Assembly (NCBI RefSeq): GCF_900631955.1
Contig: NZ_UZWD01000025.1
Span: 62,001-126,000 of the forward strand
Source: Devosia equisanguinis
GTDB taxonomy: Bacteria; Pseudomonadota; Alphaproteobacteria; Rhizobiales; Devosiaceae
Direction of reading: 5' to 3'
Length of the DNA: 64,000 nt
The position numbers were made by a program, and so were the translations under genes. Positions 1 to 64,000 of this stretch are shown in pieces (within the stretch, counting starts at the first letter, position 1; every line of letters starts with the position of its first letter). Under the pieces are notes generated by a model. That model did no database searches. It was not told the origin of the DNA and was given only the letters and a program-made list of their open reading frames with translations.

Positions 1-1062
1 GGAGACAGCAGGCGTTGCGGTAGGCGCGACAGGCGCGGGCTGGCCGTCCTGCGTCGGGGCAACGGGGGCCACTTCCTGGTCCTTGGCGCTGTCGAGCACC
101 GGGGCAATCTGCTCTTCGGTCACGCCGGCGGGAAGGTCCTCGATCACTTCGACGGGCTGGCCGGCGTCATTGACGACTTCGGGAGCAGCAGGAGCATCTG
201 AAGGGCGCTGTTCCACCGGCTGCGGGGCCACGGGAGGCTGTTCGGCAGGCTGCTGCTCAGCAGGCGCGGCAGGCTGGACTGCGGCCGGCACTTCGGGCAA
301 CGACAGGCCATATTGAGCGAGACAGGCGTTGACATCGCCTAGCCCTGCCTCGGCACACAGGCGCTCGATTTCGGCGCGGGCGGCGGCCATGCGGTTCTGC
401 GCATCAGTCTGGTCAGCACCACCGAGCATATCGGCAAAGGCACCATTGAACAGGTCGACCTGAGCGGCGAGGGCAGCACTGATGTCAGCCTGGGGCTGAG
501 CGACAGGAGCCTCGGGCGCGGGCTGTTCTGCGGCTGGCTGTTCGACCTGCGCGGGCTGTTCGACGGGAGCAGGTTCCTCCACCGGCGCGGGGGCGGGCTG
601 CTCGATAGCGGGTTCGGGCTGCGGGGCTTCGACCGGGGCAGGTGCCTCGACGGCCGGGGCGGGCGCAGGTTCCTCGACCGGTGCGGGCTCTTCAACTGCA
701 GGGGCAGGTTCGGGCTGCGGCTCCTCAATCACCGGCTCGGGCTGGGGTTCCGGCTCGGGCTGGGGAACATCGACCGGGGCGGGTTCTGGAACGGGCTCGG
801 GGGCAGGAGCAGGCGGTGGGGCGCTCTGGCCACCGGAGGCCGCAGCGATACATTCTTCGATGCTGGCGAAGCCATTGACGATGCAGAGCTCGGTGAGCGG
901 GCCCTGGGCAGCGTCGATCGCAGCCTGATCACCCGAAGCCTGTGCTGCGAGATAGGCGCTGACGGCCGACTGCAAATCTGCATCCTGGGCCTGGGCGGCG
1001 ATCGGGGCAAAGGCCATGAGGCCGATGCTGGTTCCGGTGAGAAGCCAGGTCTTGAGGCGCAT
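1..1062 (-). CDS. Exported Pro/Glu/Ala-rich protein, C-terminus beyond window
   Basis: The frame is open from 1062 down to base 1, giving 354 residues without a stop, so the C-terminus lies outside the window. It begins MRLKTWLLTG and has a classic signal peptide ending near AAQAQ. Two candidate starts are 6 bases apart. The ATG at 1062 has AAGGA 8 bases upstream, while the ATG at 1068 has only 2, so 1062 is preferred. After a short globular stretch (about residues 25-65) comes a long low-complexity region of PEP, PAP and EEP repeats. A second globular patch containing LCAEAGLGDVNACLAQYG follows, then more Pro/Ala/Gln sequence. Such extended linkers usually span the periplasm or precede a cell-wall-binding domain. 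An OmpA-like C-terminus is possible but unseen. Family not recognised. Confidence 0.75.
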   Translation of the reverse strand, partial: MRLKTWLLTGTSIGLMAFAPIAAQAQDADLQSAVSAYLAAQASGDQAAIDAAQGPLTELCIVNGFASIEECIAAASGGQSAPPPAPAPEPVPEPAPVDVPQPEPEPQPEPVIEEPQPEPAPAVEEPAPVEEPAPAPAVEAPAPVEAPQPEPAIEQPAPAPVEEPAPVEQPAQVEQPAAEQPAPEAPVAQPQADISAALAAQVDLFNGAFADMLGGADQTDAQNRMAAARAEIERLCAEAGLGDVNACLAQYGLSLPEVPAAVQPAAPAEQQPAEQPPVAPQPVEQRPSDAPAAPEVVNDAGQPVEVIEDLPAGVTEEQIAPVLDSAKDQEVAPVAPTQDGQPAPVAPTATPAVS

Positions 1063-1320
1063 AAGCATTATCCTTTTTGTGTTCTTGCACACGTCTTGCC
1101 GAGCATGGTGGGGCTTACCTGAACGCATTCTGAACGGTTGACGAAAGACGCTATCCCGGCCCACAGCCCCGGAACTCCCGGAACGCGGGCCTTTGCGGTT
1201 GGTTCCGAGATTTTGCCTTCGCAGACGTTCCAAGCAATTGAGACAGGAATGGGGCGAGTGGACGTCTCGCGCCAATGCGGGCCTCCCCGCCAGGGTGCGA
1301 GCATGCTAGGAGAGGAGCAC

Positions 1321-1740
1321 ATGAGACAGGTCATCGACACCATCCGCATCGAAACCAGCGGGCAACGCCTTTACGAGGTGACGCGGCATGTGCGGGCCTT
1401 CGTGCGCCAGTCGAGCATCGAAACAGGTCTCCTCACGGTCTATGTCAGGCACACGTCGTGCTCGCTGCTGATTCAGGAAAATGCCGATCCGGACGTGCAG
1501 GTCGACATGCTGGGCTTCTTTGACCGGCTGGTGCCCGAGGGGATGAGCTGGCTCGAGCATACGCTGGAAGGGCCAGACGACATGCCAGCCCATATCAAGG
1601 CGGCACTGACGCAGACGTCGATCGGCGTGCCTGTGGCGAATGGGGCGCCGGTATTCGGCACCTGGCAGGGGCTCTATCTCTTCGAGCATCGTCACCAGCG
1701 CCATGGGCGCGAACTCGTTCTGCATATCATCGGAGAATGA
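1321..1740 (+). CDS. YjbQ/UPF0047 family protein (secondary thiamine-phosphate synthase type)
   Basis: A 139-residue protein of the YjbQ family. Members are small trimeric beta-proteins with weak thiamine-phosphate synthase activity, and the true role is unsettled. The family core is visible: VRHTSCSLLIQENADP in the middle, then WLEHTLEGPDDMPAH, and near the C-terminus GTWQGLYLFEHR. The open frame extends upstream, but the ATG at 1321 is chosen because GGAGAGGAG lies just before it and homologues start at this point. The stop overlaps the start of the TauE-like gene by ATGA, so the two are probably co-translated. No thiamine genes are nearby. Confidence 0.88.
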   Translation: MRQVIDTIRIETSGQRLYEVTRHVRAFVRQSSIETGLLTVYVRHTSCSLLIQENADPDVQVDMLGFFDRLVPEGMSWLEHTLEGPDDMPAHIKAALTQTSIGVPVANGAPVFGTWQGLYLFEHRHQRHGRELVLHIIGE

Positions 1741-2573
1741 TCTTGGATCTGGCAAGCCTGGCCGCCTACTGGCCCTTTCTACTCGGTCTATTGGCAACCG
1801 GTTTCGTGTCGGGGGTGGCAGCGGGCCTGCTGGGCATTGGCGGCGGCGCGGTGATCGTGCCAGTACTCGCCAACGCGCTGCTGCTTTTGGGCTATGATAC
1901 GGATGTGGTGCAGCATGTGGCGGTGGGGTCCTCGCTCGCGATCATCATTCCCACCGGGATCATGAGCGCGCGCGCCCATTTCAAGCGCGGATCGCTGGAT
2001 ATGCGCATCCTCAAGCTGTGGGCGCCGCTGGTGGTCTTGGGAACACTGGTGGGCGGGTTGATCGCCGGCTGGTTCTCGGGCGATGTGCTGCGCATCATTT
2101 TTGCGGTGATGGCGTTCCTGATCGCGGCCAACATCCTTTTCGCCTGGCAAACCCGACTTATGGGGCATCTGAGCGGTTCAGCCACGACGCACCGGGTGAT
2201 GGCGCTGATCGTCGGCTTTCTCTCCGCCTTCATGGGCATAGGCGGCGGATCGCTGACCGTGCCGACCTTGGTGGCCTTCGGCGAGACCATGCACAAGGCG
2301 GTGGGGACATCGGCGGCCATCGGCGTGGGCATCGCCTTGGCGGGAACGGTCGGCTATGTGGCGTCGGGCTGGTCGGTCGCCGGCCTGCCGCCGCTGAGCC
2401 TGGGCTATGTCAACTTGGTGGCACTGGTGCTGGTGGGGGGCATGGCGGCGCTTTGCGCACCCCTCGGGGCGGCATTGGCGCATCGGATGAGCCAGCAGAC
2501 GCTGAAGTATGTGTTCGCCGCGTTCCTGGTGGCCGTCGGGCTCAACATGCTTTGGAAGGTGCTGGCGGGGTAA
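1737..2573 (+). CDS. TauE/SafE family sulfite/organosulfonate exporter-like permease
   Basis: A 278-residue integral membrane protein with about eight hydrophobic segments arranged as two homologous halves. Each half begins with the family's glycine-rich motif: GLLGIGGGAVIVPVL near residue 30 and FMGIGGGSLTVP near residue 165. This repeat is diagnostic of TauE/SafE (DUF81) permeases, which are predicted to move sulfite, sulfoacetate or other small anions across the inner membrane. The start overlaps the stop of the YjbQ-like gene by four bases, suggesting translational coupling. Substrate cannot be told from sequence, and no sulfur-metabolism genes are adjacent. Confidence 0.9.
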   Translation: MILDLASLAAYWPFLLGLLATGFVSGVAAGLLGIGGGAVIVPVLANALLLLGYDTDVVQHVAVGSSLAIIIPTGIMSARAHFKRGSLDMRILKLWAPLVVLGTLVGGLIAGWFSGDVLRIIFAVMAFLIAANILFAWQTRLMGHLSGSATTHRVMALIVGFLSAFMGIGGGSLTVPTLVAFGETMHKAVGTSAAIGVGIALAGTVGYVASGWSVAGLPPLSLGYVNLVALVLVGGMAALCAPLGAALAHRMSQQTLKYVFAAFLVAVGLNMLWKVLAG

Positions 2574-2599
2574 AGAGGGGTTGGTGGGGACGGGTGACT

Positions 2600-2740
2600 A
2601 CGGTGGACCGTCCCCACCGCCCAAGCCCCCTCTGAGAGGGGAATCGGGGAGCTTCGGGCGACGGGGCCAAGATGGCGCCCCGAAGCGATGGGTCTGCATT
2701 GGCGCGACGGGTTTGTCCGAAAAGTGGCAAACCCGCCTTA
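2600..2740. repeat. Intergenic palindromic repeat cluster
   Basis: The gap between the TauE-like gene and the SIMPL gene holds three structured pieces. The first is a C-rich/G-rich element (about 2606-2650). The second is a hairpin with arms GCTTCGGGCG at 2651-2660 and CGCCCCGAAGC at 2676-2686. The third is a hairpin with perfect arms CGGGTTTG (2708-2715) and CAAACCCG (2728-2735) around a TCCGAAAAGTGG loop. The loop and one arm recur, in reverse complement, at 15937-15956 next to pstA. There is no T-run, so these look like dispersed repeats rather than intrinsic terminators. Confidence 0.6.
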
Positions 2741-2750
2741 ATCCACTGCT

Positions 2751-3467
2751 TTACTTATCGGTGTTGCCCAATTCCCACTGCACATTCACCGTGACCGCGA
2801 AGGTCAGCTCGCCCGCTTCGACAGGAACGTCGGCGCCGGACTGCAGTTCCGCCCTGGCATACATGGCATAGGGCTGCGGGCTGCCGAAGTCCTGGGTTTC
2901 GCGAATGGAATCGAGGTCGCCCAGCTCGGCGCCGGCGACGCCGGCATAAAGCTCGGCCTTGGCGCGAGCATCGGCGAAAGCGGCCTTGCGGGCTTCGTTG
3001 AGCAGTTCGGACGGATCGGAAACCGAGAAGCTGACGCCATTGACGGTGTTGGCGCCGACGGTCACCGACTTGTCGAGAATGGAGCCGAGGTCTTCAAGAT
3101 CGCGCACCACTACGGTGACGGAATTGGCGACCTGATAGCCGTTGATCTTGGGCGGAAGGGTATAGCCGAGATCGTCGCGGGCGTCGGAATAGACATAGTT
3201 CGGATTGACCGAGAAGCCGGACGTCTGGATGTCGCGAGCTTCGATGCCGGCTTCCTTGAGGGCGGCGATCAGGTCCGCCATGGCGGCGGTATTGGCGTCG
3301 AGCGCTTCGCGGGCGGTGGCACCCTGGGTGGTCACCCCGGACATGACGGTGGCCATGTCGGGCGCCGCGCGCACTTCACCACGCCCATCAATAGCAATCG
3401 TGCCGGCATAGGCGGGCAGGGCGGTGGCGAGGAGGGCGAAGGGAACGAGGACGCTGCGGATGCGCAT
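2751..3467 (-). CDS. SIMPL domain-containing periplasmic protein (DUF541)
   Basis: A 238-residue protein with a signal peptide ending at ALPAYA, followed by a SIMPL/DUF541 domain over almost the whole mature chain. Supporting features are the opening IDGRGEVRAAPDMA, the central SGFSVNPNY and GYQVANSVTVVVRDLEDLG, and the closing LTFAVTVNVQWEL. Members are exported proteins that form multimeric periplasmic or surface assemblies; the biochemical role is unclear. AGGAG sits 7 bases before the ATG at 3467. It is transcribed divergently from the membrane protein at 3592 with 124 bases between them. Confidence 0.88.
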   Translation of the reverse strand: MRIRSVLVPFALLATALPAYAGTIAIDGRGEVRAAPDMATVMSGVTTQGATAREALDANTAAMADLIAALKEAGIEARDIQTSGFSVNPNYVYSDARDDLGYTLPPKINGYQVANSVTVVVRDLEDLGSILDKSVTVGANTVNGVSFSVSDPSELLNEARKAAFADARAKAELYAGVAGAELGDLDSIRETQDFGSPQPYAMYARAELQSGADVPVEAGELTFAVTVNVQWELGNTDK

Positions 3468-3591
3468 GGCAAACTCCTGATAAACATGCTGCTCGGATAA
3501 GGGAGGTTTCCCGAGCCAATGCGTCCTTAATGCGGCGCAGATGAACCGAAGTTGAACAAGCCTGTTAGGTTAGGGTGGAAAGGAGCCAAGC

Positions 3592-4074
3592 ATGTGGGAA
3601 CTCGCCAGCTATGTGGTGACGGTGATCGGCCTGCCCATGGCCATCATGTTCTATATTCTCGACCGGCTGAAGCAACGGGCGCAGGAGGAGGAAGAGACCT
3701 ATCTGCATCTCAGCGACGAATATGTGGGCTTCATGAAGCTGGCGCTGGAGCATGCGGATCTGCGCCTGCTCGATCCCAAGGCGACCGTTGGCCTCGACGA
3801 GGAACAGCGTACGCGCAAATCGGTGCTCTTCGGCATTCTGATCTCGCTGTTCGAGCGCGCCTATATCCTGACCTATACCCAACAGATGCGCGGCGCCGAT
3901 CTCAGGCGCTGGCGCTCGTGGGAGGACTGGATGCGCGAATGGTGCCGCCGGGAGGATTTTCGCAGTGCCATGGCCGTGCATTTGGCCGGGGAGGATCCCG
4001 AATTCACGCTGTACCTCGAAGCGCTGGCCAAAGACGAGGAGGAGGCTGTGCGGACCCAAGCCAGTAAAGTATGA
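3592..4074 (+). CDS. Hypothetical membrane-anchored protein
   Basis: A 160-residue protein with one N-terminal membrane segment (about residues 4-23, YVVTVIGLPMAIMFYIL), then a short coiled, highly charged stretch (LKQRAQEEEETYLHL). The remaining soluble helical domain is rich in Arg, Glu and Trp. It resembles single-pass proteins that hold a cytoplasmic helical domain at the inner membrane. I do not recognise a named family. AAGGAG lies 6 bases before the ATG, giving good support for translation. It stands alone between a divergent SIMPL gene and the downstream sugar-acid pair. Confidence 0.7.
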   Translation: MWELASYVVTVIGLPMAIMFYILDRLKQRAQEEEETYLHLSDEYVGFMKLALEHADLRLLDPKATVGLDEEQRTRKSVLFGILISLFERAYILTYTQQMRGADLRRWRSWEDWMREWCRREDFRSAMAVHLAGEDPEFTLYLEALAKDEEEAVRTQASKV

Positions 4075-4152
4075 TTTATTCGCGATCTGCGCTTGCACTG
4101 CCTGGCGCGGCTGGGTTAGTCACAGCCTGACATTTTACTCTGGCCGGCGGAG

Positions 4153-5304
4153 ATGAACGTGAACCACATTCCTCAAGGTGTTCTGATCGGCCGCGCCAAG
4201 GTGCCCGGCATCGCCCACCCGGTCGTGGTGACGGTGCGCGACGAGCAACTCGTCGATATCACGGCGCCGGGCCTTGCCACGGTGCGCGACTACGCCGAAA
4301 GCGCCGACCCTGCCGGTCTCGTTTCCAAGGCCAAAGGCCGGGTGATCGGCGACGCGCAGGCAATCCTTGCCAATTCGGTTGCTGGCGCCAGCAAGGCCGA
4401 TCTGCCCACACTGCTGGCTCCCATCGACCTGCAGGCAATCAAGGCTTCAGGCGTGACCTTCGTGGTGTCGCTGCTGGAGCGGGTGATCGAGGAGCAGGCG
4501 CGGGGCGACAAATCGCGCGCCGATGCGCTGCGCACTGAAATCCTCGACCTCATCGGCACCGATCTAAGCCAGCTGGTGCCCGGCTCGGATGCGGCGATGA
4601 AGGTCAAGGCTGCGCTGATCGAAAAGGGCGTGTGGAGCCAGTATCTGGAAGTGGGCATTGGCCCGGACGCCGAGATTTTCACCAAGGGCCAGCCGATGAG
4701 TGCGGTTGGCTATGGCGCCGAGGTGGGTCTGCACCCGATTTCGAGCTGGAACAATCCCGAGCCGGAAGTGGCGCTCCTGGTCACCAGCGAGGGCAAGATC
4801 ATCGGTGCGACGCTGGGCAATGACGTCAACCTGCGCGACGTCGAAGGCAGGTCGGCCCTGCTGCTGGGCAAGGCCAAGGACAATAATGCATCCGCTTCGC
4901 TGGGGCCGTTCGTGCGTCTGTTCGACGGGGATTTCACGCTGGAGACAGTCGAGAACGCCGATATCAGCCTGCGCGTGGAAGGCCAGGACGGTTTCGTGCT
5001 CGAAGGCGGTTCCAACATGGCGCAGATTTCGCGCACTCCGGCCTCCCTGGTGGCGGCGACCATCGGCGATCATCACCAATATCCCGACGGGCTGGTGCTG
5101 TATCTCGGAACCATGTTCGCGCCGGTGAAGGATCGCGACGGCGCCGGCAAGGGTTTTACCCACAAGGTGGGCGACATTGTCTCGATTTCGACACCGAGCC
5201 TGGGTACGCTCTCGAACCGCGTCAACCTCTCGACCAAATGCCCGCCTTGGACTTATGGCACAAGCCATCTCCTGCGCGACCTCAGCCGCGCCGGGCTGCT
5301 CTGA
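4153..5304 (+). CDS. FAH-family dehydratase, XylX-like (2-keto-3-deoxy-pentonate dehydratase)
   Basis: A 383-residue protein of the fumarylacetoacetate hydrolase superfamily, in the longer subgroup that includes Caulobacter XylX. XylX dehydrates 2-keto-3-deoxy-D-xylonate (same compound as the arabinonate form) to 2-oxoglutarate semialdehyde. Subgroup features are GAEVGLHPISSWNNPEPE near residue 190, then GNDVNLRDVEGRS, and a C-terminal GDIVSISTPSLGTLSNRV. The next gene is a 2-oxoglutarate-semialdehyde dehydrogenase-like enzyme, the next step of the Weimberg and oxidative arabinose routes, which supports the call. The ATG at 4153 directly abuts GGAG. A GTG two codons later (4159) is better spaced and may be the real start. 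Upstream pathway genes are not in the window. Confidence 0.8.
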   Translation: MNVNHIPQGVLIGRAKVPGIAHPVVVTVRDEQLVDITAPGLATVRDYAESADPAGLVSKAKGRVIGDAQAILANSVAGASKADLPTLLAPIDLQAIKASGVTFVVSLLERVIEEQARGDKSRADALRTEILDLIGTDLSQLVPGSDAAMKVKAALIEKGVWSQYLEVGIGPDAEIFTKGQPMSAVGYGAEVGLHPISSWNNPEPEVALLVTSEGKIIGATLGNDVNLRDVEGRSALLLGKAKDNNASASLGPFVRLFDGDFTLETVENADISLRVEGQDGFVLEGGSNMAQISRTPASLVAATIGDHHQYPDGLVLYLGTMFAPVKDRDGAGKGFTHKVGDIVSISTPSLGTLSNRVNLSTKCPPWTYGTSHLLRDLSRAGLL

Positions 5305-5361
5305 CATTCCCAATCCTGCCCGGCTGAAGTCGGGCCCGTCCGTTTTTCGAAAGGCTCTTCC

Positions 5362-6801
5362 ATGACCGAACTGCACAAAAACCTCATCGATGGCGAATGG
5401 GTGGGCAGCGATGGCGTTGAGAATATCAACCCGTCCAATATCAATGAAGTGGTGGGCGTCTATGCCCGCGCCACTGCCGAGGAAACCAAGCAGGCGATCG
5501 CCGCCGCCAAGGCCGCGTTCCCGGCCTGGTCGCGCTCGGGCATTCTCGAGCGCCATGCCATCCTCTCCAAGGCCAGCCAGGAAATCCTGGCGCGCAAGCA
5601 GGAACTGGGCGAGCTGTTGAGCCGCGAAGAGGGCAAGACCCTGCCCGAAGGCATTGGCGAAGTGACCCGCGCCGCGCAGATCTTTGACTTCTTCGCCGGC
5701 GAAACGCTGCGCCTGGCCGGGGAAATTCTACCCAGCGCGCGTCCGGGACTGACGGTCGAAATCACCCGCGAGCCGGTTGGCGTCATCGGCATCATCACGC
5801 CGTGGAACTTCCCTATCGCCATTCCGGCCTGGAAGATGGCGCCCGCCCTGGCCTATGGCAATACCGTGGTCATCAAGCCGGCCGATTTGGTTCCGGGTTC
5901 GACCTGGGCCATCGTCGATATCCTGGTGCGGGCGGGCCTGCCCAAGGGCGTGGTCAACCTGGTGATGGGCAAGGGCTCGGTCGTGGGCCAGACCATGCTC
6001 GACAGCCCCGATGTCGCTGCGATCTCGTTCACCGGCTCGGTGGGCACCGGCAAGCGCGTGGCCGAGGCCTCGATCAAGGTGGGTCGCAAGTTCCAGCTCG
6101 AAATGGGCGGCAAGAACCCGACCATCGTGCTCGATGACGCCGATCTCAAGGTGGCCGTGGAGAGCGTGGCGCAGTCCGCCTTCTTCTCGACCGGCCAGCG
6201 CTGCACGGCCTCGAGCCGCGTCATCGTCACCGAAGGCATCCACGACAAGTTCGTGGCCGCTCTGGCCGAGCGCACCAGCAATCTGCGCGTCGGCGACGCG
6301 CTGGACAAGAACACCGAGATCGGCCCGGTTGTCGATCCGAGCCAGCTCAAGCAGGACACCGACTATATCGAGATCGGCAAGGGCGAGGGCGCCACGCTGG
6401 CCGCTGGTGGCGATCGCGTGAAGAAGGATACCGAGGGCTATTTCCTGCAGCCGACGCTGTTTACCGGCGCGACCAATCAGATGCGCATTGCCCGCGAGGA
6501 AATCTTCGGGCCGGTAGCCGCCGTCATCAAGGTGAAGGATTACGAGGAGGCCCTCGCCACGGCCAACGATACCGAGTTCGGCCTGTCGGCCGGTATCGTC
6601 ACCACCTCGCTGAAATATGCGACGCACTTCAAGCGCAATTCGGAAGCCGGCATGGTCATGGTCAATGTGCCGACCGCGGGTGTCGACTTCCACGTGCCCT
6701 TCGGCGGTCGCAAGGGCTCGAGCTACGGCCCGCGCGAGCAGGGCAAGTATGCGGCGGAATTCTTCACCATCGTCAAGACGGCTTACACGTCCGCGGGCTA
6801 A
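5362..6801 (+). CDS. Aldehyde dehydrogenase, 2-oxoglutarate semialdehyde dehydrogenase-like
   Basis: A 479-residue NAD(P)-dependent aldehyde dehydrogenase of usual family length. Visible catalytic parts are Asn149 in TPWNF, the Rossmann motif FTGSVGTG, Glu247 in LEMGGKNP and nucleophile Cys281 in GQRCTASS. It ends with HVPFGGRKGSSYGPREQG, typical of the KGSADH/succinate-semialdehyde group. Placed 57 bases behind the XylX-like gene, it most likely oxidises 2-oxoglutarate semialdehyde to 2-oxoglutarate, feeding pentose or aldarate carbon into the citric-acid cycle. Other semialdehydes remain possible. A strong intrinsic terminator follows. Confidence 0.87.
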   Translation: MTELHKNLIDGEWVGSDGVENINPSNINEVVGVYARATAEETKQAIAAAKAAFPAWSRSGILERHAILSKASQEILARKQELGELLSREEGKTLPEGIGEVTRAAQIFDFFAGETLRLAGEILPSARPGLTVEITREPVGVIGIITPWNFPIAIPAWKMAPALAYGNTVVIKPADLVPGSTWAIVDILVRAGLPKGVVNLVMGKGSVVGQTMLDSPDVAAISFTGSVGTGKRVAEASIKVGRKFQLEMGGKNPTIVLDDADLKVAVESVAQSAFFSTGQRCTASSRVIVTEGIHDKFVAALAERTSNLRVGDALDKNTEIGPVVDPSQLKQDTDYIEIGKGEGATLAAGGDRVKKDTEGYFLQPTLFTGATNQMRIAREEIFGPVAAVIKVKDYEEALATANDTEFGLSAGIVTTSLKYATHFKRNSEAGMVMVNVPTAGVDFHVPFGGRKGSSYGPREQGKYAAEFFTIVKTAYTSAG

Positions 6802-6822
6802 GACTGACGGATTGGATTTATG

Positions 6823-6854
6823 AACGGGGCCCCTGGTGGGCCCCGTTTTTGTTT
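6823..6854 (+). terminator. Intrinsic terminator after the sugar-acid pair
   Basis: Arms AACGGGGCCC (6823-6832) and GGGCCCCGTT (6838-6847) pair perfectly around a CTGGT loop and run into a T-rich tail. This is a canonical rho-independent terminator 21 bases behind the aldehyde dehydrogenase stop. It also separates that operon from the convergent aminotransferase gene. Confidence 0.9.
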
Positions 6855-6897
6855 GCTGCAGTGCGGTGGGGGGAGGCGCCTGTGCGTCTCTGACGGA

Positions 6898-8100
6898 TTA
6901 CCCCACCTGCATCCTGGGCTGGGTGGCCTTGGCGATCAGGGTGCAGAGCTTGTAGATGCCGATTTCGATCTGCGCGGCGTCGCAGAGCGAGAAGCTCAGG
7001 CGCATGGTGTTGCGGCCGGTGCCGTCGGCATGGAAAGCCCCGCCGGGCACGAAGGCCACGTCCTGGGCGATGGCGAGCGGCAGCAGCGCGGCCGCGTCGA
7101 TCCCCTCGGGCAGGGTGACCCAGATGAACAGGCCGCCATCCGGACGGGTCCATGACACGCCAGGCGGCGCGTGGCGCTCGAGTGCGGACAGCATGGCGTC
7201 GCGACGGGTCCTGTAGGTCTGGCGGGCGCGGGCGACGGTGGTGTCGAAACCGGCGACGGCCGCGTGATGGATGACGCGCTGGTTGAACGTGGCGGTGTGC
7301 AGGTCGGCGCCTTGCTTCAGCAGCGCCAGCTTGTGGATCAGCGCGGCCGGACCGCAAATCCAGCCAATGCGCATGCCGGGGGACAGCGTCTTGGAGAAGG
7401 TGCCGCAGTAAAGCGTGCGCGATGCGTCGATGCCGCCGCAGCGAGCGATGTCGAGCGCGGCGATGGGGGCGATATTCTCGCCCTCATAGCGCAGGTCGGT
7501 ATAGGCGGCATCCTCGATGACCAGGGCATCGAGCGCCTCGGCCCGGTCGAGCGCCGCCAGTCGCTCGCGCTCGCTCATGGTGTCGCCGCTGGGATTGGCG
7601 AAATCGGGGATGAGATAGATCAGCTTGGGTGTAACGCCGTCCATGGCGAGCGGCGCATCCTGCTGGGCGAAGCGGGCACCATGGGCGGTGAGGCATTGCA
7701 GGGCCCCCAGATAGGTGGGACGCGAGACGAGGACGGTGTCGCCGGGGTCGAGCATCAGCCGGCCGATCAGGTCCAGCCCCTGCTGCGAGCCGGAGGTGAT
7801 GAGGATATTGTCGAGCCCAGCCGGGATGCCCTTCCGGGCCATGGATTCGGCGATCCACTGCCGGAGCGGCGCAAAACCCTCGGTGGTCGAATATTGCAGC
7901 GCCTCGCGAGCACTGGCCGGACCGGAGAAAATCTCGCGCACTGCAGCATCCACCAGATCGACGCCAAGGAGCGAAGGATCGGGAATGCCGCCAGCAAAGG
8001 AAATCATCGAGGGCTTGCCCACCAGCTTGAGCAGCTCGCGGATTTCAGAGGCCTTTGCGGCCTTGGCGCGGGCAGACAGGCGGAAACCGGACGACGACAT
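6898..8100 (-). CDS. PLP-dependent aminotransferase, class I/II (2-aminoadipate transaminase-like)
   Basis: A 400-residue fold-type I aminotransferase without an N-terminal HTH, so not a MocR regulator. It opens with MISFAGGIPDP, a hallmark of the LysN/2-aminoadipate aminotransferase group. The PLP-phosphate region is ITSGSQQGLDL, substrate motifs PDFANPSGDTMS and IEDAAYTDLRYEG follow, and the Schiff-base lysine is in GTFSKTLSPGMRIGW near residue 240. The conserved Arg is in MRLSFS near the end. It should transfer an amino group between an amino acid (possibly branched-chain, aromatic or aminoadipate) and 2-oxoglutarate. GGAG lies 8 bases before the ATG. Substrate is uncertain. Confidence 0.85.
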   Translation of the reverse strand: MSSSGFRLSARAKAAKASEIRELLKLVGKPSMISFAGGIPDPSLLGVDLVDAAVREIFSGPASAREALQYSTTEGFAPLRQWIAESMARKGIPAGLDNILITSGSQQGLDLIGRLMLDPGDTVLVSRPTYLGALQCLTAHGARFAQQDAPLAMDGVTPKLIYLIPDFANPSGDTMSERERLAALDRAEALDALVIEDAAYTDLRYEGENIAPIAALDIARCGGIDASRTLYCGTFSKTLSPGMRIGWICGPAALIHKLALLKQGADLHTATFNQRVIHHAAVAGFDTTVARARQTYRTRRDAMLSALERHAPPGVSWTRPDGGLFIWVTLPEGIDAAALLPLAIAQDVAFVPGGAFHADGTGRNTMRLSFSLCDAAQIEIGIYKLCTLIAKATQPRMQVG

Positions 8101-8129
8101 TTTTCTCGCTCCATGATCGGGGTGGGGCG

Positions 8130-8158
8130 ATGCAATCAGCTTGGCCGATATATGTCAA
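8130..8158 (-). promoter_or_regulatory. Candidate sigma-70 promoter for the aminotransferase gene
   Basis: On the minus strand a perfect TTGACA (8158-8153) is followed after 17 bases by TTGCAT (8135-8130), about 30 bases before the aminotransferase ATG. The -10 box matches only three of six positions, so this is a moderate prediction. Confidence 0.4.
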
Positions 8159-8187
8159 TAGTGCTGACCTAAATTGTGCCCGTCCGC

Positions 8188-8610
8188 CTACTTGCTGCGC
8201 TGCGTCATGGCCACGCCGCCGAGAATGAGTGCGACGCCCAGAGCGCTGGCCCAGAAGGTGGTGGGAGCGCCGCGCGCCAAATCGAAAATCACCCCCGAAA
8301 CCATCTGCCCGCCAATGACCAGGAGCGCGCTGTTGACGGCGCCGATCCGTGGAATGAGCCAGGATCCAGCGGTGACGAAGATCACGCCCAGGGGGCCGCC
8401 GAGATAGACCCACCAGGGGGCGTCCGCGGCGCCTGGGCCGATGAGATTGCCGAAGACAAGGCCGATGGCGGTGAGAAAGACGAAGCCGATAATGTGGTTG
8501 AAGAAGGAGGCGATGAGCGGCGAGGTCGAGAGCGCCAGCCGACCATTGAGCTGGCGGCTGAGCCCGACCAGGACGCCCGCCGTTATGGCGTAGAAAACGA
8601 AGAGGGTCAT
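8188..8610 (-). CDS. YdcZ/DUF606 half-transporter (DMT superfamily), second subunit
   Basis: A 140-residue hydrophobic protein with about four to five membrane helices, matching one DUF606 (YdcZ) unit. Motifs include FFNHIIGFVFLT, WWVYLGGPLGVIFV and ALLVIGGQMVSG. Its start overlaps the stop of the neighbouring DUF606 gene by ATGA, so the two halves are translated together and probably form a heterodimer equal to a full-length DMT carrier. Substrate unknown; relatives are annotated as inner-membrane small-solute carriers. Confidence 0.85.
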   Translation of the reverse strand: MTLFVFYAITAGVLVGLSRQLNGRLALSTSPLIASFFNHIIGFVFLTAIGLVFGNLIGPGAADAPWWVYLGGPLGVIFVTAGSWLIPRIGAVNSALLVIGGQMVSGVIFDLARGAPTTFWASALGVALILGGVAMTQRSK

Positions 8611-9098
8611 GCCGCGCCACCCATGCCGAAGAAGATGATGATGAGGCTACCAGCTGTGATCAGCACCACTGCACCGGCATCGCGCACGGTGAGGCGCCGG
8701 CTTGGCAGGCCGAAGAGGCCCCATTTGTCTGCAGCGAGGCTGAACGCGACCTGTCCCGCGAGGCCGAGCGCCAGAGTGCCGGCAAGGGCCAGGGGTGTGT
8801 TGACGGCGGTTGAGGTCAGCATGACCGTCGCCGCGCCGGAAATGCCGCCGAGATAGGCCCAGAGCGGGGCCTTGTTGCGCACTGCTGTTACGGCCGCCTT
8901 GTCGCGAAACCACAAAAGGCCCAGCACGATGACGGCCGCGACGGTGCCGGTGCCATGCGCCAGCCACGACGAGTACAGCGCGCCGCCATAGCGCCCGGCC
9001 TCGGCATTGATGAACACGGCGAAGGTAAGCAGACCGCCAGAGGCAAAGGCAGCCAGCAGATGCAGCGGCTTGGGGCGCTGAGGGGAGAGGGAAGACAT
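8607..9098 (-). CDS. YdcZ/DUF606 half-transporter (DMT superfamily), first subunit
   Basis: A 163-residue membrane protein with about five hydrophobic helices, a second DUF606 unit. The pattern SSWLAHGTGTVAAVIVLGLL, then PLWAYLGGISGAATVML, then GLAGQVAFSLAADKWGLFG parallels the motifs of the partner gene. The frame extends to a TTG at 9125, but the ATG at 9098 gives a normal short N-terminus (MSSLSPQ) before the first helix and is preferred. Neither start has a strong ribosome-binding site. It overlaps the partner by four bases. Confidence 0.8.
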   Translation of the reverse strand: MSSLSPQRPKPLHLLAAFASGGLLTFAVFINAEAGRYGGALYSSWLAHGTGTVAAVIVLGLLWFRDKAAVTAVRNKAPLWAYLGGISGAATVMLTSTAVNTPLALAGTLALGLAGQVAFSLAADKWGLFGLPSRRLTVRDAGAVVLITAGSLIIIFFGMGGAA

Positions 9099-9204
9099 GG
9101 ACACCGACTCGTACAGGAACGGCAAAGGCTAACATGGCATGTCACGTCATGCGCAACAGGGCATTAGCCCCTGCCATGCTGAGCCTTGTGTCGCACTGCG
9201 GCGG

Positions 9205-9708
9205 TTAGTTCCAGAGTTGGCAGAAGATGGCGGCGCCGAGGGTAAAGCCGTTGTCGTGAATGTTGGTCCCGGTTTGGCCGTCCAGATGACCATCCGAGAA
9301 GCTCACGCTGTCGCCATTGATAAGGAACGTGCCTTCGGTGCGGTCGTCCAGATCGCTATAGGTGCCGGCATCGTGGATGTTCAGGCCCATGCCGAGCAGA
9401 ATGGTCGAGCCCGAATAGCAGGCATATTCGCCGGCTGGCAGTGTTGTTTCCGTGGGTGTCACCGGCGCGGTGCCGTCCGCCGATATCAGCATCGAGGCGC
9501 TCCATACGTCGGTGAGGGTTTGCGGATCGCCATCCTTGTGGATGGTGCAGGCGCTGCCGTCTATGGCGACGACGGTGGCGAGCGCGCCTGCCGGCGTCTT
9601 CACCTTCTGCCCCAGCTGGCAGGCCTGCAAGGCCTGGGCATCAGCGGGAAACACGGTGACGGAGGCGAGCAAGGCGGCAAACAGGGCGGCGACGGCGACA
9701 GATTTCAT
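9205..9708 (-). CDS. Exported hypothetical protein
   Basis: A 167-residue protein with a clear signal peptide (MKSVAVAALFAALL, cleaved near ADAQA). The mature part starts with a small beta segment containing two cysteines (LQACQLGQKVKTPAG and GSACTIHKDGD). A beta-rich C-terminal half follows, with a third cysteine in GEYACYSG and a fourth in AIFCQLWN at the very end, suggesting two periplasmic disulfides. Two phrases, LNIHDAG and TNIHDNG, are near-repeats. The ATG at 9708 is chosen over an upstream in-frame start because it begins the signal peptide and has AGGA upstream. Family not recognised. Confidence 0.7.
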   Translation of the reverse strand: MKSVAVAALFAALLASVTVFPADAQALQACQLGQKVKTPAGALATVVAIDGSACTIHKDGDPQTLTDVWSASMLISADGTAPVTPTETTLPAGEYACYSGSTILLGMGLNIHDAGTYSDLDDRTEGTFLINGDSVSFSDGHLDGQTGTNIHDNGFTLGAAIFCQLWN

Positions 9709-9922
9709 TTGCAAATATCCTGATCCTGGCCTGGACGAATTGGCCCCCCGCGCCACCAACCTAGCGCTATATGCTCAGTGGTTCAATAAAAACTTGCTTG
9801 GTCTGACAGGGCTGCTGCGCGTCGGCACGGCCCTGCGGAAAGGTGGCCATTGGGCGCCGAGGCCTTGGCACCAATCGCGCCCCGGTGCGTTGTCGTGGGC
9901 TGTTAGATGGGAAAGTGGAGCC

Positions 9923-11512
9923 ATGCCGAAAGCGTCGCGACGGATTGCTATCGTGGGGGGAGGGCCCTCGGCGGTCTATATCGTCAGAAATTTGCTGCAA
10001 AAGGCAGGGCGTTTCCACATCACCGTTTTCGAGGCCGGGCAGGCAGTGGGCAGCGGTATTCCCTATGCCGAGGATCAGAACGGGCCGCAGATGATGGCCA
10101 ATATCACCTCGGTGGAAATCCCCCCGGTGCTGGTGTCGCTGGCGGATTGGTTGCGCGCCGGCGATGGCGACGTGCTGCGCCGGTTTGGCTTGAAGCGTGA
10201 TGACATTGGAGAGCGCGACTTTTATCCGCGCATCCTCATCGGCGCCTACTATGTCGATCAGTTGAACCGGCTGAAACAGGCTGGAGAGGTGGCTGGCCAC
10301 CGCGTTATCCTAGAAGCCGGGGTGTCTGTGCACGACATTGAGCCCCGCCCGGATGGCTTTGCGCTCACGGTACAGCAGAATGGCCGGACCGCCCGCCAGG
10401 CATTCGATGCCGTGTTCATGGCCACCGGGCATTTGACCGAGATGAAAAAGCCCAAGCGCGTGAGCGGGCTTTATCGTTCGCCCTATCCCACCCAGGCCCT
10501 CGAACTTGGGCCCGACAGGGCGGCGCTGGTATTGGGCAGTTCGCTCAGCGCCATCGATGCCGTGATTGCCCTAGCTACACGCTATGGCAGTTTTCGCGGC
10601 GATGGTGACGTCGTGGACTATGTGGCGCGGTCGGACCGCCCACTGCGTCTGGTCATGGCCTCGCGCAAGGGCATTTTGCCCGAGGCTGATTTCTACTATC
10701 CCATCCCCGAAGAGCCCCTGTTCATTTTCTCGCCGGCCCGCTTGGCGGCGATGACGGCAGAGGGCCGGAGCGGCCTGCTGTCCCGCGCCATGGCGCTGTT
10801 CCGGCAACAGCTCGTCGCTGATGATCCGGAATTTGTCGAGCGGCTGGGTATCACCAGGTTTACCCCTGAAAATTTCGCACGGGCCTATTTCAACCTGCGC
10901 CAGGCGCGCCACGGTTTTAGTCCGGTATCCGCAAATCTGGCGGAAGCGAAGGCCAACCACGGTCGCAAGCACGTGGTGATGTGGCGCTATACGTTGATGC
11001 GCGCGCATGAGGCATTTTCCGGCATAGTGCCCTTTCTCGACCGCGACGATCTCAAGCGCTTCCGGGCGCATATGGCGCCGGTGTTCAGCGACGCCTATGG
11101 CTGCGTGCCGCATATATCCATAGAGCGGCTCTTGGCCCTGCACCGCGCTGGCTGTCTCGAGATCGTGGCTTTGGGCGATGGCGGTTCGATCCGCTATGGA
11201 AAGGGAAGGTTTGCGCTCGCCGGCTGCGGCCGGGACCAGGATTTTGGGGTGTTGATCGATGCGCGCGGGCAACAGGCAGAGACCATGGCCAGCCTCGGTT
11301 TCGCCAAGCTGGATCAGGCGCTTGAAAGGACCGACTTCTTCAGGCGCAGCGGTGCTGGGGGCGAAGAGGATCAGTTCCGGCTGCCCCTCGATCCCCCGCT
11401 CAGCCGCGATATTTTCTGCCTCTCGATCCCGCTGATGATGCATCGCTATCCATTCGCCCAGGGGCTGGTGGCCTGTGCGGAAGCGGCGGAAGTCGCTGCC
11501 GGCGCGTTATAG
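9923..11512 (+). CDS. FAD/NAD(P)-binding protein (HpyO/urate-hydroxylase-like)
   Basis: A 529-residue flavoprotein. The N-terminal dinucleotide-binding motif is IAIVGGGPSAVYIVRNLL (residues 8-25), followed by EAGQAVGSGIPYAED, the signature of the FAD-NAD(P)-binding family PF13454. A second Rossmann-like segment, ALVLGSSLSAIDAV, lies near residue 200. The family holds uncharacterised monooxygenase-like proteins and relatives of the FAD-dependent urate hydroxylase HpyO. The long upstream frame extension is rejected because the sequence before MPKASRR is not protein-like. No purine genes are adjacent, so the substrate is open. About 210 bases upstream carry no other gene. Confidence 0.78.
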   Translation: MPKASRRIAIVGGGPSAVYIVRNLLQKAGRFHITVFEAGQAVGSGIPYAEDQNGPQMMANITSVEIPPVLVSLADWLRAGDGDVLRRFGLKRDDIGERDFYPRILIGAYYVDQLNRLKQAGEVAGHRVILEAGVSVHDIEPRPDGFALTVQQNGRTARQAFDAVFMATGHLTEMKKPKRVSGLYRSPYPTQALELGPDRAALVLGSSLSAIDAVIALATRYGSFRGDGDVVDYVARSDRPLRLVMASRKGILPEADFYYPIPEEPLFIFSPARLAAMTAEGRSGLLSRAMALFRQQLVADDPEFVERLGITRFTPENFARAYFNLRQARHGFSPVSANLAEAKANHGRKHVVMWRYTLMRAHEAFSGIVPFLDRDDLKRFRAHMAPVFSDAYGCVPHISIERLLALHRAGCLEIVALGDGGSIRYGKGRFALAGCGRDQDFGVLIDARGQQAETMASLGFAKLDQALERTDFFRRSGAGGEEDQFRLPLDPPLSRDIFCLSIPLMMHRYPFAQGLVACAEAAEVAAGAL

Positions 11513-11633
11513 GGGCGTTGCTGGCAGCGGATCGCCACCGCCTCAAACACTTTCGCGCAAGGCCGGAACATTTTCACCGGCGCTACCGTTGGCCTGACGA
11601 CATATCGTCTTGACGCCAGCGAGGAGAATTTCC

Positions 11634-12446
11634 ATGGCGAACCAATCGGTGGGCCTGCATGTCGAAGATAGTGGCGGCACTGGCCGGCCAGTCGTCCTGA
11701 TCCATGGCTGGCCGTTATCCGGCAAGGCCTGGGAGCATCAGGTGCCTGCCCTGTCGGCGGCGGGGTTTCGTGTGATCACTTATGATCGCAGGGGCTTTGG
11801 AGCCTCCGAAAAGCCCGACAGCGGCTTTGATTATTCGACCCTCGCCAATGACCTGGCCGATGTCATCGCCGCCAAGGGGCTCGATGACGTGACGCTGGTG
11901 GGCTTTTCCATGGGTGGCGGGGAAGTGGCGCGCTATGTGGCTGAGCATGGCGACAGCAAGCTGCATTCTGTGGTCTTCGCCGCTGCGGTACCGCCCTACA
12001 TGATGAAAACGCCAGACAATCCCGAAGGGCCGCTGACCGAAGACAAGGCCAAGGAGATGGAGGCCGGAATCAAGGCCGACCGCGCTGCGTTTTTCGAGCA
12101 ATTCACCAAGGACTTCTTCTCCGCCAATGGCGAATTGAAGGTGTCCGAAGAGGAACGGCAGAAGGCCATTGCGCTCTGCCATCAGTCGGACCAAACGGCG
12201 GCTCTTGGCTGCATGGAGGCCTTCGGCACCACCGATTTCCGAGACGACCTAAGGGCTGTCAGCGTGCCGGCGCTCATCATCCACGGCGACGCCGATGGTA
12301 TCGTGCCGCTGGAGGGTTCCGGCGCCAGGACGCATGCGGCTATTCCAAGCAGTGAATTGGTCGTGGTCCCCGGCGCGCCGCATGGCTTCAATGTCAGCCA
12401 TGCCGAGGACTTCAACCGCCACCTCATCGCGTTTCTGCGCAAGTAG
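11634..12446 (+). CDS. Alpha/beta hydrolase (non-haem chloroperoxidase/esterase type)
   Basis: A 270-residue cytoplasmic alpha/beta hydrolase. The oxyanion region is LIHGWPLSG near residue 23, the nucleophile serine is in GFSMGGGE near residue 92, the acid is probably in IHGDADGIVP, and the histidine is in GAPHGFNVSHAEDFN near the C-terminus. This arrangement and the RRGFGASEKP motif match the cofactor-free haloperoxidase/aryl esterase group, which hydrolyses esters and shows perhydrolase activity. GAGGAGAA lies 7 bases before the ATG. The gene stands alone and ends in a terminator. Confidence 0.9.
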   Translation: MANQSVGLHVEDSGGTGRPVVLIHGWPLSGKAWEHQVPALSAAGFRVITYDRRGFGASEKPDSGFDYSTLANDLADVIAAKGLDDVTLVGFSMGGGEVARYVAEHGDSKLHSVVFAAAVPPYMMKTPDNPEGPLTEDKAKEMEAGIKADRAAFFEQFTKDFFSANGELKVSEEERQKAIALCHQSDQTAALGCMEAFGTTDFRDDLRAVSVPALIIHGDADGIVPLEGSGARTHAAIPSSELVVVPGAPHGFNVSHAEDFNRHLIAFLRK

Positions 12447-12465
12447 GACGCGTCGCGAGGCAAGC

Positions 12466-12497
12466 AAAAAGGGCCCGCTTCTTGCGGGCCTTTTTAT
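12466..12497. terminator. Bidirectional intrinsic terminator
   Basis: A hairpin reads AAAAAGGGCCCGC, loop TTCTT, then GCGGGCCTTTTTATT. A-run and T-run flank the GC stem, so it can end transcription from both the alpha/beta hydrolase (+) and the convergent small gene (-), whose last codons overlap the element. Confidence 0.88.
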
Positions 12498-12814
12498 TGC
12501 GCTGCGCTGGGCGGATCGGCGGCGGGGACAACCCACACCTGTTCGGGCGGTGTGGAGGGAAAGACCCATTTGGTCCAGTTTTCCATAAGCCATTTGCAGC
12601 TCACGGCGCCGGTTGGTCCTGCGTCCGGGGGAAGGACTTGCGGAATGCGGCCGGCCTTGTATCCGGTAGCGACCAGCAGGGCATTCTCCTGGTCGGGGAT
12701 AACGACAAGCATGAATTCAACCCAATCCTCATAGGGCAGGATTGCGGGAAATCTCAGGCGCATGCCAGTGTAGATCATGCTGTCGGGCCAGTCGGCCAGG
12801 CGTATGAGAGACAT
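12494..12814 (-). CDS. Small hypothetical protein, possibly immunity-like
   Basis: A 106-residue soluble protein, acidic and tryptophan-rich (WPDS, YEDWVEF, CKWLMENWTKWVF, EQVWVV), with no signal peptide or membrane helix. The pattern RLRFPAILPYEDWVEFMLVV near residues 19-38 reminds me of the Imm45 family of polymorphic-toxin immunity proteins, but I cannot verify this without a profile search and no toxin gene is adjacent. It is convergent with the alpha/beta hydrolase and shares its terminator. No strong ribosome-binding site is seen. Confidence 0.55.
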   Translation of the reverse strand: MSLIRLADWPDSMIYTGMRLRFPAILPYEDWVEFMLVVIPDQENALLVATGYKAGRIPQVLPPDAGPTGAVSCKWLMENWTKWVFPSTPPEQVWVVPAADPPSAAQ

Positions 12815-12891
12815 GGGATTTCACATTGTAGGCGAGAGGGGCGAGGCCGCGATAGTAGCAGGCCCGTTGCCTCCTGGCATAGGTGAGCTGA

Positions 12892-13353
12892 ATGGGTAGA
12901 CACGTGCCAATTTGGATGATGGCGCTGGCCTTTGCGCTGCTGTCCAGCCCCTCATCGGGGCAGGACAGTATCGAGGGGGATCTGCCGGCGGGGGCGCCAT
13001 TCGACGGGATGAGCGACCACGCAAGCATGTTCGATCTCTACCAGATGGCCCGCATTGCTCTGGACGTGCGCGGCAGGCAGGCGGAGGTCGACACAGCCGG
13101 GCTAGCTGCGGCATTGGAGGATGCGCTGGCGGCGAATGGATATGGTGGCTCGCGCATTGTGGTTGGGCCAATTACGGCGGACATGTGCTCGGCCGATGGC
13201 GTGATCGAAACGCGGGTCGATCCCGAGGCTGGTGGAGAAGAGCTGTCCGTTGCGGTGGCTAGCGCGGTGTGGATTTCGCAGCTGACGGCAGGCCATGCCG
13301 GCGTTGCGGATGACATGGAGTTCGCGCAGGCCTGCCAGGCCGCACCGAATTAG
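12892..13353 (+). CDS. Exported hypothetical protein
   Basis: A 153-residue protein with an N-terminal signal peptide (MGRHVPIWMMALAFALLSSP, likely cut after SSG). The mature domain is small, with a helical segment (MFDLYQMARIAL) and a beta region (SRIVVGPITADMCSADG, ETRVDPEAGGEELSVAVAS). Two cysteines (ADMCSAD and FAQACQA) could form a disulfide in the periplasm. No family recognised. It faces phoB tail-to-tail. Confidence 0.6.
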   Translation: MGRHVPIWMMALAFALLSSPSSGQDSIEGDLPAGAPFDGMSDHASMFDLYQMARIALDVRGRQAEVDTAGLAAALEDALAANGYGGSRIVVGPITADMCSADGVIETRVDPEAGGEELSVAVASAVWISQLTAGHAGVADDMEFAQACQAAPN

Positions 13354-13385
13354 CCTTTGAAAGGTCTGTCGTCGTCGTCCGAGGC

Positions 13386-13406
13386 GCTCGGCCGAGGCCG
13401 AGCGAC
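13386..13406. repeat. Perfect hairpin between convergent genes
   Basis: CGCTCGGCC and GGCCGAGCG pair perfectly around GA in the gap between the exported protein gene and phoB. It has no T-run, so at most it is a weak or rho-assisted terminator for either strand. Confidence 0.5.
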
Positions 13407-13443
13407 CGTCCCGCCTAGACGTGTCGGTAACTAGACGAACGCC

Positions 13444-14145
13444 TCACGCCACCTGCGCGAAGCGTTCGTCGAAGGCGTAGCCGGCGCCGCGGACGGTGCG
13501 GATGGGGTCGGCTTCCTTGCCGCGGTTGATGGCGCGGCGGAGGCGGCCAATATGCACGTCGACGGTGCGTTCATCGACATAGACGTCATTGCCCCAGACG
13601 CCGTCGAGCAGCTGTTCGCGGGAATAGACGCGGCCGGGATGGCGCATGAGATATTCGAGCAGGCGATATTCGGTGGGGCCGAGATGGACGTCGCGATTGG
13701 CGCGGCGGACGCGGTGGGTGGTGCGGTCGAGCTCGAGATCGCCGACCTTGAGTGCGGCCGTGACGAGATTGGGATTGGCGCGGCGCAACAGGGCGTGGAT
13801 GCGCGCCACTAGTTCCGGCACGGAGAAGGGCTTGACCACATAGTCGTCGGCGCCTGTGGAGAGGCCGCGAACGCGCTCTTCCTCTTCGCCGCGGGCGGTC
13901 AGCATGATGATGGGGACGCGGGCGGTTTCATCACGGGCGCGCAGGCGCCGACACAGCTCGATGCCGGAGATTTCGGGCAGCATCCAGTCGAGCAGGATAA
14001 GGTCCGGCAGCTTTTCCTGGATGGCATGCTGCGCCTCGTCGCCCGTTTCGGCGGTGACGACACGAAATCCCTCGGCTTCGAGGTTGTAGCGCAGCAGGAT
14101 GGCGATGTCGCTTTCGTCTTCGACGATGAGGATGGTCGCGGGCAT
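13444..14145 (-). CDS. phoB: Phosphate regulon response regulator PhoB
   Basis: A 233-residue OmpR/PhoB-class response regulator. The receiver domain (residues 1-120) shows the acidic pocket VEDES, phospho-acceptor Asp53 in LLDWMLP, Thr in MLTARG and Lys in VVKPFS. The C-terminal winged helix (about 135-230) has LGPTEYRLLEYL and the recognition region DERTVDVHIGRLRRAI, typical of PhoB. Phosphorylated PhoB binds Pho boxes and activates the pst operon, whose last gene this is. The frame extends upstream, but MPATILIVED at 14145 is the conserved start, with GGAG 9 bases before it. PhoR is not in the window. Confidence 0.95.
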   Translation of the reverse strand: MPATILIVEDESDIAILLRYNLEAEGFRVVTAETGDEAQHAIQEKLPDLILLDWMLPEISGIELCRRLRARDETARVPIIMLTARGEEEERVRGLSTGADDYVVKPFSVPELVARIHALLRRANPNLVTAALKVGDLELDRTTHRVRRANRDVHLGPTEYRLLEYLMRHPGRVYSREQLLDGVWGNDVYVDERTVDVHIGRLRRAINRGKEADPIRTVRGAGYAFDERFAQVA

Positions 14146-14235
14146 ATGGATGTGCTCCGTCGGTCGGCACCATATGGTGCCGTGTATGTGGTTATATCCC
14201 GCCATTCGAGCACAGCTCTCATGGCCTTAGCTGCT

Positions 14236-14260
14236 TGAAAGGCTCCACCGGAGCCTTTCA
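14236..14260. repeat. phoU-phoB intercistronic hairpin
   Basis: TGAAAGGCTCC and GGAGCCTTTCA form a perfect 11-bp stem with a 3-base loop between phoU and phoB. There is no T-run, so it may modulate mRNA processing or the relative expression of phoB rather than end transcription. Confidence 0.55.
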
Positions 14261-14280
14261 TCTGCTGAGCAGACCGCTCG

Positions 14281-14991
14281 CTAAGCCTTGATCTGCTGGC
14301 GCTGCAATTGCTGTTCTTCGGCGGTCAGCTGCTTGCCGGTGGCCAGATAATAGGCGCGTTCGGCGATATTTGTCGCATGGTCGCCGATACGCTCGAGGTT
14401 CTTGGCGCAGAACAGCAGATGCGTGCAGGTGGTGATGTTGCGCGGATCTTCGAGCATATAGGTGAGGAGTTCGCGGAAGAGCGAGGTGTGCATGGCGTCG
14501 ACTTCGTCGTCGCGGTTGCAGACTTCCACCGCTTCCTTGGCCTCGCGATTGGCGTAGGCGTCGAGCGCATCCTTGACCTGGCGCAGAACCAGCGCGGTCA
14601 TGTTCTTGACGCCGTTGTAGAAGGTCGGCTGCAAATTGATGCCTTCGAGCTTCAATGAACGGCGGGCCAGCTGCTTGGCCATGTCACCGATGCGTTCGAG
14701 GTCGTTGGCAACGTGAATGGCTGTGATGATCGAACGCAGGTCTGATGCCATGGGCTGGCGGCGGGCAATCATCGAGACGGCCATGTCATCGATCTTGCGC
14801 TGCATGTCATCGATGCGCTGATCGGCGATGATGGTGACATCGGCGAGTTCGCGGTCGAGCTTGAGCAAGGCGCGGGTGCCGTTCTCGATGGCAACCTCGA
14901 CCTGGCCGCCCATTTCGGCGATGGCCTGGGCGAGCGTGGCAAGCTCTTCATTATAGGAGGTGACGATGTGTTCGGCGCCGGTATTTGGCAT
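14281..14991 (-). CDS. phoU: Phosphate transport system regulatory protein PhoU
   Basis: A 236-residue all-helical protein made of two PhoU repeats. The metal/contact motifs are DLERIGDMAKQLARR in the first half and NLERIGDHATNIAERA in the second, both hallmark PhoU sequences. PhoU links the PstSCAB transporter to the PhoR kinase and keeps the Pho regulon off when phosphate is plentiful. It lies 20 bases behind pstB and before phoB, the standard alphaproteobacterial order. Confidence 0.96.
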   Translation of the reverse strand: MPNTGAEHIVTSYNEELATLAQAIAEMGGQVEVAIENGTRALLKLDRELADVTIIADQRIDDMQRKIDDMAVSMIARRQPMASDLRSIITAIHVANDLERIGDMAKQLARRSLKLEGINLQPTFYNGVKNMTALVLRQVKDALDAYANREAKEAVEVCNRDDEVDAMHTSLFRELLTYMLEDPRNITTCTHLLFCAKNLERIGDHATNIAERAYYLATGKQLTAEEQQLQRQQIKA

Positions 14992-15011
14992 GTCTGTGTC
15001 CTTTCCCGCGC

Positions 15012-15851
15012 TTAGCCGATGCGGCCCATGATGTAGTCCTGGGTCTGCTTGTTCACCGGGTTGGTGAATATCTCTTCAGTGTCGCCCTGTTCGATGAGAT
15101 TGCCCAGATGGAAGAAGGCGGTTTTCTGGGAGACGCGGGCGGCCTGCTGCATCGAGTGGGTCACGATGACGATGGTATAGTTGGCGCGCAGCTCGTCGAT
15201 CAGCTCTTCGATGATCGCGGTGGCGATCGGGTCGAGGGCCGAGCAGGGCTCGTCCATGAGGATGACTTCTGGGCCGACGGCGATGGCGCGGGCAATGCAC
15301 AGGCGCTGCTGCTGGCCACCGGAGAGGCCGGTGCCGGGCTCCTGCAGGCGGTCCTTCACTTCTTCGAACAGGCCGGCCTTGCGGAGCGAGGAGGTGACGA
15401 TTTCGTCGAGGTCGGTCTTGCTGCGCGCAAGGCCATGGATGCGCGGGCCGTAGGCGACGTTGTCATAGATCGACTTGGGGAAGGGATTGGGCTTCTGGAA
15501 CACCATGCCGACGCGGGCGCGCAGTTCGACCACGTCCAGGTCCTGGGCGTAGATGTCCTGCCCGTCGAGTTCGATCTTGCCACCGACCTTGGCGCCTTCG
15601 ATGGTGTCGTTCATGCGATTGATGCAGCGCAGGAAGGTCGACTTGCCGCAGCCCGACGGCCCGATGAAGGCGGTGACGGCGCGGTCGGGGATGTCGATCG
15701 AGATGCCGTGCAAGGCCTGCTTGGCGCCGTAATGGACGGTCACGTCGCGGGCGGTAAGACGAATATTGGGCTCGATCATATCCATGGGGTCCAGTTTGGC
15801 GCTGAGGCTCTTGGCAGCGGTCGGCTTAACTTTTCCAGCAAGCAAATCCAT
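15012..15851 (-). CDS. pstB: Phosphate ABC transporter ATP-binding protein PstB
   Basis: A 279-residue ABC ATPase. Walker A is GPSGCGKST, the Q-loop region has [11 protein letters not shown] (the PstB-specific sequence), the signature is [14 protein letters not shown], Walker B is [13 protein letters not shown], and the switch His is in IVTHSMQQ. It powers phosphate uptake with PstA and PstC. The ATG at 15851 has AAGGAG 7 bases before it and adds about 25 residues before the conserved core; a second Met (DMIEPNI) lies within this extension. Confidence 0.96.
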
Positions 15852-15920
15852 TTTGAGGCTCCTTCGCGGATTGTAGTCCTGCGGACTTCAATCCGCTCGT
15901 TGTTTCTTTGGCATGTCCTG

Positions 15921-15957
15921 GTCGAAAAACCGGCGACCACTTTTTCGGGACAAGCCC
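15921..15957. repeat. Dispersed intergenic repeat copy between pstA and pstB
   Basis: The segment contains CCACTTTTTCGGGACAAGCC, which matches, with two single-base indels and one substitution, the reverse complement of the loop and arm of the hairpin at 2708-2735. Similar CCACTTTTC-containing elements are common between genes in Hyphomicrobiales. It sits directly before the pstA stop. Confidence 0.5.
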
Positions 15958-17313
15958 CTAAGCGCGCTTTTCAAGGCGGGATCGCAGGAAGATTGCGATG
16001 GCATTGAGGGTGATCATGAAAGCCAGCAGCACCATGATGGCGGCGGATGTGCGCGGCTCGAAGAAGTTGCGGTTCTCATTGCCCTGCCAGAGATAGATCT
16101 GGACGGGCAGGGCCGTGGCCTGCTCGATGGGCGTGGCGGGCACGGCGGCGACGAAGGCATTCATGCCGATGAGCAGCAGCGGCGCGGTCTCGCCCATGGC
16201 CTGCGCCACACCGATGATGGTGGCGGTGAGGATGGACGGGAAGGTGACCGGCAAGACGTGGTGGAACACCATCTGTGTCTTGCTGGCACCCATGCCGAGC
16301 GCGGCCTGGCGCAGGGCCGGGGAAACGCCCTTCAAGGCGGCGCGGGTGGCGATGATGATGGTGGGCAGGGTCATCAGGGTCAGCACCAGACCACCGGCCA
16401 GCGGGGCGGAAAGCGGCAGGCGGAACCAGTTGATGAAGACGGCGGCGCCGAGCAGGCCGAAGACGATGGAGGGCACGGCGGCGAGGTTGTTGATGTTGAC
16501 CTCGATAAGATCGGTAAGGCGCGACTTGGGCGCAAACTCTTCGAGATAGATGGCGCTGCCGACCCCGAGCGGAACGGCGAGCACGATGACGATCAGCATC
16601 ATCCAGAAGGTGCCCATCAGCGCGCCGAGAAGACCGGCGGATGCCGGGGCGGAGCGGCTGTCGACATTGGTGAACAGCGACCAGGCAAAGCCCTGGGTGA
16701 TGATGCCGTTGGCTTCGAACGTATCGATCAGGCTGCGAGCGGCGGGGGGAAGCTGCTGCTGGGTGTCGCCCAGGTCACGGTTGATATTGCCCTTGACCCA
16801 GTTGTCGGCATTGGCCGAGGCCAGCAGGTCGACTTCGGCGGTCTTGCCGAGCAGGTCGGGATTTTCGACGAAGAGCTGGCGCACGCGGTGGCGGGCGTCG
16901 GTTTCGACGACGGTCAGCAGCTGGCGGCTATCGATCTCAAGATCCGCCGGCGCGGCTTTGCGCAAGGCAGCCTCGATGACATTGTTCCAGTTCAGCATCG
17001 CCACCTGGCGTTCCCAGGCGAGGCGGGCAGAGCGGAAATCGGCATCGGACTGGCCCGCAACGCGCACCGGGGCGGGCTCGACCTTGATCAGTTCGGGATC
17101 GAAGCTGACCTCGAGATGAATGTTGGACTGGGTAAAGGCGGGGATGCCCTTGCGCAGCACGTCGGTGAACAAGAGGGCCACGAAACCCAGCGCCAGGCAG
17201 ATGGCAATAATGCCGAAGGCGCGGAAGAGACGTTCGCCCGCATGGCGACGGTTGAGGCCGTCACGCACCAGTTTGCGGCGTTCGGCGGCGGAAGCGAGCG
17301 TGGTGTCGGTCAT
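15958..17313 (-). CDS. pstA: Phosphate ABC transporter permease PstA (long form)
   Basis: A 451-residue permease. The first membrane helix (about residues 31-52) is followed by a roughly 180-residue periplasmic insert (DUF3333 type), then a five-helix permease core. The core carries the coupling motif in AALGMGASKTQMVFHHVLPV and the PstA sequence AVPSIVFGLLG. E. coli PstA is near 296 residues, so the insert makes this the long alphaproteobacterial form. The start overlaps the pstC stop by four bases. Confidence 0.94.
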   Translation of the reverse strand: MTDTTLASAAERRKLVRDGLNRRHAGERLFRAFGIIAICLALGFVALLFTDVLRKGIPAFTQSNIHLEVSFDPELIKVEPAPVRVAGQSDADFRSARLAWERQVAMLNWNNVIEAALRKAAPADLEIDSRQLLTVVETDARHRVRQLFVENPDLLGKTAEVDLLASANADNWVKGNINRDLGDTQQQLPPAARSLIDTFEANGIITQGFAWSLFTNVDSRSAPASAGLLGALMGTFWMMLIVIVLAVPLGVGSAIYLEEFAPKSRLTDLIEVNINNLAAVPSIVFGLLGAAVFINWFRLPLSAPLAGGLVLTLMTLPTIIIATRAALKGVSPALRQAALGMGASKTQMVFHHVLPVTFPSILTATIIGVAQAMGETAPLLLIGMNAFVAAVPATPIEQATALPVQIYLWQGNENRNFFEPRTSAAIMVLLAFMITLNAIAIFLRSRLEKRA

Positions 17314-18689
17314 TCGTACTGCTCCCGGAAGCGGCGGACGATGTAGAGGGCGACGATGTTGAGGCAGAGCGTCATGATGAAGAGGGTGAGGCCCAGCGCA
17401 AAGGCGACGAGCGATTGCGGGCCGGTAAAGTCGGTATCGCCGGTCAGCTGGTTCACGATCGAGACGGTGATGGTGGATACCGGTTCCAGCGGATTGCCGC
17501 GCAGGATCGGGGCGTTGCCGGCGGCGAGCACCACGATCATGGTTTCGCCGATGGCGCGGCTGACGGCGAGCAGGAAGGCACCGACAATGCCGGGCAGGGC
17601 CGCAGGCAGCAGCACGTTGCGGATGGTTTCCGACTGGGTGGCGCCCAGGCCATAGGCGCCATCGCGGAGCGAGCGCGGCACCTGGTTGAGAATGTCGTCG
17701 GAGAGCGAGGAGATGAAGGGGATGATCATCACGCCCATGACGAGGCCCGCAGTGAGCGCCGAGGTGGCGCTGATCGGCAGGCCGATGGCATTGCCGAAAT
17801 CACGCAGAAAAGGACCGACCGTCACCAGGGCGAAGAAGCCGTAGACGATGGTGGGGATGCCGGCGAGGATTTCGATGATCGGCTTGACGATCTTGCGCAC
17901 ATTGGCGTGGGCATATTGATTGAGGTAGATGGCGGCCATCAGCCCGACCGGCACGGCCACCAGCATGGCGATGGCCGAGATCATCAACGTGCCCGAGAGC
18001 AGCGGCAGCAAGCCATACTGGCCGGCATCACCGGCACCCGTGGAGCTGAACTTGGGGGCCCAGACGGTGCCGAAGAAGAAGTCCAGCGGGTTGATGAAGG
18101 TAAAGAAGCGGAAGGCTTCGGTGACCAGCGAGGCGACGATGCCCAGCGTGGTCAGGATCGCGACGCCGGAACAGGCGATGAGCAGCCAGGAAATGAAGCG
18201 CTCGACCTCGTTGCGGGCCCGCAGCCGCGGGGTGATGCGGCGCTGCGCATAGAGCAGGCCGAGAACGCCCAGCCCGGCGGCAGAGGCGATCATGATGAGG
18301 AAGGAGAGGAGCTGGAAGCGGGCGAGGTTCTCGCCGGCAGCCTGCTCGAAGGGGCGGAGTTCACCGGTGACGCCAAAGCCGGAGGCCAGGTCGCGGATGC
18401 GCTGCATCTGCTGGTTGAGGCCAGTCTGGTCGAGGCTCTGCAGCACGTCGCTGGGGATCTGCGAGACGGTGTACCAATGGGTGACGCCGGGCGAGAAAAA
18501 GGCCCAGATCGCCAGCACCAGCAGGGCAGGAACCAGGGTCCAGAGCACAACCAGTGTGCCGTGATACTGGCCGCGGGAATGGACGCGCACGCCGTTGGGC
18601 GTGGCCAGCGATCGGCTTTTGGACCAACCGAGCTGATAGGCAAAGCCCAGCAGCACGAGGAGAAGTCCGGCGACGATGATTGTGTTCAC
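17310..18689 (-). CDS. pstC: Phosphate ABC transporter permease PstC (long form)
   Basis: A 459-residue inner-membrane permease with two N-terminal helices and a long loop before the conserved core. The core shows EILAGIPTIVYGFFALVTVGP and the coupling motif DGAYGLGATQSETIRNVLLP. It pairs with PstA to form the phosphate channel. Translation appears to start at a GTG at 18689 with AGGAAAG upstream. It lies 69 bases behind pstS. Confidence 0.94.
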   Translation of the reverse strand: MNTIIVAGLLLVLLGFAYQLGWSKSRSLATPNGVRVHSRGQYHGTLVVLWTLVPALLVLAIWAFFSPGVTHWYTVSQIPSDVLQSLDQTGLNQQMQRIRDLASGFGVTGELRPFEQAAGENLARFQLLSFLIMIASAAGLGVLGLLYAQRRITPRLRARNEVERFISWLLIACSGVAILTTLGIVASLVTEAFRFFTFINPLDFFFGTVWAPKFSSTGAGDAGQYGLLPLLSGTLMISAIAMLVAVPVGLMAAIYLNQYAHANVRKIVKPIIEILAGIPTIVYGFFALVTVGPFLRDFGNAIGLPISATSALTAGLVMGVMIIPFISSLSDDILNQVPRSLRDGAYGLGATQSETIRNVLLPAALPGIVGAFLLAVSRAIGETMIVVLAAGNAPILRGNPLEPVSTITVSIVNQLTGDTDFTGPQSLVAFALGLTLFIMTLCLNIVALYIVRRFREQYE

Positions 18690-18758
18690 TTTGACGCTTT
18701 CCTGGCTGGCCCGGAAGAGAAGCGGGCCGCCGGGTGATCCGGCGGCCCCTCAGAGCGA

Positions 18759-19775
18759 TTACTTGGCGGCCTGGAAGGCGGCCAGGACTTCGGCGGTCTT
18801 TTCAGCCGGCTGCGGGATCAGACCGGCGGATTCAAGAATGCCGCCCTGGCCCGAAACGGCGTCGGACAGGAAGTATTCGGTGTATTCGGCAAGGCCCGGA
18901 ATGGTGCCGATATGCTGACCCTTGACGTAGAAGTACAGCGGACGGCTGACCGGATATTCGCCCGAGGCGACGGTGTCGAGCGACGGGGTGACGCCGTCGA
19001 TGGTGGCGACCTTGAGGGTGTCCTTGTTCTGCTCGAAGAAGGACAGGCCGAACACGCCAACAGTGTTGGGGTTGGAGGTCAGGCGAGCCAGGGTCTCGGT
19101 GTAGTCACCCGAGATCTCGACCACGACGTCCTGGCGGAAGGTGGTTTCGACGGCTTCGAGTTCTTCCTTGGACAGGCCTTCCGGCAGACCGGCAGCTTCG
19201 GCGCCCTTCTTGACGACCTTCTCCTGGAACACTTCACGGGTGCCGTGGTTGGAGCCCGGGATGGCAAGAGCGATCGGCTGGGCCGGCAGGGACGCGTCGA
19301 TCTGGTCCCAGGTGGTGTAGGGATTGTCGACGAGCTGGCCGTCGACCGGCACCTTGGCAGCAATGGCCTTGAACACCTGGACCGGGGTCAGGGCGAAATC
19401 GGCGCCTGAAGCGGCGGAGGCGAAGACGATGCCGTCGAAGCCGAACTGGACTTCGCGGATGTCGGTCACGCCATTGGCGGTGCAGGCTTCGCGCTCGCTG
19501 TCCTTGATCGGACGGCTGGCATTGGCGATGTCGATGGTGTTTTCGCCGACGCCTTCACAAAACTGGCGGAAGCCGCCGCCGGTGCCGCCCGAACCCACGA
19601 CCGGGGTCTTAAACTCGGGGAAGGTGGCGCCGAACTCTTCGGCCACGATCGAGGCGAAGGGGAGGACGGTGGACGAGCCGGCGATCTGGATGGTGTCGCG
19701 CGACTGGGCAAAAGCCGGGGTGCCGAAGGCGGCGAGCGCGATCACGGCGGCGCTGGCGAAAAGTGCGGTTTTCAT
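18759..19775 (-). CDS. pstS: Phosphate-binding periplasmic protein PstS
   Basis: A 338-residue substrate-binding protein with a signal peptide (MKTALFASAAVIALAAF, cut near AFAQS). Phosphate-binding elements are IAGSSTVLPFA at the mature N-terminus, VVGSGGTGGGFRQFCEG with its Gly/Ser-rich loop, NASRPIK, and GSNHGTREVF. PstS captures inorganic phosphate for PstCAB. The frame runs further upstream, but the ATG at 19775 begins the signal peptide and follows AAGGGA. It is the first gene of the operon, behind the Pho boxes. Confidence 0.95.
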   Translation of the reverse strand: MKTALFASAAVIALAAFGTPAFAQSRDTIQIAGSSTVLPFASIVAEEFGATFPEFKTPVVGSGGTGGGFRQFCEGVGENTIDIANASRPIKDSEREACTANGVTDIREVQFGFDGIVFASAASGADFALTPVQVFKAIAAKVPVDGQLVDNPYTTWDQIDASLPAQPIALAIPGSNHGTREVFQEKVVKKGAEAAGLPEGLSKEELEAVETTFRQDVVVEISGDYTETLARLTSNPNTVGVFGLSFFEQNKDTLKVATIDGVTPSLDTVASGEYPVSRPLYFYVKGQHIGTIPGLAEYTEYFLSDAVSGQGGILESAGLIPQPAEKTAEVLAAFQAAK

Positions 19776-19847
19776 TGAAAGTTCCCTTTCGGAATTCGGT
19801 TTCCAACATGGCCAGCCGAAGGATCGGGCCGCCTTGTGACGCGGCAG

Positions 19848-19903
19848 ACCATAGGAGTGCTCGGCGACAGTTTTATTGCGGTTGCGTGACTGGTTTGTGA
19901 CGG
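19848..19903 (-). promoter_or_regulatory. Pho boxes and candidate promoter of the pst operon
   Basis: Read on the plus strand, GTGAC occurs at 19886 and 19897, exactly 11 bases apart, the spacing of PhoB half-sites (minus strand GTCACAAACCAGTCAC). Two weaker heptamers in the same phase are GCGACAG at 19864 and ATTGCGG at 19875, giving four possible half-sites. A candidate -10, TATGGT on the minus strand (19853-19848), lies 10 bases downstream, as in PhoB promoters where the box replaces the -35. PhoB is encoded by the last gene of the operon. Confidence 0.72.
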
Positions 19904-19961
19904 TGCAAGATATTGAAAATATGGATGTTTTTCCGCGCTCCGCATTGCGTATCCGCGTTTT

Positions 19962-19976
19962 GTGACATGTTGTCAC
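19962..19976. promoter_or_regulatory. Inverted repeat upstream of the Pho boxes
   Basis: GTGACA and TGTCAC form a perfect 6-bp inverted repeat with spacer TGT, about 60 bases upstream of the Pho boxes and about 70 bases from the end of the neighbouring IclR-type gene. It is a plausible site for a second, dimeric regulator. The regulator is unknown. Confidence 0.4.
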
Positions 19977-20043
19977 CAGCGCTTTGAGGGGGGACTCTGA
20001 CGCAGGCTTGCCGTGGCGGTGGGCGTGGGAGGTTCTGCCTGCT

Positions 20044-20817
20044 CTAGCGCAGCAGCGGGCGCAGGTCGGCCTGAAGCTTGCGCATCAAGGGCAGGAAATG
20101 GGCGATCATGCGTGAGGTCGGGGCGCGGGCAGTCTGGGCGCCGATATTGAGGGCGGCGACCACCGCCCCACCGGCATTGAACAGCGGCACGGCGATGGAG
20201 CAGAGGCCCAGCTCCAGTTCCTGGTCGATCACCGCAAAGCCCTGGGCGGCGATGACTTCCAGCTCGGTGACAATATCAACGAGATTGGCCTTGGTGTGGG
20301 TCGTGTAGGCCACGATATCCGAGCGGGCGAGGATGGATTGTGCTTCGCCCGGAGGCAGTGCGGCCAGCAGGATGCGGCCCATCGAGGTGCAATAGGCCGG
20401 CAGCCGCGCGCCGGGCGCCAGATTGATCGACATGACGCGGCGGGTCGAGGCACGGGCGACATAGAGGGTATCGGTGCCGTCGAGCACCGCCGCCGAAGTG
20501 CTCTCATTGGTCGCGCGGGACAATTCTTCGAGAAAGGGCTGGATCAGCCGGGGCAGCGAGGTGGTCGCGAGATAGGAGTGGCCCAGATGCAGCACCCGCG
20601 GCGTCAGTTCGAAGAATTTGCCGTCATAGGTGGCATAACCGAGATGGGCGAGCGTAAGGAGGCACCGCCTCGCCGTGGCCCGCTCGAGCCCGGTGCGCTG
20701 CGCGACCTCGGTGATCGACATGCGCGCATGTTCCTCATCGAAGGATTCGATGACGGCGAGGCCCTTGATCAGGCCATTGATGAGGTCACCCTGGCGCATG
20801 CGTTCGCTTTTCGACAT
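20044..20817 (-). CDS. IclR-family regulator, PcaR/PcaU/PobR subgroup
   Basis: A 257-residue IclR-family regulator. The winged-helix N-terminus has GLAVIESFDEEHARMSITEVAQRTG split by the turn to LERATARRCLLTLAHLGY; these and FFELTPRVLHLGHSYL mark the PcaR/PcaU/PobR subgroup that senses aromatic intermediates of the beta-ketoadipate pathway. The C-terminal effector domain includes YCTSMGRILLAALPP and ELGLCSIAVPLFNAGG. No pca genes are in the window, so its targets are elsewhere or different. No convincing ribosome-binding site is seen at the ATG. Confidence 0.85.
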   Translation of the reverse strand: MSKSERMRQGDLINGLIKGLAVIESFDEEHARMSITEVAQRTGLERATARRCLLTLAHLGYATYDGKFFELTPRVLHLGHSYLATTSLPRLIQPFLEELSRATNESTSAAVLDGTDTLYVARASTRRVMSINLAPGARLPAYCTSMGRILLAALPPGEAQSILARSDIVAYTTHTKANLVDIVTELEVIAAQGFAVIDQELELGLCSIAVPLFNAGGAVVAALNIGAQTARAPTSRMIAHFLPLMRKLQADLRPLLR

Positions 20818-20963
20818 TTGTGCGAATGGCGCACAGTCTAGTGGTGGGCAGCCGGGATGGGAAGGCTTGGCGCGGCTGGGTCTTATGGTGCGCTATGGCT
20901 TCTTGGCGGAAGGTATCACACCCCCTTTGACAGCCGCCCCGACCCTGCTATGAGGCACAGCAA

Positions 20964-21039
20964 GGGCCTATAGCTCAATGGTTAGAGCCGACCGCTCATA
21001 ACGGTCTGGTTCCAGGTTCGAGTCCTGGTGGGCCCACCA
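20964..21039 (+). tRNA. tRNA-Ile (CAT anticodon, lysidine type)
   Basis: A complete 76-base cloverleaf: acceptor GGGCCTA/TGGGCCC, D-stem GCTC/GAGC, anticodon stem GACCG/CGGTC with loop CTCATAA, T-stem CCAGG/CCTGG with TTCGAGT, discriminator A and encoded CCA. The anticodon is CAT. The acceptor arm resembles the tRNA-Ile(GAT) type rather than elongator or initiator Met, so it is probably the minor tRNA-Ile whose C34 is changed to lysidine by TilS to read AUA. Met identity is the alternative. Confidence 0.9.
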
Positions 21040-21044
21040 GGTAT

Positions 21045-21086
21045 AGCGGCGGTTTCCGAGGAATCGGGAGCCGCCGCTTTTGTTTT
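21045..21086 (+). terminator. Intrinsic terminator of the tRNA gene
   Basis: Arms AGCGGCGG (21045-21052) and CCGCCGCT (21071-21078) with an inner CCGA/TCGG stem are followed by TTTTGTTTT. This ends the tRNA transcript five bases before the convergent ridA-like gene stop. Confidence 0.85.
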
Positions 21087-21090
21087 CGGG

Positions 21091-21546
21091 TCAGTCGGCG
21101 GCGAGGGCCTGGCAGTCGACTTCGATGGCGGCGCCGAGCGGGATGGCCGGGACCACGAGGGTGGAACGGGTTGGCGGGCTGGTGGGGAAGACCTCGCGGA
21201 ACACTTCGTTCATCGGGGCGAAATCATCGACGCTGGTGACGAGGACCATGCACTTGACCGTCTGGTCGAGTGTGGTGCCGGCCTGTTCGAGAATGGTTTT
21301 CACATGGGCGAAGGCCTGGCGTGCTTCGGCCTGGATGCCGCCGGGGACCAGTTCTGACTTGCCGGGAACCGTGCCCAGCACGCCGCCGACATAGACCATG
21401 TCGCCGGCGCGGACAGCACCGGAATAGGGCAGGCCATCGACCACCGGCGATGGGTAGGCGATGCGCTCGCCGGCCTGCGCCAGAGGTGCGGCGGCGAAGG
21501 AAAGGGCAACAGCGGCAGCGAGGCCGAGCATCTTTAGTTTGTGCAT
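21091..21546 (-). CDS. RidA-family protein with signal peptide
   Basis: A 151-residue protein. Residues 1-26 (MHKLKMLGLAAAVALSF, cut after APLAQA) form a signal peptide, unusual because classic RidA is cytosolic. The rest is a full RidA/YjgF fold: YSGAVRAGDMVYVGGVLG, then a long helix QAFAHVKTILEQAGTTL, then ending in PPTRSTLVVPAIPLGAAIEVDCQAL with the active-site Arg. RidA enzymes hydrolyse reactive 2-imino acids to 2-oxo acids and ammonia. As third gene of the LodA-LodB run it may clear imines made by that oxidase in the periplasm. GAGGAG precedes the ATG. Confidence 0.85.
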   Translation of the reverse strand: MHKLKMLGLAAAVALSFAAAPLAQAGERIAYPSPVVDGLPYSGAVRAGDMVYVGGVLGTVPGKSELVPGGIQAEARQAFAHVKTILEQAGTTLDQTVKCMVLVTSVDDFAPMNEVFREVFPTSPPTRSTLVVPAIPLGAAIEVDCQALAAD

Positions 21547-21564
21547 GGTAGTCTCCTCATTGGG

Positions 21565-22692
21565 TCAGGTTGCAGTCCGGTCGGCCAGGTCGGCGTCATG
21601 CAGGCGCCGTTGCCAGAAGGGGTGGCTCGTAAAGCGCCGTTCGCGGGCATAGGTGCTGCGGCGTTCGCCGAGATAGTGTTCGACGCCGAGGCGGAGGCGG
21701 GTCGCATAGTCGGCTAGAGCGTCGTGGTCGCCGCCCAGTGCCTTTGCGGCAGCCTTTGCCGCTTCCACACCGGTCCAGAGCGCGGTGGTCATGCCATGGG
21801 CCGAGAGCGGGTCGAAGGAAATGGCGGCGTCGCCAACCGCCAGCCAGTCGGCACCGGCCGTCTGCTCAAGCCAGACTGTGCCGGCGCTGGCGAGCCCCGG
21901 AGGGCCGGACAGCGCGTAGCCGGCGCTTTCGACCCATTGGCAGATGTAGCGCGTGTCGGCCACGAGCGTCTGCCACAGGTCGGGGCCTTGGCCGATGCGG
22001 CGCGGCAAGAGGTCCGGATCGGAGTAGAAATTCAGCGCCAGCCGGCGATCAGCGAGGAGTGTGGCGTACCACCAGCCGCCCGAAACGGCCTCGATGATGG
22101 TGGCCGGGGTCGGGTCGATGTCGGTTTCGACCTGTGAGAGAAAGGCATAGGCGGCAACGAGGCGATCGACGCGCTTCTGTCGAACCTGCGCGCGGCCCGA
22201 CAGGCTTTTGCGGCCCGTGGCATCGATGACGAGATCGGCGGATAAAGTAGCGCCGCTGACGGTGGATAGAGTCCAGGCGCCGGGCTGGCGTTGCACGGTT
22301 AGGACAGTGTCGCGGAGGCGGGTGATTTCGGCAAACGCGGCTGTCTCGGCTATCAGGCTCGCTTCGAAGCGTGGCCGGTCGATGACATGACCGAGGCCGC
22401 CGGGCTGGGCGGCGGCATGGCGTTCGAGCAGGGCATCGCTGCCCCAGGACGTGTAGCTGGCCTGGGATTGCCGATGGGCGGGATCGGCGAGAAGAGGCGC
22501 GAGTCCCAATTCGTCGAGCAAAGGCAGCGCGGCCGCGGCGAGGCTTTCGCCCGGCTTGTCACCGACCGCAGTTTCGGGCGCGATCCATGCGACCTCAATG
22601 CCGAGCTGCGCCAACTTCAGAACAGCGGCGCAGCCGGCAATGCCGCCGCCGATAACGGCGACGGGCCAGTGGGATCGTGGCGGCGTTGGCAT
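21565..22692 (-). CDS. LodB-like FAD-dependent oxidoreductase (CTQ maturation factor)
   Basis: A 375-residue flavoprotein. The FAD motif is VAVIGGGIAGCAAVLKLAQLG near residues 13-33 (interrupted here only for length: GGGIAG is the core), GESLAAAALPLL follows, then LVIDATGRKSLSG and WLAVGDAAISFDPLSAHGM. The last pattern is shared with tryptophan halogenases and with LodB/GoxB, flavoproteins that install the cysteine tryptophylquinone cofactor in LodA-type oxidases. It lies 17 bases behind a LodA-like gene, so that role is the best call. The start at 22692 is chosen because upstream codons overlap lodA. No export signal is seen, consistent with cytoplasmic maturation before Tat export. Confidence 0.82.
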   Translation of the reverse strand: MPTPPRSHWPVAVIGGGIAGCAAVLKLAQLGIEVAWIAPETAVGDKPGESLAAAALPLLDELGLAPLLADPAHRQSQASYTSWGSDALLERHAAAQPGGLGHVIDRPRFEASLIAETAAFAEITRLRDTVLTVQRQPGAWTLSTVSGATLSADLVIDATGRKSLSGRAQVRQKRVDRLVAAYAFLSQVETDIDPTPATIIEAVSGGWWYATLLADRRLALNFYSDPDLLPRRIGQGPDLWQTLVADTRYICQWVESAGYALSGPPGLASAGTVWLEQTAGADWLAVGDAAISFDPLSAHGMTTALWTGVEAAKAAAKALGGDHDALADYATRLRLGVEHYLGERRSTYARERRFTSHPFWQRRLHDADLADRTAT

Positions 22693-22709
22693 GGTCGCGA
22701 TGCCGCGAG

Positions 22710-24734
22710 TCAGCCCATGTCGCCGTCGTCGGCGACCCAATCAAAACGCTGCTCCATAGAGCCGCGACCGACTTCCACGAACAGCTGTTGCGGGATGGCT
22801 TCGGGGCGGTCCGGATCGGTCGGGCCGGGGCGCTGCACCACGAAGCCCATCTGTTGCCAGACGGCGATCATGTTGCGGATGCCGTCCCAATAGCTGGCAT
22901 TGGCGTGATAGCCGATGCCCGGCACGCCGCGGGCCCACCAGACGCGGTTTTCGAAGAATTTCACCCGCTGCTCGGCGCTGAGATCGGTGCGCATCAGCTG
23001 GTTGTAGTGCTCCTCGGGCAGCACATCGACCGGCAGCAGGGCCGGCCACCAGACCGGCACCGGGAAATCGGTCTGCATGGCGACGCGCTGGCAGCTGAAG
23101 GCGTCGGGTTGCCAGGGCAGACCCATCCAGCGGGTGAGATCGCCGGCCATTTGCGGGCCGATCGGGGCGTCCTCACCGGTCGTGGCGTTGGTGAAATCCA
23201 GGATGCGGCCGACATTCTGCACCAGCGAGGCGCGATTGCCACGGGCGATGCGGAAGGCTTCGGCCTCGGGGTCGGCAGCACGGGCATAGAGCGCGGGCAG
23301 GCGCAGATAGTAGGAGAGCTCGACGCCGGGATGGAAGGCGCCCCCGGAGCAGGGCTCGAGCGCTGCTTCGGTCAGGGCATGCGGGCGCTGCTCGACCGGC
23401 AGCTGATCAAGGTCGGTGACCTGGTCGAGCGCCGCATCGGCAAAGTCGTTGTCGAAGGCACCTTCTGCCCAGAGGCGCAGGCGTTCATATTGCAGTTTCG
23501 GGAACTGGAACCACTGCAGCGGGCTGCCATTGTGGTCGACGCCGTCGCCCGGCATGAGCGGGATCTTGAAGTGTTCTTCCTTATAGGCGTTGGGGCCCAT
23601 ATTGTAGGGGTCGCGGAAGGCAGAAAACACCTTTTGGCGGAAGGCCTTGTTGGCTTCGCTGGGGTCGGCGAGCTGGGCCAGATAGGCCTCGCTCGAGAAG
23701 TCGCCGACATCCAGCCAGCCCTGGCGCAGATTGGAAGCCGCGGACACCCATTCCATCAGTGCCAGGCGCCGGAAGGTGGGATAGATGTGCTGGCGGAAAG
23801 AGAGTGGCGTGGCCGGCGGCTCGACCCACTTCTGCTCCCAGTTCATGTTCTCGATCACGTCGTAAAGCGTGCTGATCGAGGGGATTTCCGGGGCGAAATC
23901 GGGGCCGACACAGGCGATCCAGGCGCCGTCGGCATCGAGGACCTGACCGTCGGGCAGGGTGACCTTGGCGTCGACCGGGCCATCGCACCAGTCGTCGTGC
24001 CAGCCGTCATTGTCGGCAAAATTGGTGATGGCGGTGCCGCGCGGCGAGCGGGAGATACCATCGGCGGGAACCACCAGCAGGCGGCCGTCGGCATCGGTGC
24101 GCACCTGGCCCAGGCCGACATCGACGCTGTCCCAGAAGCGGCCCTTCATGGCATAGGCCTCGTCCTCGCCACTCCAGTTGACCTCGGTGCCTGAGATCGT
24201 CACCGCGCCGGGATCGATGACCAGCATCTTTTCGCGCTGCTCATTGCTGGCGAAATACTGATTGCGCATGCGGGTCGGCATGCCGGGCGCATTGGCGCCG
24301 TTGTCGTGGGCGTTGACGAAGCCGTACCAGGCGGCCTTGGTGTTGGCGACATGGACGCGCCACTCGATCTTGGCATCGGCAGCGGTCAGTTCCTTGATCA
24401 CCCGGCCCTCGGCGTCGAAGGCAAAAACGCGGAAGCGCTGCACCTGCTTCTTGATCAGCGAACTGCCATCCTTGAAACCGCCTTCGGGATTGGCGGGGAC
24501 GCCGGGCAGTTCGGGGGCGTAAAACCATTTCTGGCTGCCTCCGACGCGGCTGATGCCGAGGGCGGGATAGATGCCGACACGGGCGATGGCGGCGCCTTCG
24601 GACGCGGCTTCGATCGCTGGCGTCGCTGCGACGGCCAGCTTGGGGACGAAGGGCAGGCCGAAAGCCGCCATGCCCGTTACCCCGGCAATGCCCGCCAGGA
24701 AATCGCGCCGCCGAATCGTCTTGGTATCAACCAT
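22710..24734 (-). CDS. Tat-exported LodA/GoxA-family CTQ-dependent oxidase
   Basis: A 674-residue protein of the LodA family (L-lysine 6-oxidase, glycine oxidase GoxA), quinoprotein oxidases producing hydrogen peroxide, ammonia and an aldehyde or oxo acid. It has a twin-arginine signal (RRRDFLAG, then a hydrophobic stretch to AVAA). Family parts include VGIYPALGISRVGGS, IDPGAVTISG, WIACVGPDFAPEI, the Cys462 region EPCSGGAFHPGVEL and the Trp541 region GLPWQPDAFSC, which I take as the crosslinked Cys and Trp. A GTG-start extension (24755) is rejected because GAGGAGGG lies just before the ATG at 24734. LodB-like and RidA-like genes follow. Confidence 0.85.
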   Translation of the reverse strand: MVDTKTIRRRDFLAGIAGVTGMAAFGLPFVPKLAVAATPAIEAASEGAAIARVGIYPALGISRVGGSQKWFYAPELPGVPANPEGGFKDGSSLIKKQVQRFRVFAFDAEGRVIKELTAADAKIEWRVHVANTKAAWYGFVNAHDNGANAPGMPTRMRNQYFASNEQREKMLVIDPGAVTISGTEVNWSGEDEAYAMKGRFWDSVDVGLGQVRTDADGRLLVVPADGISRSPRGTAITNFADNDGWHDDWCDGPVDAKVTLPDGQVLDADGAWIACVGPDFAPEIPSISTLYDVIENMNWEQKWVEPPATPLSFRQHIYPTFRRLALMEWVSAASNLRQGWLDVGDFSSEAYLAQLADPSEANKAFRQKVFSAFRDPYNMGPNAYKEEHFKIPLMPGDGVDHNGSPLQWFQFPKLQYERLRLWAEGAFDNDFADAALDQVTDLDQLPVEQRPHALTEAALEPCSGGAFHPGVELSYYLRLPALYARAADPEAEAFRIARGNRASLVQNVGRILDFTNATTGEDAPIGPQMAGDLTRWMGLPWQPDAFSCQRVAMQTDFPVPVWWPALLPVDVLPEEHYNQLMRTDLSAEQRVKFFENRVWWARGVPGIGYHANASYWDGIRNMIAVWQQMGFVVQRPGPTDPDRPEAIPQQLFVEVGRGSMEQRFDWVADDGDMG

Positions 24735-24970
24735 CTGTCCCTCCTCAAAAATCACAATTTCTTAGGCCCGAGAGATTTGCCAATGTGTAAACGGCAGCCT
24801 GCGGTCCCTATCGATGTGCCATGACGACGAGACGAAGGCAGCGGCAATTGGACCCTTGCCGAGGGCCATGCGGTTCGGGCACATGGGGCTCAGCGCCGCA
24901 TTTTTGCTTCGTTCATCGCCGTCCTGCGGATGGCATTGGGGTTCGCCGAACCCAGACTGCCGGATAGACC

Positions 24971-25954
24971 ATGACCACCATTCTTCGGGCCGAGATCGAG
25001 ACATTTGCTGTCGCGGGGCGCTTTACCATTGCGCGGGGCAGCCGCACCGAGCAGCGCGTGGTGCGGGTAGAGCTCGAACGGAACGGCGTGGTGGCGCTGG
25101 GCGAATGCGTGCCCTATGCACGTTACGGCGAAACGCCGGAAGAGACGCTGGCGACCATTTTGGCGCTGGGGCCACAGATCGCCGCCGGCCTGGATCGGAC
25201 GCAATTGCAATCGGCATTGCCGCCGGGCGCGGCCCGCAACGGCATCGACTGCGCCTTCTGGTCGCTGGAAGCGCGGCTGGCGGGGGCCGATATTGGGCAT
25301 CTGGCGGGCCTCGACTGGCCAGAGACCATGACCACCGCCTTCACCATCAGCCTCGATACGCCGGAGGCCATGGCTGTGGCGGCGCAGAAGGCGGCGCATA
25401 TGCCGCTGCTGAAACTCAAGCTGGGCGCAGCGGGCGATCTGGAGCGGTTGGCGGCGGTGCGTGCTGCCGTGCCGAAGGCGCGGCTGGTGGTCGATGCCAA
25501 TGAAGGCTGGGCCGTGGCGGATCTGCCGGCACTTCTGGCCGCCTGTGCCGACGCCGGGGTGGAACTGGTGGAGCAGCCGCTGCCGGCGAGCGACGATGCA
25601 GCCCTGGGCGATATTGAACATGCGGTGCCGATCTGCGCCGATGAGAGCGCTCATGCGCTCAAGGGGTTGGAGGCGCTGGTGGGCCGTTATGACGCCATCA
25701 ACGTCAAGCTCGACAAGACCGGCGGCTTGACCGAGGCGCTGGCGGTGGCGCGGCGGGCCGAGGCCCTGGGGCTGTCGATCATGGTGGGCTGCATGCTCAG
25801 CACCTCGCTGTCCATGCTGCCCGCCTCGGTGCTGGCCGGTTTCGCCCGCTGGGTCGATCTCGATGGCCCGCTGCTGCTGGCCCATGACCGGCCAGGCGGC
25901 CTGCGCTTTGCCGAAGGGGTGATCGATCGCTCGGGCGCAACGCTCTGGGGATAG
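24971..25954 (+). CDS. Dipeptide epimerase (L-Ala-D/L-Glu epimerase, enolase superfamily)
   Basis: A 327-residue enolase-superfamily enzyme of the muconate-lactonizing subgroup. The catalytic KxK is K148/K150 in LLKLKLG, metal ligands are Asp175 in VVDANEGW, Glu201 in LVEQPLP and Asp224 in CADES, and the opposite-face lysine is in NVKLDKTGG near 246-249. This pattern fits L-Ala-D/L-Glu epimerases, which convert the murein dipeptide L-Ala-D-Glu to L-Ala-L-Glu for degradation. The adjoining MurR-like, peptide-transport and AnmK genes support it. No strong ribosome-binding site; it has its own upstream region and ends 9 bases from the convergent regulator. Confidence 0.9.
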   Translation: MTTILRAEIETFAVAGRFTIARGSRTEQRVVRVELERNGVVALGECVPYARYGETPEETLATILALGPQIAAGLDRTQLQSALPPGAARNGIDCAFWSLEARLAGADIGHLAGLDWPETMTTAFTISLDTPEAMAVAAQKAAHMPLLKLKLGAAGDLERLAAVRAAVPKARLVVDANEGWAVADLPALLAACADAGVELVEQPLPASDDAALGDIEHAVPICADESAHALKGLEALVGRYDAINVKLDKTGGLTEALAVARRAEALGLSIMVGCMLSTSLSMLPASVLAGFARWVDLDGPLLLAHDRPGGLRFAEGVIDRSGATLWG

Positions 25955-25963
25955 TGTGCATCC

Positions 25964-26815
25964 CTATTTCGGGTGGGTGACGTCGCGCGTCTTTTGCAAC
26001 GCGTCGACGGTTTGCTCGTAGCGCAGATGCGCGACGCCGAGGAACAGGCAGTCGACAATGGCCAATTGGGCAATGCGGCTGACCATGGCGCCGGCGCGCA
26101 ATCGGCTTTCGCGCGCATGGCTGATCAGCCGTTCATCGGCGGCCTGGGCCAGGGGCGAATCGGCTGCGCCGGTGATGGCGATGGTGAGCGCCCCGGCCTG
26201 GCGGGCGATTTCGAGATAGCGCACGGTATCGGCAGTGTTCCCGGAATGGGAAAAGCCGATGGCAATGGTTCCCGGCGGCGACAGCAGCGCCGCGGACCAC
26301 GCCTCATGCGGATCGGCCATCAGGAAGGCGTTGCGGCCGACGCGGAACAGCTTGTGGTGCAGGTCCTGGGCCACAAACTGGCTGGCGCCGATGCCGAAGA
26401 GCAGGATGCGCTGGGCGGTGTCGAGGGCGGCGACCACGCGTTCCAGCGCGGTGAAATCGAGGCTGGAGACGGTTTCGTCAATGGCCAGCATTTCCAGCGT
26501 TGCGACCTTGGAGGCCATTTCCTGCAGCGTGTCGGAGCGGGCGATCTCCGCGCCCAGCGTCAGGCCGGGCCCATATTGTGCCGCCTCGCGCCCCAACTCG
26601 GTGGCCAGCGACATGCGCAATTGCGCATAACCGGAAAGGCCCAGCGTCCGGCAGAAGCGCACAATTGTGGCAACCGAGGTTTTGCAGGCGGTGGCGAGAT
26701 CGGAAATGGTCTTGTCGAGCACCACGCCGGGATTGTCGCGGATGACCGAGGCCACCCGTTGCATGGCGGGGGTGAACTTGTCGGCGGATGCCTCGATGGT
26801 CGACTGAATGCCCAC
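25964..26815 (-). CDS. MurR/RpiR-family transcriptional regulator
   Basis: A 283-residue regulator. The N-terminal RpiR helix-turn-helix spans residues 1-80 (ISDLATACKTSVATIVRFCRTLG). A SIS sugar-phosphate isomerase domain follows (about 125-260) with LFGIGASQFVAQDLHHKLFRVG and IGFSHSGNTADTV. Such proteins sense phosphosugars; MurR senses MurNAc-6-phosphate, which AnmK in this cluster makes. It is divergent from the peptide-transport operon and probably binds the palindrome at 26913-26936. Translation seems to start at a GTG at 26815. Confidence 0.88.
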   Translation of the reverse strand: MGIQSTIEASADKFTPAMQRVASVIRDNPGVVLDKTISDLATACKTSVATIVRFCRTLGLSGYAQLRMSLATELGREAAQYGPGLTLGAEIARSDTLQEMASKVATLEMLAIDETVSSLDFTALERVVAALDTAQRILLFGIGASQFVAQDLHHKLFRVGRNAFLMADPHEAWSAALLSPPGTIAIGFSHSGNTADTVRYLEIARQAGALTIAITGAADSPLAQAADERLISHARESRLRAGAMVSRIAQLAIVDCLFLGVAHLRYEQTVDALQKTRDVTHPK

Positions 26816-26912
26816 TCTTTTCGTCCCCGCTCTCTCCCAGGCGTCGCGGGCCGGGCAGGGCGACGCGAACGGGCGGAACAGTACAGAAATTTCCGGCGCT
26901 GTGAAACAAAAG

Positions 26913-26936
26913 TTCAGACTTGTTGGAAAGTCTGAA
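26913..26936. promoter_or_regulatory. Candidate operator: perfect 9-bp inverted repeat
   Basis: TTCAGACTT (26913-26921) and AAGTCTGAA (26928-26936) pair perfectly around a 6-base spacer, between the MurR-like gene and the divergent transporter operon. It ends 5 bases before the TTGACA at 26942. Position and symmetry suit a dimeric RpiR-type regulator. Confidence 0.7.
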
Positions 26937-26941
26937 AATCA

Positions 26942-26971
26942 TTGACAGGCAGGCTCCAGACTTCCTAGGCT
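26942..26971 (+). promoter_or_regulatory. Candidate sigma-70 promoter of the peptide-transport operon
   Basis: A perfect TTGACA (26942-26947) is followed after 18 bases by TAGGCT (26966-26971), a moderate -10. It is 126 bases before the binding-protein ATG and directly beside the inverted repeat. Confidence 0.5.
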
Positions 26972-27096
26972 TCATCCCGAGGTCACGCTCGCCCTCGGCC
27001 TCTGCGGCCGGTCGGTTGCGGGAGAGGGAGGGGTGGCCAGGACAGCATTTGCACTCCGCTTCAGGGCGGAACGCTATCCAAAGGAGGGATACGACA

Positions 27097-28614
27097 ATGC
27101 AATGGACCACGCCGCGCAAGCTGATCGCCGGACTTGCCATCGCCACCGCGCTTTCGACCTCGGTCTTTGCCCTGCCGGTGCAGGCTGCAAGCCTGCGCAT
27201 GGCCTGGTCGCAGGACGCCACCGGTCTAGACCCGCACAAGCAGACGGCCTTCTCGTCGCTGCGCCTGCTCGAACTCATCTATGAGCCGCTGGTGCGCCTC
27301 GATGCCGAGCTGAACGTCGTTCCCGCCATCGCCACGAGCTGGGAATTCGCCTCCGACGCCAAGACGCTGACCTTCAAGCTCGACCCCAACGCCAAGTTCA
27401 CCAATGGCGCGCAGGTCACTTCGGCAGACGTGAAGGCCTCGTTTGAGCGTATCCTCGACGAAGCCACCTCCGCCGCTGCCCGCTCCAACTTCCTGTCTAT
27501 CGCCAGCATCGATACACCCGATGCCGAGACGGTGGTGTTCAACCTCTCCACTGCTGACGTGCCGATCCTGGTCGCCATGGCCACGATCAATGCCGCCATT
27601 CTGCCGGCCAGCGAAATCACCGCCGGTAGCGTCGGCACCACGGCTTTGGGTTCGGGCCCGTTCAAGCTCGATTCCTGGGAGCCCAATGCCAAGGAAGTGC
27701 TGAGCGCCAATGCCGACTGGGCCGGTGGCGACCTTGCCATCGATGGCATCACCATCTCCGTGCTGCCGGACGAAACCGCGATCCTCGCCTCGCTGCGCGC
27801 CGGCCAGACCGATTTCGCTCTGCTGAACGACCCGCTGGTCGCCACCATGGTGCCGAACGAGCCGAACCTCGAGCTCAACCGCGTCGGCGTGCTGGCCTAC
27901 AACGTGCTCCAGCTCAACCCGTCGCGGGCGCCGATGGACAATCTCCTCGTGCGTCAGGCCATGTCCTGCGCCATCAACCGCCAGGAAATCATCGATGCGG
28001 CGCTGGCCGGCGAAGGCAAGGTGACTGGCCCCCTGACCATGCCGGCCTTCGCCCAGGATCCGAGCACGCTGTTCTGCTATGAGCAGGACGTCGAGAAGGC
28101 CAAGGCGCTGATGGCCGAGGCTGGTGTCGATGGCTTCACCGCCAAGGTGATCGCCGCTACCGGCGAGCCGCCGGTTGCCGCATCCGAAGCCCAGGTGCTG
28201 CAGGCCCAGCTGGCCGAGATCGGCATCAATCTCGAAATCGAGATCATGGAACTCAACGTCTACGTCGACACCTGGCTCAAGGGTGATTTCGACATGGCCG
28301 TGGCCCAGAATGGTGGCCGTCCGGACCCGTTCCCGATGTATAACCGCTATTTCACCAAGGACGGCAATCTGGTGAAGGTCTCGAACTTCACCGATGACGA
28401 GCTCGATAGCCTGATGAAGCAGGGCCAGGCCGAAACCGATCCGGCCAAGCGCGTCGAAATCTTCCACACCTTCGAAAGCCGCCTGGCCGAGCTTTCGCCC
28501 TGGCTGTGGCTCTCGACCGGCTACAGCTACACGGCTCAGCTCAAGACCGTCACCGGCTTTGAATCCTCGCCGACAGGCACGCTGTTCGGCCTGACCAAGG
28601 TGTCGATCCAGTAA
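27097..28614 (+). CDS. Peptide ABC transporter substrate-binding protein (SBP_bac_5)
   Basis: A 505-residue periplasmic binding protein with a signal peptide (MQWTTPRKLIAGLAIAT, cut near PVQAA). Family features are GLDPHKQTAFSSLRLLELIYEPL split by the domain hinge, WEFASDAKTLTFKLDPNAKF, VTSADVKASFERIL and the C-terminal helix WLWLSTGYSYT. It should bind peptides, here probably murein tripeptide or muropeptides given the neighbours. AAGGAGGG precedes the ATG at 27097; the long in-frame extension upstream covers the promoter and is rejected. A hairpin separates it from the permease genes. Confidence 0.9.
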   Translation: MQWTTPRKLIAGLAIATALSTSVFALPVQAASLRMAWSQDATGLDPHKQTAFSSLRLLELIYEPLVRLDAELNVVPAIATSWEFASDAKTLTFKLDPNAKFTNGAQVTSADVKASFERILDEATSAAARSNFLSIASIDTPDAETVVFNLSTADVPILVAMATINAAILPASEITAGSVGTTALGSGPFKLDSWEPNAKEVLSANADWAGGDLAIDGITISVLPDETAILASLRAGQTDFALLNDPLVATMVPNEPNLELNRVGVLAYNVLQLNPSRAPMDNLLVRQAMSCAINRQEIIDAALAGEGKVTGPLTMPAFAQDPSTLFCYEQDVEKAKALMAEAGVDGFTAKVIAATGEPPVAASEAQVLQAQLAEIGINLEIEIMELNVYVDTWLKGDFDMAVAQNGGRPDPFPMYNRYFTKDGNLVKVSNFTDDELDSLMKQGQAETDPAKRVEIFHTFESRLAELSPWLWLSTGYSYTAQLKTVTGFESSPTGTLFGLTKVSIQ

Positions 28615-28634
28615 GATCAGCCTTTTCCGAATTG

Positions 28635-28662
28635 CTCCTCCCCTCTTCACGGAGGGGAGGGG
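28635..28662 (+). repeat. Intercistronic GC-rich hairpin in the transport operon
   Basis: CCTCCCCTC (28637-28645) and GAGGGGAGG (28652-28660) pair perfectly, extendable to 11 bp with one wobble. It follows the binding-protein gene without a T-run. Such hairpins often stabilise the upstream mRNA so that the binding protein exceeds the permeases. Confidence 0.6.
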
Positions 28663-28760
28663 TTTGGCCTTCCTGGCCAGCCACTCCTGAACGGGAGGCG
28701 GCGAGGTGGCTTTGCTGCCCGATTGTGTTTGAATGAAGCAGGTACGGAGAACGACTTGCC

Positions 28761-29720
28761 ATGAACTATGTGGCGCAGCGCCTGCTGACATTCCCCTTCA
28801 TCCTCCTGGGCGTGTCGATCCTGGTCTTTGTGTCGATCCGGCTGATCCCGGGCGATGCGATCATCGCCATGCTCGGCACCGAGGCCGGCATGATGACCCC
28901 GGCGCAGCGCGCGGCGCTGGCGGCCTATTTCGGCATCGACCAGCCGGTGTGGATCCAATATTGGCGCTGGCTGTCCGGTCTGTTCCAGGGCGATCTGGGC
29001 ATTTCCTCGATCTATGCCAAGCCGGTGCTCTCGGTCATTCTCGAGCGCTTTCCGCTGACCCTGCAGCTGGCGCTGATGTCCATGGTCATCGCGCTCAGCG
29101 TCGGCGTGCCGCTTGGCGTTCTGGCCGCGACGCGCAATGAAAAGCCCACCGATCTCGTGGTGCGCATCCTGGCCATGCTTGGCCAGTCGACGCCGGCCTT
29201 CGTCATCGGCATTCTCATCATCTATGTGCTCTCGGTCTATTTCGGCATGGTGCCGGCCATGGGTACGTTCACCCCGCTTTTCGTCGATCCGCTGGCCAGT
29301 ATCGGGCAATTGTTCTTCCCGGCGGTGACGCTGGGCTTTGCCTTCGCGGCCTCGGTCATGCGCATTTCGCGCTCGGCCATGCTCGATGTCTTGAGCGACG
29401 ACTATATCCGTACCGCCCGTTCCAAGGGCGCCTCGTCAATGAGCGTGGTGTGGCGCCATGCGCTGCCCAATGCGCTCATTCCGGTGGTGACGCTGTCGGG
29501 GGTGGAGTTCGGCTATCTCCTGGGCGGCGCCGTCATCGTCGAACAGATTTTCGCGCTGCCGGGCCTCGGCCGGCTGGTGCTCGATGCCATTACGCAGCGC
29601 GACTATGCGCTGGTGCAGGGAACCGTCTTGTTCATCGCCTTCAATTTCCTTGTCGTGAACCTTCTTGTCGATCTGGCCTATGTGGCGCTCGACCCGCGCA
29701 TTCGGTTGGGAGGTCGCTGA
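28761..29720 (+). CDS. Peptide ABC transporter permease, DppB/OppB type
   Basis: A 319-residue inner-membrane permease with about six helices. It starts with MNYVAQRLLTFPFILLGVS, typical of DppB-like proteins, and carries the coupling motif YIRTARSKGASSMSVVWRHALPNALIP near residue 215 (EAA loop). It forms the transmembrane channel with the following permease. The stop overlaps the next start (TGATG). GGAG lies 11 bases before the ATG. Confidence 0.92.
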   Translation: MNYVAQRLLTFPFILLGVSILVFVSIRLIPGDAIIAMLGTEAGMMTPAQRAALAAYFGIDQPVWIQYWRWLSGLFQGDLGISSIYAKPVLSVILERFPLTLQLALMSMVIALSVGVPLGVLAATRNEKPTDLVVRILAMLGQSTPAFVIGILIIYVLSVYFGMVPAMGTFTPLFVDPLASIGQLFFPAVTLGFAFAASVMRISRSAMLDVLSDDYIRTARSKGASSMSVVWRHALPNALIPVVTLSGVEFGYLLGGAVIVEQIFALPGLGRLVLDAITQRDYALVQGTVLFIAFNFLVVNLLVDLAYVALDPRIRLGGR

Positions 29721-30562
29721 TGGGCAAGGTGTTTTCCGCGCTGATCCGGCATCCGTCCGGACGTATCGGCGTCTTCATCATCGGCCTCTATCTGATCGCC
29801 GCCCTTCTGGGCGCGCTGGGACTGACACCCAACAATGCGCTGAAGCAGTTCATGCTCGACCGGCTGAAGCCGCCCAGCGCCAGCTTCTGGATGGGCACGG
29901 ACCTGCTTGGTCGCGACACGTTCAGCCGGCTGATGGTCGGTATCGGGCAGTCGATGATCATCGCCTTCCTCTCGGTGGCGGTGGCAACCATTGCCGGAAC
30001 CATTATCGGGCTGCTCGCGGCCTGGTGGGGTTCGCTCTGGGACGGCATCTTGATGCGCATCATGGATGTGCTGCTGGCCTTTCCGGCAATCCTTCTGGCG
30101 CTCTTGATCATCGCCATTGTCGGTCCCGGCACCTTCACCAGCGTCGCCGCCATCGGCATCGTCTATACGCCGATCTTTGCCCGCGTGGTGCGCGGGCCGG
30201 CGCTGTCGCTGAAACAGCGTGATTTCGTTGATGCCGCCCGCACCTTCGGCAGCTCGCAGCCCTATATTCTCACACGGCATCTTTTGCTGAACCTGGTCGC
30301 GCCGCTGGCGGTGCAGGTGACCCTGGCACTGGCGTGGGCCCTGCTGACCGAGGCGGGCCTCTCCTTCCTCGGGCTGGGCACGCAGCCGCCGACCCCCTCG
30401 CTCGGCCTCATGCTATCGGAAAGCAAGAACCTGATGCAGCAGGCGCCCTGGCTGATGATCTTCCCGGCGCTGACCATCATGCTCGGCATTTTGGGGTTCA
30501 ACCTCACCGGCGATGCCCTGCGCGATATTCTCGATCCGCGCACCCAGAGGAGGACGGCATGA
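29720..30562 (+). CDS. Peptide ABC transporter permease, DppC/OppC type
   Basis: A 280-residue permease, partner of the DppB-type protein. The N-terminal helix is GVFIIGLYLIAALLG, then FWMGTDLLGRDTFSRLMVG, the conserved DppC entry sequence, and the coupling loop DFVDAARTFGSSQPYILTRHLL. It ends in FNLTGDALRDILDPR, typical of the family. The frame is open upstream, but the ATG at 29720 overlaps the previous stop and starts the conserved protein. Its stop overlaps the ATPase start by ATGA. Confidence 0.92.
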   Translation: MGKVFSALIRHPSGRIGVFIIGLYLIAALLGALGLTPNNALKQFMLDRLKPPSASFWMGTDLLGRDTFSRLMVGIGQSMIIAFLSVAVATIAGTIIGLLAAWWGSLWDGILMRIMDVLLAFPAILLALLIIAIVGPGTFTSVAAIGIVYTPIFARVVRGPALSLKQRDFVDAARTFGSSQPYILTRHLLLNLVAPLAVQVTLALAWALLTEAGLSFLGLGTQPPTPSLGLMLSESKNLMQQAPWLMIFPALTIMLGILGFNLTGDALRDILDPRTQRRTA

Positions 30563-32289
30563 GCACGCTGCTTTCCGTTCGCGATCTGCGCGTCGGCTTC
30601 GGCCGCGACCCCAAGGCCAATGAAGTGGTGCGCGGGGTCAGCTTCGACCTCGACCGGGGCCAGACGCTCGCCATTGTCGGCGAGTCCGGTTCGGGCAAGT
30701 CGGTGACGGCGCTGTCGATCAATCGCCTTGTCGATTTCGGCGGCGGCATGGTCACCGGCGGCTCCATTCTCCTCACCCGGGAAGACGGCAGCGTGCTCGA
30801 CGTGGCCAAGGCCAAGGAAAAGACCCTGCGCCACATTCGCGGCAGCGAAGTCGGGATGATCTTCCAGGAGCCGATGACTTCGCTCAATCCGGTGCACACG
30901 ATCGGGGCGCAGATCGAAGAGGCGTTCAAGCTCAATCGCGGCCTTGTGGGGGCTGCGGCCAAGCAGGCGGCGCTCGATGTGCTCGATCGCGTGCGCATTC
31001 CTGACGCCAGGACACGGCTCGGCTATTATCCGCACCAACTCTCGGGCGGCATGCGCCAGCGCGTCATGATCGCCATGGCGCTGGCCAGTGCGCCCCGCCT
31101 GCTGATTGCCGACGAGCCGACCACCGCGCTCGACGTGACGGTGCAGGCCCAGATCATGGCGCTGCTCGCCGAATTGCGCGCCGAGACCGACATGGCGATG
31201 ATCTTCATCACCCACGATATCGGCCTTGTGGCCGGTATTGCCGACCGCATCATGGTGATGCAGCAAGGCGTGGCGGTGGAGCAGAACGATACCGGCGCGG
31301 TGCTCGATCATCCGCAGCACGACTATACCAGGCATCTGCTACAGGCCGTGCCGCATTTCACCGCCGGGCAGTCGGTGCGCGACGATGGCGCCCGCACCGA
31401 AACCCGGCAGCCGGTGGTGGCAGTGGACGATCTGGTGGTGCGGTTTGCTGTCGGCAAGGGGCTGTTCAAGCCAAAATCCGCCGTGCATGCCGTCGATGGC
31501 GTCAGCTTCGAATTGATGCCGGGCGAGACCCTGGCCATTGTGGGCGAGTCCGGCTCGGGCAAGTCGACCACGGCCAAGGCGCTGCTCGGCCTGGTGAGCC
31601 GGCAGCGCGGTGAGATCGCAACGGCGGCGGGGCGGTCGAAGCGTCCGATCCAGATGGTGTTCCAGGACCCGTTCGCTTCGCTCAATCCCCGGCTCAATGT
31701 CGAGGCGCTCTTGGCCGAGCCGGCCATCGCCAAAGGCCAGAAGCTGGACGACACGCTGCGCAAGCGCATGGCCTTTCTGCTCGAACGCGTCGGCCTGCCA
31801 CAGGACGCGCTGGTGCGCTTTCCGCACCAATTCTCCGGTGGTCAGCGCCAACGTCTCTGCATCGCGCGGGCGCTGATGCTCAATCCCGACGTGGTGGTGC
31901 TGGACGAAGCCGTGTCGGCGCTCGACGTGTCGGTGCAGGCCAAGGTGCTGGACCTGCTGGTCGATCTGCAGCGCGAATTCGGGCTGGCCTATCTCTTCAT
32001 CTCCCACGACATGGCGGTGGTGGAGCGCATCGCGCACCGGATCGCGGTCATGTATGCCGGGCAGGTGGTCGAGATCGGCGACGCACGCGCTGTGCTCTCC
32101 GACCCGCAACACAGTTATACCAAGCGACTGATCTCGGCTGTTCCGGCAGTGGAACGGCGCAAGCAGCATTTTGCCGTCGATGTGACGCAGGTGCCCTCGC
32201 TGGTGCGCCCGGCCGGCTATGAGCCGCCCCCGGCAGCCTGGCGCGATGCCGGCGCCGATCATCGCGTGCGGCTGGAGGATGGACGATGA
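30559..32289 (+). CDS. Fused dual ATP-binding protein of the peptide ABC transporter (DppDF type)
   Basis: A 576-residue protein with two complete ABC domains. Domain 1 (residues 5-260) has Walker [10 protein letters not shown], signature [14 protein letters not shown] and Walker [13 protein letters not shown]. Domain 2 (about 290-545) has Walker [10 protein letters not shown], signature [14 protein letters not shown] and Walker [13 protein letters not shown], with Ala in place of the usual Pro. Oligopeptide linker regions close both halves ([16 protein letters not shown]). It energises the DppBC-type permeases alone as an internal pseudodimer. Start overlaps the permease stop. Confidence 0.93.
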
Positions 32290-33278
32290 GCGCTGTGCAC
32301 GATCAACTCGAGCGCGCCTTTGTGCCGCTGGACGCTGCCGTTGAGGCGGGCCGTATTCCCGGTGGCGTCTTGGGCGTTGTGGATGCATCCGGCAATCGCG
32401 CCGTGCGCGCCATCGGTTTTGCCGAGATCGTGCCGGAGCGCCGGCCGATGCGGGAGGACACCTGGTTCGATCTCGCCTCGATCAGCAAGGTGGCGTTCAC
32501 CACCGACCGCATCATCGCACTGGCGGCGGAAGGACGGATCGATCTCGATGCGCCGCTGACCACTGTTTTGCCCGACTATCGGCACTACAATCTCGACAAT
32601 TGGGAACGCCGGGTGACCTTCCGGCAGTGCCTCGGGCACCAGACACCGTTTCCGGCGGTATTTCCGCTCTATACCTATGGCCGCGATCCCGACTTGTTGC
32701 GTACCTTCCTGTTGCAGCACGAATTCGCGGCGGGGCCATCGGTCTATTCCGACATCAACTACATCCTGCTCGGCCTGGCGCTGGAGCGCATCGAGGGCAA
32801 ATGGATCCGCGATATGGACCCCGGTCCCGGCTTTGCCTGGTCGGCCGATCCGGCCAATGCGGCGGCGACCGAGGACTGCTACTGGCGCCACCGCGTGCTG
32901 GTGGGCGAGGTGCATGACGACAATTGCTCGGCGCTGCAGGGCGCCGGCCATGCCGGGCTCTTCGGCACGGTGGCCTCGATGCTCGATTTCGCCGCCGACA
33001 AGCTGGCCAATGCCGGTTCGGACGCGCTCATCCGCACGCCGCTTTCGGCGCGTCGCACCCATGGCTGGGAACGGCCCTATGACGGCTGGTCGGGCGGCGA
33101 ATTGTGCACACCCCAAACCATCGGCCATACCGGCTTTACCGGCACCGGCATCTGGATCGATTTCGCCCGTGGCCAGGCCTGGACCCTGCTGACCAACCGG
33201 GTGCACCCCACGCGCCATTTCGACAGCGGCATCTTTGCGCTGCGCCGGGCCGTGGGTGACCTGATCAACGCTGAATAG
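32286..33278 (+). CDS. Cytoplasmic beta-lactamase-fold serine hydrolase
   Basis: A 330-residue protein of the beta-lactamase/class C penicillin-binding fold. The SxxK motif is SISK near residue 66, the YxN-like motif is YSDIN near 156, and the third motif is probably HTGFTG near 282 (HTG replacing KTG). No signal peptide is visible, so it probably acts in the cytoplasm, unlike true beta-lactamases. Overlapping the transporter ATPase gene and 9 bases before anmK, it may cleave imported muropeptide stems or anhydro-sugar peptides. The exact bond cut is unknown. Confidence 0.82.
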   Translation: MSAVHDQLERAFVPLDAAVEAGRIPGGVLGVVDASGNRAVRAIGFAEIVPERRPMREDTWFDLASISKVAFTTDRIIALAAEGRIDLDAPLTTVLPDYRHYNLDNWERRVTFRQCLGHQTPFPAVFPLYTYGRDPDLLRTFLLQHEFAAGPSVYSDINYILLGLALERIEGKWIRDMDPGPGFAWSADPANAAATEDCYWRHRVLVGEVHDDNCSALQGAGHAGLFGTVASMLDFAADKLANAGSDALIRTPLSARRTHGWERPYDGWSGGELCTPQTIGHTGFTGTGIWIDFARGQAWTLLTNRVHPTRHFDSGIFALRRAVGDLINAE

Positions 33279-33287
33279 GAGAGGGCG

Positions 33288-34406
33288 ATGCAGCCGACCT
33301 GGGCCATTGGGCTGATGACGGGGACCGTTCTGGACGGAAATATTGACGTGGCCCTGCTGCGCAGCGATGGCGAAAGCGTCGACAGTTTTGGCGCCTATAC
33401 GCTGGCGCCCTATCCGCAATCGATCCGCGACCTGCTCGAGGAAACCCTGGCACAAGCCCGCGTGTGGAATTTCGAGGGCCCCGAGCCTGCTATCTTCGCT
33501 GAAGCCGAGGATGCGCTGACCCGCGCGCAGTCCGCGGCAGTGCTGGATCTGGTCAAGCAGGCCGGCCTCATGCCTCAAGACATCGGCATCATCGGCTTCC
33601 ATGGCCAGTCCGTGCTGCATCGCGCTCCGCAGCCGGAACGCATCGGCGCGACGCGGCAATTGGGCAATGGCGCGCTCATGCATGAGCTCACCGGCATCAA
33701 GGTCGCCTATGATTTCCGCTCCGCCGATGTGCGTGCGGGCGGGCAGGGGGCGCCTTTGGCGGCGCTCTATCATCAGGCGCTGCTCAGGAAGATTGGCGCC
33801 ACGGATGGCAAGACGGCTGTGCTCAATCTGGGTGGTGTCGCCAATGTCACCTTCTGGGATGGCAAGGACATATTGGTGGCCTTCGATACCGGCCCGGCCA
33901 ATGCGCCGATCAATGATTTCATCAAGGGCCTGGGCCTGGGCGACATGGACCGTGATGGCGCGCGCGCCTTGCGTGGGACAGTGGACGAAGCGCGGCTCAA
34001 AACGCTGCTGACACACCCCTATCTCAGTGCGCCTTATCCCAAGTCGCTCGATCGTTTCGACTTCCTCTCCACCATGGCCGATGGGCTCAATGCCGATGAT
34101 GGTGCCGCAACGCTCACCGCGTTCACCACCGGCGCCGTGGGCAAGGCGCTCGACCTCTTGCCGCAGCGGCCGGAAAAGCTCGTCGTCTGCGGCGGCGGCC
34201 GGCACAATCCGGCGATTATGAAAATGCTGCCCGACCGGGCCGGGGTCGTGGCGGTTCCGGCGGAGGCCGTGGGTTGGCGCGGTGATGCCATCGAGGCGGA
34301 ATGTTTCGCTTTCCTCGCGGTGCGCGTGCTGCGCGGCCTGCCCATCAGCTTCCCCACCACCACCGGCGCGCCGCATCCGCTGACCGGCGGCGTGCTGGCC
34401 GCCTGA
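33288..34406 (+). CDS. anmK: Anhydro-N-acetylmuramic acid kinase AnmK
   Basis: A 372-residue kinase that hydrolyses the 1,6-anhydro ring of anhMurNAc and phosphorylates it to MurNAc-6-phosphate in cell-wall recycling. The ATP-binding start is [10 protein letters not shown] (E. coli has GLMSGTSLDG), followed by [24 protein letters not shown], the NLGGVANVT loop and [12 protein letters not shown]. The catalytic Asp is in [15 protein letters not shown]. Length is as usual. AGGAG precedes the ATG. MurQ and NagZ are not in this window. Confidence 0.94.
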
Positions 34407-34410
34407 CGCC

Positions 34411-34833
34411 ATGGATGCGCCGCTTCTGGAGCTGACTGAAACGCCTGATGCGGCCGATCTGGCAGCACTGGGCGCGAACCTCACGGCGTTCAACGATGCC
34501 GATGCCGGTCCCTCGGATCGGCGGCCGCTGGCGGTCTTCGTGCGCGGTGAGAATGGGCTGGTGGCGGGTCTGTCCGGCTATACGGGCTGGGGCTGGCTCT
34601 ATGTGCAATGGCTCTGGGTCGATGAGAGCCAGCGCGGGCGGGGCATGGCCGGACAGCTGCTGGCAAAAGCCGAGGCAGAGGCCAGGCAGCGCGGCTGCCA
34701 CGGCGCCTATATCGACACGTTTAATCCCCATGGCCTTCACGTCTACCTGAAGGCGGGCTATCAGGTCTTCGGAGAGCTGCCCGATTTTCCCAAGGGCCGC
34801 ACCCGCACTTTCCTGTCCAAGAGCCTTTCATGA
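34411..34833 (+). CDS. GNAT-family N-acetyltransferase
   Basis: A 140-residue acetyltransferase. The acetyl-CoA pyrophosphate loop is QRGRGMAGQLLAKAEAEA, preceded by the strand WLYVQWLWVDE and followed by GCHGAYIDTFNPHGLHVYLKAGY. The substrate is unknown. Genes on both sides are tightly packed (4 bases after anmK, 4-base overlap with the DMT gene), so it may modify a product of murein salvage such as an amino acid or amino sugar. Confidence 0.86.
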   Translation: MDAPLLELTETPDAADLAALGANLTAFNDADAGPSDRRPLAVFVRGENGLVAGLSGYTGWGWLYVQWLWVDESQRGRGMAGQLLAKAEAEARQRGCHGAYIDTFNPHGLHVYLKAGYQVFGELPDFPKGRTRTFLSKSLS

Positions 34834-35711
34834 ACCAGAGCACAAAAGGCGTCCTGCTGAGCGCCGGCGGCATTGCCATCATGTGCAGCATGGATGCCGT
34901 AGCCAAGGCGCTGGGTGCGCAGGTGTCCACCTTCCAGATCGTCTTCGTGCGCTTTCTCGGCGCCGCGATCTGGCTGGCTTTGTGGATCGTGTTGACGCGA
35001 GGGCAATGGCCAAAGCTCACGGATCTGGGACGGCAGGCCCTGCGCGGAGCACTGCTGGTGGCGACCGCCACGATGTTCTTCTACGCCGTCGGCCGCCTGC
35101 CGTTGGCGGTGGTGGCGGCGCTCGGCATGACGGCGCCGCTCTATGTGACCCTGCTCGGGGCCGTGGTGTTCAAGGAAAGGCTCAACGGGCCGGCTTGGCT
35201 GGCCTTGCTGCTCGGCGCGGTGGGTGCGGGGATCATCATTCTGGGTGGCGATGGTGCCGAGTTCGGCGCGGGTGCCGGTGAGCCGCTGGCCTGGGCCGCG
35301 GCGCTGCTGGCGCCATTCACCTATGCGCTGGTGCTGGCACTGCTGAAACATCACTCGAGCAGCGAGCAGCCGGCGGCGATGACGCTGGGTCAGTCGCTGG
35401 TGGCGGCCCTGCTGGTGCTGCCGCTGGCCTTTGGCCCATTGCCGGAGCTGACGCCGCCGACACTGGGTCTGATGGGGCTGATCGGTTTTCTCGGCGCCGC
35501 CGGCTTTGTACTGGTCATAAACGGGCTGCGGCTGATCCCCGTCTCGGTATTCGCGGTGATCGACTATACGGCTTTGCTGTGGGCGGCGGTGCTGGGCTTC
35601 GTCTTTTTCGGCGAAATTCCGCAACTGGCTTTCTGGGCCGGCGCCATTCTCATCGTCGGCGCCTGCGTGATCAATACCAGGCGCTCCGCACGGGCAGCGG
35701 CGGCCGAATAA
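34830..35711 (+). CDS. EamA/DMT-family transporter
   Basis: A 293-residue membrane protein with about ten helices in two EamA repeats. Typical stretches are GGIAIMCSMDAVAK, ATMFFYAVGRLPLAVVAALG (end of repeat one) and GLRLIPVSVFAVIDYTALLWA (end of repeat two). Members are exporters of amino acids or other small solutes. The ATGA overlap with the GNAT gene makes it the last gene of the murein-salvage run, perhaps exporting surplus amino acids. It is convergent with the PAP2 gene. Confidence 0.88.
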   Translation: MNQSTKGVLLSAGGIAIMCSMDAVAKALGAQVSTFQIVFVRFLGAAIWLALWIVLTRGQWPKLTDLGRQALRGALLVATATMFFYAVGRLPLAVVAALGMTAPLYVTLLGAVVFKERLNGPAWLALLLGAVGAGIIILGGDGAEFGAGAGEPLAWAAALLAPFTYALVLALLKHHSSSEQPAAMTLGQSLVAALLVLPLAFGPLPELTPPTLGLMGLIGFLGAAGFVLVINGLRLIPVSVFAVIDYTALLWAAVLGFVFFGEIPQLAFWAGAILIVGACVINTRRSARAAAAE

Positions 35712-35727
35712 GGCGCCGCCGGGCGTC

Positions 35728-36465
35728 TCAGCCGTATTTGTCTTCGTCCGGCTTTTCGATGGCGCCGCGGCTCTGCAGCTGGAAGGCGACCATGCTCCAC
35801 AGCAAGGCCCAAGCGGCCCCCAGGCACCAGCCCGCCAGAATATCGCTGGGAAAATGCACGCCCATATAGAGACGGCTTAGCCCGACGATGAGGGTGAGGA
35901 AGACCGCGAGCGAGAAGATGAAGATGCGCTGCTGCCGCGTCGGCGCGAAACGCGAGAGCACGGCGCCCAGGGTCAGATAGGTTACCGCCGAAATCAGCGA
36001 ATGGCCGCTCGGAAAGCTGGAGGTGAACTGGTGCGACATCACCTCGAGCTCGGGGCGGGGGCGATTGTAGCTCATCTTCAGCACGGTGCTGAGAATGGTA
36101 CCGGTGACGACCGACACGGCCACCACCGCCGCCTCGATGCGCTTGTGGGCCAGCAGCAGGTAGGAGCATACCCCGATAACGATCAGCCCCAGCAGCGCAA
36201 AACTGCCCAGGGAGGTGATATCGCGCACCATTTCGTGCATCCAGGTGGGGCCGATCACCTGATTGGGGTTGGCCGGGTCGCGGAACAGCATGAGGATGGA
36301 GCGGTCGAAGGCCTCGACCTCGCCTTCGATCATCAGGTCGGCGATGAAGAGAAAGGTCAGCACCAGCCCCGAAACCAGGCCGATGGAGATCAGCAGCCTT
36401 GTCTCGTTGGTAACGAACTGGCGCAGTTTCTGGACGAGGGGGGAGCGATTGAGCGTGTCGAACAT
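35728..36465 (-). CDS. PAP2-family lipid phosphatase
   Basis: A 245-residue membrane protein of the type 2 phosphatidic acid phosphatase family. All three catalytic motifs are present: K-x6-RP in KMSYNRPRP, PSGH in SSFPSGHS, and SR-x5-H-x3-D in SRLYMGVHFPSD. About six hydrophobic segments surround them. It probably dephosphorylates undecaprenyl pyrophosphate or a phospholipid on the periplasmic side of the inner membrane. Confidence 0.9.
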   Translation of the reverse strand: MFDTLNRSPLVQKLRQFVTNETRLLISIGLVSGLVLTFLFIADLMIEGEVEAFDRSILMLFRDPANPNQVIGPTWMHEMVRDITSLGSFALLGLIVIGVCSYLLLAHKRIEAAVVAVSVVTGTILSTVLKMSYNRPRPELEVMSHQFTSSFPSGHSLISAVTYLTLGAVLSRFAPTRQQRIFIFSLAVFLTLIVGLSRLYMGVHFPSDILAGWCLGAAWALLWSMVAFQLQSRGAIEKPDEDKYG

Positions 36466-36524
36466 CTGCTTCTCGGTTTGCCACTGGCAACGCCTGGTGC
36501 CACCAGACGTTCCGCGCTGCCCGA

Positions 36525-38450
36525 TCAGGCGCGGCGCGTCGCCGATCTTGTGCTGATCTCGGCGCTCGAAAGCAAGTCATCGATAAAGGCCGGGCGATGG
36601 AACAGAAAGCCCTGGCCATAGCTGATGCCGGTATGGTCCTGGAGATAGAGCAGCTCGTTCTCGGTCTCGATTCCCTCTGCCACCACGCTGACATTGAGCG
36701 CCTTGCCCAATGACTCGATGGCCCGCAGGATCGATTGGTGGTCACCGCGATTGTCGATATCCTTGATGAAGGAGCGATCGATCTTGATCTCGTCGGCAGT
36801 GATATTGGCCAAGAGCGAAAGCGAGGAATAGCCAGTGCCGAAATCATCGATGGATATGCCGATGCCGGCGCTGCGCAAATGCGGCAGAACCTGAGACTGG
36901 AAGGCCTCGGCCTTGAGGAAGGATTCCTCGGTGAGTTCGAAGGTGAAACGCTCCGCCCGGCCCGAATTGGTCAATTGGCGGATGATCTGCTTCATGAAGC
37001 CGGGGCGCGAGGCCTGGTCGGCGGAGACGTTGAAGCTGTATTTGACACTGTCGCCGAAGCGGGCGTCGAGCGCCGGCAGACGGCCCAAAAGCTCTTCGAG
37101 TTGCATGCTGGCAATGCCGTCGAGCAGGCCCAGTTCACTCGCCGGCTGCAGGAAAGTGCCGGGGGCGTGGATGTGGCCGCGTTCGTCCACCCAGCGCACC
37201 AGTACCTCAAAGCCGAGGATCTGGCGGGTGCGGGTATCGAACTTGCCCTGCAGCACGCATTTGAACCGCTGATTTTCAAAGGCCTCGCGCAGGCGCTGTT
37301 CCAGACGCAGCCGATCCGACATGGCGCGGCCCAGCGAACGGCTGAAGAATTCGGTGCCGCCCTTGGACACGGATTTGGCGCGATACATGGCGGCGTCGGC
37401 ATTGCGGCGCAGCGCCTCGTAACTGGCGCCGTGGGTGGGATAGAGTGCCACCCCGATCGAACCCGAGGTCTTGATCTGCGTGCCTTCGATGTCGAAGGGC
37501 CGTTCGAGCAGCTTGTGGATGCGCGCCATCAGTGCCGAGACGTCGCGCCGTTCCTCATAGGGGTCGAGCACGACGACGAATTCGTCGCCGCTGATGCGGC
37601 CGAGAATGTCGGATTTGCGGATCTGGGAGCGAATGCGGTTGGCAACGCCGGTAAGCAGGGCATCGCCCTTGGTGTGGCCGTAGAGGTCGTTGACGCGCTT
37701 GAAGTCGTCGAGATCGATGAAGGCGAGCGCCAACTTCTCGCCCTCCGCCTTCTGGGCGAGACGGCTGTCGACCAATTCCTCGATATGGGTGCGGTTGGAA
37801 AGGCCCGTCAGCTGGTCGTGGTTGGCACGGAAGGCGAGCGTTTCCTGGCTTTCGGTGAGCTGATGCGTCAGCTGCTTGAGCCGCTGGCTTTCCACCTCGC
37901 TGCGCTGGGCGTTGCGCGCGGCGAGAGCGTGTGATGCGAGCAGGGAGAACTTGCCGGCAAGCGCCACATGCGCGCGGTCGAAGCCCGGCTCGCCTTCTTT
38001 GCGCAGCAGGATCAGCAGACCCCTGCGCCCGCGCTGACCCAGCGGCAGATACAGCGCCGGCTGATTGCTGGCGAGCCTGCCATCGCCCGACAGCCGGCAG
38101 GCATTGAGTTCGTGGCTGGACAGCGTGGTGACGATCCGCCCGCTCAGCACTTTGTTGATGCGGCTATCGGGCCGCCAACGCGATCCGGTGAGGCTGGGAT
38201 CATTGGATGCCACGCAGTCGAGAATGTCCTCGCTGGGCGAGGCCTGCTCCAGCACGATGGCCAGTTGTGCCTCGAACATGGGCAGCAAGGCGTCGAAGAC
38301 ACTGGCAAAGGGGTCGTCGCCCCCGGGAACCACCAGCAGGGCATCGAGCGCATTGAGCAGGGTGGTGGCGTGCCCCTTTTCGCGGCGCAGCACATCGATC
38401 TCTCGCTGCATCGAGACGATGGTTTCCCGCAATTCCTCCGAATTGGCCAT
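36525..38450 (-). CDS. GGDEF-EAL protein (cyclic-di-GMP turnover)
   Basis: A 641-residue soluble protein. Residues 5-30 look coiled-coil, then a GAF-like sensory region (about 30-190), a GGDEF domain (about 210-375) and an EAL domain (about 385-630). The cyclase motif is SGDEF with an upstream inhibitory RKSD five residues before it, so it may still be active. The phosphodiesterase domain has EVL for EAL, FNVSA, ELTEES, DDFGTGYSS, KIDRSF and AEGIETENE, a full catalytic set. Its ATG is one base from the FIST gene stop, so both form one operon. Confidence 0.9.
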   Translation of the reverse strand: MANSEELRETIVSMQREIDVLRREKGHATTLLNALDALLVVPGGDDPFASVFDALLPMFEAQLAIVLEQASPSEDILDCVASNDPSLTGSRWRPDSRINKVLSGRIVTTLSSHELNACRLSGDGRLASNQPALYLPLGQRGRRGLLILLRKEGEPGFDRAHVALAGKFSLLASHALAARNAQRSEVESQRLKQLTHQLTESQETLAFRANHDQLTGLSNRTHIEELVDSRLAQKAEGEKLALAFIDLDDFKRVNDLYGHTKGDALLTGVANRIRSQIRKSDILGRISGDEFVVVLDPYEERRDVSALMARIHKLLERPFDIEGTQIKTSGSIGVALYPTHGASYEALRRNADAAMYRAKSVSKGGTEFFSRSLGRAMSDRLRLEQRLREAFENQRFKCVLQGKFDTRTRQILGFEVLVRWVDERGHIHAPGTFLQPASELGLLDGIASMQLEELLGRLPALDARFGDSVKYSFNVSADQASRPGFMKQIIRQLTNSGRAERFTFELTEESFLKAEAFQSQVLPHLRSAGIGISIDDFGTGYSSLSLLANITADEIKIDRSFIKDIDNRGDHQSILRAIESLGKALNVSVVAEGIETENELLYLQDHTGISYGQGFLFHRPAFIDDLLSSAEISTRSATRRA

Positions 38451-38451
38451 G

Positions 38452-39675
38452 TCAGCGCCCAAACGCAATTGCCGAGATCATGAGATTGCCATGGGCATTG
38501 TGTCCAAGCACCTGCCCTTGTTCGCCAAAGGTAAAGCAGCCGATAAAGGGACTGCCGTCAAAACTCTCGGCAATGGTGGTGGCGACCTCGTCCATCTGGT
38601 CGTCCACGGCCAGGCGGCAGCCGGCGCAGTAAACGACGAGACCGCCCGCAAGACTTTCAGGACCGCCCGGCAGGCCGTTGGCGGCGGCGGTGGCAACCTT
38701 GCCGGCGCGTTCGACCAGCCTGGTCTTGTCACCGCGCATGCTGAACAGGGTTGTGCCCTCGGCGATATCGGCAAAGGTGCAGAGCGAACCATCGGCCAGC
38801 ACCTGGTCGGGATGGACGACGAGATAATGCGGCACATCGCCAATCTTGCCCACGTCGATACCCAATGGATGCATGGTGGTTTCCATCAGGATATTGCCAC
38901 CGCCCAGCTTCTCGGCCACCGCGCCCTGGGTCCAGCGATTGTAGACCTGGGCTGCAGGCTCGCCGTCGATGGAGACGATGGTGCGACCGCGGGCGCTGGT
39001 GACGACCCCCGAACTGCCGAGCGGTTCATAGGCGACCTTGGTGACGACGCCGCTGGGGCCGGCCGGCTCGTAACCGCCCTGAAAGGCAAAGCTGATGCCG
39101 CCCGAGGAGAACAGTACCGCCACCACCAGTCCATGAGCCATGGGACCATCGGGGCCGAGTTGCCTCCAGCGTCCGGCCACGGTGTTGTCGGCAGAACTGC
39201 CGCCAATGATGGGGCAGCGGTCGCCGACGACGCGGCGCAGGCCCTCGATCACCAGCTCTTCCTGGCCGGGGGCCTGATACACCCAGACCAGTTCGGGCAG
39301 CTCGCCAGGGCAACTGGCATTCGCGAGGGCACGGTGCAGCGTCGCTTCGGCCACGCTGGCAATGTCGCCCTGCAATGAGGCAGTGGCGACGCCGTATTCT
39401 CCGTTCGGATCGATGACGGCGAGCAGGCCGATGGAGCCCTCGCCGCCCAGCCCCTGGGCGCTCATGGCGCCGCCGCATGAGGTGCCGCCGATGACGGGCA
39501 CACCGGCGAAATGGTCTTCGAGAAAGGCGTGGATCAGGCGGTCGTCATGGCGTTCATCGTAGAAGATGCAGGCGAAGGATACCTGATCCCGCAGCCCGGC
39601 GCATTGCACCGACAACGATTTCAATGCCTGATCTGTCTCCTCGGCGGCTGCGACAAATGACTGAACCGAAACCAT
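38452..39675 (-). CDS. FIST-domain signal-sensing protein
   Basis: A 407-residue protein with FIST_N (residues about 30-225) and FIST_C (about 230-385) domains and no membrane segment. Family features include GVPVIGGTSCGGAMS, RCPIIGGSSADN and the closing GCFTFGEQGQVLGHNAHG. FIST domains are predicted small-ligand, possibly amino-acid, sensors linked to signal output. Here the output is evidently the GGDEF-EAL protein starting one base after the stop. The ligand is unknown. Confidence 0.88.
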   Translation of the reverse strand: MVSVQSFVAAAEETDQALKSLSVQCAGLRDQVSFACIFYDERHDDRLIHAFLEDHFAGVPVIGGTSCGGAMSAQGLGGEGSIGLLAVIDPNGEYGVATASLQGDIASVAEATLHRALANASCPGELPELVWVYQAPGQEELVIEGLRRVVGDRCPIIGGSSADNTVAGRWRQLGPDGPMAHGLVVAVLFSSGGISFAFQGGYEPAGPSGVVTKVAYEPLGSSGVVTSARGRTIVSIDGEPAAQVYNRWTQGAVAEKLGGGNILMETTMHPLGIDVGKIGDVPHYLVVHPDQVLADGSLCTFADIAEGTTLFSMRGDKTRLVERAGKVATAAANGLPGGPESLAGGLVVYCAGCRLAVDDQMDEVATTIAESFDGSPFIGCFTFGEQGQVLGHNAHGNLMISAIAFGR

Positions 39676-39902
39676 GACTTTGTGCCTTCTGGCGCTGTTA
39701 TTGGTGTTCGAACAAGCGAATGCCCCAAGGCTATGGGGTCAAAGGTCAACATATACTTATGACACTTGCCTGCTCGCAGACTTCGCGCCGGAAAGGTGAA
39801 TGATCTGTTTGCCTGCGCTCCTGTGTTTGTCCGCTGGCGCACGGCGCGCTTGGCCGCGATCGGGACTCTCCGCTATAGGATGAGACCGGAAAGGGCCAAG
39901 GT

Positions 39903-40928
39903 ATGACCGAAGACAACCATGGTGCATCCTCGCAACGGCGCCAGCGCGTCACGTTGCGCACCATTGCTGAAGCCACCGGGCTCAGCCTCTCCACCGTGTC
40001 GCTGGCTTTGCGCGGCGGCTCAACTCTCAAGCAAGACACGCGCGACAAGGTCACAGAGACCGCCCGGCAGCTGGGTTATGTGCCCGATCGCGCCGGCGTG
40101 CGACTGCGCACCGGCAAGACCAATATGATTGCCCTGGTCATGGACGGAACCGAGGACTCTGTGGATTTCGCCCGGCAGATGATCCAGGGCATCGGCCAGG
40201 CGCTGAAGGGCACGGCCTATCACCTGACGGTGACGCCCGAATTCGACCGCCAGCAATCCACCGACACCATCCGGCACATCCTGCACAACCGCAATGCAGA
40301 CGGCGTCATCATCACCCATACGGGCCGGCAGGACAGGCGAGTGCAACTGATGATCGAGGCGGGCTTTCCCTTTGTCAGCCATGGCCGCACCGCCTTTCAG
40401 GCGCGCCATCCCTATTACGATCTCCATGCGGAGAATTTTGCGGCGCTGGCCGTGGCGCGGCTGGCTGAAAAAGGCTGTCGGCGCGTTGCGCTGATCATTG
40501 GCGATAACACCACCATGAACTACCACAACATCGTCGGCAGTTTTCGCGACAGCACGGTCCGGCTGGGGCTCGTGGGCGAGGTGCTGGAGGGCGTGCACAC
40601 GCCCGCCGACCTGCGCCAATTGGGGCTGGGTTTTGCGCAGGCGGCGCCGGATGCGCGACCGGACGGCATTATCTGCGACAGCGAAATGCGCACCATCGCG
40701 TTGATCGGCGGCTTGCAGGATGGTGGCCTGCCGCCGGGTCGCGGGATCGAGCTGATCTACAAGCAGACCTCCGGCATCCTGCCGGCGCTGTCCCCCCATC
40801 TCGATGCCATCGGCGAGGATATTCTGGGTGCCGGAGAGGCGCTGACGCGCCTGCTGCTCAGACGCATCGAGGGCGCGCTGGTAACCGAGTTGCAAGTGCT
40901 GGCCGAGCCTGTTCCGAACTGGGTCTAG
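39903..40928 (+). CDS. LacI-family transcriptional regulator
   Basis: A 341-residue LacI/GalR regulator. The N-terminal helix-turn-helix (residues 12-60) reads TLRTIAEATGLSLSTVSLALRGG, with hinge and QLGYVPDRAGVRLRTGKT. A periplasmic-binding-like effector domain follows (about 68-340, starting MIALVMDGTE). It should repress a sugar-use operon, but no sugar genes are beside it; it is divergent from the FIST gene and convergent with gph. The 227-base upstream gap holds nothing else recognisable. Confidence 0.88.
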   Translation: MTEDNHGASSQRRQRVTLRTIAEATGLSLSTVSLALRGGSTLKQDTRDKVTETARQLGYVPDRAGVRLRTGKTNMIALVMDGTEDSVDFARQMIQGIGQALKGTAYHLTVTPEFDRQQSTDTIRHILHNRNADGVIITHTGRQDRRVQLMIEAGFPFVSHGRTAFQARHPYYDLHAENFAALAVARLAEKGCRRVALIIGDNTTMNYHNIVGSFRDSTVRLGLVGEVLEGVHTPADLRQLGLGFAQAAPDARPDGIICDSEMRTIALIGGLQDGGLPPGRGIELIYKQTSGILPALSPHLDAIGEDILGAGEALTRLLLRRIEGALVTELQVLAEPVPNWV

Positions 40929-40931
40929 TCT

Positions 40932-41594
40932 CTAACGCACCAACGCACCGAGCAGTCCATTGAGATCGTCGAGCACCACATCGGCGCCAAAGGTTTCCAC
41001 CGGTTCGGTGACATAGCCGCCGCGTACCACGATGGCGAAGATGCCGGCGCGGCGGGCGGAGTCGATGTCAGCGGCGCTGTCGCCGACCATGGCGGCATCT
41101 TTCGGCGAGACGCCGAGACGCTCACAGGCAGCCAGCAGCATATCGGGCGCTGGCTTGAGGGTGAGACCTGCGCCATCGCCGATAATGGTGCCGAAATAGG
41201 GTCGCCAGGCGAAATGGTCGACAATGGTTTCGGTGGCAGTCAGCAGCTTATTGGTCACCAGTGCCATGGGCATGGCCTCTGCGTGCAATTGCTTCAGCAC
41301 TGCCATGGCGCCCGGCATCGGCACGGTGGCACCGGTAAGATAACGGCCGTAGATTTCGTGCATGTCATTGAGCCGGGTGACCAGGCTTTGCGGGGTGAAC
41401 TGACGCGCCGTATAAGCGCGCTGGACCAGCACATTGACGCCCCGGCCGATCATGCGGCGCACCTCATCGACCGAAAAGGGCGGCAGCTCGTCGAGACCCA
41501 TCAGTTCGTTGAGAGCGCCGGCAATATCAGGCACGGAATCGATCAGGGTGCCGTCGAGATCGAACAGCACGGCGCGGCGACCGGAATGGCTCAT
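40932..41594 (-). CDS. gph: Phosphoglycolate phosphatase (HAD family)
   Basis: A 220-residue HAD-superfamily phosphatase. Motif I is FDLDGTLIDS at residues 11-20, motif II is VTNK near 113, and motif III/IV is VGDSAADIDSARRAG near 170. Length and the helical cap (IAGALNELMGL to FTPQSL) match Gph, which removes phosphate from 2-phosphoglycolate formed during DNA repair or oxygenase side reactions. The glycolate product can become glyoxylate, the substrate of malate synthase G encoded nearby. Confidence 0.85.
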   Translation of the reverse strand: MSHSGRRAVLFDLDGTLIDSVPDIAGALNELMGLDELPPFSVDEVRRMIGRGVNVLVQRAYTARQFTPQSLVTRLNDMHEIYGRYLTGATVPMPGAMAVLKQLHAEAMPMALVTNKLLTATETIVDHFAWRPYFGTIIGDGAGLTLKPAPDMLLAACERLGVSPKDAAMVGDSAADIDSARRAGIFAIVVRGGYVTEPVETFGADVVLDDLNGLLGALVR

Positions 41595-41626
41595 AGGAAT
41601 AGGCGTCCTTGCTATAGGCGGAGGGA

Positions 41627-42433
41627 TCAGGGCGAGGCGGGCATGTGGCCGCCCAGCGCCGTGGTGATGGCGGCGGCGGTGTCGATCACCAATGCGCCGA
41701 TTTCGGGGAGACGGTCGGGCGTCACGCGCGACGCCAGCCCGCTGATGGAAATGGCGCAGAAGGCTTCGCCGCGTGCATTGAACACCGGCGCGGCCACGCA
41801 GCGCAGGCCGGTGAGGAATTCCTCGTCATCGAGCGCATAGCCGCTTTGGCGCACGGTGTTGAGCGCGGCCATGAATTCGGCCTGGCCGGGCAGGGTGTGG
41901 GCGGTCAGCCGTCGCCAGGGGCCCTTGGGGAGGATTGGCGGCACCGCATCCTCGGGATAGGTGGCCAGAATGGCCTTGCCCATGCCGGTGGCATAGATGG
42001 GCGAGCGGCCGCCGACGGTGGAGGTGGCGCGCATGATCTCGCGGCTTTCCACCTGCGCCAGGGTCACCAGCTCGCCCTCTTCGATAATCCCGAGATTGGC
42101 GGTTTCACGCGTCCGATCACGCAGGGTCTTGAGGAAGGGAATGGCCACGGCGACGAAATTGCGGTGGCGGGTGAAGGCGGCGCCGACCGCAAAGGCCTGC
42201 CGCCCCACATGCCAGAGCCCGTCGCTGCGGTCGAACTCGACGAAACGCCGCTTTTGCAGCGTCGTCAGCAGGCGATGGGCGGTGGAGGCGGACAATTGGC
42301 AGCGTTCCGCCAGATCGGTGAGCCGCAATCCATCTTCGTCCTGGCCCAGCGCTTCCAGCAGGCTCAAGGCCCGTTCCACCGACTGGACCGATCCGTCGCG
42401 CTTCTCGGTCGGGGCTTTGGCTTGGGTGCTCAT
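41627..42433 (-). CDS. IclR-family transcriptional regulator
   Basis: A 268-residue IclR regulator. The winged helix (residues 15-80) has SVERALSLLEAL, then LTDLAERCQLSASTAHRLLTTL. The effector domain (about 90-260) contains YATGMGKAILA and GLRCVAAPVFNARGEAFCAISISG. It is divergent from malate synthase G with 131 bases between starts, so it most likely controls glcB in response to glyoxylate or a related acid, by analogy with other IclR regulators. Effector inferred. Confidence 0.88.
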   Translation of the reverse strand: MSTQAKAPTEKRDGSVQSVERALSLLEALGQDEDGLRLTDLAERCQLSASTAHRLLTTLQKRRFVEFDRSDGLWHVGRQAFAVGAAFTRHRNFVAVAIPFLKTLRDRTRETANLGIIEEGELVTLAQVESREIMRATSTVGGRSPIYATGMGKAILATYPEDAVPPILPKGPWRRLTAHTLPGQAEFMAALNTVRQSGYALDDEEFLTGLRCVAAPVFNARGEAFCAISISGLASRVTPDRLPEIGALVIDTAAAITTALGGHMPASP

Positions 42434-42464
42434 GAGGCGATGCTACACTGTTTTCAAAAGCACA

Positions 42465-42479
42465 TTCCACCATGCGGAA
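42465..42479. promoter_or_regulatory. Possible IclR-type operator
   Basis: TTCC and GGAA half-sites are separated by 7 bases (ACCATGC) midway between the divergent IclR and glcB genes. The symmetry resembles IclR-family sites but is short, so confidence is low. Confidence 0.3.
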
Positions 42480-42564
42480 AAGAAAAATGCCGCCAATCGA
42501 CTGACCGAACGGCCAATCCTATGGCTTGAGCTGACGCATTTTGGAAGCGATGGAGCTGGCTGCC

Positions 42565-44733
42565 ATGTCCTCTTATGTCGATCGTTCTGGCCTCAAGGTC
42601 GATGCCGGTCTCGCCACATTCGTGGAGAACGAGGCGCTGCCGGGGACCGGGGTCAATGCGGGGCAGTTCTGGGGCGGCTACGCGGCATTGCTGCGCGAGC
42701 TCGCGCCCCGCAACAAGGCGCTGCTCGAGACGCGCGACCGGTTGCAAAGCCAGATCGATGACTGGCATTGCCAGAATGGCGGCCAGGCTCTCGACCCCGC
42801 CGGTTACCGCGCCTTTCTCACCCAGATCGGCTATCTCGTGCCACAGGGTCCGAACTTCACTATAGGCACCGGCAAGGTCGATGCCGAGATCGCCACTCTG
42901 GCGGGGCCGCAACTGGTGGTGCCGGTAATGAATGCCCGCTTCGCGCTCAATGCCGCCAATGCGCGCTGGGGCAGCCTCTATGACGCGCTCTATGGCTCGG
43001 ATGCCATCGAGCAATCCGGCGATCTCTTGCCGGGCAAGGGCTATAATCCGGCGCGCGGCGCGGCCGTGGTGACGCGGGCGGCGCAGTTTCTGGACCAGGC
43101 CGTTCCGCTGTCCGGCGGCAGCCATGCGGGTGCCCGTAGCTATGCCGTGATCGATGGCGCGGTGCGCGTCACGCTCGCTGACGGCACCGAGACCGGTCTC
43201 GACGATCCCAGCGCCTTTGTCGGCACGGCCGGGCAGGGCGCCACGCAGTCGCTGCTGTTCCGCCATCACCAATTGCACCTCGAACTGCAGTTCGATCCCG
43301 AGAGCCCGATCGGCAAGCTCAGCCCTTCCGGCCTCAAGGACGTGGTGGTCGAGGCGGCGCTGACGGCCATCCAGGACTGCGAGGATTCCGTCGCGGCGGT
43401 GGATGCCGAGGACAAGGTGGTGGCCTATCGCAACTGGCTGGGCCTGATGACGGGCGACCTGACCGAGAGTTTCGAAAAGGGCGGCAAGTCTATGACGCGC
43501 CGGCTCAATCCGGACCGCAGCTTCGTCGCGCCGGACGGCAAGGCGTTGACGCTGCCAGGGCGCAGTCTGCTGCTGGTGCGCAATGTCGGGCATCTGATGA
43601 CCACCGATGCGGTGCTGCTGGACGGCGCTGAAACCCCCGAAGGCATTCTCGATGGCATGGTGACGAGCCTCTGCGCCATGCATGACCTGGCCAAGACCTC
43701 CGGCCCGCGCAATAGCCGCGCCGGCAGCGTCTACATCGTCAAGCCCAAGATGCATGGGCCCGAGGAAGCCGCCTTCGCCAATGATCTCTTCGACCGCATC
43801 GAGGATGTGCTGGGCCTGGCCCGCAACACGCTCAAGATCGGGGTCATGGACGAGGAGCGCCGTACCTCGGCCAATCTCAAGGAGACCATCCGCGCCGTGA
43901 AGGACCGTCTGGTGTTCATCAATACCGGCTTCCTCGACCGCACGGGTGACGAAATCCATACCTCGATGCAGGCCGGACCGGTGCTGCCCAAGAACGACAT
44001 GAAGGGCTCCGCCTGGCTCTCTGCCTACGAGGACAACAATGTCGATGTGGGCCTGGCGGCCGGCCTCTCCGGTCATGCGCAGATCGGCAAGGGCATGTGG
44101 GCCAAGCCCGACGCCATGGCGGAAATGCTCGCCACCAAGGCCGGTCATCCCAAGGCCGGGGCCAACACCGCCTGGGTGCCCTCGCCAACCGCCGCCACTT
44201 TGCATGCGCTGCATTATCACGAGGTCGACGTACCCAAGGTGCAGGCGGAGCTCCGCCATCGCACGCCGGCAGACCTCGGCAAGATCCTGACCCCGCCGCT
44301 GCTTGCGGGCCGCAATCTCTCCGAAGAGGAGGTGCGGCGCGAGCTCGACAATTCCTGCCAGTCGATCCTGGGCTATGTGGTGCGCTGGATCGACCAGGGC
44401 ATTGGCTGCTCCAAGGTGCCCGACATCAATGACGTGGCGCTGATGGAAGACCGCGCCACCTTGCGCATTTCAGCCCAACACCTGGCCAATTGGCTGTTGC
44501 ACGGCGTCACCACGCGCGAAGCGGTCGAGGCGGCGTTCCGGCGCATGGCCGTGGCGGTGGATCAGCAGAATGAAGGCGACCCGCTCTACCAGCCCATGGC
44601 CCCGGCTTATGAGGGCATCGCCTTCAATGCGGCGCGCGAACTGGTGTTCGAAGGCGTCTCGCAACCCTCGGGCTATACCGAGCCCATCCTCCACCGCCGC
44701 CGCCGGCAAGCCAAGGCAGCGCAGCGGGGGTGA
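42565..44733 (+). CDS. glcB: Malate synthase G
   Basis: A 722-residue malate synthase of the long G type, which condenses glyoxylate with acetyl-CoA to malate. Evidence includes the N-terminus [76 protein letters not shown] and the C-terminal domain with NWLLHGV. The ATG at 42565 fits homologues ([14 protein letters not shown]) and has GGAG 9 bases upstream; ATG 42550 and TTG 42541 are alternatives. It works with isocitrate lyase or glycolate oxidation, neither seen here. Confidence 0.95.
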
Positions 44734-44751
44734 CCCGGAAAGGCCCCGTGA

Positions 44752-44955
44752 TCAGGCCTTCTTGGAGATGCGCTGGTAGGCGACCTTGGAGACGATGTTG
44801 CCCATGCCGATGGCTTCGTTGGTCTTGATGGAGTTCAGCGAATTGGCCACGGCGGCGAATTGCTGGAACCGCTCGTAGCCCGCCTTGCGGCGTTCGCGCC
44901 AGACCTGCATCTGCTCGTACGAGGACATCTGGGACATTTTGCTTACACTTGCCAT
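44752..44955 (-). CDS. Small hypothetical protein
   Basis: A 67-residue protein, mostly helical and basic (YEQMQVWRERRKAGYERFQQF, split here by an Arg-rich turn), with KTNEAIGMGNIVSKVAYQRI toward the end and no membrane segment. It may start at Met1 (44955) or Met7 (44937); neither has a clear ribosome-binding site. It is convergent with glcB and 45 bases from the lysE-like gene. Function unknown. Confidence 0.5.
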   Translation of the reverse strand: MASVSKMSQMSSYEQMQVWRERRKAGYERFQQFAAVANSLNSIKTNEAIGMGNIVSKVAYQRISKKA

Positions 44956-45000
44956 GCCAAAAAGGCTGACAAGAAAAGGTTAGCAAATCCTGAACTGGCC

Positions 45001-45612
45001 CTAATGCTGGAAGATCACGAGGCCGGCGGCGCCTGCCATCATCGCGCCGGCGGTCTTGTTGAGGCGGCCGAGCGCCCGTTCGCTGCGGAACAGTTCGCGC
45101 GCCGCCGAAGCCAGCCAGGCATAGCCGCAGGCAATCACCAGCAGCACCACGACCACGATGGTGGTGAGTTCGATGAAGGCAACGGGGTTCATCTCGCCCA
45201 GCGGCACCACCGAGGGCAGGATGGCGAGGTAGAAGACGATGGTCTTGGGATTGCCCATGGTCAGCGAAAAGCCGGCAAGGAAGGTCTTCCAAGGGTCTTC
45301 GTTCTTGGGCTTCATCTGTTCGGAGCCGGGGCGGGCGGTCCAGAATTTGTAAGCGATATAAAGGAGATAAGCGGCACCCGCCCAGCGCACCACGGTGAAG
45401 ACCGGGCCGAACCAAGTGGCGATGGCGGCAAGGCCGAAGACGGCGAACAGGAAATAGACGAGGTCGCCCGCCAGAATGCCCAGCACCATGGGGAAGGCGC
45501 CCTTGAAGCCGCCGCCCAGCGCCCGCGCCACCACGGCGGCCACGCCCGGCCCCGGAACCAGCACCGCAATGGCATAGGCAATGGTGAAGGTGGTGAGGGT
45601 GAAAACGTCCAT
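45001..45612 (-). CDS. LysE-family amino-acid exporter
   Basis: A 203-residue membrane protein with about six helices. The family opening is FTIAYAIAVLVPGPGVAAVVARAL with the PGP motif, then GILAGDLVYFLF, WAGAAYLLYIAYKFW and GFSLTMGNPKTIVFYLAILP. LysE/RhtB proteins export basic or neutral amino acids or homoserine lactones. An extended start at 45693 is rejected because the ATG at 45612 begins the first helix as in homologues. Confidence 0.9.
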   Translation of the reverse strand: MDVFTLTTFTIAYAIAVLVPGPGVAAVVARALGGGFKGAFPMVLGILAGDLVYFLFAVFGLAAIATWFGPVFTVVRWAGAAYLLYIAYKFWTARPGSEQMKPKNEDPWKTFLAGFSLTMGNPKTIVFYLAILPSVVPLGEMNPVAFIELTTIVVVVLLVIACGYAWLASAARELFRSERALGRLNKTAGAMMAGAAGLVIFQH

Positions 45613-45793
45613 CTGCCGGCATCCCGAAATTAGCGGGCGGACCCTACTCCCCGGCTCGCCGATTTGCCAGAGCGCTTGACGTTGCCTTTTCACGCATTAT
45701 GTTCTGCGCATCGCAACCCGACCGGACGGTACGCAATGGATCGCATCCTCAACGCAAAGCCCACCTGCATTGCCCTTGAGGAAATCTCGATCC

Positions 45794-47374
45794 ATGCCTT
45801 TTTCCATTACCCTGTCGCGGTTGACCTATAGCGGTCCTGATAGCCGCACTCTCTTTTCCAATCTTGATCTCAGCTTCGGTGCCGGGCGCACTGGCCTTGT
45901 CGGCCGCAATGGCGTCGGCAAGACCACGCTTCTGCGCCTGATCTCAGGCGAGCTCACCCCCACCTCCGGCAGCATAGCGGTGAGCGGGCGCCTTGGCGTT
46001 TTGCGTCAGGAGGTGCAGCCGGGTCCCGAGGACACCATTGCCGATCTGTTCGGCGTACGGGCGGGTCTGGAGCTGCTCGAACGCGCGATGGCGGGCGAGG
46101 CCGATGCCGAGGCGCTGGCCGAGGTGGACTGGACGCTCGATGCGCGGCTGGCTGAAGCGCTGGCCGGATTGCAGCTCGATGTGTCTGCACAGACATTGCT
46201 CTCGACGCTCTCGGGCGGGCAGCGCACGCGCGCGGCACTGGCGGCTTTGGTGTTCGACGCGCCCGACATAATCCTCCTCGATGAGCCGACCAATAATCTC
46301 GATGCCGAGGGCCGGCTGGCAGTGGCCAGGATGCTGAAGTCCTGGCGCGGCGCGGCCGTGGTCATCAGCCACGACCGCACGCTGCTCGACACCATGGATG
46401 CCATTGTCGAGCTCACCAGCCTCGGCGCCAGCACTTATGGCGGCAATTACACGCTCTATCGCGAGCGCAAGGCGCTGGAGCTGGCTTCGGCGCAGCACGA
46501 TTTCGATGTTGCCGACCGGCAGGTCCGGGATGCGGCACGGGCGGCACAGGAGGCCCGCGAGCGGCAGGAAAAACGCAATGCCTCGGGCAAGCGGACGGCC
46601 GCCAAGGGCGGCATACCGCGCATCCTGCTCGGCGGGCTCAAGCGCCGGGCCGAGGAAACGACCGGCGGTCTCGACCGGCTGGCCGAAAGGCAGACCGACG
46701 CCGCCCGGGCGGAGGCGGAGACGGCGCGGGCCCGTATCGAGGTGTTGGCGCCCTTCGCGGTAAAACTGCCGTCGAGCGGACTACATGCGGGCAAGCTGGT
46801 GCTGCGCGCCACCGATCTCAGCGGCGGCTATGACACCGAGCATCCGATCATCCGCAATGCTGCATTCGAGATCATCGGTCCGGAGCGTGTCGCCATCACC
46901 GGCCCAAACGGCGCGGGCAAGACCACGCTCCTGAAACTGCTGACCGGCCAGCTGCCGCCTAGCAGCGGCACCGTGACGCTTGGCGGCGAGATGGCGCTGC
47001 TCGACCAGCAGGTCGGCCTGCTCGACCGCAGCCAGTCCATTCTCGACAATTTCCGCCGCATCAATCCTGATAGTCCGATCAATGACTGCCGGGCGCTGCT
47101 CGCCGCCTTCAAGTTCCGCAACGATGCGGCGCTGCAAATGGTGGGCACGCTGAGCGGCGGTGAGATGCTGCGCGCCGGCCTCGCCTGTGCGCTCGGTGGC
47201 ACGCGGCCGCCCATTCTGGTGGTGCTGGACGAGCCGACCAACCACCTCGATATCGAGGCCATCGAAGTGGTGGAAGCGGGCCTCCGCGCCTATGACGGCG
47301 CGCTCCTCGTCATCAGCCACGACCGGACATTTCTAAACAATATCGGGGTGGAACGGGAGGTGGTTCTGGGGTGA
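45794..47374 (+). CDS. ABC-F family ATP-binding protein
   Basis: A 526-residue soluble protein with two ABC domains and no membrane segment. Domain 1 has Walker A GRNGVGKTT, signature LSGGQRTRAALA and Walker B IILLDEPTNNLD; domain 2 has GPNGAGKTT, LSGGEMLRAGLA and LVVLDEPTNHLD. A charged linker (about 230-330) rich in Arg, Glu and Ala joins them, the region that reaches the ribosome in ABC-F proteins. Likely a translation factor; specific subfamily not determined. GAGGAAA lies about 10 bases before the ATG. Confidence 0.9.
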   Translation: MPFSITLSRLTYSGPDSRTLFSNLDLSFGAGRTGLVGRNGVGKTTLLRLISGELTPTSGSIAVSGRLGVLRQEVQPGPEDTIADLFGVRAGLELLERAMAGEADAEALAEVDWTLDARLAEALAGLQLDVSAQTLLSTLSGGQRTRAALAALVFDAPDIILLDEPTNNLDAEGRLAVARMLKSWRGAAVVISHDRTLLDTMDAIVELTSLGASTYGGNYTLYRERKALELASAQHDFDVADRQVRDAARAAQEARERQEKRNASGKRTAAKGGIPRILLGGLKRRAEETTGGLDRLAERQTDAARAEAETARARIEVLAPFAVKLPSSGLHAGKLVLRATDLSGGYDTEHPIIRNAAFEIIGPERVAITGPNGAGKTTLLKLLTGQLPPSSGTVTLGGEMALLDQQVGLLDRSQSILDNFRRINPDSPINDCRALLAAFKFRNDAALQMVGTLSGGEMLRAGLACALGGTRPPILVVLDEPTNHLDIEAIEVVEAGLRAYDGALLVISHDRTFLNNIGVEREVVLG

Positions 47375-47410
47375 GGGTGGTGAGTAGACAACGCTTCAAA
47401 CATTCAGGAC

Positions 47411-47495
47411 GTCACCCTCGGGCTTGACCCGAGGGGCCTGTACTTGGCCGAGGCATCCAAAAGTTGAGAACCCTCGGCTCAAGGCCGAGGGTGAC
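47411..47495. repeat. Composite palindromic intergenic repeat
   Basis: Two hairpins, CCCTCGGG-CTTGA-CCCGAGGG (47415-47435) and CCCTCGGC-TCAAG-GCCGAGGG (47471-47491), are bounded by GTCA at the left and TGAC at the right. The two ends are inverted copies, making an 85-base element. Related elements lie at 47836-47856 and 51795-51866. Confidence 0.75.
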
Positions 47496-47608
47496 GATCG
47501 GTGGGTGTGTGACGCATCTGACCTCCCAAGGTTGGGCCGTCACTGCTGCTCTTGTGTTGGAGCGGGCGACCCTAGATCGTTTCACGTTCTGGCTGACGCG
47601 GCTCTATC

Positions 47609-47710
47609 GCCCCCTCCCCCCTTGAGGGGGAGGGCCGGGGTGGGGGGTGGTTCAGTGATTCACTGATGGACCCCCACCCTCAATCCCTCCCCTCAAGGGG
47701 GAGGGAGGCG
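47609..47710. repeat. Large GC-rich cruciform repeat
   Basis: The left arm (47609-47650) and right arm (47671-47710) are nearly reverse complements, each itself containing a CCTTGAGG or CCTCAAGG hairpin core. The centre TCAGTGA-T-TCACTGA is a perfect 7-bp inverted repeat. This is the strongest secondary structure in the window, and shorter relatives lie at 2606-2650 and 28635-28662. No gene is seen across 47375-47955 apart from these repeats. Confidence 0.78.
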
Positions 47711-47835
47711 AAAGCGCCCTGAGTCCACCTTGGTTGGAAATGGTCTAGGTTTTTGTAACTTGGCGGGGAGAGCCCTGCGCTGAGGTGCTTCCACTATTGG
47801 GAAAACGCTCCCCACTGGCACCCCACACCATGCCG

Positions 47836-47856
47836 CCCTCGGGCTTGACCCGAGGG
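47836..47856. repeat. Single-hairpin copy of the intergenic repeat
   Basis: CCCTCGGG-CTTGA-CCCGAGGG is identical to the first hairpin of the composite element at 47415-47435. It lies about 100 bases before the DUF1801 gene stop. Confidence 0.7.
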
Positions 47857-47955
47857 CCAGTTGCGGAGCCAAAGGCCCCTTGAACCCTAGACGGCGGTGA
47901 GGGGCGTCCGGGGTCCGAGCGCAGACCAACGGGGCATTCAAAACACGCCCGGCAA

Positions 47956-48354
47956 TCACCCCTTGCGCCGCTTGGCCTTTTTCGCCGCGGCCTTGGCGCG
48001 GTTTTCCGCCACGCGCGCCTCGACGATCCTGGTGATCAACGCATCCGGTGGCAGCGCGTCGGGTGGGAATTGCAGTGTGCCCTTGGAGGTGCGCCAGGGA
48101 GCTATTTCTGCTTCCATGCCAAGGAACACGGCATTGCCCATCGGAAACAGCGAGCAGTGCTTCTTGAAGGCGCAATAGGCGACCAGGGCCCCATCAAGAG
48201 CGATGCCGGGCATGGCATAGGTGATGACTTCCTCGGCCTGTGGCGCCGCAGTGCGGATCACGGCGCGCAGATGGCTCAGCGCCGCGCGGAAGGGTGGCTC
48301 CAGCCCGTCAAGATAGGCATCGATGCGGACCGTGGCATCGGTCTCTTCGCTCAT
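47956..48354 (-). CDS. DUF1801 protein (iron-chaperone-like, YdhG type)
   Basis: A 132-residue soluble protein of the DUF1801 family, related to frataxin-like YdhG proteins. Evidence is ALSHLRAVIRTAAPQAEEVITYAMPGIAL split across the core, with AYCAFKKHCSLFPMG and GTLQFPPDALPPDALI. The C-terminal tail is very basic (KAAAKKAKRRKG). Role uncertain. Confidence 0.8.
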   Translation of the reverse strand: MSEETDATVRIDAYLDGLEPPFRAALSHLRAVIRTAAPQAEEVITYAMPGIALDGALVAYCAFKKHCSLFPMGNAVFLGMEAEIAPWRTSKGTLQFPPDALPPDALITRIVEARVAENRAKAAAKKAKRRKG

Positions 48355-48447
48355 CCTCTCCTCCTTCTGCGCCCCGTCACTTTATTGTTCAGTTGCGCGC
48401 GCAAAAGGGAAGGCCTATCTCGGAGACGATATTGAACGGGGTGTGAA

Positions 48448-49689
48448 ATGGCCGGTCCAGCACAGCGCAGGCAGTCGGTTGGCGTCAATGTCGGTGGCGT
48501 CATGGTGGGCGGCGGCGCGCCGGTCGTGGTGCAATCCATGACCAATACGGACACTGCCGATATCGATGCGACCGTAAAACAGGTCATGCAGCTGGCCCGC
48601 GCCGGCTCGGAAATCGTGCGCATTACCGTCGATCGCGACGAGAGCGCCGCGGCCGTACCCATCATCCGCGATCGCCTGGCCTTTATGGGCTATGACGTGC
48701 CGCTGGTGGGTGACTTCCACTATATCGGCCACAAGCTGCTGACCGACCATCCGGCCTGTGCCGAGGCTCTGGCCAAGTACCGCATCAATCCGGGCAATGT
48801 GGGGTTCAAGGCCAAGCGCGACACGCAATTCGCGACGCTGATCGAGATCGCCAACCGCTATGACAAGCCGGTGCGCATCGGGGTCAATTGGGGCTCGCTG
48901 GATGAAGAACTGCTCACCCGGCTGATGGACGAGAATGCCGTCTCGGCCAATCCGATTTCGGCCGCCGCCGTGCAGCGCGAAGCGATCATCCAGTCGGCGC
49001 TGCTCTCGGCCGCTCGTGCAGAAGAGCTGGGCATGCGCCGCGACCAGATACTGCTCTCCACCAAGGTTTCCGACGTCCAGCACCTGATCGCGGTCTATCA
49101 GGACCTCGCCGCGCGCTGCGACTATGCGCTCCATCTCGGTCTCACCGAGGCGGGCATGGGCTCCAAGGGCATCGTCGCTTCATCAGCCGCGCTGGGCATC
49201 CTCTTGCAGCAGGGCATTGGCGACACCATCCGCATTTCGCTCACGCCAGAGCCGGGCGGGGATCGCACCACCGAGGTCAAGGTGGCGCAGGAATTGCTGC
49301 AGACCATGGGCTTTCGGCAGTTCCTGCCGGTTGTCGCCGCCTGCCCGGGCTGCGGCCGCACCACCTCGACGACGTTCCAGACCCTGGCCAAGGATATCCA
49401 GGATCACCTCAACACCTCGATGCCGGAATGGCGCGAGCGCTATCCGGGCGTCGAGACGCTGTCGGTGGCGGTGATGGGCTGCATCGTTAATGGGCCGGGC
49501 GAGAGCAAGCATGCCAATATCGGCATTTCGCTGCCCGGTACTGGGGAAACCCCGGCCGCGCCGGTGTTTGTCGATGGCGAGAAGGTGGCCACGCTGCGCG
49601 GGGCAGACGTGGCCGACCAGTTCAAGGTGATGGTGGCCGACTATATCGAAAAGAAGTTCGGCACTGGCCGGCAGGACGCCGCCGAATGA
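48448..49689 (+). CDS. ispG: 4-hydroxy-3-methylbut-2-enyl-diphosphate synthase (flavodoxin) IspG
   Basis: A 413-residue [4Fe-4S] enzyme that reduces MEcPP to HMBPP, the sixth step of the MEP isoprenoid pathway. It has the TIM-barrel start [13 protein letters not shown], the region [15 protein letters not shown], and cluster ligands CPGCGRT and [10 protein letters not shown] near residues 300 and 345, followed by the C-terminal domain. Length is normal for a proteobacterial IspG. The next step enzyme, and ispA at 52518, use its products. Its stop overlaps a 29-residue ORF. Confidence 0.96.
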
Positions 49690-49775
49690 TGAACGAACGC
49701 AATCAGCGCCGACTGTTCTGGATGGCCATGCTGTTGCTCGTGCTGGGCGGGCTCAAGCTGATGGGCCAGATCTGA
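49686..49775 (+). CDS. 29-residue membrane peptide coupled to ispG
   Basis: An ATG overlapping the ispG stop (ATGA) opens a 29-residue frame starting [12 protein letters not shown], followed by a hydrophobic stretch ([15 protein letters not shown]) that could span the membrane. Positive charges precede the helix, as in small membrane proteins. Overlap with the upstream stop suggests translational coupling. It was not reported by length-limited gene calling. Function unknown. Confidence 0.5.
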
Positions 49776-49776
49776 T

Positions 49777-50091
49777 CTATTCGGCGTCCTGCGACATCAC
49801 CATGACAGGCAGCTCGCCGCCGATCTCGACGGTCTTGGCTTGCTTGTCGAAGACGCAGATAATGGCGCCCTCGCCGCCGCTCGGAAAGGCGCCGGAGACC
49901 AGTGCAAGCCCATAGCTCTCGCTGCCGAAAGGATCGACCGTCGCCGTGGGTTCGGTGAAGACGCCTTTAGTCGCGGTGAGGCAGGCATCCTCCACCTCTT
50001 TGGCGAATTCGGCCCAGGCGTCGTCCGACGCAGCGGTGGCGAGGGAGACGCCGCCAAGGGTGATGGCAAGGATGGCGAGGGGTTTCAGCAT
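49777..50091 (-). CDS. Small exported hypothetical protein
   Basis: A 104-residue protein with a signal peptide (MLKPLAILAITLGGVSLA, cut near ATAAS). The mature chain begins with a helix DDAWAEFAKEVEDACLTAT, then a beta part with YGLALVSGAFPSGG and IICVFDKQAKTVEIGG. Two cysteines could form a disulfide. AGGA is 8 bases before the ATG at 50091; a longer in-frame start is rejected. Family not recognised. Confidence 0.7.
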   Translation of the reverse strand: MLKPLAILAITLGGVSLATAASDDAWAEFAKEVEDACLTATKGVFTEPTATVDPFGSESYGLALVSGAFPSGGEGAIICVFDKQAKTVEIGGELPVMVMSQDAE

Positions 50092-50133
50092 GATGTGGTC
50101 CTGGTTGCGCAGAAAGCTATGCTGACCGCACAA

Positions 50134-50562
50134 TCAGGCATTTTCTTGCCATTCGGGCAGCGGAAACACCCGATCATAGGCCCAGTTGAAGACGAAGGCA
50201 TAGGCCATATAGAAAACCGCCAGCGCGATATCCATGACCAGCGCCTGCCAGATCGAAATCTGCAGATACCAGGCGATGGCCGGCAGCATGATGGCGAGCA
50301 GGCCCAACTCGAAGAACACCGCATGGGCGACGCGAATGGGCGTGGTCTTTTCGGTGGTGCGGCGCACGCGCACCATCAGATGGTCGAAGCCAAGATTGTA
50401 AACATAGTTCCAGATCATGGCGACGGTGGCGCTGGCCACGACGATGACGGCGCTGTTTTCACCGGGCAGGTGGAAGGCGAAGGCGGCCAAGGGGGTCGCC
50501 AGAATAATGCCTATGACTTCGAAGGAAATGGCGTGGCGGATACGGTCGGCGGTGGTGCGCAT
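50134..50562 (-). CDS. PACE-family multidrug efflux protein
   Basis: A 142-residue membrane protein with four helices in two repeated pairs (bacterial transmembrane pair domain). Markers are RIRHAISFEVIGIILATPL and the second-copy RVAHAVFFELGLLAIML, plus WNYVYNLGFDHL and FNWAYDRVFP. PACE transporters such as AceI export chlorhexidine and polyamine-like compounds. The ATG at 50562 starts the conserved protein; an upstream frame extension is less likely. Confidence 0.88.
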   Translation of the reverse strand: MRTTADRIRHAISFEVIGIILATPLAAFAFHLPGENSAVIVVASATVAMIWNYVYNLGFDHLMVRVRRTTEKTTPIRVAHAVFFELGLLAIMLPAIAWYLQISIWQALVMDIALAVFYMAYAFVFNWAYDRVFPLPEWQENA

Positions 50563-50686
50563 GGCGCTCTCCAAAACTGCCGGGCCGTCCCGAAACGATA
50601 CCCATGACGGGGGAGGTCGTCCTCACGCGGGGAGATATAGGACAGGGCGGCTAAGGCGGCAAGATCGCCGGGGCATATCCGATATT

Positions 50687-51331
50687 CTAGGGGCGCAGGG
50701 CAAAGATACCCGCTCGCACCAAAGCGGCGGAGCCCATGTCAGGCACGTCATACGCGCCAATCTGCTCGATCCGGTCGCGTGGCAGGTCGCGGCGAAAGGG
50801 ATCGCCGATAAGAACAGTGGCGCCGCGGGCGGCATGGGCGGCAAGCGTCGGCAGCGTGCGCGCGGCGACATCGGCGTCATAAAAGACGTCGCCGGCAAGG
50901 ACGATGTCAGCCGCGGCGTCGGCATTGGCCGATGTTATGCGCACGCCATTGGCGTCGGCATTGAGCGCCAGTGCTGTCTGCCCCAAGGGGTCGGGCTCGA
51001 AGGACAGCACCTTAGTCGCGCCGGCCTTGGCGGCCGCGATGCCAACGAGGCCTGAGCCCGCCCCGAAATCCAGCACCGAGCGGCCGTCCACGATCTCCTG
51101 ATGGTCGCGGAGATACAGCGCCAGGGCGGCCCCACCTGCCCAGGCATAGGCCCAAAAAGGCGGGTCATCGGTGCGGCCCTGGCTGGCCAGAAAGGCGATC
51201 AGGCCTGACTTCGGCGTGGGTTGATGCAGCGCGATATCGGGACGGAAGGAGAGCGGCACCAAAGGCAGGCGCGTGCGGATAAAGTCTGCTGGCGAGGGGC
51301 CTATTCCGGCAGCTGGCACGCATCCACCCAT
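50687..51331 (-). CDS. SAM-dependent methyltransferase (ETFB-lysine methyltransferase-like)
   Basis: A class I methyltransferase of about 214 residues. The SAM loop is VLDFGAGSGLVGIAAAKAGA near residue 80, the acidic residue follows in SFEPDPLGQ, and LAGDVFYD is the post-II motif. The N-terminal FIRTRLPLVPL and WAYAWAGGAAL resemble ETF-beta lysine methyltransferases. The ATG at 51331 overlaps the ybaK-like stop region by 31 bases; a GTG at 51319 with GGTGG upstream may be the true start. The substrate is inferred. Confidence 0.78.
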   Translation of the reverse strand: MGGCVPAAGIGPSPADFIRTRLPLVPLSFRPDIALHQPTPKSGLIAFLASQGRTDDPPFWAYAWAGGAALALYLRDHQEIVDGRSVLDFGAGSGLVGIAAAKAGATKVLSFEPDPLGQTALALNADANGVRITSANADAAADIVLAGDVFYDADVAARTLPTLAAHAARGATVLIGDPFRRDLPRDRIEQIGAYDVPDMGSAALVRAGIFALRP

Positions 51332-51768
51332 TGTCTGCCGCACAGCTCGGCCAGGCGCTCGACCGAAAGTTTGACCGAGGCATGGGTGTCGCCGCCGGCC
51401 GGCAGCACCTGGTCGTAGATCTTGAGCGAGACGTCGAGATAGATCGGCAGCGGCGCCGGCAGGCCGAAGGGGCACACCCCGCCCACTTCATGGCTGGTCA
51501 GCCGCAGCACATCCTCGGCGCCCAGCATGCGCGGGCGGCCGCCAAAGGCGGACTTGGATTTGGCATTGTCGAGCCGCGCATCGCCGCGCGTGACGAGCAG
51601 AAATTCTTCGTCTCGCACCCGGATGCACAAGGTCTTGGCGATCTGGCCCGGCTCGACCCCATGCACTTCGGCGGCCAGTTGCACGGTGGCGGTCGAGGCC
51701 TCGGTGACGATGACCGAGAGGTCGGGGGCGCGGGCGGCGAGATCGGTTTGGACGGAAGAAAGGCTCAT
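51301..51768 (-). CDS. YbaK/EbsC-family aminoacyl-tRNA deacylase-like protein
   Basis: A 155-residue single-domain protein of the YbaK/ProX family, which hydrolyses misacylated tRNAs such as Cys- or Ala-tRNA(Pro). Features are QIAKTLCIRVRDEEFLLV with its catalytic lysine region, GDARLDNAKSKSAFG, and HEVGGVCPFGLP. The ATG at 51768 is chosen over an upstream start that would read through the palindromic repeat. Substrate tRNA not determined. Confidence 0.86.
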   Translation of the reverse strand: MSLSSVQTDLAARAPDLSVIVTEASTATVQLAAEVHGVEPGQIAKTLCIRVRDEEFLLVTRGDARLDNAKSKSAFGGRPRMLGAEDVLRLTSHEVGGVCPFGLPAPLPIYLDVSLKIYDQVLPAGGDTHASVKLSVERLAELCGRQWVDACQLPE

Positions 51769-51794
51769 TGGGATAGCTCTAAAACTCTGATGGA

Positions 51795-51866
51795 CGTCAT
51801 TGCCCGGCTTGACCGGGCATTCCAGCGTCCTGGGCATGGACCCCAAGGTCAAGCCGGGTGGCGACG
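51795..51866. repeat. Palindromic intergenic repeat upstream of the YbaK-like gene
   Basis: GTCAT followed by TGCCCGG-CTTGA-CCGGGCA (51801-51819) and, inverted, CAAGGTCAAGCCGGGTGGCGA near 51844-51864 (interrupted by mismatches). The layout, two hairpin halves with CTTGA/TCAAG loops, matches the composite element at 47411. Confidence 0.68.
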
Positions 51867-51882
51867 ATCGTTGGGGCTTGGC

Positions 51883-52521
51883 TCAAAACAAGCTCGCCAG
51901 CCGGTTTTCGTATTTGAACCGCGTCTTGTCGCGGATGGGCGTGGTGAGTGCCCGGCTCATGAAATCGCGCGGGATATCGGCCACGCCGTCAAAGCCCATG
52001 AGTTCGGCCACCGAAATGCGCTCGCCGGCAAAGGGCATTGCGATCACCGCCATGCCCGCCGCGACGCTGCCAGGCTGGAGCACCCGGCAATAGGCGCCGG
52101 GCCGCCGGGCCTTGTGGAAGCGTTTCAGCCAGCGCGGATCGCCCATCTTGGCGGAAAAGGTCATGCAGGGCGTGCGGTGATAACTCACTTCCAGCACGCA
52201 ATCGCCGATGGCGAAGCGGTCGCCAATGCAGGCCGAGGCGCTGTCTGGTCCTTCAATGGTGACGTTTTCGCCGAAGAGGCCGGGAAAGGTTGTTACGCCT
52301 TGGTCGGCCCAAAAGTCGTAATCGGCCTGGAAATAGACATAGATGGCCTGGTCCACGCCGCCATGGTGGCGCCGGTCGGCAATGACATCGCCAGGAATGC
52401 CGTCGCGGGTGATGGCGACCGGGCCGGATACGGGCTCCTTATAGATGCCCGTGAGCGTGCCGGTGCCGGGGATGTTGCGCGGCGCGCCGATATTGACGCT
52501 GAGGAGGCTGGCCATGCTCAT
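51883..52521 (-). CDS. MOSC domain-containing protein
   Basis: A 212-residue protein of the YiiM-like MOSC type. Markers are GDVIADRRHHGGVDQAIYVY, FGENVTIEG, the catalytic Cys region SYHRTPCMTFSAKMG and a C-terminal three-helix tail. MOSC enzymes use molybdenum cofactor and reduce N-hydroxylated bases or related compounds. The start overlaps the ispA-like stop by ATGA. Confidence 0.88.
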   Translation of the reverse strand: MSMASLLSVNIGAPRNIPGTGTLTGIYKEPVSGPVAITRDGIPGDVIADRRHHGGVDQAIYVYFQADYDFWADQGVTTFPGLFGENVTIEGPDSASACIGDRFAIGDCVLEVSYHRTPCMTFSAKMGDPRWLKRFHKARRPGAYCRVLQPGSVAAGMAVIAMPFAGERISVAELMGFDGVADIPRDFMSRALTTPIRDKTRFKYENRLASLF

Positions 52522-53420
52522 TTTTCCCGGCTGGCGAAATAGCGCGCCGTGGCGCGCAGGCCATCGGCCCTGGGGCCAAAGGTGCGCAGCGCCGAAACGG
52601 CTTCGCTAACAGTGCGGTCCAGCATTTCCCTGGCGCCCTCGAGCCCGAGCCGGGCGACCACGGTCTGCTTTCCCGCCTCGGCATCCTTGCCGGTGGCCTT
52701 GCCCATGGTTTCGGGAGTTGCCGTCACGTCCAATATGTCGTCGGCCAATTGGAAGGCACGGCCGGCGGCCTCGGCATAGGCGGTGAGCGCGGAAAGGGCG
52801 CGGGCATCCGCACCGCCGATCAGCGCGCCCATCCGCACCGAGGCCCGGATCAGGGCGCCGGTTTTCATCGCCTGCATGACGGCGATCTCGGCCTCGGTAA
52901 AACCGCCCTTTTCCCCCTCGATATCACGCATCTGCCCGCCCACCATGCCGCCGGTGCCAGACCCAGCCGCCAGTTCGGCCACCAGCCGAATGCGCACTTC
53001 GGCATCGGGGTGGGTTCCGGGATTGGCGAGCAGCGCAAAGGCCTCAGTGAGCAATGCGTCGCCGGCAAGGATAGCGGTGGCCTCGTCGAAGGCCTTGTGC
53101 ACGGTCGGTCGGCCGCGTCGCAGATCGTCATCGTCCATGGCCGGCAGGTCGTCATGGATCAGCGAATAGCAATGGATCATTTCCACGGCGAGCCCTGCGG
53201 GCAGGGCCTGTTCACGCGGCACTGAGAAAATGGCGGCCGCTTGCCGCACCAGCAGCGGCCGCAGGCGCTTGCCACCTTCGAGGCTGCCATGGCGCATCGC
53301 CGCAATGACGCGGTCGGCAGCCGGGCCGGGGCCGGACAGGCGCGCGCCGGTCAGGTATTCGGACAGCCCGGCCTCCACGGCGCGGGCGCAATCGGCACTG
53401 TCGGCAGCAAAGTCATACAT
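52518..53420 (-). CDS. ispA: Polyprenyl synthetase, farnesyl-diphosphate synthase type (IspA)
   Basis: A 300-residue prenyltransferase. The first aspartate-rich motif is DDLPAMDDDDLRRGRPTVH and the second is LADDILD; the two residues before the first motif region are typical of short-chain bacterial FPP synthases. GGKRLRPLL is the IPP-binding stretch and GMVGGQMRDIEGE is also present. It should make farnesyl diphosphate from products of the MEP pathway (ispG is nearby). The ATG at 53420 is preferred over a TTG further upstream. Confidence 0.92.
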   Translation of the reverse strand: MYDFAADSADCARAVEAGLSEYLTGARLSGPGPAADRVIAAMRHGSLEGGKRLRPLLVRQAAAIFSVPREQALPAGLAVEMIHCYSLIHDDLPAMDDDDLRRGRPTVHKAFDEATAILAGDALLTEAFALLANPGTHPDAEVRIRLVAELAAGSGTGGMVGGQMRDIEGEKGGFTEAEIAVMQAMKTGALIRASVRMGALIGGADARALSALTAYAEAAGRAFQLADDILDVTATPETMGKATGKDAEAGKQTVVARLGLEGAREMLDRTVSEAVSALRTFGPRADGLRATARYFASREK

Positions 53421-53501
53421 GGAGGTGTTGCTAGCCCTTTGCCGCAGGGGCGGCAAGGGGTGAGGGCTTGCATCCGCTTCGCGAGCCGGTCATGAACACC
53501 C

Positions 53502-54212
53502 ATGGCTCGCCGCATTCGCAAATTCTGGCGCTTCCTGCGCATTCCCCTCGGCATTCTGGCTGTGCTGGTGGCCATTCCGCTGCTGCTGACCCCGCTTTAC
53601 CTGGTGGTGCAGCCGGTCTCGGTGCCCATGCTGGAGCGCTATGTCACCGGGCGGCCGGTGGTGCGCGTTTGGCGCGATATCGACGACATTTCCGACCGGC
53701 TGAAGGCCGCCATCATCCTGTCCGAAGATGGCCAGTTCTGCCGCCATTGGGGCATCGATCTCGGCGCCTTGCGCGATGAGGTCGACAATTACCTCGCCGG
53801 CCGGGAAACGCGCGGCGCCTCGACCATCACCATGCAGGTGGCGCGCAATCTCTTCCTCTGGAACCGGCAGAGCGCTTTGCGCAAGGCGCTGGAAGTGCCG
53901 CTGGCCGCCTATATCGACCTGGTCATGCCCAAGAAGCGGATCATGGAGATCTATCTCAACATCGCCGAATGGGGCCCTTCGGGGCAGTTCGGCGTCGCCG
54001 CCGGTTCCGAACATGCCTTCGGGCGGGAGCCGCAGAACCTGGACTGGCAGACGGCGAGCCTTCTCGCCGTGACCCTGCCCAATCCCCTGGTTCGCAATCC
54101 CGCCCGGCCCAATGCCGGCCTCAGCCGCGTTGCTTCCATCGTCGAGGAGCGTACGCGCCAATATGGCGACCGCGCCGCCTGCGTCGGCAAGGATGGACGG
54201 CTGGCCTTGTGA
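53502..54212 (+). CDS. mtgA: Monofunctional peptidoglycan glycosyltransferase MtgA
   Basis: A 236-residue glycosyltransferase family 51 enzyme anchored by one N-terminal helix (about residues 13-40, preceded by MARRIRKFWRFLRI). Catalytic motifs are SEDGQFCRHWGID with the essential Glu, RGASTITMQVARNLFLW, and KKRIMEIYLNIAEWG. It polymerises lipid II into glycan strands at the periplasmic face. It is followed by the VapBC pair. Confidence 0.94.
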   Translation: MARRIRKFWRFLRIPLGILAVLVAIPLLLTPLYLVVQPVSVPMLERYVTGRPVVRVWRDIDDISDRLKAAIILSEDGQFCRHWGIDLGALRDEVDNYLAGRETRGASTITMQVARNLFLWNRQSALRKALEVPLAAYIDLVMPKKRIMEIYLNIAEWGPSGQFGVAAGSEHAFGREPQNLDWQTASLLAVTLPNPLVRNPARPNAGLSRVASIVEERTRQYGDRAACVGKDGRLAL

Positions 54213-54237
54213 GCTTGAAGGTCGATGGATGCTTTTG

Positions 54238-54265
54238 TATATATTCTTTCGAAGGAGAGTATATA
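54238..54265 (+). promoter_or_regulatory. AT-rich imperfect palindrome at the vapB start
   Basis: TATATATTCTTTC and GAAGGAGAGTATATA form an imperfect inverted repeat centred on TTCGAA, overlapping the ribosome-binding site of vapB. VapB-type antitoxins normally autoregulate through such sites, so this is the likely operator. Confidence 0.55.
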
Positions 54266-54504
54266 TGGCTTTCTATGTTCGGGATGAAGCGACGGATGAC
54301 GCGGTGCGCAAGCTGGCGCGGTTGACCGGCCAGAGCCTGACCGTGACTGTCCGGCATGCGGTGGAAGCCGAATATGCTCGGCGTAAGCAGGCGGTTCCGC
54401 TCATGGAGCGGCTGAAACCGCTGGTTGACCGCTATCAGGCCTTTCCGGCCTCCGGCGAGCAGGCCGACAAGGCTTTCTTCGACGCGCTTTCGGGCGATGA
54501 GTGA
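54265..54504 (+). CDS. vapB: VapB-type antitoxin (Rv0623/PSK-type)
   Basis: A 79-residue antitoxin. It begins with a short strand (MAFYVRD) that forms the ribbon-helix-helix DNA-binding arm, then DDAVRKLARLTGQSLTVTVRHAV. The C-terminal part, acidic and less ordered, would wrap the toxin. GAAGGAG lies 7 bases before the ATG. Its stop overlaps the toxin start (TGATG), so the two are co-translated. Confidence 0.82.
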   Translation: MAFYVRDEATDDAVRKLARLTGQSLTVTVRHAVEAEYARRKQAVPLMERLKPLVDRYQAFPASGEQADKAFFDALSGDE

Positions 54505-54905
54505 TGTTTGTCGATGCCTCGGCGATTATCTCTATGCTCAGCGGCGAAGAGGATGCACCGTCTCTGGCTCGCGCGCTTGAGCAGGCGCCCAAAATCCTGA
54601 TTTCGCCGATGGCGATCTATGAGGCCGTTGCGGGTCTGGCGCGAAAGCGGGCATGCCCGATAGACGAGGCGCAGGCGCTGGTCGATCTCTTTGTGGCAGA
54701 GACAGATGCCCAAATGGTCGAGATCACTGAAAATGTGGGCCGGCTGGCGGTCGAGGCCTTTGCGCGTTTCGGCAAGGGGCGCCACCGTGCAGACCTCAAT
54801 ATGGGCGATTGCTTTGCCTATGCCTGCGCACGTGCCAACCATGTGCCGCTGCTGTTCAAAGGCAATGACTTCATCCACACCGATATCGAGCAGGCCCAGC
54901 ACTAG
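54504..54905 (+). CDS. vapC: VapC-type PIN-domain toxin ribonuclease
   Basis: A 133-residue PIN-domain ribonuclease. Acidic metal-binding residues are Asp4 (MFVDASAII), Glu in AIYEAVAGL near 41, Asp in DLNMGDCFAYA near 96-101 and a distal one near the end of the domain. VapC toxins cut tRNA or rRNA and are neutralised by VapB. A GTG at 54501 is also in frame, but the ATG at 54504 coupled to the vapB stop is preferred. Confidence 0.86.
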   Translation: MFVDASAIISMLSGEEDAPSLARALEQAPKILISPMAIYEAVAGLARKRACPIDEAQALVDLFVAETDAQMVEITENVGRLAVEAFARFGKGRHRADLNMGDCFAYACARANHVPLLFKGNDFIHTDIEQAQH

Positions 54906-54994
54906 CACCCGCCATTCGCGCTGAGCTCTCATGGGCTTGTCACCCAAAATCGTTCCGCTGGAGCGAATTTGCCGTCGGCACGGCGCGAAGCCCC

Positions 54995-55023
54995 TAGCCA
55001 AGCCTCGCGTCTTCCTCTATAGA
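54995..55023 (+). promoter_or_regulatory. Candidate promoter of rpmF
   Basis: TAGCCA (54995-55000) and TATAGA (55018-55023) are 17 bases apart, 76 bases before the L32 start. The -10 is good, the -35 matches four of six. Nothing else is recognisable in the 194-base gap. Confidence 0.45.
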
Positions 55024-55099
55024 GCCCCCCAATCCCATCAGAGATACGTCTCTGGGCCGCTTTCGGCGGCGCAACGATATTGAATTCGGAGTACCGACC

Positions 55100-55279
55100 A
55101 TGGCAGTGCCAAAACGCAAGACTTCGCCGATGAAGCGCGGTTTCCGCCGCTCGCACGACGCGATTGCCAACCCCACCTATGTCGAAGACAAGGATTCGGG
55201 TGAGCTGCGCCGTCCGCACCACGTCGATCTCAAGACCGGCATGTATCGCGGTCGCCAGATCCTGGCTGCGAAGAACTAA
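55100..55279 (+). CDS. rpmF: 50S ribosomal protein L32
   Basis: A 59-residue protein starting [20 protein letters not shown], the unmistakable start of ribosomal protein L32, continuing with [20 protein letters not shown] and ending GRQILAAKN. It lacks the zinc-binding cysteines, as is normal in alphaproteobacteria. It is just under 60 residues, which explains why length-limited ORF calling misses it. A terminator follows at 55325. Confidence 0.97.
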
Positions 55280-55324
55280 GCCGAAAGGCTGTTTGGCGCA
55301 GATGCGCTTTATCTGATATTCGAG

Positions 55325-55360
55325 CGGCCGGCCCCCACAAGGGTCGGCCGTTTTCTTTTT
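55325..55360 (+). terminator. Intrinsic terminator of rpmF
   Basis: CGGCCGGCCC and GGGTCGGCCG pair (one G-T) around CCACAA, followed by TTTTCTTTTT. A canonical terminator 46 bases behind L32. Confidence 0.88.
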
Positions 55361-55399
55361 CGCCGCCAACAGAAGCGGCCCAAATGGAGCAAGAGGCAT

Positions 55400-56800
55400 A
55401 TGAGCACGCGCGTCGAATCGGACACCATGGGCACGATCGAAGTCCCGACCGATAAGTATTACGGCGCGCAGACCGCTCGCAGCCTCATGAATTTCGATAT
55501 CGGCGGGGAGAAGATGCCCGTCGAGATCATCCGCGCCTTCGGCATTCTCAAGAAGGCGGCGGCACTGGCCAATTTCAAGCTCGGCCTGATGGACGAAAAG
55601 ACCCGTGACCTCGTGGTCGCGGCCGCCGACGAGGTGATTGCGGGCAAGCTTGCCGCCCATTTCCCGCTTGTCGTCTGGCAGACCGGTTCGGGCACCCAGT
55701 CCAACATGAATGTCAACGAGGTCATTTCCAACCGCGCCATCGAGATGGCCGGCGGCACCATGGGTTCCAAGAAGCCCGTGCACCCCAATGACCACGTCAA
55801 TATGAGCCAGAGCTCGAACGACACCTATCCCACCGCCATGCATATTGCGGCGGTCGAGGCGGTCGAAAACTATCTCTATGAGCGCGTCCAGTTGCTGCGC
55901 GATACGCTCAATGCCAAGGCCGAAGCCTATATGGACGTGGTCAAGATCGGCCGCACCCATTTGCAGGACGCAACGCCCCTGACCCTGGGCCAGGAAATCT
56001 CCGGCTGGGTGGCGCAGATCGACTATGCCATGGCCGCCATCAAGGCCAGCATGCCTCAGCTCAAGGAACTGGCGCTGGGCGGCACAGCCGTCGGCACCGG
56101 GCTCAATGCCCATCCCGACTATGCCGTCACCGTTGCCAAGGAAATCGCCGATCTCACCGGCCATGACTTCGTCACCGGGCCGAACAAGTTTGCGCTCCTG
56201 GCCGGTCACGACGCCTTTGTCGGCACTTCGGGGGCGCTGAAGCAGCTGGCCGTCGCCTTCATGAAAATCGCCAATGACGTGCGCTGGCTCGCCTCGGGCC
56301 CACGCTCGGGCCTGGGTGAAATCACCATTCCCGAAAACGAGCCCGGCTCCTCGATCATGCCGGGCAAGGTCAATCCGACCCAGTCCGAGGCCATGACCAT
56401 GGTCGTCGCCCAAGTGATGGGCAATGATGCCGCTATTGGTTTTGCAGCCTCGCAGGGCAATTTCGAGCTCAACGTCTTCAAGCCGGTCATCGCCTATAAT
56501 TTCCTGCAATCGGTGCGCCTGCTGGCAGACGCCGCCAAGAGCTTTAACGACAATTGCGCCATCGGCATCGAGCCGGATCGCAAGCGCATCAAGCAGTTGG
56601 TGGACCAGTCGTTGATGCTGGTGACGGCGCTCAACCGCAAAATCGGCTATGACAACGCCGCCAAGATCGCCAAGACCGCGCACAAGAATGGCGGCACGCT
56701 GCGCGATACGGCCATCGAACTGGGCCTGCTCACCGGCGAAGAATTCGACGCCGAAGTAAAGCCCGAACAGATGGTCGGCCCGCTCAAGCTCAAGAAGTAA
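55400..56800 (+). CDS. fumC: Class II fumarate hydratase FumC
   Basis: A 466-residue class II fumarase of the usual length that interconverts fumarate and L-malate. Features are the start [10 protein letters not shown] and [42 protein letters not shown] split by the active-site turn, [18 protein letters not shown] and the family signature [15 protein letters not shown]. It is iron-independent and should serve the citric-acid cycle and glyoxylate route (glcB makes malate). A terminator follows. Confidence 0.96.
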
Positions 56801-56822
56801 ACTGGTTCAGCGATCCAAAAAG

Positions 56823-56850
56823 AATGCCGCCCCCACCGGGCGGCATTTTG
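56823..56850 (+). terminator. Intrinsic terminator of fumC
   Basis: AATGCCGCCC (56823-56832) and GGGCGGCATT (56838-56847) form a perfect stem around CCACC and run into TTTT. It lies 22 bases behind the fumC stop. Confidence 0.87.
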
Positions 56851-56918
56851 CTGTCTGTGGCCTTGTTCGGCGGCCCTGCGACACCTAGCTTTAACCGCAG
56901 CGAGCTACGAGAGCAGAC

Positions 56919-57350
56919 ATGAGCAATTTCAACGACCAGGTGATCGCCGATTTTAATGCCAATGGCGGACAGCCGGGCGGCTATTTCGAAGGCAAGCCGG
57001 TGCTGCTGCTGCATGCCATCGGTGCCAAATCCGGCGTCGAGCGCACCCAGCCGCTGATGTATCTGCGCGAGAACGATACCGGCCCCTGGTATGTCTTCGC
57101 CTCCTATGGTGGCGCACCCAACAACCCGGCCTGGTATCACAATGTGCTCGCCCATCCCGATTTCGACATCTCGGTGGGCGATGGCAAGACCATCAGCCGC
57201 CTGCCTGTCCGCGCCAGCGTCGTCGATGGGGAAGACCGCGACACCATCTATGCCCGGATGGCCAGCCTCTTCCCGCAGTTTGCGGACTACGAGAAAAAGA
57301 CCACGCGCGAGGCCATTCCGGTCATCGCATTGACCCCTCGCGCCGCCTGA
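56919..57350 (+). CDS. Ddn-like deazaflavin/F420-type nitroreductase family protein
   Basis: A 143-residue split beta-barrel protein of the deazaflavin-dependent nitroreductase (DUF385) family. Markers are GKPVLLLHAIGAKSGVERTQPL, the loop ASYGGAPNNPAWYHNVLAHPDF and DFDISVGDG. Actinobacterial relatives use F420H2, a cofactor not usual in Hyphomicrobiales, so this one may use FMN, F420 from the medium or another ligand. No F420 genes are in the window. Confidence 0.85.
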   Translation: MSNFNDQVIADFNANGGQPGGYFEGKPVLLLHAIGAKSGVERTQPLMYLRENDTGPWYVFASYGGAPNNPAWYHNVLAHPDFDISVGDGKTISRLPVRASVVDGEDRDTIYARMASLFPQFADYEKKTTREAIPVIALTPRAA

Positions 57351-57388
57351 CCAGAGCGGGGCCCGCCGATCGCGCCGAACCGGAGAGC

Positions 57389-57868
57389 CTAGCCCTTTGC
57401 CGCTGCCTCGATCGCGGCCACGTCGATCTTTTTCATCGTCATCATTGCCTCAAAGGCCCGTTTTGCGCTGGGCCCGCCTGCCGCCATGGCGTCGGAAAGC
57501 GCGCGCGGGGTGATCTGCCAGGAAATGCCCCATTTGTCGCGGCACCAGCCGCACATGCTTTCCTCGCCGCCATTACCGACAATGGCGTTCCAGTAGCGGT
57601 CGGTCTCTTCCTGGTTCTCGGTGGTGACTTGGAAGGAAAAGGCTTCCGAATGCTTGAAGGCCGTGCCGCCATTGAGCCCGATGCAGGGAATGCCCATGAC
57701 GGAAAATTCCACCGTCAGCACCGCGCCTTGCTTGGTCGAGGGATTATCGCTGGGGGCGCGGCTTACGGCGCCGACATGGCTGTCGGGAAAGGTCTGGGCA
57801 TAGAAGCGGGCGGCGGCTTCGGCTTCAGTGTCGTACCAGAGACAGACGATATTTTTGGCGCTTTGCAT
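57389..57868 (-). CDS. VOC-family protein (PhnB/3-demethylubiquinone methyltransferase-like)
   Basis: A 159-residue protein of the VOC superfamily in the group annotated 3-demethylubiquinone-9 3-methyltransferase. Markers are NIVCLWYDTEAEAAARFY, GIPCIGLNGG, FSFQVTTENQEETDRYWNAI and GWCRDKWGISWQITPR. Metal and substrate are uncertain. GAGGAG lies 7 bases before the ATG at 57868; an in-frame extension beyond this is rejected. Confidence 0.88.
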   Translation of the reverse strand: MQSAKNIVCLWYDTEAEAAARFYAQTFPDSHVGAVSRAPSDNPSTKQGAVLTVEFSVMGIPCIGLNGGTAFKHSEAFSFQVTTENQEETDRYWNAIVGNGGEESMCGWCRDKWGISWQITPRALSDAMAAGGPSAKRAFEAMMTMKKIDVAAIEAAAKG

Positions 57869-58009
57869 GATGCTCTCCTCAAAAGCGTTGCGTGTATCCA
57901 AGCAACGATTGGCCCATCCTCGCTTCGACAGCGCAACACCCAAAAATTCCCGTTCCGCGCTTGATAAAGCTCTGGCATGGTGCCGGTCCCGATGCGGAGA
58001 CTGAAAGAT

Positions 58010-58459
58010 ATGACCGAAACCGTCGTCCTTCCCACCCATCCGGCGCCACGGCGCAAGGGCACGTTCATTCCGCCGCTGCTGGTCTTCCCGTTCCTGGCCT
58101 ATAACCTGATCGTCTTCGTGTTTTTCGGCGGCAATCCGGTCAATTGGGGGTTCGGCATGTTCTCCCTGCCCATGCCCTCGGGCATGCCCTGGGCGATCAC
58201 CGCCGGCGACTTCCTCCTCGTCGTCGGCATTATTCTGCTGTTTTTCGAAGTGCTCAAATCCACCGGCACGGCGCGCGCCTCGATCATCGAGCACATGCTC
58301 TCCATGGTGCTGTTCGTGATTTTCCTGGTGGAGTTCCTGCTGGTCGGCGCAGCCTCGAGCTCGGTCTTCTTCCTGCTCATGGTGATGAGCCTCATCGACG
58401 TCGTCGCCGGCTTCACCGTCTCGATCACCAGCGCCAGCCGCGATGTGTCAATGAGCTAA
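58010..58459 (+). CDS. Hypothetical membrane protein with four helices
   Basis: A 149-residue membrane protein: a basic N-terminus (PAPRRKG), then helices around residues 16-36 (FIPPLLVFPFLAYNLIVFVF), 57-78, 88-112 and 115-135. No catalytic motif or named family recognised. It is preceded by the divergent VOC gene and followed by the convergent DUF2125 gene. GGAG lies about 11 bases upstream of the ATG. Confidence 0.7.
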   Translation: MTETVVLPTHPAPRRKGTFIPPLLVFPFLAYNLIVFVFFGGNPVNWGFGMFSLPMPSGMPWAITAGDFLLVVGIILLFFEVLKSTGTARASIIEHMLSMVLFVIFLVEFLLVGAASSSVFFLLMVMSLIDVVAGFTVSITSASRDVSMS

Positions 58460-58549
58460 GGCGTTTCCAGGGTTCGGTGGATGCAATGATCGCTCCTTTG
58501 CCACAAGGGGAGGGGCGATCAGTGTCAGGTCAAGCGAGCTCTGGAATGG

Positions 58550-59521
58550 CTAGAACAGTGGCGGCAGGGTGGTTATGGGGACGAGGCCCGAGGATAGATT
58601 GCCGTTGCTGAAATTGAGCTGGTTGGTGTGCCGGCCATCGGCGCCGGGGGTGCCGAGGACCAGGGTGCGCCAGGGTTCCTCGATCATCGGGCCGATGCGT
58701 TCGGCGACGCCGGCCGAGGAGATGTCGATCTTGCCATTGGGCCGGCCCTGATCGTCCAACTGCACCTGGCCGGAGGCCTCGAGATCGGCGCTGGCATCCT
58801 TGGCGCGCAGCGAGACCAGGTTCAGCGTGCCGCCATTGCGCTGCCAGAGCGGCAGGATGGGTTCGGCGCCGATCCTGCGCAGATCGTCGGGCAGGCCGCT
58901 CAGTTCGGCTTCAAGCTCGATATCGGCCGCTGCCAGCGTCATCATCGGCACATCCAGCGCCTGGGTTCGCAGATAGACGGCGAGGGCCGAGAGGCCGCGT
59001 TCGGCATCGTGCATTTCCGGGATGTCGAGCAGATGCAGTTCCAGCGCATCGGTCTTGGCCAGCAGCGCGTCGCCGAACAGGCGGTCGGTCCAGGAAACCT
59101 CTGAGCCGACGATCGACAGGCGGGCGATGCGCCAGTTCTCGACGCGCAGGCTGCCATTGAGCTCGGCCCAGGCCAATTCGCTCTGCTGGCCGGTAAAGGC
59201 GTCGGAAATCTGCGCCGGGCCCCGCGCTGAGGCCAGCACATGATTGGGCCGGTAGATGAGGGCGCTGGCGCGCACCGCCGGGATTTCGGCCATGACGTCG
59301 CCCGACACCACGACGGCATCGACACATTCGACATCGACGCTGAAGGGATAGCCGGAGATGTTGAGCGTGGCGCAGGTCAGCTGCGGGCTGGTCTCACCAT
59401 CGGCGAAGGCAAGGGCATCGATCTGCTGGCGCAGCTGATTGGCCAGGAACAGCCAGCCGCCGCTCCAGGCGAGGGCCACGACAAGGACGACGACGCCCAG
59501 AATGATGATTCGTTTCTTCAT
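58550..59521 (-). CDS. DUF2125 domain-containing protein
   Basis: A 323-residue protein with one N-terminal helix (residues 4-27, IIILGVVVLVVALAWSGGW) acting as anchor or signal. The DUF2125 domain follows, with CATLNISGYPFSVDVEC, SALIYRPNHVLASARGP and QVQLDDQGRPNGKID. The family is widespread in alphaproteobacteria, likely periplasmic and rich in beta-structure; its role is unknown. It is divergent from chaC. Confidence 0.85.
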   Translation of the reverse strand: MKKRIIILGVVVLVVALAWSGGWLFLANQLRQQIDALAFADGETSPQLTCATLNISGYPFSVDVECVDAVVVSGDVMAEIPAVRASALIYRPNHVLASARGPAQISDAFTGQQSELAWAELNGSLRVENWRIARLSIVGSEVSWTDRLFGDALLAKTDALELHLLDIPEMHDAERGLSALAVYLRTQALDVPMMTLAAADIELEAELSGLPDDLRRIGAEPILPLWQRNGGTLNLVSLRAKDASADLEASGQVQLDDQGRPNGKIDISSAGVAERIGPMIEEPWRTLVLGTPGADGRHTNQLNFSNGNLSSGLVPITTLPPLF

Positions 59522-59677
59522 GGCTTCAGTCTTAACGCTCCAGCCGGCTTGTCAGAAGCGGGTTTCCGCCACTGGCGTTCATCTGCGATCAATCCGAGAT
59601 GCGGCATATTTGCATCAAGGGCCTGCGCGCTCCCCGCTTGCCGCCTGGTTTGCACACGAATAGGTTTTGGTCGACAC

Positions 59678-60247
59678 ATGGCACTGATCGAAGAGCATGA
59701 GGGCACTGCGGCCCATTGGGTTTTCGGGTACGGATCACTGATCTGGAATCCGGGCTTTGCCTATGTCAGCGCCCATCTTGGTCTTTTGCGTGGCGCCCAC
59801 CGCTCGCTTTCCATCATTTCCCACCATCACCGCGGCACGGTCGAGCGCCCGGGCCTGGTGTTCGGGCTGACGCGTGGCGGCTCCTGCCGGGGCATGGCCT
59901 TCGAGGTGGCGCCGGCAGACTGGCCGGCGGTGCGGGCCTATCTCGAGGAACGCGAGCAGGTAACCTCGGTTTATCGTGATGTGATGCGGCCGGTTACCCT
60001 GGCCGATGGGCGGCGTGTCGCGGCGCTGGCCTTCGTGGTCGATGAAAGCCATGACCAGTTTGCCGGGCTGCTGAGCCCGGAACAGCAATTGGCCATGGTG
60101 CGCAATGGCGTGGGAATATCGGGCCGCAATATCGACTATGTGGTCAATACCGCCCGGCATCTGGCGCAACTGGGCATTCGCGACCATGCCTTGATGGCGC
60201 TCGTGGCTCAGCTCGAGGCCCTGGAGGCGGAGGGTCAGGCCGCCTGA
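59678..60247 (+). CDS. ChaC-like gamma-glutamylcyclotransferase
   Basis: A 189-residue enzyme of the ChaC family, which cleaves glutathione to 5-oxoproline and Cys-Gly. Markers are WVFGYGSLIWNPGF with the substrate loop, a basic stretch SIISHHHRGTVERPGL, GSCRGMAFEV and the catalytic Glu in YLEEREQVTSVY. The start at 59678 fits homologues; the long frame extension is rejected. Its tail overlaps the tail of a convergent gene by 13 bases. Confidence 0.9.
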   Translation: MALIEEHEGTAAHWVFGYGSLIWNPGFAYVSAHLGLLRGAHRSLSIISHHHRGTVERPGLVFGLTRGGSCRGMAFEVAPADWPAVRAYLEEREQVTSVYRDVMRPVTLADGRRVAALAFVVDESHDQFAGLLSPEQQLAMVRNGVGISGRNIDYVVNTARHLAQLGIRDHALMALVAQLEALEAEGQAA

Positions 60248-60576
60248 GCCGACGTCTCCGGCAGCGGCATGGCGCCTTCGAGATCCCAGATAGTGCTGAG
60301 GCGATTGCCCTCGGCGGGGTCCGTCGCCAGGCGAAAGACCCGGTCGGCACAATCGAGCGCCAGGCGGAAGCGGGTGCGGCTCATCGGGTCGCTGACCAGA
60401 TCCTCCGTCGAGCCCACCCAGAGCACATTGCCGCCCTTGCTGATGAGATAGAGGACGCCGGCATTCATGGAAAAGTCGCTGAAGCTTTCGCCGATCAGGT
60501 CGTAATCCCGGCCTGAACGCCCATGCCAATGCGCAAGCTTGAGCCCGGTCCGATCACTGGCTTTGACATGTCGCAT
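60235..60576 (-). CDS. Hypothetical protein
   Basis: A 113-residue soluble protein: HWHGRSGRDYDLIGES, GVLYLISKGGNVLWVGSTEDLV and RTRFRLALDCADRVFRLATD. The VLWVGSTEDL stretch superficially recalls GIY-YIG nuclease loops, but catalytic residues are not clear. GGGGAGA lies 8 bases before the ATG at 60576. It overlaps chaC tail-to-tail by 13 bases, so transcripts of the two genes are complementary at their ends. Confidence 0.6.
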   Translation of the reverse strand: MRHVKASDRTGLKLAHWHGRSGRDYDLIGESFSDFSMNAGVLYLISKGGNVLWVGSTEDLVSDPMSRTRFRLALDCADRVFRLATDPAEGNRLSTIWDLEGAMPLPETSAQAA

Positions 60577-60695
60577 CTGGCCGTCTCCCCTGCTTCCCCA
60601 GAAGAAGAACAAAATTAGAACAAATTGTTCCATTCGTCAAGCCGATATCGGCTCGACGCTACATGTATGTTTTTGTTCGCTGGCGCTGTCAATAT

Positions 60696-61499
60696 CTAGT
60701 GGGTGGTGCTGGGGCGCAGCATATCGAGACGCGCTTGCAAGGGCGGGTCGAGCGGGCGGTTCAAACCGGCATCGACGGCCTCGAGAATGAGTCGAGTAGA
60801 CTCCGGCTCGATGGCGGATTTGAGGCGCTCGAGAAAAACATCGGGGGCGAGGCCCGGCTCGATTGGCGCAAGAATGCGGGCGCGCGCCGTGCCGGGCCAG
60901 ATATTGAGGCTGTTGCGGCCCCAGAACAGGCCGGCATTGAGGGCCACCGGCACGACCGGCACGCCGAGCTCGACATACATGCGCACCAGGCCCTGCTTGT
61001 AGTCGGGCGGCGCCAGCGGCGCCTTGCGGGTGCCTTCGGGGAAAATCACCAGGCGGCAGCCGCGATCGAGGGCGCTGCGCGCCTGGCGCATCATTTCGGG
61101 AATGGCCTCGGCACCCTTCCTGCGGTCGACCTCGATGCAGTCGAGCGAACGCGCGGCCCAGCCGAAGAAGGGAATGCGCATCAGTTCCTTCTTGACGATA
61201 TAGGCGGGGCGGCCGGTATGCGGAAAGATGGAGAACACGTCCCAGTCGGACTGGTGTTTGGAGGCGATGATGCAGCCGCCGGCCGGGATGTTTTCCTGGC
61301 CCTGCACGTCGGTCTTGAGGCCGGCGACGACGCGCAGAAATTGCAGATTGGACCAGCACCAATATTGAGCCATGGCCCAGCTGAAAGACGTGCGGCCCGC
61401 CACGAGGCCCACGATACCGAGGACAATGGCGATGACGGCGGTCTGGCCGATGAACAACAGGTAGAAGAGAATTGTCCTGAGCGTCTGCACGAAAATCAT
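60696..61499 (-). CDS. plsC: 1-acyl-sn-glycerol-3-phosphate acyltransferase PlsC
   Basis: A 267-residue membrane-bound acyltransferase. The catalytic HxxxxD is HQSDWD near residue 77, the substrate-binding motif is FPEGTRKAPL near 150, and VPVVPVALNAG is the third block. Two N-terminal hydrophobic helices (about 10-40) hold it in the membrane. It converts lysophosphatidate to phosphatidate. Confidence 0.9.
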   Translation of the reverse strand: MIFVQTLRTILFYLLFIGQTAVIAIVLGIVGLVAGRTSFSWAMAQYWCWSNLQFLRVVAGLKTDVQGQENIPAGGCIIASKHQSDWDVFSIFPHTGRPAYIVKKELMRIPFFGWAARSLDCIEVDRRKGAEAIPEMMRQARSALDRGCRLVIFPEGTRKAPLAPPDYKQGLVRMYVELGVPVVPVALNAGLFWGRNSLNIWPGTARARILAPIEPGLAPDVFLERLKSAIEPESTRLILEAVDAGLNRPLDPPLQARLDMLRPSTTH

Positions 61500-61527
61500 G
61501 AGGCCTTCCTGGCTAGCCTAGTCCGTC

Positions 61528-62052
61528 TCAGGTGCCGATGGCCGCCAGGCAGTCGCGAAAACGATCTTGCTGGTCGGCGTCGAGGGCCCGTTTGGGGATT
61601 ATCCTATAGAGCCGCTCGGACTCGAACAGCAGAAATACGCGTTTGTCCTCTGTCCAGCGCTTGAAGTGGCTCCAGGGCATGGCGAATTGTCCATATTCGC
61701 TGTCGAAGGCCAGTTGATCGCGGCTCCAGGAGAGACCCAGTTCGCCCTGCAGCGAGCGTTGCTGGCGATAGGTGCGCCGGGCCAGCAACGGATTGAGGAC
61801 GACGCCGAGCGCCAGCACCACAGCGAAGGGCAGGAGGCTGAGGCCCAGAAGTGCCGGCCAACGGCTGGCGAGGCGCTCGGGATCGAGAGGGAAGGCAATG
61901 TCGAGCACCATTGCCATCAGCACCACGACGAGCACGAAGGTGATGACGAGCCCGATCCGGCGGCGCGGCGAGCGAACGGCATCGACGCCATAGAGGCGCG
62001 CCGCGTCGGCCATATCCTGCTCGGTGAGGGCAAAGCGGACGCTGTCGGACAT
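61528..62052 (-). CDS. YcxB-like membrane protein
   Basis: A 174-residue protein with two helices near residues 35-55 and 70-90, then a C-terminal YcxB-like domain (QQRSLQGELGLSWSRDQLAF and FAMPWSHFKRWTEDKRVFLLF split around a turn). Function unknown. It lies 5 bases behind ftsX, so it is probably co-transcribed with ftsE and ftsX. Confidence 0.75.
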   Translation of the reverse strand: MSDSVRFALTEQDMADAARLYGVDAVRSPRRRIGLVITFVLVVVLMAMVLDIAFPLDPERLASRWPALLGLSLLPFAVVLALGVVLNPLLARRTYRQQRSLQGELGLSWSRDQLAFDSEYGQFAMPWSHFKRWTEDKRVFLLFESERLYRIIPKRALDADQQDRFRDCLAAIGT

Positions 62053-62057
62053 GGCTC

Positions 62058-62987
62058 TCAGGAGGCTTCGCTGAGATAGCGGCGCACGGTCATGCGCGAG
62101 GTCACTGCCGTCAGCACGGCGATTACCGGGATCACCGCGGCCACGCCGATTATGCCGTCCCAGCCCAAGAGGAACTGTCCGAACAGCACCCCGACCTGGG
62201 CATTGGCTTCCGAGGGCAAAACGCTGCCGGCTGCGGCGCCGATCAGGGTGAAAAACAGCGTCGCCAAAACCGTGCCGAGCAACCCGCCCTGCAGGCCGAT
62301 GGACAGGAACCGCCCCTGGAATTCGCCGGCAATGAACTTGTTGGAGGCGCCGATGAAATGCAGCACATCGACGATTTCGCGGTTCGAGGCCATGGCGCCG
62401 CGGGTGGCAAAGATGATGGCGAGCACGGTGGCCACGCCGATCAACCCCAGCACCAGAAGACCCGAGAGCACCACGGTTCCGGCCATGGTGTTGAGCTGCT
62501 GGCGCCAGGCGGCGTGGGTATCGAGGCTGGCGCCGTTGATGGCACCGAGATTGCGCTGCAATTGCTCGATATCGGCATCCACCGGATCGGCCAGTTGCAC
62601 GACGATGAGGCGGGGAATGGCGATGGCCGAGAGGTCGAGCCCGGCGCCGAGCCAAGGCTCGAGCAGGGCCTGGCTTTCCTCGATGGTGAGGGCCCGCGCA
62701 CCGGAGACGCCGGGAGTGGACTGGGCCAGCGACACGGCGGTGCGCAGATTGCTCTCCATCACCTCGCCCTCCACCGGGCGGATCTGGATGGTGAGTTCGC
62801 GCCCGACATCGGCGGACCAGGCGATGGCCGATTTCTGTACCAGGACCACGCCGCCCAGCGTCACCGCCGAGAGAAAGGCCATGATGGTGATGAGCAGCAG
62901 CAGGGTGCGGCCCGCCACGCTCTTTTCGGGGACGATGGGCGCGGCACCGGCGCGACGCGGCAACAGGGCGAGCACACGATCAAGCAT
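62058..62987 (-). CDS. ftsX: Cell division protein FtsX
   Basis: A 309-residue inner-membrane protein with four helices: one after the N-terminus (TLLLLITIMAFLSAV), then an extracytoplasmic domain (about 55-170) and three helices in the FtsX core (VLSGLLVLGLIGVATVLAIIF, and two near the C-terminus). It partners FtsE to control peptidoglycan hydrolases at the septum. Its start overlaps the end of ftsE by 8 bases. Confidence 0.92.
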   Translation of the reverse strand: MLDRVLALLPRRAGAAPIVPEKSVAGRTLLLLITIMAFLSAVTLGGVVLVQKSAIAWSADVGRELTIQIRPVEGEVMESNLRTAVSLAQSTPGVSGARALTIEESQALLEPWLGAGLDLSAIAIPRLIVVQLADPVDADIEQLQRNLGAINGASLDTHAAWRQQLNTMAGTVVLSGLLVLGLIGVATVLAIIFATRGAMASNREIVDVLHFIGASNKFIAGEFQGRFLSIGLQGGLLGTVLATLFFTLIGAAAGSVLPSEANAQVGVLFGQFLLGWDGIIGVAAVIPVIAVLTAVTSRMTVRRYLSEAS

Positions 62988-63663
62988 GGATTTTCAGCTC
63001 CCCCTTGTTGAGCACCATGCGCGGATAGGGGAACCGGTCGAGCAGGGGCAATTCATGGGTGGCCAGAATGATGGTCATGCCCAGTGTGCGGTTGAGCTCG
63101 GCAAACAGGTGCACCAGCCGGCTCGACAGGTCCGGATCGACATTGCCGGTGGGCTCGTCGGCCAGCAGCACCTTGGGCCGGGCGATGACGGCGCGGGCAA
63201 TGGCGGCACGCTGCTTTTCACCGCCCGAGAGCAGGGTGGGCAAAGCATGCATGCGCTCGCCCAGCCCGACCCATTCGAGCAGTTCGGTGACATTGGGCCG
63301 ATATTCGCTCTCGGGCTGGCCGAGCACGCGCAGCGGCAGCGCCACGTTTTCGAAGGTGGTCAGATGGTCAAGCAGGCGGAATTCCTGGAACACGATGCCG
63401 ATATGGCGGCGCATCTGCAGCAATTGGTCCTGGTTGAGATGGCTCACATCCTCGCCGAACATGGTGACCTTGCCGCGGCTGGGCTTCAGCGACAGCAGCA
63501 AGAGGCGCAACAGGCTGGTCTTGCCCGAGCCCGACGGGCCGGTGAGGAAATGGAAGGAGCCGGGCTCAATGGAAAAACTGAGATCCTTGAGGATTTCGGG
63601 GCCATTGCCGTAGCGCAGGCCCACATCGGAAAAGTCGATCAAGAACGGGTGCTCCCAGTCCAT
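62980..63663 (-). CDS. ftsE: Cell division ATP-binding protein FtsE
   Basis: A 227-residue ABC ATPase. Walker A is GPSGSGKTS near residue 40, signature LSGGEKQRAAIARA, Walker B VLLADEPTGNVDP and switch His in LATHELPLL. It works with FtsX. The ATG at 63663 is used, but a TTG at 63642 (start MIDFSDVGLRYG as in homologues) has GGGAG 9 bases upstream and may be the true start. Confidence 0.94.
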   Translation of the reverse strand: MDWEHPFLIDFSDVGLRYGNGPEILKDLSFSIEPGSFHFLTGPSGSGKTSLLRLLLLSLKPSRGKVTMFGEDVSHLNQDQLLQMRRHIGIVFQEFRLLDHLTTFENVALPLRVLGQPESEYRPNVTELLEWVGLGERMHALPTLLSGGEKQRAAIARAVIARPKVLLADEPTGNVDPDLSSRLVHLFAELNRTLGMTIILATHELPLLDRFPYPRMVLNKGELKIHA

Positions 63664-63855
63664 CCGGTGTTGGTGGCGCCGCCTTCGGGCGAATCAGTTG
63701 GCGCATCATAGCAGCGTGACGGCGCCTGGGCGGCATGCCTGGGCGTTTTGCGCCGGGGAAAGCGGCACATTTGTGATCTTGGGGAGGATTTGAGGAGTTT
63801 TAACCCCGGCAGGGCTAGGGTCGGGCTGCATGCTTCTTGTCCCAGCGCCGGTCTG

Positions 63856-64000
63856 ATGATCATCACCTGTCCGCATTGCCAGACCAAGTACCAGGTGACC
63901 TATGAGGCCATCGGTGCGGCTGGTCGCAAGGTGCAATGCGCCCATTGCCAGCAGGCCTGGCAGCAGGCCGCGCCAATGATCCCCGAGCCCGAGCCGTCCA
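63856..64000 (+). CDS. MJ0042-type zinc-ribbon protein, cut by right edge
   Basis: The first 48 residues of a protein are visible: IITCPHCQTKYQV, then VQCAHCQQAW. Two CxxC pairs mark the MJ0042 (FYDLN) zinc ribbon found at the N-terminus of many alphaproteobacterial membrane proteins, whose middle is usually disordered and Pro/Glu-rich, as begins here (EPEPS). It is divergent from ftsE and continues outside the window. Confidence 0.85.
   Translation, partial: MIITCPHCQTKYQVTYEAIGAAGRKVQCAHCQQAWQQAAPMIPEPEPS

Follow-up and report, generated by a model that had tools for sequence, protein, structure and literature searches.

Among the described systems closest to the locus reported here is goxAB of Marinomonas mediterranea (PMC3948610), which belongs to LodA-like group II (PMC4417212) and shares with our locus the protein families, the gene order and the twin-arginine signal. 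In Marinomonas, where activity was demonstrated, goxAB is a two-gene unit whose neighbors lie in opposite orientation, with no ridA in the operon (PMC3948610), and the word "RidA" is absent from the main texts of both PMC3948610 and PMC4417212. A cysteine tryptophylquinone (CTQ) enzyme with a dedicated flavoprotein is likewise found in Marinomonas lodAB and in QhpG with quinohemoprotein amine dehydrogenase (PMC7876137). However, the oxidase in our window, the 64,000-nucleotide stretch of Devosia equisanguinis DNA that was analyzed, scores 170.4 bits against the LodA lysine 6-oxidase model (NF038172), far under its cut-off of 600, and no Rid partner is described in the accessible part of PMC7876137.

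Oxidases accompanied by Rid proteins have been described as well. In lao-cccA-ridA of Gluconacetobacter diazotrophicus, a Tat-signal amino acid oxidase adjoins ridA as in the window, expression of the genes is lowered jointly in a mutant, and an imine-related role was proposed for RidA; unlike our locus, this system combines an FAD oxidase with a cytochrome c and has neither quinone nor maturase, as described in the accessible part of PMC5053998. The same text cites the periplasmic L-amino acid oxidase complex of Chlamydomonas, in which an exported oxidase and a RidA-like Mbeta subunit share one compartment, although this complex is eukaryotic and taken to be a flavoenzyme. Rid genes also cluster with FAD amine oxidase genes, and hydrolysis by RidA of imines produced by a flavin amino acid oxidase was demonstrated there (Niehaus 2015, PMC4433059, accessible part), but those oxidases are flavoenzymes and neither "periplasm" nor "signal peptide" occurs in the main text. 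No description of goxA or lodA together with ridA was found in the literature searched, most subscription papers being outside its reach. For the trio itself this agrees with the statement of the initial annotation that it knew of no described system joining all three components, but lao-cccA-ridA is a precedent for a Tat-signal oxidase next to RidA. The new part of the locus is the exported ridA after goxB; goxAB is of an already known kind, and the Tat signal and the quinone in such GoxA proteins were previously published.

The genes goxA, goxB and ridA are all on the minus strand, exactly 17 bp separating goxA from the goxB ATG and 18 bp separating goxB from the ridA ATG, reproducing the positions, strand and spacing first annotated for an oxidase, a flavoprotein and a RidA. 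The features are listed below, with export signals called by eye and with a hydrophobicity rule.

22710..24734, minus strand: goxA, predicted CTQ-dependent glycine oxidase with a Tat-type signal, 674 aa (NF038173, 1165 bits, cut-off 750; LodA_N and LodA_C; PDB relatives include 6byw)
24627..24734, minus strand: predicted GoxA Tat-type signal, with RRRDFL (residues 8-13) ahead of a hydrophobic stretch, cleavage near residue 36 by eye
23091..23093, minus strand: codon of GoxA Cys548, predicted CTQ cysteine (D544-x3-C548; alignment to PlGoxA, conserved in 28/28 rows)
23046..23048, minus strand: codon of GoxA Trp563, the second W of PVWWPA and predicted tryptophan of CTQ
21565..22692, minus strand: goxB, 375 aa, predicted flavoprotein that matures the CTQ cofactor; by eye it has no signal peptide (NF038174, 465.7 bits, cut-off 400)
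21091..21546, minus strand: ridA, Rid-family protein with a predicted signal peptide, 151 aa (PF01042, 86.1 bits; TIGR00004, 91.7 bits, under the cut-off of 106.25)
21472..21546, minus strand: predicted RidA Sec-type signal peptide, residues 1-25, cleavage between AQA and GE by eye
21166..21168, minus strand: codon of RidA Arg127, aligned to RidA Arg105, an Arg linked to imine deaminase activity (alignment to UK114)
20964..21039, plus strand: tRNA-Met (CAT), 51 bp beyond the ridA stop, beside the cassette and outside the operon

By their scores above the curated equivalog cut-offs of the NCBIfam GoxA and GoxB models, the oxidase and the flavoprotein are goxA and goxB, encoding a predicted CTQ glycine oxidase and its maturase. 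The initial annotation called them LodA-like and LodB-like proteins; the oxidase does match Pfam LodA_N and LodA_C, but the pair is not of an unassigned type. A new LodA-type specificity was considered and rejected, the LodA score being far under its cut-off and the GoxA score far above. GoxA residues C548, W563, D544, F239, H468, Y609, and H610 align with the CTQ residues, the catalytic Asp and the substrate positions of PlGoxA. Neither the window nor any of the 9 rows of its GoxA clade (see below) departs from PlGoxA at the positions matching F316, H583, D678, Y766 and H767 or at those of its CTQ Cys and Trp, and we take F316, H583, Y766, and H767 to be functional active-site residues. The role of Asp678 is drawn from the literature on CTQ enzymes (PMC7876137). 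Within PVWWPA, the first Trp is Phe in 3 distant LodA-like rows and the second, Trp563, is invariant (28/28). The twin-arginine motif, RRRDFL from residue 8, is placed at the N terminus as in LodA-like group II (PMC4417212), and RRxFL is found in 24 of 25 GoxA loci, the exception being L007 with KRDFL.

The third protein starts with MHKLKMLGLAAAVALSFAAAPLAQA followed by GE, by eye a Sec-type signal. It scores well above the gathering cut-off of the Rid family PF01042 (27.3 bits), and falls short of the narrower model for Rid family detoxifying hydrolases, TIGR00004, as do the linked RidAs of Lamprobacter (98.8 bits) and Martelella (91.9 bits for a 122-aa part of the protein); the name RidA follows the NCBI naming of the Martelella gene rather than a tested subfamily assignment. 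Arg127, Gly55, Asn113, Pro125, and Glu142 are invariant in a hand-chosen set of 36 sequences, which left out L071 (without the Asn and the Arg) and L146 (without the Asn). This Arg, missing in the paralog L071 from the genome of the window, is regarded as a mark of deaminase-competent Rid proteins (PMC5619798, accessible part). The genome has 10 PF01042 copies, and by eye only the RidA of the operon has a signal-like start, with the start sites of L073 and L074 being uncertain.

We collected 25 goxAB loci by three routes (a GTDB contig scan, genome-set samples and a plasmid collection), which do not form a random sample, and searched them for Rid genes with a profile built from the ten copies of the window genome (E 0.001). 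The paired handles L005/L098, L002/L051, and L009/L093 each denote one locus, and the near-identical Martelella NC18 and NC20 stretches were counted once. A search of 61 genomes of one order added no GoxA above the cut-off to five already known. An exported Rid gene directly follows goxB, in the same orientation, at 9 of the 25 loci and at none of the other 16. Eight of the nine belong to a single GoxA clade (support 100/99, in a tree with long-branch warnings on outer rows), where they make up 8 of 9 members; the ninth, in Methylobacterium, encodes a distant Rid type. The clade spans alphaproteobacteria and Lamprobacter (Chromatiaceae), and the Martelella copies are on plasmids. Signal-like starts are seen by eye in the other seven linked RidA copies of the subfamily as well. 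The eight linked RidAs form one clade (support 97/98) with an unlinked copy from another goxA genome, G1083. Mapped onto the GoxA tree, presence of a Rid gene requires 3 changes, compared to 7.8 with shuffled labels, and none of 500 shuffles was as low; this control establishes no more than that the presence tracks descent. Chance adjacency of ridA and goxAB was rejected, given this recurrence in the same slot and orientation and the mere 10 PF01042 copies in the window's genome. Since an exported RidA occupies the same slot across several distantly related bacteria, the three genes are probably a real unit.

The exported three-gene module of the initial annotation is thus recurrent, with predicted export signals. 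Its authors had named the lack of RidA at most homologous loci as an outcome against it; with 16 of 25 goxAB loci lacking RidA, the module does not hold as a general feature of goxAB, but it does in one clade (8 of 9) and in one separate case. The nearest sampled GoxA relative (Devosia MAG, L005/L098, 86% identical) is the clade member without a Rid gene. We considered L005 as a locus with a decayed RidA and rejected this, as the 238 bp leading up to the next ORF contain no remnant (best E 0.44). Together, the Rid-less loci, including L005, indicate that RidA is dispensable for GoxA.

At the ninth locus, in M. bullatum, the gene 16 bp after goxB encodes another type of Rid protein, 31% identical where the sequences align and with a signal-like start of its own; by sequence this looks like a second recruitment. 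This Rid also keeps the equivalents of Arg127, Asn113, and Glu142. The case may differ from the clade, because its GoxB is under the GoxB cut-off (244 vs 400 bits) and its GoxA has a Leu at the Tyr766 position.

These distributions also bear on whether ridA is simply a passenger of a horizontally moving goxAB cassette, with no role for GoxA. GoxA is patchily distributed (found in 2 of the 75 genomes of the window's genus), tRNA genes lie just beyond ridA in the window and in L052, the Martelella ridA is on plasmids typed mobilizable, and L005 has no ridA, all of which would fit such a passenger. Nevertheless, the clade members that keep RidA do so at 53-69% identity to that of the window, with catalytic residues and signals intact, a different exported Rid sits in the same slot in M. 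bullatum, and G1083 retains its copy unlinked. We consider a mere passenger decidedly unlikely.

The main RidA subfamily is met almost only at goxA. Rid matches came from 590 plasmid records, of which just two have at least 60% identity to the window RidA, both in gox operons; among the matches listed for 385 genomes of the class, the best-scoring one outside the window's genome has 46% identity and none has at least 50%. Eleven of 12 goxA genomes without an operon ridA have no subfamily copy elsewhere (best 38% identity), the twelfth being G1083. Other alphaproteobacteria also have exported Rid proteins, encoded next to apparently unrelated genes. Among some neighbors inspected by eye at 9 of 11 such loci (L158, L159, L160, L164, and L166-L170; L162 and L165 were left out), no oxidase partner was recognized, and an M28-like peptidase, phosphofructokinase-like and PstB-like proteins and others were seen. 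An exported RidA as a general mark of oxidase operons was rejected on this ground.

Exported Rid proteins share another feature, a Cys pair (Cys99 and Cys145 in the window RidA) present in 20 of 21, M. bullatum being the exception, and found in 6 but not in 25 of the non-exported sequences. With the hydrophobicity rule alone, which missed the L001 signal as a TTG start was taken, the counts are 19 exported with the pair, 7 not exported with the pair and 25 with neither (Fisher p 1.7e-8, not a real probability since the sequences are related; eight sources without match and identical copies were dropped). The pair may form a disulphide; an AlphaFold model of RidA from an alignment of 6 sequences (mean pLDDT 47.5) is too low in confidence to judge the Cys99-Cys145 distance. 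GoxA should release H2O2, which raises the idea that RidA is a chaperone shielding exported proteins from oxidants around GoxA, similar to E. coli RidA, which turns into a holdase once chlorinated by HOCl. However, that switch is HOCl-specific, H2O2 did not trigger it and cysteines are not involved in the activation (PMC7464077, accessible part), and we judge such a role very unlikely here.

The pairing of RidA with one GoxA clade could also mean that RidA, instead of acting as a free imine hydrolase, is a subunit of exported GoxA or stabilizes it as a partner, which has been suggested for Mbeta in the Chlamydomonas complex (cited in PMC5053998, accessible part). GoxA V79, D255, W299, D513, T518, and W599 are invariant in the clade and absent from the 16 other rows of the group, and might be contact sites. 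Yet L005 has all six without any RidA, descent alone can yield clade-specific residues, and the conserved Rid catalytic residues would be superfluous in a mere subunit, so that we regard this explanation as unlikely. Alternatively, the same residues and the near confinement of Rid pairing to one clade could reflect a GoxA with a different small substrate, an amine or amino acid from which the imine escapes, with RidA matched to that product, given that imine specificity varies among Rid subfamilies (PMC5619798, accessible part). The unchanged PlGoxA active-site positions and the GoxA score make a different substrate highly improbable.

Tryptophylquinone oxidases follow a transamination-like route, in which the carbon product leaves as glyoxylate or an aldehyde and the nitrogen as ammonia, and to our knowledge free imine release is not expected from CTQ chemistry. 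The imine detoxification initially proposed does not follow from this chemistry, and the imine logic for RidA is weaker than first supposed, as an aldehyde rather than an imine is the expected CTQ product. With a probability of roughly 0.55, we favor a three-gene gox variant in which goxAB of the Tat group (LodA-like group II) is joined by a clade-specific exported RidA that assists GoxA in the periplasm, its likeliest activity being hydrolysis of imines or Schiff bases. The identities and order of the genes, their signal-type N termini, conserved catalytic residues and recurrence are observed, and we infer co-transcription, actual export, glycine as substrate and the GoxA-RidA partnership. 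GoxB would complete the CTQ in GoxA in the cytoplasm, GoxA would be exported folded via Tat, and RidA would be exported via Sec and fold in the periplasm. Outside the cytoplasm, GoxA would convert glycine into glyoxylate, ammonia and H2O2, and RidA, in the same compartment, would most likely hydrolyze nitrogen adducts of the GoxA product. Its substrate is conjecture: candidates are iminoacetate and the Schiff bases that glyoxylate could form with ammonia, glycine or further amines; the product imine is another, should part of it escape GoxA before being hydrolyzed.

Work on Rid proteins has centered on their role as guards of PLP enzymes in the cytoplasm. A conserved member that carries an export signal and is linked to a quinoprotein oxidase makes it directly testable whether imines or reactive glyoxylate adducts are shed by CTQ glycine oxidases, and what job Rid proteins do in the periplasm. 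We tentatively raise, with some doubt, the possibility that two different periplasmic Rid types were recruited separately to the product side of CTQ glycine oxidases. If so, harmful imines or Schiff bases would indeed arise from a quinoprotein oxidase outside the cytoplasm, and exported Rid proteins, as a broader class not yet described, would gain a first function.

The Tat-signal oxidase, flavoprotein and exported RidA picked out in the initial annotation do occur in that order on the minus strand of the window, with gaps of 17 bp (goxA-goxB) and 18 bp (goxB-ridA) and the motif GAGGAG upstream of ridA. The reading that the annotation gave of them finds support in part.

22710-24734, minus strand: goxA, CTQ glycine oxidase, first in transcription order
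21565-22692, minus strand: goxB, flavoprotein maturase, second
21091-21546, minus strand: ridA, Rid-family protein with a signal peptide, third

On the NCBIfam model for CTQ-dependent glycine oxidase the window GoxA reaches 1165 bits (cut-off 750); on the LodA model it reaches 170.4 bits, under the cut-off of 600. GoxB scores 465.7 bits on the GoxB model (cut-off 400). GoxA also keeps the positions aligned with Asp678 of PlGoxA, a glycine oxidase of known structure, and with its CTQ Cys and Trp, Phe316, His583, Tyr766, and His767. Among these, Asp678 is named in PMC7876137. A Tat-signal GoxA made with GoxB is already known, because two papers report Tat signals: a 2015 survey describes a twin-arginine motif in group II LodA-like proteins, bar three non-clustering ones (PMC4417212), and Marinomonas GoxA, which bears a twin-arginine signal, was detected in culture supernatants (PMC3948610). 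The trio represents an already described operon, gox, in a variant form conserved within a single GoxA clade, and its new part is ridA. No published report joining goxA or lodA with ridA was found among the matches listed, in a search with most subscription literature outside its range, and the word RidA is absent from the main texts of both gox papers. Flavoenzyme precedents appear in PMC5053998, a Tat-signal amino acid oxidase adjoining RidA, and in PMC4433059, Rid genes clustered with FAD amine oxidase genes.

Adjoining goxA in the opposite orientation is a gene (24971-25951) matching the model of DgcA, an N-acetyl-D-Glu racemase (448 bits, cut-off 400), followed by genes encoding an RpiR-type regulator and a solute-binding protein (SBP_bac_5).

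We compared 25 distinct goxAB loci, each above the GoxA cut-off. In nine of them, goxB is followed directly, on the same strand, by a Rid gene whose product begins with a signal-like stretch. No Rid gene was seen in the stretches read at the other 16, or at seven more distant LodA-like loci (L099-L105).

Rid gene present: window; Lamprobacter (L001); Roseibium hamelinense (L002); Thalassobaculum litoreum (L003); strain BAL199 (L004); Roseibium sediminicola (L009); genome G416 (L052); Martelella plasmids (L106/L108); Methylobacterium bullatum (L107)
No Rid gene seen: L005, L006, L007, L008 (sequence stops about 1.3 kb past goxB), L010, L048, L049, L050, L053, L054, L055, L092, L094, L095, L096, L097

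A 28-row GoxA tree places eight of the Rid-bearing loci in one nine-member clade (support 100/99), the ninth member being L005, a Devosia MAG locus sister to the window, where ridA may have been lost or never present. The Rid gene of M. bullatum appears to have been recruited independently to this position, because the M. bullatum GoxA is placed outside this clade and the Rid protein shows only 31% identity over the aligned part, without the cysteine pair discussed below. The M. bullatum GoxB scores 244 bits, under the cut-off of 400. The eight linked RidAs form one clade (support 97/98) with an unlinked copy from genome G1083 (64-65% identity), whose gox operon lacks ridA. This gox-type copy, with a signal-like start (locus L154, contig C105, 6355-6891, minus strand), has no goxA or goxB within 14 kb, goxAB being on another contig. 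Of the 12 goxA genomes with no ridA in the operon that were searched for such a copy, G1083 alone has one; no gox-type RidA was found elsewhere in the other 11.

Six window GoxA residues (V79, D255, W299, D513, T518, and W599) do not vary within the nine-row clade and are missing from 16 further rows of the group; they are candidates for RidA contacts, or may reflect mere descent.

The gox operon is probably a moving cassette, because GoxA has a patchy distribution (found in 2 of 75 genomes from the window's genus), Martelella operons are plasmid-borne, and a tRNA gene lies shortly 3' of ridA in two loci, which fits insertion near tRNA genes.

Window, 20964-21039: tRNA-Met
L052, 4648-4722: tRNA-Glu

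An IclR/PcaR-type regulator gene occurs near gox or the unlinked ridA at four loci: the window (20047-20817), L154 (9141-9788), L050 (9589-10251), and L092 (4429-5091). The last three products share 30-38% identity with that of the window and the gene is not the same ortholog everywhere.

RidA is used here as a family label, since the window protein scores 91.7 bits on TIGR00004, the NCBI Rid hydrolase model, below its curated cut-off of 106.25. Among 590 plasmid records that match Rid, two reach at least 60% identity, both within gox operons, and the next reach at most 43% (among the 40 matches listed). Rid matches occur in 195 of 385 genomes of the class, the best-scoring outside the window's genome having 46% identity among the matches listed. 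The window's genome holds ten Rid genes; by eye only the gox-linked one has a signal-like start, and its product is probably exported. All 36 Rid proteins chosen for comparison have Arg127, Asn113, and Glu142, which makes imine deaminase competence likely by the criterion of PMC5619798.

We propose that cytoplasmic GoxB would finish the GoxA cofactor ahead of export, that folded GoxA would leave by Tat and RidA by Sec, and that periplasmic GoxA would convert glycine to glyoxylate, ammonia, and H2O2. In the accepted route of tryptophylquinone enzymes, nitrogen stays on the cofactor and the product Schiff base is hydrolysed on the enzyme. Free imine is therefore not an expected product, contrary to the assumption in the initial annotation that the oxidase sheds imines; flavin oxidases do so. 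Given on-enzyme hydrolysis, the likeliest RidA targets would be iminoacetate or glyoxylate-amine adducts arising afterwards, or imine leaking from GoxA. The main rival to such a role is that RidA serves as a structural partner of GoxA, as may be suggested by analogy with the RidA-type partner of a Chlamydomonas oxidase, cited in PMC5053998. An H2O2-activated chaperone is disfavoured, because the RidA holdase switch is described as HOCl-specific in PMC7464077.

Signal-peptide Rid proteins with seemingly unrelated neighbours are also common in alphaproteobacteria, several of which supply examples (L158, L159, L160, L162, and L164-L170). A cysteine pair (Cys99 and Cys145 in the window RidA) is common to 20 of 21 signal-bearing Rid sequences, M. 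bullatum having neither cysteine, versus 6 of 31 without a signal, in a comparison of mutually related sequences with L001 reassigned by hand. This hints at a disulphide, and these proteins possibly represent a wider, so far undescribed class of disulphide-stabilised periplasmic Rid proteins.
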